A stretch of 33,000 nucleotides of DNA, taken from IMG/VR virus record IMGVR_UViG_3300025818_000094, positions 1-33,000 of that record, one strand, 5' to 3'. The stretch is from a virus. The translations under genes and the position numbers were made by a program. This document shows positions 1 through 33,000 of the stretch, piece by piece; position 1 is the first letter of the stretch; the number at the start of each line of letters is the position of its first letter. The notes beneath the pieces were generated by a model. It did no database searches, had not been told where the DNA came from, and worked only from the letters and a program-made list of their open reading frames with translations.

Positions 1-1
1 A

Positions 2-1807
2 ACACGACAACGTGCATGGCGTGCAAACAAACCTACTAAAGAGATCCAGGTAGAAAAGACTGTAGATGAAAATGTACAGAAGCGTAGAGGAGATTACTAC
101 GCCATTATGAAGAAAAAAAATTTTTTTAACGACATTTTAGAAGGTAAGAAGACAAAGAAGGAAGTAGCAAACATACTAAGCTGCAGTCCATCAACAGTGT
201 CACGTGCAGTAGCAGCATATCTCGAAGATGTAGAAAAAGAAGCAAAGCTCGAAAAGCGTGGGGACCCCTTCGAGTTGCAAGCTGACGTAAACTCCTTTGT
301 TGATTTTCGTGATCAATATTTCTTAACAGAACAAGGTAAAAATTATGAGACACCAGACTTTCAAAAGAAGTGGATTGGTGCTATCTTAGATAGTATAAAG
401 CACGGTAAACGGTTAATGATCTTGTCTCCGCCTAGACATGGTAAGACAGATCTACTTACACACTTTTGCGTATACATGATTTGTAAAAATCCTAACATAC
501 GTATCATGTGGTGCGGTGGTAACGAAGACATTGCACGTAACTCCGTAGGTGCGGTACTAGATCATTTGGAGAATAATGAAGGACTCATACAAGATTACGG
601 AGACTGGGACGGATTTAGACCTTCTAATAGAGGTGGAAAAAGTTGGTCGTCCAGTCAATTTACTGTTGCAACTAGAACAGTCTCTGGTATTAAGTCGCCA
701 ACTCTTGTCGCAATTGGAAAGGGAGGTAAGATCCTTTCCAGAGACGCAGACCTTATTATTGCAGACGACATCGAAGATCATGGAAGTACTGTGCAACCAA
801 GTGCTAGAGAAAACACCAGGAACTGGTGGACCACAACATTACAGTCAAGAAAAGAGGAACATACAGGAATGGTCGTCATTGGATCAAGACAACACCCAGA
901 CGATCTTTACCATCATCTCTTAGAAAACAAAGCATGGGAGACTATTGTTGATCGTGCGCATGACTTAGAAGTACCGCTAGAAGACGAATCTATAGATCAT
1001 ACAAAACACATGTTATGGTCAAATAAACGTACACATAAATGGTTAATGGAACAGTTAGCTGCAGCAGAGACTACAGGTGGTAGAAATATATTTGAGATGG
1101 TCTATCTAAACAAAGCTATACCACAAGGTATGGAGTTATTTACAGCAGAGATGATTGATAAGTGTTTAGATAAATCAAGGAAGCTAGGAGACATACCACC
1201 AGGCACAAGTCTTATTGCAGGACTCGATCCTGCTAGTACAGGTTATCAGGCAGCAGTTCTTTGGGCATATAACGTTAAAACACAACAAGTATGGTTAGTA
1301 GATATGAAGAACGATCAAGGTGGTGGTATACAAAAAGCACATAACTTAATGAAGGAATGGTATGACAAGTATTGGTTAAGTCACTGGATCATAGAAGAAA
1401 ACGGATTCCAACGTGCTATTGGTCAAGACAGAGATATAAAAATGTGGGCAGCTAATCATGGTGTACGTATAGAAGGACACCAGACTTATAAAAATAAATG
1501 GGATCCTACATTTGGTGTAACCAGTATGGTAGGTATGTATGAACAAGAAAAGATAAACATACCGTATTCAGACTCTAAGACACAAAGACTTGTCAATATA
1601 TTTAGACAACAGTTAATTTACTTTTCACAAGCAGGTGCAAGTAATTCACGTAATGTAAAAACTAAAACTGACTTAGTTATGGCAAGTTGGTTTCCAATGA
1701 AACGTATACGTACCAATGTAAAAATGATGTTAGCTGAAGCAGAAAGCGACTATACTCCTTCGTATAGCTATTATAAGCAAAGTGAATACAACGAGGTTTT
1801 TTGGTAA
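2..1807 (+). CDS. terL: Terminase large subunit with N-terminal HTH (5' end probably outside window)
   Basis: DNA-packaging motor ATPase/nuclease. Numbering from the first visible Met (ATG at 107): a helix-turn-helix-like segment at about 16-40 (VANILSCSPSTVSRA), Walker A SPPRHGKT at 107-114, Walker B LIIADD at 216-221. The RNase H-like nuclease shows acidic residues in GLDPAS (D374), WIIEENGF (E430/E431) and TDLVMASW (D522). The frame is open without a stop back to base 2, and the upstream codons look coding (Lys/Glu-rich, then RRGDYYAI). The ATG at 107 has only a distant GAGGAG-like sequence 13 nt away, so the true start probably lies before the window. The stop overlaps the portal ATG (TAATG). 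The HTH is unusual on a large subunit and may do part of a small terminase's DNA recognition; that is inference. Confidence 0.93.
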   Translation, partial: TRQRAWRANKPTKEIQVEKTVDENVQKRRGDYYAIMKKKNFFNDILEGKKTKKEVANILSCSPSTVSRAVAAYLEDVEKEAKLEKRGDPFELQADVNSFVDFRDQYFLTEQGKNYETPDFQKKWIGAILDSIKHGKRLMILSPPRHGKTDLLTHFCVYMICKNPNIRIMWCGGNEDIARNSVGAVLDHLENNEGLIQDYGDWDGFRPSNRGGKSWSSSQFTVATRTVSGIKSPTLVAIGKGGKILSRDADLIIADDIEDHGSTVQPSARENTRNWWTTTLQSRKEEHTGMVVIGSRQHPDDLYHHLLENKAWETIVDRAHDLEVPLEDESIDHTKHMLWSNKRTHKWLMEQLAAAETTGGRNIFEMVYLNKAIPQGMELFTAEMIDKCLDKSRKLGDIPPGTSLIAGLDPASTGYQAAVLWAYNVKTQQVWLVDMKNDQGGGIQKAHNLMKEWYDKYWLSHWIIEENGFQRAIGQDRDIKMWAANHGVRIEGHQTYKNKWDPTFGVTSMVGMYEQEKINIPYSDSKTQRLVNIFRQQLIYFSQAGASNSRNVKTKTDLVMASWFPMKRIRTNVKMMLAEAESDYTPSYSYYKQSEYNEVFW

Positions 1808-3555
1808 TGGTGTATACCCCAGACGAATTATTAATTAAGACTGACGACCTAAAAGGAATGCACGAACATAGTGGACACTATGAATATCGTGATAGAGTCA
1901 GATCCATTATGAACGGTGGTAGCAATGGTATTGCTGCACTGTTAGGTGAGAGCGCAAAGAATTACGACATTGATTTACCAATACCTAATCTTATAAATTC
2001 AGGTTTAGAACACTTAGCACAAAAATTAGGACGTATGCCAGACATAAAGGTAGACGCTTACGCAGATAGCGAACGTGCTAAAAACAAAGCAGAGAAGTTA
2101 GAACGTATAGTTACTAACTTAGATAGCAATTCTAAAATGGATATGCAGTTACCACAAGCAGCTAGATGGTTGCCTGGTTATGGTTTTTGTGTATGGATCA
2201 TAAGACAAAAGATGTCACCAGATGGCATTATGTACCCACACGCAGAACTACGTGATCCTTATGATTGTTATCCAGGATATTACGGACCAGATCAAGATCC
2301 AAAAGAATTAGCACTTATAAGACTTGTACCTAACGCTGTTATTAAACAGATGTACCCACAAGCACAAGTTATGGTTGATGAGTCAAGTCAGTTCCCATCA
2401 GGTTATAGTAAGTTTAAATACCATGACGGATTTCAAAGAAGTTGGGATAATCATTTAGCTGACGGTACAGAACTTGTAGAGTTTTATGATGAAGATGGTA
2501 CCTACGTATTTTTACCAGAACAAAAACAAATTCTGGACTTTACACCTAATCCTCTTAAATCAGGTCCACGTTTTGTTATATCTAAAAGATTTAGCTTTGA
2601 TAGATTATCTGGTCAGTATGATCATGTACTAGGTTTGATGGCAGCTATGGCAAAGATTAACGTCTTGTCCATAATTGCTATGGAAGACAGCGTATTCACA
2701 GAAACGAATATTATTGGTGAATTAGAGAGTGGGAACTACAAGCGCGGTAGATTTGCAGTCAACTATTTAACACCAGGTTCACAAGTCGCTAAACCACCAA
2801 ACAATGTTCCATATCAGTTGTTTCAACAGATAGACAGGATAGAACGACAACTTCGTGTTGGATCAAGCTATCCAGTTAGTGATGACGCTATATCTCCTAA
2901 CTCATTTGTTACAGGTAGGGGATTACAAGAGTTACTATCGTCCGTTGATCTAAACGTAAAAGAATATCAGTTAGCACTTAAAACAGCAATAGAAGAACTA
3001 GATTATAAACGTTTAGAGATGGACGAAGTATTAAATGGTAACAAGAAAAAACCATTAGCAGGTTATCTTAAAGGCACAGCGTATGCAGAACAATATACAC
3101 CTAGCACAGACATACAAGGTATGTACAAGACTAGACGTGTGTATGGAGTCATGGCAGGATTTGATGAACCAACAAAGATTGTCTCTGGTTTACAGTTATT
3201 GCAAGCAGGAATAATTGACAAAGAGACATTACAAGAAAACATGGACGGACTTGATAATGTACAAAAGATCAACGACAGAATATTAAAAGACGAAGCAGAA
3301 CGTACTTTGTTTGAAACATTAAAGGTACAAGCAAGTCAAGGTGATCCTAAAGCAACAATGGCGTTAGTACAGATTTATAAAAATCCTAACTCTATGCAAT
3401 CAATATTAGATAAATTTTATACAGCAGAAGAACCAGAAGTACCAGAAGGTGAAGCTGCGTTACTTGAACAAATGATGGGCGGTGGACAACCAGTACCACA
3501 AGGTCCTGCACCAGATATAAGATCATTACTCTTAGGAGGTGTGCAAGGTGCCTAA
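1807..3555 (+). CDS. Portal protein
   Basis: Dodecameric ring at the capsid vertex through which DNA is packaged and ejected. The 582 aa product follows terL directly and has portal-like sequence: an N-terminal segment with PIPNLINSGLEHLAQKLG, a conserved aromatic middle (DPYDCYPGYYGP), a long helical region with VTGRGLQELLSS and a Gln/Gly/Pro-rich tail. The start is chosen as ATG at 1807, overlapping the terL stop by one base (TAATG); a TTG two codons upstream is in frame but less likely. Length and position are typical of tailed-phage portals. The assignment is by gene order and overall sequence character; no single diagnostic motif was used. Confidence 0.85.
   Translation: MVYTPDELLIKTDDLKGMHEHSGHYEYRDRVRSIMNGGSNGIAALLGESAKNYDIDLPIPNLINSGLEHLAQKLGRMPDIKVDAYADSERAKNKAEKLERIVTNLDSNSKMDMQLPQAARWLPGYGFCVWIIRQKMSPDGIMYPHAELRDPYDCYPGYYGPDQDPKELALIRLVPNAVIKQMYPQAQVMVDESSQFPSGYSKFKYHDGFQRSWDNHLADGTELVEFYDEDGTYVFLPEQKQILDFTPNPLKSGPRFVISKRFSFDRLSGQYDHVLGLMAAMAKINVLSIIAMEDSVFTETNIIGELESGNYKRGRFAVNYLTPGSQVAKPPNNVPYQLFQQIDRIERQLRVGSSYPVSDDAISPNSFVTGRGLQELLSSVDLNVKEYQLALKTAIEELDYKRLEMDEVLNGNKKKPLAGYLKGTAYAEQYTPSTDIQGMYKTRRVYGVMAGFDEPTKIVSGLQLLQAGIIDKETLQENMDGLDNVQKINDRILKDEAERTLFETLKVQASQGDPKATMALVQIYKNPNSMQSILDKFYTAEEPEVPEGEAALLEQMMGGGQPVPQGPAPDIRSLLLGGVQGA
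3534..3539 (+). promoter_or_regulatory. Shine-Dalgarno AGGAGG that sets the start of the next small gene
   Basis: A perfect AGGAGG lies inside the end of the portal gene, 8 nt before the GTG at 3548. A GTG at 3539, also in frame, overlaps the Shine-Dalgarno itself and cannot use it, so 3548 is the supported start. Confidence 0.75.
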
Positions 3556-3769
3556 ACCATTAGATTACGAATTTAGCGATATTGTCAACAACTGCTTAGT
3601 TGATGTATGGCAAAAAACACAAGAAGCAATTGCTGATTACGAAGATGAAATATACACAGATGAACCAATAATATCTGACATGCCACAAGGAATGACTGTA
3701 CAATACATACCAAATGGCTTAATTATATTTTTTGGACAACAGGAGGGCTTTAATGGCGAATGGCAGTAG
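3548..3769 (+). CDS. Small acidic hypothetical protein between portal and structural genes
   Basis: A 73 aa protein starting MPKPLDYEF with GTG, supported by a perfect AGGAGG 8 nt upstream. It overlaps the portal gene end by 8 nt and the next gene by 17 nt, so the three are translationally coupled. The sequence is acidic (YEDEIYTDEP) with a C-terminal hydrophobic stretch (YIPNGLIIFFG), too short for a confident membrane segment. I do not recognise the family. Position between portal and the ejection-protein block suggests a small virion or assembly protein, but nothing in the sequence shows this. Confidence 0.7.
   Translation: MPKPLDYEFSDIVNNCLVDVWQKTQEAIADYEDEIYTDEPIISDMPQGMTVQYIPNGLIIFFGQQEGFNGEWQ
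3741..3746 (+). promoter_or_regulatory. Shine-Dalgarno AGGAGG fixing the start at 3753
   Basis: AGGAGG lies 6 nt before ATG 3753. It excludes the upstream in-frame TTG at 3732 as the start of the following gene. Confidence 0.75.
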
Positions 3770-4208
3770 TAGAAGTCGTGGTAGAAGAGGTGGAGTTAAG
3801 AGACCTGCTGCAGTAAGCGGTCCAGGTAGATTAGCTAGAAGAACTGACGGTGCCGCACCAACAATAGATGATGTAAGAGGTATGGTTAATGAGTCAGCAG
3901 GTGAAGAAGCTGCACTTGTAGAACAAGTTAGACAAGGAAATATAGAGCAACCACAAACTACGTTTGCTGCACCACAACCGCAGCCACAACAATTAGGTGG
4001 AGTATCACCTGGTATCGCAGATGTATTTGCACCAGGAGAAGATGATTTAAATGCGTACTCACGTCCACCAATGGAAGATCAATTTTTAGAACCAGATGAC
4101 GTAATGTTAATACGTGCAATGGCAGAAGTTAACCCTACTGCAGAGCTTTTAGGTTTACTAAAATTTGCTTCTGATAGGCAGATAGGTAGAACGCAGCGTA
4201 ATATCTAA
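3753..4208 (+). CDS. Basic/disordered structural-region protein (SGPG-RRTDG motif)
   Basis: A 151 aa protein with start ATG 3753, set by AGGAGG 6 nt upstream. The N-terminus is Arg/Gly/Ser-rich (SSRSRGRRGG), followed by PAAVSGPGRLARRTDGAAP, a Gln/Pro-rich middle (PQPQPQQ) and a short helical C-terminus. The SGPG-x-RRTDG segment resembles small proteins I recall next to portal genes in actinobacteriophages and uncultured marine phages; this is memory, not a search. Its function is unknown. A role in DNA or capsid contact is possible given the basic disordered N-terminus. The stop overlaps the following ATG (TAATG). Confidence 0.75.
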   Translation: MANGSSRSRGRRGGVKRPAAVSGPGRLARRTDGAAPTIDDVRGMVNESAGEEAALVEQVRQGNIEQPQTTFAAPQPQPQQLGGVSPGIADVFAPGEDDLNAYSRPPMEDQFLEPDDVMLIRAMAEVNPTAELLGLLKFASDRQIGRTQRNI

Positions 4209-7200
4209 TGGCAGAATTTCATAGAGATAATCCTGCACAAGAGCAAGAGTTTTATCAAGAACTACAACGTAGACAAGCAACATATAAACGTGCTAAACAA
4301 TCTATAACTAAAGAAGACGCTATGCGTGCAAGTTCTATTTCACAAGCATATCCTAACTTTTCACCAGATGTTATTACTGCATTAACAACATTACAAGTTA
4401 AACCAGAAGCAACCGTGTTAAATGACATATCTAAGATGATTGCACAATCTAACAGTAAAACAGTATTAGATAAAGTTTTTGATCCGTTGCAAGCAGGTGT
4501 ACGTTTAGGATTTTTAGGTTTAGAAGATTTATACAGAACAACAGTAGATAGACCTATCAACTCTTTTATTGCTTCTACGTTTGGAGACAATGCAGAAAAT
4601 TTAACATTTAAAGAAGCATACAAACAATCAGGTAAGTCAACAGTTAAACAACTTATAGGAGAACTTAATAAAGGTTCAAAAGTAAATTTAGGCGAAGGAT
4701 TTTTGCCAGTATCAGAAGTATTTGATCCAGAGAATCCACAATCTAAATTTTATGATGAGTACCAGTACATGATACGTTCTGGTTTTGATCAAGGTAGAGC
4801 GCAACAAGTTATACAAAATTACTTAGGTACACCAATAACTGACATAGACAGAAGTATGCAAGAAGGTAATGAGAACTTTACTATTACAAGTCAATACGGT
4901 ACTGCACCTATATCATTAGGTAGAACTATTGCATTACAAGTTGCAGAACCAAACAGTAGACCATTTAATGTTATATCTGGTGTATTAGACGCAGGTAAAG
5001 CATTGTTCTTAGATCCTGCAAACTATATGACATTAGGATTAGGTGCTTTTGCTAAAAGTAGAAAAGCATTAAAAGTACCAGATTATCTTGTAAAAGAATT
5101 ACAGAAGATAGAACCTGACAAGTTAACTAAAGCACAAAAAGAATACATAGGTGCAGTTAATAAAGGTTGGGGACTACCATTTATGTCTGGTAGATCTATT
5201 TCTAATTATTTATCTAAAGATCCTGGTGGTAAACAACTTATAAATTACATGTCAGAATTAGATAGTCCTAATAAATTTATAGAACTTACTGGCATAACAG
5301 ACAGAGAAGCTATTGCTTCATTTATGGATATATCACAAGATTTTACAAAATCTGCAGATGAAAAACGTGAACTTATGTCTAATCTTATTACAGAATTTTT
5401 AGAAGATCCTTTTGGTCCTTTTGGTACAGGTCAAGCACCAACAGTAGGTGCTATAGGTAGATTTTTAGGTGGTGCTACAGAAGAATTATTAGGTGGCGTA
5501 CCTAAAGGTACTGGTAAATTATTTGGTGCAAAAAAAGTTATTAAGACAAAACTTATGGATAGTCCTAATAGATCAGCAAGAATATTATCTACATACGCAG
5601 GTGAGTTTCCATACAGATACGTAGATAGTAACCAATTAGATGACGCAGTAACAAACATTAAAGGTTGGCTAGATCAAACAACTGTAGATCCTGTTGCTAA
5701 AGATCAGATAATTAACAGAGCAGTAAGACTTCAAGATGGTGATCAGACAGGATTATTTAATGTTGTAAAAGATATGGTTACATACGCTACTGATGATTTA
5801 GTAGAAAAGTATGGTGTAAATAAAGAAGACGCATTTACATTTAGTAGAATCTTTGAAGATTATCTACCAGAGCTACGCGCATATTTTATTGACGCAGTTA
5901 CAGGTAACAATGTTGCTAATCCAGGTGCAAAGATTAGTCAAACAATTGTAGATAACAAAGCATTTGTAAATCCAGATCCACATTTACTTACAGAGTTTAT
6001 TAACAGAACAATACCTTTACCTGATCCTGGACAATTAGCAAAAGCTATGAACTCTATGTCATTAATAAGAGCTAAAGCGTCAGAAGCAGGAATAGATATG
6101 TTTAGTAAGTTACCTGCCAATATACGTGCAGGTACAATGTCTAAAATTATAGATAGTTATTATTCAGACTTTTGGAAACCATTTGTATTGTTACGTGGTG
6201 CCTGGTTACTTCGTGTTGTAGGAGAAGAGCAGCTACGTATGTACACACGTGGTTATGACAATATATTTTCACGACCATTGTCAGTATTGTCACTGGGATT
6301 ACTTAAAAAACCTAACACGACAGAAGCTGCAAGATGGACTAGCAAAAATGTAAAGTTTGCAGATTTGTTAGGTAATCCACTAGATGAAGCATTAGAGTGG
6401 CAGCAAGCTAGTTCACGTAGATATGGATCTAGCAATTTTGACTATTTATTTGGTGGTGCATACAAAGCAGGTAGAAGACGTAAAAAACCTGGTGTACACC
6501 CTATGGACGTTGTTACAAAAGAAGACGCATTACGTAACCAAGAGACACAACCTAGACTTATACAAAAATATTTTGATGATGGTATTGTACGTGAGATAGC
6601 ACATTTACACTACGACAGATTATTTAACTTTTTATACAGAGGTGCCTTAACTAAAAAACAAAGAGACGCTAGATTAAAAGAGTTTGTTGAAGGATCTAGT
6701 TCACGTGCTACAGAAATTATAGAAGCATATAGTGCAGGTGGTCCTACATATAGATCAAGAATGAATACTGCAGGTGGTAGATATGCTTATGCAGAATCTA
6801 TTACAGCTAGAGTAAATCAGTTAGCAGGTGGATCTTTTGACCAAAACTTAGATGTATTAGAGGATTTAGGTAAAAGAATAAACATTGATGAATTAGATTT
6901 TGCTAAAACTCCATTCCCATTGTCAGTAGAAAAAACAGCAAATAACAACATACTTGAAATGTTGTTGCGTAACAGATTAAACAGATTAGACGGTAAGCAA
7001 TATGTTGATGAAACATTAGATGATTTTTTTGACAGCATAAAAAATGGTGATCAAACATTATATAAATCTGTAAAGAAAACACTAATGTCTGATGAATACA
7101 TTAACGATCTTCCTAACGTAGTTGCTGTTGGTAAAACAGATTATATAGACAATGTTGGTAAATTAGAGTTTTATACAAACAAAGCATTCGACGCATTAAT

Positions 7201-9592
7201 GGGACAAAGAACAGATAACGCGTCAAGATCACCAGTATTTAGACAAGCATATTGGAGAACTATATACGATCTTCTTCCATACATGTCAGGCAAGATGAGA
7301 CAAGTTATGTTAGAAGGTGGTACATATTCTATTGATGGTAAAGAAATAAAAGTTGCAGGTGCATTAAATGCAAGTTTACCTGGAGAAAACATGTTAGCTA
7401 CATTTAGAGCTGACATAGGATTGCCTGCACAAAAACTACGTAAAGCAGATACAGAGATAAACATAGATATGTTTCAACGTAAAGTTAAAGAACTTAATGA
7501 AAAAGATACAGCATTAGGTTTAGGATTTGAAGATCTTGATGAAGAGTTTGAGAATTTATCTCTAGCACTAAATAGAAAACGATCAAGACTAGAAGAAAAG
7601 TTAACAGACAAACAAGAAGAACTTATGAAACTAGAACTTGATATAACTGGTACATACGGATCAGGAGTTACATACGAAGATGACATAGTACCTGCAAATG
7701 TTAAAAAACGTGTAGATGATTTAGCAGAAGATATATTTGACATAGAATCAGAGATAGATGATGTACAAGAAGTATTTAACAACAACATGAAAGAAAAAGC
7801 AGAGTTACTAGGATTTACAGATAAATCTGGTGACGTTGATTTAATTGATAGAATAGCAAAAGCTAGAGCTTTGACAGAAGTGCAAGAGCTATTGTATGAC
7901 TTAACTAAACGTAAAAAACTAGCATATAACTTACGTGGTATATTCCCATTCGGTGAAGCATATATAGAGATTATGACTACATGGGCAAAGCTATTAAAAG
8001 AAAACCCAGAGATATTACGTAGAGGTCAAGTGACAGTTAACGCTGCACGTGCTAGTAATCCATTTAGTCCAGTCGAAGGTGAAGGATTTTTGGGAGAAGA
8101 TGAAGTTACTGGTGAAGAAGTATTTTATTATCCGCTTATAGATGATCTTGTATCCGATAGATTATTTGGTGAAGATAGGAATGTTGGTGTCAGATTACCT
8201 GGTTATGCAGGATCACTTAACTTAGCATTAGAAGTAGTACCAGGTATTGGACCTGCAGTTGCTATACCTGCTAGCTTTTTTGTAAACGCAAGTCCTAACT
8301 TTGATGAAGCTAAAAAAGTTTTGTTTCCTTATGGTTTGCCAGATGTACGATCTGCAGGAGATCTTATTGCTGCAGCAGGTGTACCTGCATGGTTACGTAA
8401 TACATACCAGGCATTGTACGCATATAACGAAGATGTAGGTCAAAACGAAATAACACGTATTGCTTCTAACACAACTATTGATGTTTACAGAATACTCAAA
8501 GCTGATGGTAGAGATGACAGAACCGCAGGACAACAAGATGAGTTAATGAAAGAAGCACGATCTATTGCAAAAGGTTTAACACTTATAAAAGCTATATCAC
8601 AGTTTGTTGGTCCAGTAGGACTTAATCCACGTTTTGATATTGGTAATGAAAAGAATGCAGGTCATATTTATTCTATGCAAATATTATCAGATAGGTATAG
8701 AGAGTTATTAGAGACACCACCTAAAGATCCAATTACAGGTAGATTCTTATATGCACCTGGCGATAATTATTCTGCTACTAAATATTTTATAGATGAGTTT
8801 GGATTTAATCCTATTGACATTGCTACACCTAAAACAGTTGTAGTAGAACCTAGACCAGTAGATGAACGTGGTGTTAAGTTTCAAAAAGAAAATCCAGAGA
8901 TATTTGAACAGTATACATTTACTGCACAGTATGCAATACCACAAGGCGGTGGTGGTCCTTTTGATTATGAAGCATACGTAAGAACTATTGCTAATGAACA
9001 AAGAGAGCCACTCAAACCAGAAGAATGGTTAGCTAAACGTAACCAAAGACTAGGTCAGTTTTATATGGAAGAAAAGCGTGTATCTACATTACAGACATAC
9101 GATATAACAGATCCTTATCAAAACTTAGTACGTAATAGAGAGTTAGCATTCCATAGAGATTTAGCTAAACAAAAGTTTCCTGGATTTGACGCTACAATAC
9201 CAGGATTACCGCAAACATCTACATTAGAAATGCAGTTTGAAGAACTAAAAGATTGGAAAAACAGTTCTAAGTTATCTGGTACACCAGTAGGTAAAGACTT
9301 ACAAGTAGTGTTTAGTTTAATTAATACATTAGAAAAGAGATCACTTAGAGCAGGATTATCCAAGAATGGTTGGCGTACATCACGTACATTATTAAAAGAA
9401 AGACAACAATTACGTGATCTTATAGGTACATTGATAAATAGTAATCCAGATTTCCAGGTTGTAGCTGAACGTGTATTGCTTCCATTATTCCAGGAACGTA
9501 CAGATTTCTTAGAGGATTTGCAATACGATTATGATACACTTAAAGAATACGGTGTATACTTACCACAGTTACCTGATACAGAGGATATTTAA
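4208..9592 (+). CDS. Giant (1794 aa) putative internal/ejection virion protein
   Basis: A single uninterrupted 1794-residue frame. I find no catalytic motif. Visible features: a segment at about 660-680 containing VLLRGAWLLRVVGEEQLRM, similar in style to segments I recall from large actinophage structural proteins; a charged probable coiled coil at about 1108-1197; a conserved-looking LRGIFPFGEAYIEIMTTW at about 1242; and a long hydrophobic Gly/Pro/Ala stretch near 1338-1362 (VVPGIGPAVAIPASFFV) that could insert in a membrane. It lies between portal and capsid genes and is coupled by TAATG at both ends. Size, context and the membrane-active-looking stretch suggest a protein packaged in the head and ejected with the DNA, like T7 gp15/gp16 in role but not obviously in sequence. 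No RNA polymerase motifs were recognised. Confidence 0.8.
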   Translation: MAEFHRDNPAQEQEFYQELQRRQATYKRAKQSITKEDAMRASSISQAYPNFSPDVITALTTLQVKPEATVLNDISKMIAQSNSKTVLDKVFDPLQAGVRLGFLGLEDLYRTTVDRPINSFIASTFGDNAENLTFKEAYKQSGKSTVKQLIGELNKGSKVNLGEGFLPVSEVFDPENPQSKFYDEYQYMIRSGFDQGRAQQVIQNYLGTPITDIDRSMQEGNENFTITSQYGTAPISLGRTIALQVAEPNSRPFNVISGVLDAGKALFLDPANYMTLGLGAFAKSRKALKVPDYLVKELQKIEPDKLTKAQKEYIGAVNKGWGLPFMSGRSISNYLSKDPGGKQLINYMSELDSPNKFIELTGITDREAIASFMDISQDFTKSADEKRELMSNLITEFLEDPFGPFGTGQAPTVGAIGRFLGGATEELLGGVPKGTGKLFGAKKVIKTKLMDSPNRSARILSTYAGEFPYRYVDSNQLDDAVTNIKGWLDQTTVDPVAKDQIINRAVRLQDGDQTGLFNVVKDMVTYATDDLVEKYGVNKEDAFTFSRIFEDYLPELRAYFIDAVTGNNVANPGAKISQTIVDNKAFVNPDPHLLTEFINRTIPLPDPGQLAKAMNSMSLIRAKASEAGIDMFSKLPANIRAGTMSKIIDSYYSDFWKPFVLLRGAWLLRVVGEEQLRMYTRGYDNIFSRPLSVLSLGLLKKPNTTEAARWTSKNVKFADLLGNPLDEALEWQQASSRRYGSSNFDYLFGGAYKAGRRRKKPGVHPMDVVTKEDALRNQETQPRLIQKYFDDGIVREIAHLHYDRLFNFLYRGALTKKQRDARLKEFVEGSSSRATEIIEAYSAGGPTYRSRMNTAGGRYAYAESITARVNQLAGGSFDQNLDVLEDLGKRINIDELDFAKTPFPLSVEKTANNNILEMLLRNRLNRLDGKQYVDETLDDFFDSIKNGDQTLYKSVKKTLMSDEYINDLPNVVAVGKTDYIDNVGKLEFYTNKAFDALMGQRTDNASRSPVFRQAYWRTIYDLLPYMSGKMRQVMLEGGTYSIDGKEIKVAGALNASLPGENMLATFRADIGLPAQKLRKADTEINIDMFQRKVKELNEKDTALGLGFEDLDEEFENLSLALNRKRSRLEEKLTDKQEELMKLELDITGTYGSGVTYEDDIVPANVKKRVDDLAEDIFDIESEIDDVQEVFNNNMKEKAELLGFTDKSGDVDLIDRIAKARALTEVQELLYDLTKRKKLAYNLRGIFPFGEAYIEIMTTWAKLLKENPEILRRGQVTVNAARASNPFSPVEGEGFLGEDEVTGEEVFYYPLIDDLVSDRLFGEDRNVGVRLPGYAGSLNLALEVVPGIGPAVAIPASFFVNASPNFDEAKKVLFPYGLPDVRSAGDLIAAAGVPAWLRNTYQALYAYNEDVGQNEITRIASNTTIDVYRILKADGRDDRTAGQQDELMKEARSIAKGLTLIKAISQFVGPVGLNPRFDIGNEKNAGHIYSMQILSDRYRELLETPPKDPITGRFLYAPGDNYSATKYFIDEFGFNPIDIATPKTVVVEPRPVDERGVKFQKENPEIFEQYTFTAQYAIPQGGGGPFDYEAYVRTIANEQREPLKPEEWLAKRNQRLGQFYMEEKRVSTLQTYDITDPYQNLVRNRELAFHRDLAKQKFPGFDATIPGLPQTSTLEMQFEELKDWKNSSKLSGTPVGKDLQVVFSLINTLEKRSLRAGLSKNGWRTSRTLLKERQQLRDLIGTLINSNPDFQVVAERVLLPLFQERTDFLEDLQYDYDTLKEYGVYLPQLPDTEDI

Positions 9593-11391
9593 TGGACAAA
9601 GATTTTAAGCAAGGTTTTGTAGATAGCATTATTGCACTTAGAGGTTTTGCACCAGACGAAGAAATAACAAATATATTACAAGATTTAGTTAGTCAAGAAA
9701 TACCAGATCAAGTATTTATAGCAAAAGTTTACACAGAACTTAATGTGTACGACACTGTAGGTGCAAATATGTCTAATGATCTTATACAATTTAATATGCC
9801 TTATGGAGAAGTAGATAGAAGAAGAACATCACGTACACCACTTAATACTTTTAACAAAGCATTAAACAATGCAGTGTCACAATTATATGGCGTATCAGAT
9901 TGGAAAACAGCACAGACTGATGAAGACAAAAAAAGAAATGAAGATATTTACGCAGGACTAGATATTGCAGCAGGTTTAAAAGGTGCAGGTTCTCCAGGTG
10001 CTTCAGAAAAATACTATGAATATTTAAATATAAAACTAGATAAGATATACGAAGATACAGGTTTATTAGGTGTTGTTATACGACCACCACAAGGTGAAGG
10101 CGGAACAATATATGTTACAGAGGATTTAGATGAATACTTTAGAAACAATGCACCTGTTAGTTTAGGCGAAGGTTTTTATCCTATAGAAGGTAAGAACTAT
10201 AGAAAATATCCTGGTTTTGCAAAACCAACTATATTAACAAGACCTGCAATGAGACTTAATGAAGAAACAAATACATGGGAACCAGTAGATGGTGAGTACT
10301 TAAAAGCTGTAGAATCGTATAGTTCTGAAGGTAAATTTAATACAGACTTAGATATAGGAGATACATTTAGTGTAGCAATAGGAACTAAGACACCAGACGG
10401 TTCATCTGTAGGTGAAGTGAAAACTTTAAGTAGAGATGAATTGTTATTGCTAGAAGATGAGATAGCAGAAGATCCTACAAAAGAATTGATATTTGCAGGA
10501 GGTACTAAAGACTCTGCACAAGCAGCATTAGATGGTTGGTTAGATTACAATACAAGTTTAGCTGCTGCACCAGAGTATGACATATTCGGTGGTATTACAC
10601 CAGACTATGCAATATATAAACAACCAGATTTAGCAGACGCATTTAAAGATGGAGAACCAACAGCGTCACAGATGAAAGACGCATTACTTCCAGAACAGAT
10701 ATATGCAGGTAGTATTCCAGAAGAACAGTTTTATGGCGCAACAGATCACATATCAGGACAAGGTCCAGGACTAAACAATACACAAAAAATATCCTGGATC
10801 TCATTAGCACCACAAGAAATAAAAGCAGTACAAACAGATCTTATGCAAGCAGGTTATTTAGGTGTAGAAGATTTTTTCTTAGAACAAGGTGCATGGCAAG
10901 ATAAAACATCAGGTGCAATGTATAGTGCAATGGTTGACGCTAACTTAAACATGATAGATGTATATACACAGCTAAATGCAGAAAAAGAACGTTACTTTAA
11001 AAAACCACCACTTACACCTAAAGTGTATCAAACACCATCACCAGGATTTATTAAAGATCAGATAGACGCAGCACTTAAATCTGCAGGTGTTACACGTAAA
11101 CTTACAGACGCAGAACTTGTAGCTTTTTCTGACTTTTACATACAAGCAGATAAAGATTACGATACAGCTACTGCAGAGTATCAAAAGAATTTAGATTTAG
11201 CTGAAAGATTATTTCCTGGTGCGCCAACAGAAATATCTATACCATCAACAGCAGGTGAAGAGCTTGCTGCATTTGCAGAAGAAAAATTTGAACCACAGCT
11301 ACAAGCACAACAGAGAGGTATACAAGAACGTAACGATCTAAGTTATTTGTTTAGTTCTATAGATCAATTTGACCGCATGATTGGAGGATAG
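9592..11391 (+). CDS. Putative internal virion protein, 599 aa
   Basis: A 599 aa protein whose ATG overlaps the previous stop (TAATG), with GAGG 7 nt upstream. I do not recognise a family over its whole length. Residues about 405-455 (EIKAVQTDLMQAGYLG, then GAWQDKTSGAMYSAM) loosely follow the pattern of peptidoglycan-binding repeats (VQ-L-GYL-G-D-T-A), but the resemblance is weak. The C-terminus is helical and ends in an acidic/Gln-rich segment. Placed between two giant proteins in the same overlapping array, it is probably another ejection-complex component. The GTG of the next gene overlaps its TAG. Confidence 0.75.
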   Translation: MDKDFKQGFVDSIIALRGFAPDEEITNILQDLVSQEIPDQVFIAKVYTELNVYDTVGANMSNDLIQFNMPYGEVDRRRTSRTPLNTFNKALNNAVSQLYGVSDWKTAQTDEDKKRNEDIYAGLDIAAGLKGAGSPGASEKYYEYLNIKLDKIYEDTGLLGVVIRPPQGEGGTIYVTEDLDEYFRNNAPVSLGEGFYPIEGKNYRKYPGFAKPTILTRPAMRLNEETNTWEPVDGEYLKAVESYSSEGKFNTDLDIGDTFSVAIGTKTPDGSSVGEVKTLSRDELLLLEDEIAEDPTKELIFAGGTKDSAQAALDGWLDYNTSLAAAPEYDIFGGITPDYAIYKQPDLADAFKDGEPTASQMKDALLPEQIYAGSIPEEQFYGATDHISGQGPGLNNTQKISWISLAPQEIKAVQTDLMQAGYLGVEDFFLEQGAWQDKTSGAMYSAMVDANLNMIDVYTQLNAEKERYFKKPPLTPKVYQTPSPGFIKDQIDAALKSAGVTRKLTDAELVAFSDFYIQADKDYDTATAEYQKNLDLAERLFPGAPTEISIPSTAGEELAAFAEEKFEPQLQAQQRGIQERNDLSYLFSSIDQFDRMIGG

Positions 11392-14300
11392 TGGATCCCC
11401 AAGAACTTATAAGAATAATACAAGCATTAGATCAGTTAGTTGAGACTGCTACTAAAGAAACAGTTAACAATAGAGATTTTGACGGTCAAAAATTATTAGA
11501 TTTTGTAGGTGAAGAGTGGGAAGACTTAATGGACGTTTTTCCTAGAGAAGATGGATTATTAGTTTATGGTCCTTATAATTTAGAAGAATTAGTAGGTACA
11601 GGAAGAAATGATTTAAATTTAGTTATTGAACCATTAACTAATGAAGCTAATGAAGATCTTGTATCAGGTTTTCGTTTAATGATAATGGACCAAAGTTCGC
11701 AATCAGTAGGTGGACCTAATTTTATGAGACCAGAAATTGATGAAATTTTTATATTAGATTTAGGTGAGTTTTCTACAAAACAAGAAATGGAAAATTTATT
11801 TACTAAGACATCTGACATAGATGGTACAACTGCAAGTGTTTCATTAGTTGGTGACAAATTAGATGAGATATTTCCTAATAGTACAGCAAGTATAGAAATG
11901 GCATTAACAAATCAAGGACCTGTTATTTCTGACAGATTAAGAAGAGATATAAATCGTCAATTTATTCCACCTTATGCACTAGAAGCATTTGAAAAAGTTG
12001 ACGCAGAACAAGCTGCACAATACAGTGAATTAACTGGAGATGTAGAAATACCAGATACTGTAGAAGCTGCAGCAGCAGATGTTGTACCAGATGATATATC
12101 GCAAATAAATTTAGAAGATGACGTAGCAGAAGTTAACAATGACTTTGTGTATAAAAAGTTTGCAGAACGACAAAACACTGCAGACAATGTTATATTTAAA
12201 GAATTACCTAATGGTTCAGTAGAACTTCTTGTTATAAAACGTAAACGTGGACCTCATAGATCTTTGTTTGCTTTACCTGGTGGAATAGTAGAAGAACAAA
12301 TACCTACAGAAATTTTAATAAAAGGATTAGTAGATCCTGGTGGTTATATGAATTATGAACCTCATAATTTATTTATGGCAGTTAATGAAGATATAGTTTT
12401 ATCTGATCCTACGTTAAAAAGATCTAATGAGATATTTGGTGTAGAAGCATTAAGAGAAGCAGTTGAAGAAGTAGATCTTAAAAAACGTTTTATTAAAAAT
12501 AGTTTTTATTTACCAGTTAAATTAGATCGATATGATTGGGACGCACGTGCAGCACAAGGTGTAAACGTAGGTGGTATGGGAATAATTATTAAAGACGCTA
12601 CAGAAGCTGATGTAGTAGATGGAAGACCAGTAACAAATGTAATAGAATCATGGGTTCCTAAAGCAAAAGATGACGCATTATCATACGAATGGATAAAACT
12701 AGATGACGTAATAGATGGTAAAAAACAATTAGCTTTTGGTCATGTAGAATTTGTAAAAGACGCGCTTGCAATATCTTTAAAAAATGAAATGTTAAGTAAA
12801 TCTACAAAATCAAAAATAAATAAAGGGACAGCTATATATGATTATGATGACATTACAGAATTAGATAATCGTATTTTAGAATCATCAAAAAGAAATGTAG
12901 AGATAATAAAAGCTAGTAATGAAGTACGTACAAAAATGGGAGAACCAGTTATACCTATTGAAGGTAACAATTTAGTTGATCGTAAAAATAAAGCAATGAT
13001 TGACAGTATAAGATCTTTAAAAACTGTTACAAGTAATAGCAAAGAAGCAATTAAGTTTACAGCACAAACACAAATGAAACCTGATTTTATTTTTATTGAT
13101 TTAATGGGGGAACTTGTAGAAGATTCATTGTATATGTTAGATATAGATATAAACGATATTGTCGAAAAAGATAATGTGTTAGATACGCTAAAACAAAAAA
13201 ACGGAATAATGAATAATAGTCCATATAGCTTGACACAAGACATAAAAGTTACAGACACAGCAAAAAATAAATTTAAAACAAATATAAAAGAATATTTAAA
13301 AACTACTTATAGGTACAAGTTATTAAGCAAAATAAATCAAGGTATGATGATAGATAGTTTTATTGCAGGTATGGCTAATAATGCTGATCAAATTATAAAC
13401 AGCAAAGATTTTGACACAATATTAAATGCTTTGTTAGATAGTGGTTTATCTATAGAAGTTGATCCTACTGGAAACTCTGTAAGTGCTTTAGAGTGGGGTG
13501 AGACTGAACTTGCAGATTATATAAGGTTAGATGAACGTAACACAAACATAGAGCGTATTGGTATAGAAGATACAGTATCTGAAAATATAGAATTTGCAAA
13601 AAACAATTTTGGTGATGATATAGGTCAAGCATTAAATAATATACGTGATAGAAATACAAAGTTTTTTGAAAAAACATTTCCACCAGAAATATATACACCG
13701 TCATGGGATTACTACAAAGACAATGCAGTATCTATGCCAGAAGCAATGTTGGAAACACAGAAGTTAAAACTAACTGCTGACAATAGATTACAGGGTATGG
13801 TGTATCACGGATCACCAGGACTTAATGCTAGAGGTAGAGAAATTATGAAAATTTTTAATAAAATTTTATTTAATGAAACAGGTGATACAAATTTTTCAAC
13901 TATGAAAAGAGTTATGAAAAATGTTCAGAGAAAACAATTTCATAACAGCATGGAAGGTTTACTTAATAAAATTTCTTACGAAGATAATATAAATTGGTTA
14001 GATCCTACAAAATATAGGGGAAGACAATTGCGTCTTAATTATATGTACTCAACTTCTAATCCATTTGTTGCAGGTTCATACGCTTTAGGTGGTTTACATA
14101 GCGGTACAGTTAAAGTAATGAATGTTGACGCTAATCAAGCGTTCAATGTTATGTTAAATCACGTTGATGTATTAGATCCAGAAGACGTAGAAACTTTTAC
14201 TAAATTAAAATCAGAACTAGAAAAAATAGGAGTAACTATTAATGAAAAAACTTCTGTACGACCTGCAAATTTACCAGACGCAGGACAATTAAGTTTAAGA

Positions 14301-16601
14301 ATGATTGACGCAGATTTACCAATGACATTAATAGATCCTGCTGTAATGCAAATAAAATTTGATGTTCCTGCTAATGCAATACTTCATACAGATATGCCTT
14401 TAGTAAGACAATTAAATAATCCTAACGTACCAAAATTACTTAACAATATTGTAAACAATATAGATCCTGAATTAATATTTGACGAAGAAACTGTAGATAG
14501 ATTAGTCTATAGCATATTTGACAATGCAAGAACTAACAAAGAAATTGATAAAAAAATATTTTCAACTTATGATGAACAACAACAAAGAAAATTATTTACA
14601 TTACTTGAAGAAGCACTACAACCTGATACAGCAGCTAGAAAAACAATAAGAGATTATTACATAAGCAATATAGGTAATAGACAACAATTTTTAAAAGATG
14701 ATATTTCACAATTAATTGAAAAAGGAGTTAATACATTTAGTGATTTACAAGGAATAGTTGCAAGTCGTTTGTATGCTAATGAAGCAATATCAGAACAAGG
14801 TTTGCGCGACGCTTTAATATATATAAATTCCTTTGGTGGAAGTTTACAAAGCGAAAGTTTTTTTGTTGATAACAAATACACAGCAGGACATGTTTTATTT
14901 ACTAAACAATTAAATGAAGCATTTCCAAATCAGAAAAAAATAAATTTAGATGATGTGTTTAAATTTGCACAAACTGTACCACTTGAAAGTTTAGGTGGAA
15001 GTTATAGTGCAACACGTGATTTATATTTAGTGCAAAAATTTGCTGATGTTATACAACAAAGCAATCAAGCATTTGACGGTAAAGTTGCATTGCAAGATTT
15101 TTATGAATATTTTAAAGGAGTACAGGGATATAATTTTTTCCAAAAAAATGCAGTACAAAATGCTTTTGAACCTACAGAAGATATTTTATATGATTTAGCA
15201 AGTATTGTTGAAGGTTATTCAGACGCACAGTATTTACGAGTCAAACAAAAGTTTGGTATAGATATACAAAAAGATTTTGCAGAAGCAATAAAAAATATAG
15301 ACGCAGATGTAAATGATATAGTATATGCAAATAATGCAAGCGTTAACGGTGATAAAACTTTGGTAAATTTTTTAAATCAAATAAACGCATTACCACAAAA
15401 ATATGTACAAGCAGTAGGTTCACCACAGGCATACGCAGATATATTATTATTAAAGTCATTATCACAAAGTGGTATTGAGATTGTAGCAGGCACAGGTGGT
15501 GGTAGAGTTGCTAATGATTATCATGATGTATTTGGTATTGTAGATCCTGGTGATAAATTTGGTACAGGAGTACCAAGACAAGCTGAATTTACAGCTAAAG
15601 GTATAGAACTTAGTGAAGACGCATTAGAAAATATTGACCAAATAGTATCAGGTAACAAATCTTTTGCTGATTTAGGTGATAGTGAAATAAAGGCAATTGC
15701 AGAATTTATACCAATTCAAACAATACATAATAACGAAACATTATCACAAGAAACAAAAGACAGATATGCTAAGTTATACGACGAGTTAAATATATATGAT
15801 GATAGATTTATAGGTGGAATAGATCCTAAACCAGTTGATGGTGTGTTCTTACAACAATTTGATGAATTTAGAAATTTGATTGCACAACAATCTATATTCG
15901 GTGATGTAGAAGATGAAGTCGTACAAAACCATGTAGCAAAAATGATGAATACATTACAAGGTCAAGTAGATCCACAAGACGTTACTAAAGTTATGAACTC
16001 AACAGGACTGACAAGAGCACTTGCAGATGGCTTAGATATGTTTGACGCTGCAGTATTTGGACCAGTGTTAATAGATTTACTTATGTCAAGAGTATCAGGC
16101 GTTGGTAGTGAGACAGCCACAATAGGTGGTGCAGTTGCAGATGTTGCACAAGACATTTACGATCCTACAGAAACAGATACTGTATTTGAAAATTTATATG
16201 GATCTCCAGAAGATCCTGGAACATTAGCAGGTGCTGTAAGTGGAACTATGGATATTACAAAAGAAGCGTATGTTAATCCATTGTTAGATGGTGCAAAAAA
16301 TAATAGAATAGTAATGAGTATGTTTGATAGCTTAAAAGATACAGCAGTGTCAGCATTAAATACTGTCAAGGACGGATTTGGATTAAATGATTGGATATAC
16401 AACGTAAAGCGTGATATGTATGTATCATCTAAATTAAAAGAAAAAGGGTATACAGGAGATAGAAACGTACCAAAAGGTTTAGTTAAAATTTTAGAAAATG
16501 AATATGAATCAGCATTACCAAGAACTACAGATAAATACGGACAACCATTAGATGTTGGCGACACTACTAATTTTCCTAGCTACAATCCAGGTAGAAGATA
16601 A
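11391..16601 (+). CDS. Giant polyvalent virion protein (1736 aa) with Nudix and ADP-ribosyltransferase-like domains
   Basis: Start GTG 11391 overlaps the previous TAG, with GGAGG 3 nt upstream. Residues about 262-465 form a Nudix hydrolase domain: VELLVIKRKRGPH, LFALPGGIVEEQ (G297-G298), then the box core REAVEE (355-360) and SYEWIKLDD with GHVEF near 451. The stretch between LPGG and REAVEE is longer than in a standard Nudix box, implying an insertion. Residues about 803-1010 look like a phage polyvalent-protein ADP-ribosyltransferase: VYHGSP (H806), YMYSTSNPFVAGSYA (Y886, S887) and the family-typical closing segment FDVPANAILHTDMPLVRQ. The third catalytic acidic residue was not identified. 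The rest is helical and unrecognised. The likely role is a head-packaged effector modifying or hydrolysing ADP-ribose/NAD-type substrates in the host; the role is inference. Confidence 0.85.
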   Translation: MDPQELIRIIQALDQLVETATKETVNNRDFDGQKLLDFVGEEWEDLMDVFPREDGLLVYGPYNLEELVGTGRNDLNLVIEPLTNEANEDLVSGFRLMIMDQSSQSVGGPNFMRPEIDEIFILDLGEFSTKQEMENLFTKTSDIDGTTASVSLVGDKLDEIFPNSTASIEMALTNQGPVISDRLRRDINRQFIPPYALEAFEKVDAEQAAQYSELTGDVEIPDTVEAAAADVVPDDISQINLEDDVAEVNNDFVYKKFAERQNTADNVIFKELPNGSVELLVIKRKRGPHRSLFALPGGIVEEQIPTEILIKGLVDPGGYMNYEPHNLFMAVNEDIVLSDPTLKRSNEIFGVEALREAVEEVDLKKRFIKNSFYLPVKLDRYDWDARAAQGVNVGGMGIIIKDATEADVVDGRPVTNVIESWVPKAKDDALSYEWIKLDDVIDGKKQLAFGHVEFVKDALAISLKNEMLSKSTKSKINKGTAIYDYDDITELDNRILESSKRNVEIIKASNEVRTKMGEPVIPIEGNNLVDRKNKAMIDSIRSLKTVTSNSKEAIKFTAQTQMKPDFIFIDLMGELVEDSLYMLDIDINDIVEKDNVLDTLKQKNGIMNNSPYSLTQDIKVTDTAKNKFKTNIKEYLKTTYRYKLLSKINQGMMIDSFIAGMANNADQIINSKDFDTILNALLDSGLSIEVDPTGNSVSALEWGETELADYIRLDERNTNIERIGIEDTVSENIEFAKNNFGDDIGQALNNIRDRNTKFFEKTFPPEIYTPSWDYYKDNAVSMPEAMLETQKLKLTADNRLQGMVYHGSPGLNARGREIMKIFNKILFNETGDTNFSTMKRVMKNVQRKQFHNSMEGLLNKISYEDNINWLDPTKYRGRQLRLNYMYSTSNPFVAGSYALGGLHSGTVKVMNVDANQAFNVMLNHVDVLDPEDVETFTKLKSELEKIGVTINEKTSVRPANLPDAGQLSLRMIDADLPMTLIDPAVMQIKFDVPANAILHTDMPLVRQLNNPNVPKLLNNIVNNIDPELIFDEETVDRLVYSIFDNARTNKEIDKKIFSTYDEQQQRKLFTLLEEALQPDTAARKTIRDYYISNIGNRQQFLKDDISQLIEKGVNTFSDLQGIVASRLYANEAISEQGLRDALIYINSFGGSLQSESFFVDNKYTAGHVLFTKQLNEAFPNQKKINLDDVFKFAQTVPLESLGGSYSATRDLYLVQKFADVIQQSNQAFDGKVALQDFYEYFKGVQGYNFFQKNAVQNAFEPTEDILYDLASIVEGYSDAQYLRVKQKFGIDIQKDFAEAIKNIDADVNDIVYANNASVNGDKTLVNFLNQINALPQKYVQAVGSPQAYADILLLKSLSQSGIEIVAGTGGGRVANDYHDVFGIVDPGDKFGTGVPRQAEFTAKGIELSEDALENIDQIVSGNKSFADLGDSEIKAIAEFIPIQTIHNNETLSQETKDRYAKLYDELNIYDDRFIGGIDPKPVDGVFLQQFDEFRNLIAQQSIFGDVEDEVVQNHVAKMMNTLQGQVDPQDVTKVMNSTGLTRALADGLDMFDAAVFGPVLIDLLMSRVSGVGSETATIGGAVADVAQDIYDPTETDTVFENLYGSPEDPGTLAGAVSGTMDITKEAYVNPLLDGAKNNRIVMSMFDSLKDTAVSALNTVKDGFGLNDWIYNVKRDMYVSSKLKEKGYTGDRNVPKGLVKILENEYESALPRTTDKYGQPLDVGDTTNFPSYNPGRR

Positions 16602-16602
16602 T

Positions 16603-17487
16603 ATGTTTAATGCAAGAAATTTTCCAGTTATAGAAGGCGGTGGAAATAAATATCCTGAAATAAAGTATATGTCTAACAACATTGGTGTTGTAGATCCTAA
16701 TAGAATTATGGAAGCTATGATTAATTTCAGAGATTCAGGTGCTAGAGATTTAAATGATAGATCTAAAACTGCGTGGTATGACGGCACAACAGATGAAATG
16801 GAAGAGTTACTTACAATATTCGGTGTTGAAAGTGCAAGTAGTCGCACTAAAGATGGTGAGGTATTAAATATAAATAATGTACCATATAATCCACATGCTG
16901 AATACAACGTACCTGGTAGTGGTGAAAGTTATGGACTTATGCAAATAGATGTAAGTGGAGACAATAAAACATACGTAATGATGGCTATGGATCCCAAATA
17001 TAGAGATATGTTAAAAAAGGAAAAGACAGTAGCAGAGCGTAATGCTTTAGGTAATCAATTGTTTGAGGACAATAGAGATGAAGCAATTAAATTTTTAAAG
17101 GATATAAACAACATAGATAAGCACATGCTTATAGCTTCAACAATATATAACGATAATGGCAAAGAAGGTTGGCGTGCATACTCAAATTATAATGATCCTA
17201 ATGGAGATCAAGGATTTAAAGATTTGTATGACATGGTTGCAGAAGCTAATGAAAAGAGAGTTTATAAATCTTATGTAGATGAGTTAATGCTAGAGAATGC
17301 AAAGAACAACGCTGACATGTTGCATATATTAGAATTACGAGACAAAATGCCTGTTAATATTAAAGATAGAGCATTGGTTCTTATAGACGCATATAATAAA
17401 TTGAAAAGAGAAGCACCAGATATGACTGATTTTGCTGACAAAAAAATAGAAAAACTTAAACCATTTGCAGGTATTTATGGCAGCTAA
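16603..17487 (+). CDS. Virion lytic transglycosylase-like peptidoglycan hydrolase
   Basis: A 294 aa enzyme of the SLT/lysozyme-like fold that probably opens the cell wall during DNA entry. Visible motifs: candidate catalytic Glu in FGVESASS (E76), GESYGLMQI at 107-115 (the G-x-x-x-G-x-MQI type motif of lytic transglycosylases), and STIYNDNGKEGWRAYSNYN at about 178-196, like the terminal AxxxYNxG-GW motif. Start ATG 16603 lies one base after the previous stop; in-frame codons further upstream would only add a hydrophobic leader read out of the preceding gene. It sits inside the ejection-protein block, far from the holin genes, which favours a virion-associated entry enzyme over the lysis endolysin. 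T7 carries the same activity as a domain of gp16; here it is a separate protein. Confidence 0.8.
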   Translation: MFNARNFPVIEGGGNKYPEIKYMSNNIGVVDPNRIMEAMINFRDSGARDLNDRSKTAWYDGTTDEMEELLTIFGVESASSRTKDGEVLNINNVPYNPHAEYNVPGSGESYGLMQIDVSGDNKTYVMMAMDPKYRDMLKKEKTVAERNALGNQLFEDNRDEAIKFLKDINNIDKHMLIASTIYNDNGKEGWRAYSNYNDPNGDQGFKDLYDMVAEANEKRVYKSYVDELMLENAKNNADMLHILELRDKMPVNIKDRALVLIDAYNKLKREAPDMTDFADKKIEKLKPFAGIYGS

Positions 17488-18727
17488 TCTTATTCCAGAA
17501 CTTCCTAGCGATACACAATTATGGCAAGAAATAAATGAAGCAGGGCAAAGTGTATATTATCTTGTATATCAATTACCACCTGAAACTGCACAATTATCTC
17601 CTGGATTAGAAAACTTCACATTTAGATATAAAGTAAATGATCTTAAAGAAATTACACAAGCAGCGCAACCAACAGTAGTACCAGATGTTATTGTACGTAA
17701 AGATGGAGAAGTATATTCAACAGAAGGAGATACTAATATAGACGTTGATGATTATATAAATAGTTTTTATTTTGGCACACATAACCAACTATCTTCTATA
17801 CGTGGACAAGTTGAAGCAGGTGCAACAGGATATGAATACTTTATAGAATCATTAGAGACAGAAGCAAAGTACAAACCATATATATTTAGTAAGAATGCAC
17901 AAGGTCAATACGATTATCTTGCTGTTGTATTAGAAGCAGCTAAAGAAGGTAGAACTGCAAGAGAAGCAGAACTAGCACAGACAACATGGTGGAAGACACA
18001 TACAGCTACAGAACGCCAGGAGATGTTATTTGCACATCAGGATCCTGCAACATTTAGTCAACGTGGCATAAAGAAAAGAGAAGACATAATTAGCAGAATG
18101 ATGGCTGCAGGTATAACAGAGTTAGATCCTAAAGTCATTGACGCTATTACACAGAAGTATCAATATGGTACATTCACTGATGATGATATTACTAAAACTT
18201 TACAGAAGTTAGCTAATCCTTTAATTAGATATACATTAGATCCAGAAGTAAAAGCTGCATTAGAAGGTAAGACATTAGAGACAATAGAACTTACAAGACA
18301 GATGGAAAATACAATTAATTCTATATTAGGTCCAGGAGTTGCAGATAATTACAACTTAGAACAGTTACTTGCTAATTACCAGGATAATCCTACAGCATTT
18401 ACACAAGAGTTTTTACCTAAACTACAAGATCAATTTCAAGCAAAGTTTACACAGTATGCAGGAACTAATGTTAAAGCATACGAAGATATTGCACCAGACC
18501 TTAGAACAGAATGGCAGAGCATTACAGGTGCAACACCAGATGAAAGATCTGCACAATGGAATCAATTTATTGCAACTAATGATGTAGCAGAACGTAAAGA
18601 TATTGCATTTGCTGCAGCAGCAGAGACAGGTTCACAAACATATAGAGATCAATTTAAATCAGACATGGAGAGAGTATTTGGTAAAGCAGGCGCTAGATCA
18701 ACTGGCGGAGGAAGGTTTGGGTTATGA
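17477..18727 (+). CDS. Helical structural-block protein, 416 aa
   Basis: Start ATG 17477 overlaps the transglycosylase gene by 11 nt with only a weak AGGT upstream; a TTG at 17465 is in frame but poorer. After a short beta-looking N-terminal domain (QSVYYLVYQLPPE) the protein is mostly predicted helix rich in Gln, Glu, Ala and Thr, ending in a Gly/Arg tail (ARSTGGGRFG). I do not recognise the family. It is coupled to the next gene by an ATGA overlap and probably belongs to the set of internal virion proteins. Confidence 0.75.
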   Translation: MAANLIPELPSDTQLWQEINEAGQSVYYLVYQLPPETAQLSPGLENFTFRYKVNDLKEITQAAQPTVVPDVIVRKDGEVYSTEGDTNIDVDDYINSFYFGTHNQLSSIRGQVEAGATGYEYFIESLETEAKYKPYIFSKNAQGQYDYLAVVLEAAKEGRTAREAELAQTTWWKTHTATERQEMLFAHQDPATFSQRGIKKREDIISRMMAAGITELDPKVIDAITQKYQYGTFTDDDITKTLQKLANPLIRYTLDPEVKAALEGKTLETIELTRQMENTINSILGPGVADNYNLEQLLANYQDNPTAFTQEFLPKLQDQFQAKFTQYAGTNVKAYEDIAPDLRTEWQSITGATPDERSAQWNQFIATNDVAERKDIAFAAAAETGSQTYRDQFKSDMERVFGKAGARSTGGGRFGL

Positions 18728-20043
18728 GCATACTAGCTAGAATTATGCAATTAGGACCAAGAATAGATGGTATTTATGGAAGTCCACCTACAAGTACTCC
18801 AGAACCAGAACCTGAAAGAGTTATAGAAGAACTATCAGCAGATACAGACTTTGAAGTATTACGTGCAGCAGCAGCACAAGATCCTTCAGTTATTGCAGCT
18901 AGAGAACAACAAGCAAGACTAGACGCAATAGCAGCAGCTGCAGCAGCAGGCGGCGGCGGTGGCGAAGGTGACACTGGTGGTGGTGACACTGTTATAGATC
19001 CTGAACCAGATCTTGAACCAGATCCTAAACCAGGTAAAAAAGAAACATCAAGATCAACAATTATAAAAAATGGAAGACTTGTACTACAAATAATTTATGA
19101 TAATGGAACTACAGATGAAATAGATTTAGGTCCAAGTGATCCAGGTGTATCAGATCCTCCACCTCCTGCACCAGTTCCAGGAGATCCACAAGAACAGTTT
19201 AATGCTAGAGAGTTTGCACAAGCTAACTACAGCTATTTAGGTGAAGAGTTACTTGAAACATTTATAGGTGAATACAATTCTAATGGTGGTGACGTAGATG
19301 AAGCGTTACGTACAATGAGAGGTACACAAGCATACAAAGATAAGTTTCCTGGAATATTTAGAGAAGATGGTACAACACTTAGATTTTCTACAGAGACACC
19401 AGAATTAGATTACATTAAGATGAAGGAAGATTACTTTAACGCATTAGAAGATTACAATTTAAATCCTAGTTACTTTGAAGACAAGATTACACAATTGTTT
19501 GAAAATGATGTTGATCCACAAACATTTGGTACAAGATTAGATACTGCATATACATCACTGTTTAATCAGTTTGACGCAGTAAAACAATACTATGTAGAGA
19601 ACTATCCTGGACAGTTTCCTACAACTGATGACATATCTGATGAAGCTATATTTGCTAGCTTTATATCAGAAGATGTATCAGCAGATATTATTTCACAAAG
19701 AGTCAAAGTATCACAGATTGGTGGTGCATTTAAAGAAGAAGACTTTGCAGTATCAGCACAACAAGCACAACGATTAGTTAGTGCAGGTTTATCTGGTACT
19801 GGTGCGCAACAGTTAGCAGCTAGAGCAGAGACACAGCTACCAAGATTACAAAGACTTGCTAGAAGATTTACAGGTAGAGAAGATATATTTGGTTTATCAG
19901 AGTTTATTGAATCAGAAGTATTTGGTGAAGGAGTAGCTGCACAAGTACGTGAAAAACTAGAAGCAGAGCAAGCTACAGTGTTCACACGTGAAGGTGGCGC
20001 TGCACAAACACAAGCAGGCGTAACAGGATTAGTCGAACAATAA
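18724..20043 (+). CDS. Structural-block protein with disordered Ala/Gly/Pro N-terminus, 439 aa
   Basis: ATG 18724 overlaps the preceding stop (ATGA), with GGAGGAAGG about 9-12 nt upstream. The N-terminal 150 residues are low complexity: an Ala run, a Gly run, then DPEPDLEPDPKPGKK and a short beta segment (GRLVLQIIYDNGTTDEIDLG), followed by a Pro-rich linker. The rest is helical, with a segment of the type EALRTMRGTQAYKDKFPGI and an Ala/Arg/Gln-rich C-terminus. The family is not recognised. It is the last gene before the noncoding gap, so it probably closes the ejection-protein transcription unit. No clear terminator follows it. Confidence 0.78.
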   Translation: MSILARIMQLGPRIDGIYGSPPTSTPEPEPERVIEELSADTDFEVLRAAAAQDPSVIAAREQQARLDAIAAAAAAGGGGGEGDTGGGDTVIDPEPDLEPDPKPGKKETSRSTIIKNGRLVLQIIYDNGTTDEIDLGPSDPGVSDPPPPAPVPGDPQEQFNAREFAQANYSYLGEELLETFIGEYNSNGGDVDEALRTMRGTQAYKDKFPGIFREDGTTLRFSTETPELDYIKMKEDYFNALEDYNLNPSYFEDKITQLFENDVDPQTFGTRLDTAYTSLFNQFDAVKQYYVENYPGQFPTTDDISDEAIFASFISEDVSADIISQRVKVSQIGGAFKEEDFAVSAQQAQRLVSAGLSGTGAQQLAARAETQLPRLQRLARRFTGREDIFGLSEFIESEVFGEGVAAQVREKLEAEQATVFTREGGAAQTQAGVTGLVEQ

Positions 20044-20293
20044 AAAAAATCTAAAACAGTCATTTTATGTGTTATACTATTTGTATTGGCGTGGTCAGAA
20101 TCCGCCAAGTAAATAATAGATCGACAACTCTGGCATAGGGTTCCTACGTCCTTGCCACGTATTAAATTCGTAGAGGTGTTGTATGCGTAATTACAGCGCC
20201 GATTCAGCATGTAAACAAATACTGTAATCACTCCCAATATGATCCACACCTTATTGGAGATTAGTGTAATAGTGTGAGAAATGGAGAATATCA
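20044..20293 (+). other. 250-nt noncoding leader ahead of scaffold and capsid genes
   Basis: The largest gene-free stretch in the window. By eye it holds an extended -10 promoter at 20070-20078 and three hairpins: 20086-20091 with 20103-20108; 20132-20135 plus AGGG with 20148-20156 (about 9 pairs with one bulge); and 20234-20239 with 20252-20257. A competing 7-pair helix (20089-20095 with 20154-20160) excludes the first two. The longest open frame I read from its first ATG is 23 codons, and I do not support it as a gene. Confidence 0.6.
20070..20078 (+). promoter_or_regulatory. Extended -10 promoter element (TGTTATACT) for the capsid operon
   Basis: A TGn-TATACT element fits an extended -10 box. 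No good -35 is visible (TCTAAA at the expected place). Transcription would begin near 20085 and produce a leader of about 210 nt before the scaffold gene. This is a motif call only. Confidence 0.45.
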
Positions 20294-20740
20294 ATGACAG
20301 ACGAAACAATGGAAAGCATAGAAACCAACGAAGGTATAAAAGGTTTAAGGGATAAACTTAAATCTGTAGAACAAGAGAATAAAGAATTAAAGAATGTTGT
20401 AAAGACTTCTTTATTTAAAGATGTTGGATTAGATCCTCATTCTGGCACAGGTAAGATGGCTTTTGATCTTTATGATGGAAAACCAGATACTGCAGAACTA
20501 GGACAATGGCTTAAAGAAACTTACAATATCGATACTGAAGTACAGCAGAACAACGAAGTAGCTGCTGCGAAGATCGCTGAAAGTGACAATAAGTTAACAC
20601 AGATACAACAAAACTCTGTAGCTGCACAACCTGCAGATTGGACACAGAAAATGCAAGACGTTATAGCAAGTGGAGACACTTCTGTTAGAGATAGTCTAAG
20701 AGCAAAATTAGCTTTACAAGAAGAACTTAAAAGAAAATAA
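20294..20740 (+). CDS. Capsid scaffolding-like protein
   Basis: A 148 aa protein immediately upstream of the major capsid gene. The N-terminus is a charged coiled coil (LRDKLKSVEQENKELKNVV), followed by LFKDVGLDPHSGTGKMAFDLYDG and a Gln/Ala-rich middle, ending in a basic helical tail (LRAKLALQEELKRK) of the kind scaffolds use to bind capsid. The GLDP-x-GxG-K-A-LYDG pattern is one I recall from actinophage and marine phage scaffolds. Start ATG 20294 has GGAG 7 nt upstream; an ATG five codons later is also possible. It should direct procapsid assembly and be absent from the mature virion, as is usual for this role. Confidence 0.78.
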   Translation: MTDETMESIETNEGIKGLRDKLKSVEQENKELKNVVKTSLFKDVGLDPHSGTGKMAFDLYDGKPDTAELGQWLKETYNIDTEVQQNNEVAAAKIAESDNKLTQIQQNSVAAQPADWTQKMQDVIASGDTSVRDSLRAKLALQEELKRK

Positions 20741-20772
20741 TATCTCGTAAGAGAGAAGGGAAATAGTAGAAT

Positions 20773-21819
20773 ATGGCAGCAATATCAGGTGCTAATCCAA
20801 TAGTTGCTAGTGACGTTAATAACTTTACTGGTGAATTATTTAAAATCACACCTCATAGAACACCATTGCTAGCTGCTGCAGGCGGACTTAACGGAGGAGT
20901 TGCGATCAACTCAACATTCTTCCAGTTCCAAACACAAGATAACGCCGTAGTGACTTCTGTTACACCAGATGATGAAGGTGGTTCACCTAACTATTCTGGA
21001 AGAAGCAGAAGTTCACAACAGGGTACACTACAAATTTTCCATGAAGCAGCGCAAGTATCTTATACTGCACAAGCAGCTTCTGGAGAAATTGTACCGTTTC
21101 AATTATCAGGGAACTATAAGAACTCCGATCCTGCATTAGCATTAGCAGGTAACAATCCAATTACTGATGAGTTAGCTTATCAGATGGAATTAGTATTAGA
21201 GCAAGTAGCAAAGAAAGTCGAATGGTCAGCATTTAACGCTTCTTACAATGACGGTACTACAGGTAATCGTCAGATGAGAGGTCTTAAAGAACACCAAGAC
21301 TTATCAGGCGGAAACTCTGTCAACAATGATGACGGAGGAGATCCTGCTGCAGCACAAAAATTAAACTGGGCAATCATAGCTGACGCTATGAAATCGTTGT
21401 ATGACGCAGGCGCACCAATGAGACAACCAGTGCTTTTTGTTTCTCCAACAATGTTGTTGGATCTTAACAAAGAATTAATTAGTGCTTCAGTTGGAGACGT
21501 AAATTACGGTATTATACCAAGAGACAGAAATGTCGGAGGTGTTGACATTGATACAATCGTCACACCATTCGGTTCACTCGGAATGGCATTATCTGACTAC
21601 TTGCCTGCAGGAACTATATCTGGTTCTAAGCAAGCATTTATCGTTGACCTTAGTTTTGTCAAACCAGTATTCCTTAACATTCCAGGTTACGGAACTATGT
21701 TTGTAAGAGACTTAGATCAAAACGATCAAGCAAGAATTGCAAAAGCAGTATATATGGAAATGGCTTTCGATTTCGGACCACAACAATATCACTGTGCAAT
21801 CGACAACGTAGTAGGTTAA
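20773..21819 (+). CDS. Major capsid protein (HK97-fold, SU10/DUF5309-like)
   Basis: A 348 aa protein placed after the scaffold and before a strong terminator. The N-terminus reads MAAISGANPIVASDV with ELFKITPHRTPLLAA. The middle has HEAAQVSYTAQAASGE and a helical spine (DELAYQMELVLEQVAKKVEW), and the C-terminus has FVKPVFLNIPGYGTMFV. These features and the length fit the SU10-type capsid family (annotated DUF5309 in other phages) with an HK97 fold. The family call is from recollection; the gene order makes the capsid role firm. Start ATG 20773 has an AGAAGG-type site upstream. Its codon choice includes more GGA/GTC/ATC than its neighbours, as expected for a highly expressed gene. Confidence 0.85.
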   Translation: MAAISGANPIVASDVNNFTGELFKITPHRTPLLAAAGGLNGGVAINSTFFQFQTQDNAVVTSVTPDDEGGSPNYSGRSRSSQQGTLQIFHEAAQVSYTAQAASGEIVPFQLSGNYKNSDPALALAGNNPITDELAYQMELVLEQVAKKVEWSAFNASYNDGTTGNRQMRGLKEHQDLSGGNSVNNDDGGDPAAAQKLNWAIIADAMKSLYDAGAPMRQPVLFVSPTMLLDLNKELISASVGDVNYGIIPRDRNVGGVDIDTIVTPFGSLGMALSDYLPAGTISGSKQAFIVDLSFVKPVFLNIPGYGTMFVRDLDQNDQARIAKAVYMEMAFDFGPQQYHCAIDNVVG

Positions 21820-21835
21820 TCCTACTAATTATTAA

Positions 21836-21876
21836 TACTCTAAGACCGCTAATCCACCTTAGCGGTCTTTAGAGTA
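21836..21876 (+). terminator. Strong hairpin terminator after the capsid gene
   Basis: A near-perfect inverted repeat with arms 21836-21852 and 21859-21876 (one bulged A) around a TCCACC loop. The inner GC-rich part (GACCGCTAA/TTAGCGGTC) is followed by TTT, as in intrinsic terminators, but the outer arm continues (AGAGTA) rather than a longer T run. It probably acts to end or reduce transcription between the capsid and tail genes, or to stabilise the capsid mRNA 3' end. Confidence 0.8.
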
Positions 21877-21894
21877 TGTTAAAATAAGGACATC

Positions 21895-22239
21895 ATGGCA
21901 TACGGAATGAGTAAAAGCGAAGTAGCTTTAATAGATGTTTCAGAAGACGCAAGCAACAGCGTAGGTGTTAACGTAGAAAATATGTTACTCTGTGGTGTTG
22001 TTTTTCCTGCAACAATGACAGGAACAGCAATTACATTTGACTATTCAGTAGATAACTCTAGTTGGGTAGATGTATTTGAAACTGACGGAACTGAAGTATC
22101 TTATAGTGTAAGTGCAGGTAATGTAGTACGTATAGATCCTAGTGGTTGGGCATTTGCTTCCAATGGATATATAAGAGTTACATCTAACGGAACAGAAGCT
22201 GCTGACAGAAAAATTAAATTATTATTTAGAACTGCTTAG
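21895..22239 (+). CDS. Small beta-rich structural protein (possible decoration protein)
   Basis: A 114 aa protein with ATG 21895 preceded by AAGGA. It is predicted nearly all beta: ITFDYSVDNSSWVDVF, SYSVSAGNVVRIDPSGW, YIRVTSNGTEAADRKIKLLF. This pattern (a deviation from expected value, then a measured surface) resembles small jelly-roll-like proteins found beside capsid genes in marine phages, which often decorate the head. It lies between the capsid terminator and the tail adaptor. The function is inferred only from position and fold type. Confidence 0.72.
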   Translation: MAYGMSKSEVALIDVSEDASNSVGVNVENMLLCGVVFPATMTGTAITFDYSVDNSSWVDVFETDGTEVSYSVSAGNVVRIDPSGWAFASNGYIRVTSNGTEAADRKIKLLFRTA

Positions 22240-22247
22240 GAGGACCA

Positions 22248-23192
22248 ATGTCAACATTCGGTCAACTTATCGACAGAACTTATAGAGAGTATCTTAGACC
22301 TGTAGAGGAACAAGAACCTTTAACACAAGTTGCTAATCTTGATAGCATATCTGGTGGTGCGCAAGGTTTAACATCTAGCGGCACAACTTTACAGTACAAA
22401 GAAGGACTCTTTACACCAGAAGAAGAAGAGCTTATTGGTGCAGGTTCTGTATTAGAAATAGATCAAGAACTTTTAATGGTTGAAAACATTAATACAGTAT
22501 CACGTGAAATAACTGTAGAACGTGGTAGGTTAGGATCTATTGCAGCAGAACATACTAACGATACAGATATAATTTTAAAACCTAAATATCCTAGATTAAA
22601 TGTAGCTAATGCTATTGGAGATCAAGTCATAGGTTTATATCCTGCCTTATATGCCGTAAAGAAAACATCTATAACTACATCATCTACACAATTTGTAGAA
22701 ATGCCTGCAGGTACACAAAGAATATTACAAGCAAAAATGGATAACTCAACATCTGGATCTTCTACTACTGTATACAGTGACGTTGCATTAGAGTTACTTA
22801 CAGATTTTGCAGGATCAACAACAGAAGCAGCAGTACAATTTCCTACTGCACCTACATCAGGTAAAACTGTATATGTTGTTTATGCTTCAAAATTTACAAG
22901 ACCTAGTGCAGAAACAGATGATTTAAATTCTGTATCTGGATTAGAAGATTTCCATGAGCAAATAGTTATGGTTGGTGCTGTAGCACAGTTACTATCAGAG
23001 CTAGATGTTGACGCTACAACACAAGATTACATTACAGAAAACTTAGAACAAAGAGGAATACCTGTAGGATCTGGAGAGAGATTACGTAACGCATTGTTAA
23101 GATACTACGGAGTATTATTAGATAGAGCAAGAAGAGAACAGAGATCACGCTTTCCACAAGGCGTAGAGTTATATGGAATCAGCTTTACCTAA
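22248..23192 (+). CDS. Head-tail adaptor / tail-tube-like protein (gp11 position)
   Basis: A 314 aa protein with ATG 22248 and a perfect AGGAGG 4 nt upstream. It begins MSTFGQLIDRTYREYLRP and carries a beta module (VLEIDQELLMVENI ... VERGRLGSIAAEHTNDT) like the inserted domain of tail adaptors, then a helical C-terminus (LLRYYGVLLDRARREQRSRFP). The order capsid - this gene - beta-propeller protein matches the podovirus order capsid - adaptor - nozzle, so it probably seals the portal and connects the tail. No catalytic motif is visible. Its stop overlaps the next ATG. Confidence 0.7.
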   Translation: MSTFGQLIDRTYREYLRPVEEQEPLTQVANLDSISGGAQGLTSSGTTLQYKEGLFTPEEEELIGAGSVLEIDQELLMVENINTVSREITVERGRLGSIAAEHTNDTDIILKPKYPRLNVANAIGDQVIGLYPALYAVKKTSITTSSTQFVEMPAGTQRILQAKMDNSTSGSSTTVYSDVALELLTDFAGSTTEAAVQFPTAPTSGKTVYVVYASKFTRPSAETDDLNSVSGLEDFHEQIVMVGAVAQLLSELDVDATTQDYITENLEQRGIPVGSGERLRNALLRYYGVLLDRARREQRSRFPQGVELYGISFT

Positions 23193-25180
23193 TGCCTTTA
23201 CCTTCAACTTCTAACGTTACAAATCCGTTAGCTTTTGGCTACCAGGCACAAATATCTGATGGTATTACAGACATCTTACTTAGACTTGCAGTAGCACCAG
23301 GTAGAGAATTATCTATTACTACTGCACCACTATCTGCGCAACAAGTTAACACAGCGCAAGTACCTGAAGAGTTTAGAGCAGAGTTTGGTCAGTCTTTTGC
23401 ACGATCTGATTTTTCTGGTGGCGCAGGTTTAGATCAAGCACACCAAAGAATACAAGGCACCAATGACTTTAGAAGATTTTTTGATAGCAAAGGTATTGAT
23501 GTATTTAAGAATGCAGATGATAGTGGTAAAGCATATAGCATAGAGTTACTTAGTGAAACTACTGCTGTAACTGCAAGAGCTAGTACAGAGACAGAGCAAC
23601 ACATTCTTTCACACGAAGATGTGTTGTATGTTGCACAAGGACATGACATATATTATTCATCTGATAATGGAGATACCTGGACACAAACAGATCCATATTC
23701 TGCAGGACCAGGATTTGATGTAACAGGCATGGCGCTAGAAGGACATATATTGTATGTGTCTATGAATGACGGAACAGATAGTATTGTAAGAAAATTAGAC
23801 GCAGATGACATTGCAAGTGGTTGGTCTAACTATATGAATTTACATTCTTCACATATCTATACAGGATTATTTAATGTAAAAAATTATTTGCTAGCTATTG
23901 ATGATGACGGACACTTGCACGAACTAGACGGAACTAGCAGTCCTCCCCTTATAAAAGATTTACCTTCAGGATCTTTATGGACAGCAGTTATTGACGGAGG
24001 TTCTGTAATACTTGCAGCAGCAGATGACGGATATATATATGCAATTAAAGATGATCAAACATCTGGTTTAGTGCTTGCAGGACAAACATACATTGAAGGT
24101 GAAGACATTGTAGATATGACAGAAAGTAACGGTATTATTTTCTTTTCTACATCACAAACATCAGCAAGCGGTGGAAAAATAGGAAGAGTGTATAGAGGAA
24201 CTATTGCAACAGATGGTGTGCTGTATACACTTGATGAAAGACAATTAGTAAAAGAGTTTGGAGATAACGAGACAACAGTAGATAAAAGTCCTACTGCATT
24301 TTTTAATACAAGAGACCAAATATATTTTGGTGTTATAGACAGTGCTAGTGAAACTGATCTATATTCTATTTACTTACCAACATTAGGTTACGCTAGAAAT
24401 ATTTATTACACAGGTACATCAGGCAAAGTAAAAGGTATTGCTGTTGCTAATGGTAAATTATTCTTTTTAGTTACAGGTGTTGGTTTAATAAAAGAAGCAG
24501 CAACATTAGTCAGTAATGGTTACTTAATACTTCCTGCTGCAGATTTTTATACATCACAAGCAAAACAATGGATTGGTGGTCGTTTATATACTAACGATAT
24601 ACCTGCAGGATCAAGCGTGTTAGCAGAATTTAGTACAGAACTTGACGCATTGGAAAACCCAAACGCTTCAAGTTACTCTACTTTAACTAGAATTGAGACA
24701 TCACAAAGTGGTAACGAAATACCTATGATCAATGTTATAAATAGATGGCTAGTTGCTAAATTAACAATTAATGCAGACAGTGGTAGAACAGCTAGTCCTG
24801 AAGTTTATTCTTATAGTTATCGTGCTTTCCCAGAACCAGAAGATATTATTGCAAGAATACCTATAAACGTATCTGATCGTATAGAGCGTCCAGGTAAACG
24901 TGCAAAAAATATACCTGGTATTGGTAAGAAATTATTTGACGCTGTAAAAAAACTAGAAGGTAAATCAGTTACTTTAACTTTATTTAAACCTGATGAAATT
25001 ATTAGAGGTATTGTAGAAAACGTTACGTTACCTGTACAAGAAATTACTAAGTTAGGATCTACTATGGTGTTTTGTACAATACAAGTAAGAGGTCAGAGAC
25101 AAGCAGCAGGTACTGGTGAGATCTCTTCATTAGGCGCACTTGGTATTGGAAGATTAGGAATACACCAATACGGTGTGTGA
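23192..25180 (+). CDS. Tail nozzle-like protein with beta-propeller
   Basis: A 662 aa protein with an ATG overlapping the adaptor stop. Residues about 120-440 are a series of short beta blades with repeated patterns such as HEDVLYVAQGHDIYYSSDNG, GHILYVSMND, NYLLAIDDDGHLHELDG, GSVILAAADDGYIYAIKDD and GIIFFSTSQ, typical of a beta-propeller. The C-terminus (about 555-640) is a separate beta domain (GKSVTLTLFKPDEIIRGIVENV ending in CTIQVRG). T7 gp12 and related podoviral nozzles have the same propeller plus platform plan and follow the adaptor gene. This is the main reason to call the phage short-tailed. Confidence 0.7.
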   Translation: MPLPSTSNVTNPLAFGYQAQISDGITDILLRLAVAPGRELSITTAPLSAQQVNTAQVPEEFRAEFGQSFARSDFSGGAGLDQAHQRIQGTNDFRRFFDSKGIDVFKNADDSGKAYSIELLSETTAVTARASTETEQHILSHEDVLYVAQGHDIYYSSDNGDTWTQTDPYSAGPGFDVTGMALEGHILYVSMNDGTDSIVRKLDADDIASGWSNYMNLHSSHIYTGLFNVKNYLLAIDDDGHLHELDGTSSPPLIKDLPSGSLWTAVIDGGSVILAAADDGYIYAIKDDQTSGLVLAGQTYIEGEDIVDMTESNGIIFFSTSQTSASGGKIGRVYRGTIATDGVLYTLDERQLVKEFGDNETTVDKSPTAFFNTRDQIYFGVIDSASETDLYSIYLPTLGYARNIYYTGTSGKVKGIAVANGKLFFLVTGVGLIKEAATLVSNGYLILPAADFYTSQAKQWIGGRLYTNDIPAGSSVLAEFSTELDALENPNASSYSTLTRIETSQSGNEIPMINVINRWLVAKLTINADSGRTASPEVYSYSYRAFPEPEDIIARIPINVSDRIERPGKRAKNIPGIGKKLFDAVKKLEGKSVTLTLFKPDEIIRGIVENVTLPVQEITKLGSTMVFCTIQVRGQRQAAGTGEISSLGALGIGRLGIHQYGV

Positions 25181-25186
25181 TATACT
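25178..25186 (+). promoter_or_regulatory. Possible extended -10 element (TGATATACT) before tail fibre genes
   Basis: The element overlaps the nozzle stop codon and lies 19 nt before the fibre ATG. A start of transcription near 25193 would leave a very short leader cutting into the AAGGAG ribosome site, so the call is weak. Confidence 0.3.
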
Positions 25187-25205
25187 GACAAGGAGAATTT
25201 AGAAT

Positions 25206-26234
25206 ATGGCAGATACAAGAAAAGCAGCAGAAACATTTACACGTAACGCATTTGAAACTACATTGTCAAGTACGTTTGGTGCTAGTGATACTACAGCAAC
25301 AGTAGCTTCTACATCTGGATTAACAAGTCCATGTTATTTAGTTATTGAACCAGACAGTGCTACACAAAGAGAGTATGTATTTTTTGATGGAACATTTACA
25401 GCTACACAATTAAACACAACTACAACAGATAATAGATACCTTACAGGATCTGCAGCAGCTTCAGGTTTATCACACCCACAAAACTCAAAAGTTCGTATGG
25501 TGCCTGTACAACAAGTATTTGAAGATATTTTTGACGCATTAGGTCAAGTAGTAGATGTAAGTTATGCTTCAGCAGACGCAGGCACACCTAAATTAGCAGC
25601 AGATTTAAACGCTAACAACAATAAAATTACAAACCTTACTACACCTACAGCAGCAGCAGACGCTGCAAATAAATCCTATGTTGACTCAAATACTGTTAGT
25701 TTGTTAGATGAAGACGATATGTCATCTAATAGTGCTTCTGCTGCGCCTACACAACAATCAACTAAAGCATACGTAGATAGTGGTACTACTACATTAAGCA
25801 ACAAAACACTTGCAGCTACAACATTATCAGGAACATTAACTGGTGGTGATCAAGAAGTTAATGCAGTAGTATTGAAAGATTATGCAGAAACTGATGTTGC
25901 ATTGTCATCATCATCTGGCGTAATTGCAATAGATTTAGCTAATGGTAATACTGGTTCATTAACACTTACAGAAAACATTACAGATATAGATTTTACAAAT
26001 GTTCCTACTAATGGTGTTTCATCATTTACATTAAAAGTTACACAAGACGCTACTACTGCTTACACTGTAGCAATTAACGCTGTTACAGTTAATTCTGGTA
26101 GTGATGTTACAGCTCTTACACCAGGTGGTTCTGGATTTGACATGACAACAACACTAAGTGGTATAGATATTGTAACGTTTTTGTTTTATGACGCAGGTAC
26201 ACCATTTATGAATTATTTACAGGAGTTTAGTTAA
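25206..26234 (+). CDS. Tail fibre protein with duplicated C-terminal module
   Basis: A 342 aa protein with ATG 25206 and AAGGAG 10 nt upstream. The N-terminal domain (about 1-110) has an adaptor-like beta module ending in SGLSHPQNSKVRM. The middle carries the fibre repeat signature NKITNLTTPTAAADAANKSYVD and TQQSTKAYVDSGTTTLSNKT, which is typical of phage tail fibres. Residues about 228-342 form a beta domain (SSSSGVIAIDLANG, TLTENITDIDFTNVPT) that recurs in the gene at 26507 with high similarity, also at DNA level. It attaches to the tail by its N-terminus and presumably contacts the host with its C-terminus. Confidence 0.8.
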   Translation: MADTRKAAETFTRNAFETTLSSTFGASDTTATVASTSGLTSPCYLVIEPDSATQREYVFFDGTFTATQLNTTTTDNRYLTGSAAASGLSHPQNSKVRMVPVQQVFEDIFDALGQVVDVSYASADAGTPKLAADLNANNNKITNLTTPTAAADAANKSYVDSNTVSLLDEDDMSSNSASAAPTQQSTKAYVDSGTTTLSNKTLAATTLSGTLTGGDQEVNAVVLKDYAETDVALSSSSGVIAIDLANGNTGSLTLTENITDIDFTNVPTNGVSSFTLKVTQDATTAYTVAINAVTVNSGSDVTALTPGGSGFDMTTTLSGIDIVTFLFYDAGTPFMNYLQEFS

Positions 26235-26497
26235 TGTCAATGCTTATGATGTTAAAAGAAGGTGGATCATTACTTATAGATAGTATTGGTGGTCCAATAG
26301 ATGAAGATATAGATTTAATTGAATTTGGAGATTTAAAATTTATTTTGTCTGATAGTACACAAGACAATATAGACGGATCTACAGGTGTACTTAAATTTAT
26401 ATTATCTGATACAACGCAAGACGACATTGAACTTTCTGGTAATAAGTTAAAATTTATAGACTATACTGGAACACAAGACGATATAGGCTTAATATAA
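26234..26497 (+). CDS. Small fibre-region protein with three tandem LKFI repeats
   Basis: An 87 aa protein, ATG 26234 overlapping the previous stop with AGGAG 8 nt upstream. The C-terminal half is three tandem units starting LKFILSDSTQD (34-52), LKFILSDTTQD (53-71) and LKFIDYTGTQD (72-87), of 19, 19 and 16 residues. The pattern suggests a small solenoid or trimeric beta structure. It sits between two fibre genes and is probably a fibre-associated or receptor-contact protein. No family was recognised. Confidence 0.65.
   Translation: MSMLMMLKEGGSLLIDSIGGPIDEDIDLIEFGDLKFILSDSTQDNIDGSTGVLKFILSDTTQDDIELSGNKLKFIDYTGTQDDIGLI
26333..26494 (+). repeat. In-frame tandem repeat, 57-bp unit, about 2.8 copies
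   Basis: Units at 26333-26389, 26390-26446 and 26447-26494 encode LKFI-x-TQDxI repeats. The first two are closest in sequence. Copy number may vary between strains. Confidence 0.7.
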
Positions 26498-26506
26498 GGA
26501 ATATCA

Positions 26507-26956
26507 ATGGCAGAGTTTAGACCAATACACGTAACAAAAGACGGATCTGATACAGACGGATTAGCAGAGTTTTCTAATACTGACGGATTGCTTTTACCTA
26601 ACTACAATGAAAAAGTACAAGCAGTATCTAGTTCATCTGGTGTACTAGCAATAGATGTGTTAAGTGGTAATGTTGTTACTACTACACTTACAGAGAATAT
26701 TACAGACATAGATTTTACAAACGTTCCTACATCAGGAACTTGTGCTATTACATGGATAGTCACACAAGACGCTTCATCAGCTTACACAGTTGCAATAAAT
26801 GCAGTAACAATTAATGGTGGTGGAGATGTAACTGCTAAGACAGCAGGTGGTGGTGGATTTACAATGTCATCTACTTTAAGTGGTGTTGATATTGTATCTC
26901 TTGTATTTGTTAATGCAGGTACACCATATATAAACGCATTACAAGATTTTAGTTAG
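26507..26956 (+). CDS. Short tail-fibre/adhesin protein sharing the duplicated module
   Basis: A 149 aa protein with ATG 26507 and AAGGA upstream. A unique head of about 35 residues (FRPIHVTKDGSDTDG) precedes a domain (about 36-149) that matches the C-terminus of the 342 aa fibre: SSSSGVLAID, TLTENITDIDFTNVPT, TQDAS-SAYTVAINAVTIN, STLSGVDIV and INALQDFS. The two genes therefore carry the same host-contact or trimerisation domain on different stalks. The function is inferred as a receptor-binding accessory. Confidence 0.75.
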   Translation: MAEFRPIHVTKDGSDTDGLAEFSNTDGLLLPNYNEKVQAVSSSSGVLAIDVLSGNVVTTTLTENITDIDFTNVPTSGTCAITWIVTQDASSAYTVAINAVTINGGGDVTAKTAGGGGFTMSSTLSGVDIVSLVFVNAGTPYINALQDFS

Positions 26957-26964
26957 GAGTATAT

Positions 26965-27786
26965 ATGCCATTAGGTGCAGCTAGATTTGCTTTAGGTGGA
27001 GGTGCTAAACCAGATTTAATGGTTGCAACTCTTATTGTTGCAGGTGGTGCAGGTGGTGGTTATGGTAATGACGCTGCTGGCGGTGGCGGTGCAGGAGGTT
27101 ATCGTACATTTTCAGAAACATTATTAGTTGGTGATACAAACTATACAACTTATGTTGGTGCAGCAGGTAGCGCAGGTGGCAACGGAAACAACACACATTT
27201 TAATGGCAATCAAACATCTTACGGTGGTGCAGGTCGTGCTAACTCAAATGGTAACGCAGGTGGTTCAGGTGGCGGTGCAGGTTGGCAAGGTCAAACTGGT
27301 GGTGCAGGTAATGTAGGTGGCTATTCTCCTGCTGAAGGTAAAAATGGTGGTAACGTTTATTACGCAGGAAGTGGCGGTGGAGGTGCTTCACAAGTTGGAG
27401 GTTTTAGTGGTACTTCAGGTGGTAATGGCGGTAATGGTTCACAATGGCTAGATGGGAATTACTACGCAGGCGGTGGCGGTGGTGGCGCTGACTACTATCG
27501 TTCAGGTAACAATGTTCAATCACAAGGTGGAATTGGTGGTGGTGGAAAAGGACAAGGTAATAATCAAGGGCAAGCAGGAACTGCTAACACAGGTGGCGGT
27601 GGTGGTGGCTCTCGTTCACATGTAGACAAAGCACATTTTCCTGGAGGTTCTGGAGTTGTAGGATTTAGGTATCCTAAACAATGGACTTTAAATGCTAACA
27701 CAGTAACTTTATCTGCTGAAACTGTAAGTGGTGATTATAAATTTTGCTATGTTACTGGTGGTAGCGGTTCAGTTTATTGGAATTAA
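26965..27786 (+). CDS. Glycine-rich tail adhesin
   Basis: A 273 aa protein with ATG 26965 and AGGAG upstream. A short N-terminal beta segment (PDLMVATLIVAGGAGGG) is followed by about 170 residues of interrupted poly-glycine (GGGGGGADYY, GGNGGNGS, GGIGGGGKGQG, GGGGGGSRS) and a closing GVVGFRYPKQW plus a beta C-terminus ending GSVYWN. Glycine-rich runs of this kind form stacked polyglycine-II helices in phage adhesins such as that at the fibre tip of S16; the loops between runs determine receptor choice. It is probably the receptor-binding tip protein here. Confidence 0.7.
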   Translation: MPLGAARFALGGGAKPDLMVATLIVAGGAGGGYGNDAAGGGGAGGYRTFSETLLVGDTNYTTYVGAAGSAGGNGNNTHFNGNQTSYGGAGRANSNGNAGGSGGGAGWQGQTGGAGNVGGYSPAEGKNGGNVYYAGSGGGGASQVGGFSGTSGGNGGNGSQWLDGNYYAGGGGGGADYYRSGNNVQSQGGIGGGGKGQGNNQGQAGTANTGGGGGGSRSHVDKAHFPGGSGVVGFRYPKQWTLNANTVTLSAETVSGDYKFCYVTGGSGSVYWN

Positions 27787-27787
27787 A

Positions 27788-28207
27788 ATGGCACATTATG
27801 CATTTATAGATGAAAACAACATAGTTACACAAGTAATTGTAGGTAACGATGAAAATACATCTGTACCTGAAGGTTTTGATACATGGGAAAGTTATTACGA
27901 AAGTTTAGATTGGCATACAGGAACTTGTATTAGAACATCTTACAACACATATAAAAACACACACTTAAATGGTGGAACACCTTTTCGTGGTAATTACGCA
28001 GGTTTAGGTTTTAAATACGATAGTGTTAATGATGTATTTTATGAACAACAACCTTATCCTAGTTGGACATTAGATACTTCTACTTGGACTTGGCAACCAC
28101 CAACTCCATATCCTACATTAACACAAGAACAATTAGAAGCAGATGAAGTAACATCATACGAGTGGAACGAAAATACTACAAATTGGGTGCAAAGAACTCC
28201 AAGTTAG
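27788..28207 (+). CDS. Tail-fibre-associated protein of a marine phage type
   Basis: A 139 aa protein with ATG 27788 directly after the adhesin stop and a weak GGA upstream; an in-frame start at 27728 would overlap the adhesin and is not preferred. It begins MAHYAFIDENNIVTQVIVGND and contains WHTGTCIRTSYNTYKNTHLNGG with GNYAGLGFKYD and a Trp/Pro-rich end (WTWQPPTPYP). Proteins with this beginning and the TSYNT-x-GGxP-RxNYAG pattern are common in cyanophages and other marine phages, usually next to fibre genes, with unknown function. The family recollection is not checked. Confidence 0.7.
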   Translation: MAHYAFIDENNIVTQVIVGNDENTSVPEGFDTWESYYESLDWHTGTCIRTSYNTYKNTHLNGGTPFRGNYAGLGFKYDSVNDVFYEQQPYPSWTLDTSTWTWQPPTPYPTLTQEQLEADEVTSYEWNENTTNWVQRTPS

Positions 28208-28212
28208 GTTAA

Positions 28213-28218
28213 TATACT
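28213..28218 (+). promoter_or_regulatory. Possible -10 box (TATACT) before the halogenase cluster
   Basis: The element lies in a 30-nt gap before 28238. A start near 28225 would keep the AAAGGAT ribosome site. No TG extension and no convincing -35. Confidence 0.3.
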
Positions 28219-28237
28219 ATTATAAATAAAGGATAGT

Positions 28238-28924
28238 ATGACAGATCTGTATTGGTTTTTATTACAAAAAGAAGACTTGCCTCCTCATCAATTATATAAT
28301 GATCCTTCAATACAAGATACATTTATTAATGTATGTCCACAAACTATTGCATTAGATAAAAGAACAGTTGTTATTACAATGCCATACGATTTAAAAATGC
28401 ATAGACAAGAAGATGGTTCTTATTATGCACAATCTAAACAAATAGTAGGAAAAAATTTGTGGGACGAAAGACCTGTTTTATCTATTGATACAGATACAAA
28501 AATAAAAGGTTATGAAGAATATTCTATATGTCATATAAAAGTTCCTTATGTTTTTATGACAGACAATAAAGATTTAACTTATTACTGGACTGGACCTAAA
28601 AGTAATACTGAACATAATATTAAAGGTGTAATGTTTGCAGAAGGAATGTTGTATCCAGGACAATATGCTAGAAGTTTAGATATGGCATTTATAATTCCAC
28701 ACGACAGACAAGTTGTATTTAAAAAAGGAGAACCATTGGGTTATTTATATTTTAGTGATGAAATAAACCTTAAAGAAATATTGCCTAATGAAGCAGTATT
28801 AAACTATATTAATTCTATATACGGTATTACAAGCTACGTTAAAGGTGTAAATAAAATTTTTAAAAGGGCAAAAAATAGATATCCGTACAAAGAGTTAGAG
28901 AAATGTGAGGTAGTAAATGTTTAA
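28238..28924 (+). CDS. Halogenase-companion protein A (DUF6065-like)
   Basis: A 228 aa protein with ATG 28238 and AAAGGAT upstream. It begins MTDLYWFLLQKEDLPPHQ. A CPQTIALDKRTVVITMPYDLKM segment and a KKGEPLGYLYFSDE segment correspond in order to CPSFTDIFYNGYVIPAHCDMYF and KQGEPLCYYVPFKRE in the gene at 30052, so the two appear to be distant paralogues with a beta-sandwich or cupin-like pattern. Such proteins occur beside halogenases in marine phages; I recall the label DUF6065 but am not certain of it. The function is unknown; substrate binding or carrier presentation for the halogenase is a guess. It overlaps the next gene by 8 nt. Confidence 0.7.
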   Translation: MTDLYWFLLQKEDLPPHQLYNDPSIQDTFINVCPQTIALDKRTVVITMPYDLKMHRQEDGSYYAQSKQIVGKNLWDERPVLSIDTDTKIKGYEEYSICHIKVPYVFMTDNKDLTYYWTGPKSNTEHNIKGVMFAEGMLYPGQYARSLDMAFIIPHDRQVVFKKGEPLGYLYFSDEINLKEILPNEAVLNYINSIYGITSYVKGVNKIFKRAKNRYPYKELEKCEVVNV

Positions 28925-30059
28925 ATTAGCAGTTATAGGGAAAGGTACAGCAGGATCATTATCATATAATCACTTTGCACATTACACAGATTGGGAAGTA
29001 GAATGTTATTACGATACATTATCACAAGAACAATCAGTAGGTGAAGGAACAACTGTTACGTTACCTAGAACTTTACATTACACATTAGGTTTTGAGTTTT
29101 ATCAAATGAAAAAATTTAATGGTAACTACAAAAACGGAATACATTATATTGATTGGGTAGATGAAAACTACATGCACACATTTCCTGCACCAGACATATC
29201 AATGCACTTTAGTGCTGTTGATTTACAAAGATACATAGCAGAAAAAAATAAAAACAGAGTTAAATTTAAAGATATTAAAGTTAATAATGTATATGACATA
29301 GACGCAGATTATATTATTGATTGTTCTGGAACACCAAACAAATTTGATGATTTTCAATTTGCTAAGTACATACCTGTAAATACTGCTTATGTTAGACAGT
29401 GTAATTGGAATTTTCCTAAATATGATTACACTATTTGCATTGCAGCAGAGTGGGGTTGGATATTTGGAATACCATTATCAAACAGAATGTCATGGGGTTA
29501 TATGTACAATCAACAGATTACAGATCATAATGTTGCTAAAGAACAATTACTTGAAGTTATTGATAACTATGGTATGAAACCTACAGATCAAGAAAACAGA
29601 TTAGACTTTAATAATTATTACCGCAAAGAAAACTTTTTTGACAAAATTGCATACAATGGTAATGCTTCTTTCTTTTTAGAACCTATGGAAGCTACATCAT
29701 TAACTACTGTAGATAATATTAATAGAAAAATATATGACGCAATAGTTAACAAAGAGAGTATTGGAGAACATAACGAGTGGTATACAAGAACATTTAAAGA
29801 GCTACAAGATATTATTGTTATGCACTATTTAGGTGCAAGTAAATATGACAATGAATTTTGGACGTACGCTAAAAAATTAGCAACAGAATGTTTATCTGAT
29901 AATGACTTAACTAGAAAACAATATACAGAAATATTAGATAATATAAATAATATTGGGTTTGATCTTGTGTATGATTATGGCGTTTGGCGTATGCACAGCT
30001 TTAATCAAAATATAAATTCATTAGGCATATTAAAAAAATTAAAGGAGTTAAATGTTTAA
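28917..30059 (+). CDS. Flavin-dependent tryptophan-halogenase-like enzyme
   Basis: A 380 aa flavoprotein. GxGxxG FAD-binding motif at 8-13 (GKGTAG), SVGEGT at 40-45, and the catalytic Lys of the family conserved in GNYKNGIHYIDW (K72, aligning with PrnA K79). W-x-W-x-I-P appears as W181-I-F-G-I-P186 (second Trp replaced by Phe). The catalytic Glu lies in FLEPMEATSL (E258, aligning with PrnA E346). All key chemistry is therefore present, though the protein is shorter than bacterial enzymes (about 510-540 aa). Established family chemistry is FADH2- and O2-dependent halide oxidation and transfer to an electron-rich ring; the substrate here is unknown. No flavin reductase is encoded nearby. It overlaps both neighbours by 8 nt, forming one translational unit. 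Confidence 0.85.
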   Translation: MFKLAVIGKGTAGSLSYNHFAHYTDWEVECYYDTLSQEQSVGEGTTVTLPRTLHYTLGFEFYQMKKFNGNYKNGIHYIDWVDENYMHTFPAPDISMHFSAVDLQRYIAEKNKNRVKFKDIKVNNVYDIDADYIIDCSGTPNKFDDFQFAKYIPVNTAYVRQCNWNFPKYDYTICIAAEWGWIFGIPLSNRMSWGYMYNQQITDHNVAKEQLLEVIDNYGMKPTDQENRLDFNNYYRKENFFDKIAYNGNASFFLEPMEATSLTTVDNINRKIYDAIVNKESIGEHNEWYTRTFKELQDIIVMHYLGASKYDNEFWTYAKKLATECLSDNDLTRKQYTEILDNINNIGFDLVYDYGVWRMHSFNQNINSLGILKKLKELNV

Positions 30060-30762
30060 GAAAAAAAATAAACCAACATTAAAATTTAGCACACCGTTTG
30101 TAGGGTTGGAAAACATAGATAGTTGCAGACCACAACCTGCTAAAAATTTTATTCCTAAATGGTATACAGATATGCCACCTACGCCACATGATGAACACTA
30201 TACAAAATTAATTCCGCAAACTAAAACAATAAAGTTATGTCCTAGTTTTACAGATATTTTTTATAACGGATATGTTATACCTGCACATTGTGATATGTAT
30301 TTTAGGTGGGAGGAAGGTGGCGAATGGGAATGGGCTACATCATTTGAGGAGTATGAAATACAATTACATCACGATAAACAAATGAAAGATTACGTTCCTA
30401 GTAGTGCAAACATACAAAAAGTATTTAAAATTATATCGGCATGGCGTATGATGACACCACCTGGATATAGTGTGTATCAAGTTCCATTACTTTACCATTA
30501 CAATCCAGATTGGTATATACCTTATGGCGTTATACATACAGATAAACATCATATATTAAATCAACAATTAGTTATTACTGCTGATAAAAAGAAACAAATT
30601 ATGATAAAACAAGGTGAACCATTATGTTATTATGTGCCATTTAAAAGAGAAGAATTTGATTTAGAAATAGAAACTTGGTCGCAAGAATGGGAAGATAAAT
30701 GCAGAGAAAATTTGTTTCGTGTACACTCAAAATTTAAAGGTGGTTACTTAAAAAATATATGA
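30052..30762 (+). CDS. Halogenase-companion protein B (DUF6065-like)
   Basis: A 236 aa protein with ATG 30052, AAGGAG 6 nt upstream, and an 8-nt overlap with the halogenase gene. It begins MFKKKNKPTLKFSTPF and has a basic N-terminus, KLCPSFTDIFYNGYVIP, an aromatic W-rich centre (WEEGGEWEWATSFEEYE), a PPGYSVYQVPLLYHYNPDWYIPYG segment and KQGEPLCYYVPFKREEF near the end. It is related by pattern to the 228 aa protein on the other side of the halogenase. The function is unknown; co-translation with the halogenase argues for a joint role. Confidence 0.72.
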   Translation: MFKKKNKPTLKFSTPFVGLENIDSCRPQPAKNFIPKWYTDMPPTPHDEHYTKLIPQTKTIKLCPSFTDIFYNGYVIPAHCDMYFRWEEGGEWEWATSFEEYEIQLHHDKQMKDYVPSSANIQKVFKIISAWRMMTPPGYSVYQVPLLYHYNPDWYIPYGVIHTDKHHILNQQLVITADKKKQIMIKQGEPLCYYVPFKREEFDLEIETWSQEWEDKCRENLFRVHSKFKGGYLKNI

Positions 30763-30768
30763 TATAAT
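30760..30768 (+). promoter_or_regulatory. Perfect extended -10 (TGATATAAT) placed for leaderless transcription
   Basis: TGA-TATAAT overlaps the stop of the upstream gene and ends 7 nt before the ATG at 30776, so transcription would start at or next to the first codon. This is the layout of leaderless genes, which are frequent in actinobacteria. It is the best promoter motif in the window. Confidence 0.5.
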
Positions 30769-30775
30769 CCTGCTT

Positions 30776-30919
30776 ATGGATTTTATAATTGGGTTTCTAA
30801 TAGGGTATTTTTTAAAAGAAATTAGTTCTTATCTTAAAAGATTAGCTACACCTACTCAAAAAGACTGGGATAAAGAATGGGATTGGATTACACCGATCCA
30901 GGAAGATGATCTTCAATAA
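30776..30919 (+). CDS. Small N-terminal membrane-anchored protein of the lysis cassette
   Basis: A 47-codon frame: an N-terminal hydrophobic helix (FIIGFLIGYFL), a basic patch (KEISSYLKRL) and an acidic, Trp-rich C-terminus (DWDKEWDWITPIQEDD). The start ATG is 7 nt after a perfect extended -10; the stop overlaps the next ATG (TAATG), so the frame is tied to the holin-like genes. Similar tiny anchored proteins serve as holin partners or spanin-like factors, but nothing here proves a role. Confidence 0.65.
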   Translation: MDFIIGFLIGYFLKEISSYLKRLATPTQKDWDKEWDWITPIQEDDLQ

Positions 30920-31104
30920 TGTCTAACGGTAACGGCTTCACAACTAAGGAATACTTGCAATTAATTAAAGAAGAAGTAGATATTGCTAATAAGCGCATTG
31001 ACGAACTCCATGAAAAAATAAATAAATCACCAACACGTCAGGAGATTTTAGGTTGGCTTGTTGCAATTACGAGCAGCGCAGCTTTCCTTAATAGTATAAT
31101 GTAA
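30919..31104 (+). CDS. XhlA-like holin accessory protein
   Basis: A 61 aa protein: a charged coiled coil (YLQLIKEEVDIANKRIDELH) followed by one C-terminal membrane helix (ILGWLVAITSSAAFL). This coiled coil plus tail-anchor plan is that of XhlA/haemolysin-type holin partners. It overlaps the preceding stop and lies three bases before the next gene, in a small lysis cassette. The family call is by architecture, not motif. Confidence 0.65.
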   Translation: MSNGNGFTTKEYLQLIKEEVDIANKRIDELHEKINKSPTRQEILGWLVAITSSAAFLNSIM

Positions 31105-31107
31105 CCT

Positions 31108-31380
31108 ATGCAAGGTTACTCTTTATATTGGAATATATCTAAACGCATGATTGCTGTATTTATAGCACAAGCATTAAGTGTTATAGGTGCAGGATCACTT
31201 GTAGGTATTGATGTTATACAATCATCATTACTTGCAGGTCTATTAGGTGTAGCTAATGTACTAGAAATACTTGCTAGAAAATATCTCAATGATGGCAAAC
31301 TTACAATCGAGGAAGTCAATCAAGCATTTGGTATTTTAGATAGCAAGACACATAATGATATGAATGGGAGAGAAATATAA
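31108..31380 (+). CDS. Holin-like protein with EF-hand-like tail
   Basis: A 90 aa protein with two hydrophobic segments (about 14-35 and 38-55: MIAVFIAQALSVIGAGSLVG, then SSLLAGLLGVANVLEILA) and a C-terminal NDGKLTIEEVNQAF, which has the DGxLT-x-EE pattern of an EF-hand-like loop. I recall this membrane domain plus DGKLTxEE tail from holins of actinobacteriophages, which supports an actinobacterial host. It should permeabilise the host membrane at lysis. It overlaps the Cys-rich micropeptide start (TAATG). No endolysin is present next to it in the window. Confidence 0.65.
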   Translation: MQGYSLYWNISKRMIAVFIAQALSVIGAGSLVGIDVIQSSLLAGLLGVANVLEILARKYLNDGKLTIEEVNQAFGILDSKTHNDMNGREI

Positions 31381-31424
31381 TGGCAGATCCATGCTGCGGT
31401 GGTGGTTGTTGCGGAACTAAGTAA
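31380..31424 (+). CDS. 14-residue cysteine-rich micropeptide
   Basis: ATG 31380 overlaps the holin stop (TAATG), with GGGAG about 11 nt upstream. The product is MADPCCGGGCCGTK with two vicinal Cys pairs around three glycines. The stop lies in the loop of a 7-bp hairpin, and the next gene's GTG starts 5 nt later. It could be a real metal- or thiol-binding peptide or a leader peptide whose translation opens the hairpin. Confidence 0.5.
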   Translation: MADPCCGGGCCGTK

Positions 31425-31430
31425 GTTCCG
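31412..31430 (+). promoter_or_regulatory. Hairpin overlapping micropeptide stop and next start codon
   Basis: CGGAACT (31412-31418) and AGTTCCG (31424-31430) form a perfect 7-bp stem with an AAGTA loop. The 3' arm includes the first G of the GTG at 31430. There is no following T run, so a terminator is unlikely; translational coupling is more plausible. Confidence 0.5.
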
Positions 31431-33000
31431 TGTTACACAAATTTAATACACTTGTTCGCTTATGTATTGTTGCGTTCTTAATAATTCCTTTTCCTGTATT
31501 GGCAAATCACGTACCTACACAAACACCATACGATATATCTATTGCTTGTGATAGTGATGGAGACAAAACTAAAGGTGACATAACTGTTACATGGCAAGAG
31601 AGTGATGGTTTTGAAGATAGTCCACCTGAACGATACGCTATAGCATTTAGTAATGATAACTTTGTAGAAACTAATTATGCAGTAGCTAACAGTACTGGTT
31701 GGGAAGAAGCATTGTCTTATAAGAGTTATGTTTTTACTGCTAGTTATAGAGAAAATATATTTGGTACAACAGCAGATACATTTTATGCAAAAGTTAGAGC
31801 AGACAATGACACAGACGCTAGTTATTCTGAATGGACAAGTGTTGTAAGCATTGATTGTGATTATGGTTCTACCACAACTACTACAACAACCACAACTACT
31901 ACTACAACTTTGCCACCTCCACCACCTCCACCACCACCTCCACCACCTGAACCAGAAAAGGTTGAGGTCGTAATGGAAGATGGTTCTAAAGCAGAATATG
32001 AAACTTATGAAGTAGAAGATGGCACAGTAGATCGTGATAATCAGCGTAAAGCTAATGAAGAAGCGTATGGTTGTTACATGACAGACGCACAAATAGAACG
32101 TGGTGATTGTGACATACCTAAAGAAGAAGAAGTAGTAGAAGAAAAAGAAGAAGAAGTTATAATAAAAGAAGATGAAAAAGAACAACCAGATACCAAAGAA
32201 ATCATTTCTGATGATGATGTTGTGGTACCTGAAGTGGTCGTTGAAGATAAAGATGAGGATCCTATTGATGAACCTAAAGAGGAAGTTATAGAAGATGAGT
32301 TGGATCAAGAGATACCAGGAGATGACGACATCAGAGAAGAGGGAGTTCAAGAGGAAGATGACAAAGACCAGGATAATAAAGAAGAAGAAATAAAAGAGGA
32401 GGAAGAAGTTGAAGAGACAAAAGAGATCATACTCGAACCAGAAGAAGAGACAGAAAAATTTGAAGGGCAAACTGTACAAGATGTTGTAGAAGACATAAAG
32501 GAAGTAGAGGTAGAAGAACTTGAAACAGAGCAAGTTATCGAAGTACTTACTGAAGTTGCTGATGTCGGAGTGGAGAATCTTACAGAAGTTAGCGAAGATG
32601 TACTTGAAGTTGTAAGTCAGGTAGTAGAACAATCTATACAAAAAGCAGAAGAATTAACTGAAGAGCAAGTAGAAGTAGTTGCAACTGTACTTAATTTAGA
32701 AGATAAGAATGACGTAAAGATTATAGCTGAAGCTGTAAAAAATGACGAAGCAGTGGCAGAAGCTGTTGAAGAATATGTAAAACGTGCAGTAGAAAACAAC
32801 GATGTAGAAGATTACACACTTGCTGATGTTGTGACAGAGATACAAACTGAACAATTCCTTGCAGATCCTATTGGTGCATTTACTGATATAAATATACAAG
32901 AGATAGATCTAGGTGCTATTGGTAACGATATGACTAACGATCAAAAAGAAAAAGCACAAGAGGTTGTAGTACCAGTTATCATAGCTTCGCAAATTGTGGC
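31430..33000 (+). CDS. Secreted Thr/Pro-rich acidic surface protein (3' end outside window)
   Basis: The frame opens at GTG 31430 and stays open to the window end (523 codons seen). Signal peptide: MLHKFNTLVRLC, hydrophobic core IVAFLIIPFPVLA, cleavage after A25 (VLA-N). Residues about 26-146 form a beta domain like a fibronectin type III module, with DISIACDSDG, ITVTWQESDG and FYAKVRADND and a closing VSIDC. Then 13 Thr (148-160), Leu, 12 Pro (162-173), a Glu/Asp-rich stretch (about 220-345), and helical segments (VEVVATVLN, AVAEAVEEYVKRAV) ending VVVPVIIASQIV. Thr-run plus Pro-run linkers are typical of actinobacterial cell-wall proteins. It may act at the host envelope (lysis, exclusion) or be a virion part; the role is unknown. 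Confidence 0.75.
   Translation, partial: MLHKFNTLVRLCIVAFLIIPFPVLANHVPTQTPYDISIACDSDGDKTKGDITVTWQESDGFEDSPPERYAIAFSNDNFVETNYAVANSTGWEEALSYKSYVFTASYRENIFGTTADTFYAKVRADNDTDASYSEWTSVVSIDCDYGSTTTTTTTTTTTTTLPPPPPPPPPPPPEPEKVEVVMEDGSKAEYETYEVEDGTVDRDNQRKANEEAYGCYMTDAQIERGDCDIPKEEEVVEEKEEEVIIKEDEKEQPDTKEIISDDDVVVPEVVVEDKDEDPIDEPKEEVIEDELDQEIPGDDDIREEGVQEEDDKDQDNKEEEIKEEEEVEETKEIILEPEEETEKFEGQTVQDVVEDIKEVEVEELETEQVIEVLTEVADVGVENLTEVSEDVLEVVSQVVEQSIQKAEELTEEQVEVVATVLNLEDKNDVKIIAEAVKNDEAVAEAVEEYVKRAVENNDVEDYTLADVVTEIQTEQFLADPIGAFTDINIQEIDLGAIGNDMTNDQKEKAQEVVVPVIIASQIV

Follow-up and report, generated by a model that had tools for sequence, protein, structure and literature searches.

What does a phage gain from a halogenase that is wedged between two overlapping genes of related kind, and are the products of these genes partners of the enzyme or mere neighbours? 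This question is raised by a trio of genes—companion A, halogenase B, and companion C—in a marine phage. The window, i.e., the whole stretch of DNA analysed, has a length of 33,000 nucleotides and represents an entire 33-kb viral record, in which genes for terminase, portal, and major head proteins are present.

Organization of the trio locus

The trio consists of three ORFs on the + strand: companion A (28238..28924; 228 aa), the compact flavin-dependent halogenase B (28917..30059; 380 aa), and companion C (30052..30762; 236 aa). Each neighbouring pair overlaps by 8 nt, namely ATGTTTAA at 28917..28924 (+) between A and B and again ATGTTTAA at 30052..30059 (+) between B and C, which confirms the trio described in the sequence-only reading as co-oriented, overlapping ORFs. 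The two junctions are near-identical (AAATGTTTAA) and feature an SD-like GAGG or AAGGAG upstream; the AAGGAG of the B/C junction is located 4 nt ahead of the ATG. As judged by these sequence features, A, B, and C are likely to undergo coupled translation. A scan for promoters and terminators remained at chance level. The trio occurs in the same order in related viral contigs at identities of 84–93%, 65–77%, and 53–64%, and the conservation of all three ORFs down to 53–65% identity marks them as real genes. Upstream of the trio lies a conserved gene for a glycine-rich fibre-type protein (Gly_rich_2; 26965..27786, +; PF21722, 2.2e-13), so that the claimed placement beside a fibre gene holds, and further a W/Y-rich small protein (phrog_7759; 27788..28207, +; 5.9e-36). 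Many fibre loci carry the latter in this position, whether they contain a halogenase or not. Lysis genes downstream of the trio are plausible.

Predicted structure and catalytic residues of the compact halogenase

B belongs to PF04820 (8e-36; 124 bits versus a curated cut-off of 21) and to phrog_2928 (5.6e-64) and has sequence matches to solved halogenases in the PDB. The AlphaFold2 model features a pLDDT of 93.7 and a pTM of 0.91, and each of the 50 best matches in the PDB is a flavin halogenase (TMq 0.72–0.82); the comparison with PrnA and RebH proposed beforehand thus yields a predicted fold that matches FDH structures. In the profile alignment, K72 (codon 29130..29132, +) aligns with the catalytic K79 of PrnA and E258 (codon 29688..29690, +) with the catalytic E346; the E346D mutant of PrnA, which is part of the PDB set, falls in the same column as E258. 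The GxGxxG motif is present as G8-K-G10-T-A-G13. The catalytic Lys, the Glu, and the FAD motif that had been read from the sequence are therefore borne out. The strict WxWxIP motif is not found: B reads W-I-F-G-I-P at W181-x-F183-x-I185-P186 (29457..29474, +), with a Phe for the second Trp throughout the compact family, as judged by alignments. B is, hence, a variant and not a canonical FDH member. The residue following E258 is an Ala (A259), where PrnA carries S347. Across 56 compact viral relatives, K72, E258, W181, F183, and A259 are invariant, and the I/P pair and GxGxxG are kept as well. Accordingly, the earlier assignment of B as an active-type FAD halogenase gains support at the sequence level from the invariance of K72 and E258, and the chemistry is likely the same as for PrnA, RebH, and VirX1.

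The bacterial tryptophan halogenases PrnA, RebH, and PyrH act in known biosynthetic clusters. They share with B the fold (TMq 0.74–0.82), the catalytic Lys and Glu, and GxGxxG, but they are longer by approximately 150 residues and carry a true WxWxIP. For most of the bacterial enzymes listed from the PDB, the length is 497–554 aa. The shortening of B occurs in two parts in the alignment with PrnA: approximately 70–75 residues are lost between positions 81 and 113, and the tail at the C-terminus is missing. Regions building the Trp pocket of PrnA are largely missing from this alignment. The loss of both parts suggests an open active site in B that may be suited to a large substrate. The difference in length had been stated correctly, but the compact viral family shares it as a whole: at least 551 loci with relatives of B were found in one scan of viral contigs, lengths of approximately 358–416 aa are common, and shortness is thus not peculiar to this phage. 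When 84,980 species genomes of cellular organisms were scanned with conserved patterns, four weak loci came up; as far as these patterns reach, the compact family thus seems almost confined to viruses. Cyanophage PrnA genes of 1104–1167 nt are already contained in tables from 2010 (PMC3037559).

Compact "tryptophan halogenases" of the cyanophages S-RIM4, S-ShM2, S-SSM7, and Sf-CH8 (T4-GC 212) feature the architecture of B at 29–45% identity; unlike B, they have no adjacent companion. VirX1 of cyanophage Syn10 (PDB 6QGM) is to our knowledge the only viral halogenase that has been examined experimentally. It resembles B in its PF04820-type fold, its catalytic Lys/Glu pair, its viral origin, and an overlapping companion gene of the C superfamily that follows it, but it has a length of 530 aa and an identity of approximately 24% over 230 residues. 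Furthermore, syn9 gp42 (VirX1) retains GWVWNIP, whereas B has the Phe at the second Trp, and the two are not monophyletic but sit on separate branches with 100/100 support.

Several compact relatives show peculiarities of their own. The enzyme of S-SSM7 (L017, 5001–6104) carries a Gln at the position of the catalytic Glu (FLEPIQATSL) and is possibly inactive. A tandem pair of compact halogenase genes occurs in L043, L067, and L069–L073, and at related loci, a BPL_N/glutamine-amidotransferase-like protein (L059) and a carbamoyltransferase (L071 and L085) are among the neighbours.

Companions A and C as one superfamily

A and C had been regarded as divergent copies of one family. Their pairwise comparison gives no detectable similarity; it is the alignment of profiles that upholds the claim. 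A-type and C-type profiles, separately built and enriched with relatives, align in hhalign at 97.1% (E 1.8e-9), and intermediates from L082 and L093 align with both types at 97.5–98.0%. Sequence comparison of this kind supports A and C as distant paralogues of one superfamily—a relation visible only via intermediates or enriched profiles. A has orthologues in sister loci (84, 77, and 64% identity) and no match among phage records, and C belongs to phrog_7084 (2.4e-51). A relation of C to DUF6065 (PF19541) exists at the profile level, but the window proteins stay below the Pfam cut-off: A reaches 11.6 bits versus 26.6 (E 0.19), and C has no match to the Pfam profile. With hhalign, C aligns with bacterial DUF6065 at 93.7% (E 1.8e-7) and via HSTV2, S-RIM4, and L229 at 99.9%; A arrives directly at 37.9% only. 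The haloviral protein HSTV2_40 exceeds the Pfam cut-off and bridges the C-type proteins to DUF6065. Cys63 and Gly159 are invariant across all 35 companion members, and H106, Q110, and K126 are near-invariant in the C-type but lost in the A-type. A retains the invariant Cys-Pro and Gly, not the latter three residues, and this pattern hints at a functional site in C only. A collection scan could not be based on an alignment of eight diverse companions, as the divergence was too high.

The AlphaFold2 model of C (pLDDT 88.3; pTM 0.81) points to the dUTPase fold. The top 50 Foldseek matches in the PDB are all dUTPases or dCTP deaminases (best E 7.2e-4, probability 1.00), with TM scores normalised to the target of 0.24–0.65, and the model also matches related viral proteins in BFVD. 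Companions match PF00692 weakly (0.019; 5.4e-4 in the C protein of the related locus L039), and the match in the L039 protein covers GVIKSDY...GQPLA, which sets the register of motif 3. Neither the catalytic Asp and Tyr of this motif (GVIDxxY) nor PRSS of motif 2 is retained in C: the window protein reads GVIHTDK, and the position of the catalytic Asp varies between H, E, K, D, R, Y, and N across the family. A motif-5 tail was not recognised in C, and a PDB sequence search with C returned nothing credible. Because hhalign of sequence profiles found no link between C and dUTPase, the relation rests on the predicted fold together with the weak Pfam matches. Thus, C probably adopts the dUTPase fold but has no dUTPase activity. 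The companion of S-CREM1 is annotated as "triphosphate nucleotidohydrolase."

Variation in companion loci was observed in three further forms. The companion that follows the halogenase in L044, L050, and L062 has only 127–131 aa and is separated from it by a gap of 134–146 nt, the gene being shortened or split. In L112–L121, L168, and L169, up to four companions are arranged in tandem behind the fibre gene, and a halogenase is lacking. In L177 (6433–7368), a gene of the FtsZ family lies right after a companion pair.

Linkage of companions and halogenases

Two tblastn searches detected the companion in 17 cyanophage records—many of them near copies—and a halogenase is present in 17/17 as well. 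The companion is located immediately downstream of a VirX1-type halogenase in 14 of the 17, including Syn10, whose protein is 100% identical to the syn9 gp42 query over 530 aa (tblastn). It follows VirX1-type enzymes in S-CREM1, S-RIM44, Sf-FR1, P-TIM40, Sf-FP1, and Sf-CH3, and the overlap of the two genes amounts to 17 nt in syn9. In S-RIM4, Sf-CH5, and Sf-CH8, the companion and a compact halogenase are unlinked. Since halogenases occur in only 20 of 153 cyanophages according to a review (PMC10452541), full co-occurrence is unlikely to be a matter of chance. The recurrence of this type of companion beside VirX1-type enzymes supports the idea of a partner. In syn9, S-CREM1, S-RIM44, and P-TIM40, 2OG-Fe(II) oxygenases follow; they are also found beside related loci.

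Linkage was surveyed in both directions, with a bias toward relatives of the window's own proteins because those seeded the scans. From the side of the halogenase, an adjacent companion is present at 16 of 65 non-redundant loci. On a halogenase tree of 64 rows, the companion label is strongly clustered, with four changes versus a shuffled mean of 14.3. The clade of the window features an adjacent companion in 15/17 rows, mostly with overlaps of −4 to −23 nt, and L034, which is one of the two rows without an adjacent companion, is located close to the end of its contig. An adjacent companion is missing in all 45 other compact rows of the tree, which was counted against a partnership; syn9 gp42, far from the clade of the window, has one as well. 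L154 and L163 carry long halogenases one gene away from companions. From the side of the companion, a same-strand halogenase is present in 12 of 51 non-redundant loci, and two further loci have an opposite-strand halogenase next to the array; when 24 contigs whose arrays had no same-strand halogenase were searched over their whole length, these two were the only cases found. At least two companions occur in 32 of the 51 loci and the phrog_7759 protein in 34. No halogenase was seen in bacterial DUF6065 neighbourhoods (where ORF calling is crude at high GC) or near haloviral DUF6065 relatives. Approximately three quarters of the surveyed fibre-locus companion arrays are without a halogenase, and the companions thus have a role of their own and are not dedicated to it.

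The tight, coupled linkage proposed in the sequence-only reading is accordingly supported within the clade of the window, and the proposal of dedicated partners fails, since companions are absent beside other compact halogenases and most companion arrays have no halogenase. Companions missing beside most homologues had been named as the finding that would speak against the module: this is the case for the compact family as a whole and not for the clade of the window.

Possible function of the trio

In PrnA, RebH, and VirX1, FADH2, O2, and halide give rise to a hypohalite that reaches the substrate past the Lys and the Glu. The explanation we favour, tentatively and with somewhat less than an even chance of being right, is that of a compact active-type halogenase working late in infection with non-catalytic dUTPase-fold partners, a protein or another large aromatic molecule being a possible target. 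B would be translated together with A and C late in infection and bind FADH2 from host reductases; with O2 and halide, it would form hypohalite, which would travel past K72 and E258 to reach an aromatic ring rich in electrons. The conserved residues and the fold suggest this chemistry. A and C would most likely be partner subunits that bind or present the substrate, for which the coupling and the independent recurrence beside VirX1-type enzymes argue. A protein or another surface-linked aromatic would be favoured over a free amino acid as target, in view of the fibre-adjacent position, the 2OG oxygenases at related loci, and the regions missing from B. The Phe in place of the second Trp of WxWxIP was counted against this explanation. 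VirX1 is described as having a spacious, open active site and a wide substrate range, with many small aromatics but also large substrates accepted (PMC8407142). The W/Y-rich phrog_7759 neighbour was considered as substrate and finds no support, since its Trp content beside halogenases is not enriched (4.1% versus 4.3% otherwise).

Possible, though on balance doubtful, is that A and C are part of the ordinary cargo carried by a variable locus next to the fibre genes, e.g., tandem-duplicating tail or fibre accessory proteins, and that the halogenase is a separate passenger without functional link. Loci in which one to four companions occupy the same position between fibre and lysis genes and a halogenase is absent fit this, as do the compact halogenases, most of which have no neighbouring companion, and the haloviral and bacterial DUF6065 proteins with no halogenase nearby. 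It explains less readily why companions independently adjoin VirX1-type halogenases, a fully supported separate branch from the compact family, why long halogenases lie one gene from companions in two loci, and why every companion-bearing cyanophage record has a halogenase, in three of them unlinked. Production of a small halogenated metabolite during infection, e.g., from Trp, indole, or a host pigment, with companions that are unrelated or aid substrate supply, appears unlikely: neither a flavin reductase nor a transporter nor any other biosynthetic gene was recognised in the scanned genes of the window, the trio is fibre-adjacent, and the Trp-pocket regions of PrnA are largely absent from the alignment. 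B does have the fold and the catalytic pair of Trp/indole halogenases, chlorotryptophan production was suggested for S-CREM1 (PMC9964418), and VirX1 accepts many small aromatics as substrates (PMC8407142).

The loss of halogenation in a degenerate or repurposed FAD oxygenase would accord with the Phe found at the second Trp of WxWxIP throughout the compact family and with the S-SSM7 homologue that has no catalytic Glu; it is improbable given the invariance of K72/E258 in 56 relatives and the conservation of W181, I/P, and GxGxxG, which point to retained chemistry. Most improbable is a role of the companions in binding a pyrimidine nucleotide or base and presenting it to the halogenase, which would give 5-halopyrimidine nucleotides or halogenated nucleic acid. 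The predicted dUTPase fold of C lends this some support, and family members in HSTV-2 and S-RIM4 adjoin genes for thymidylate synthase and ribonucleotide reductase; the lost dUTPase motifs and the location of the module among fibre genes weaken it.

Relation to known viral halogenases and further genes of the window

Viral halogenases and short cyanophage versions of them are already known. Within a limited search, the parts of the phage halogenase literature covered make no mention of a companion and give no natural substrate of viral halogenases, VirX1 included, and DUF6065 is named in no paper found. A recurrent, probably coupled candidate partner of definable fold beside VirX1 offers a concrete handle on the natural role of viral halogenases. 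In addition, a dUTPase-like fold is suggested for DUF6065/phrog_7084, proteins of unknown function that are widespread in marine phages.

The phrog_7759 protein lies beside fibre genes in marine phages of Pelagibacter, Roseobacter, Methylophilales, and Synechococcus. Downstream of the trio, 31108–31380 encodes a protein of 90 aa with the doubtful label "nuclease" (phrog_26427), which looks membrane-associated and is possibly holin-like. The gene at 31430–32998, which runs off the window, encodes a large protein whose start resembles a signal peptide and which further contains a Thr tract, a Pro run, and a long region rich in Glu; proteins clustering with its product are found near the same place in approximately 44 survey loci.
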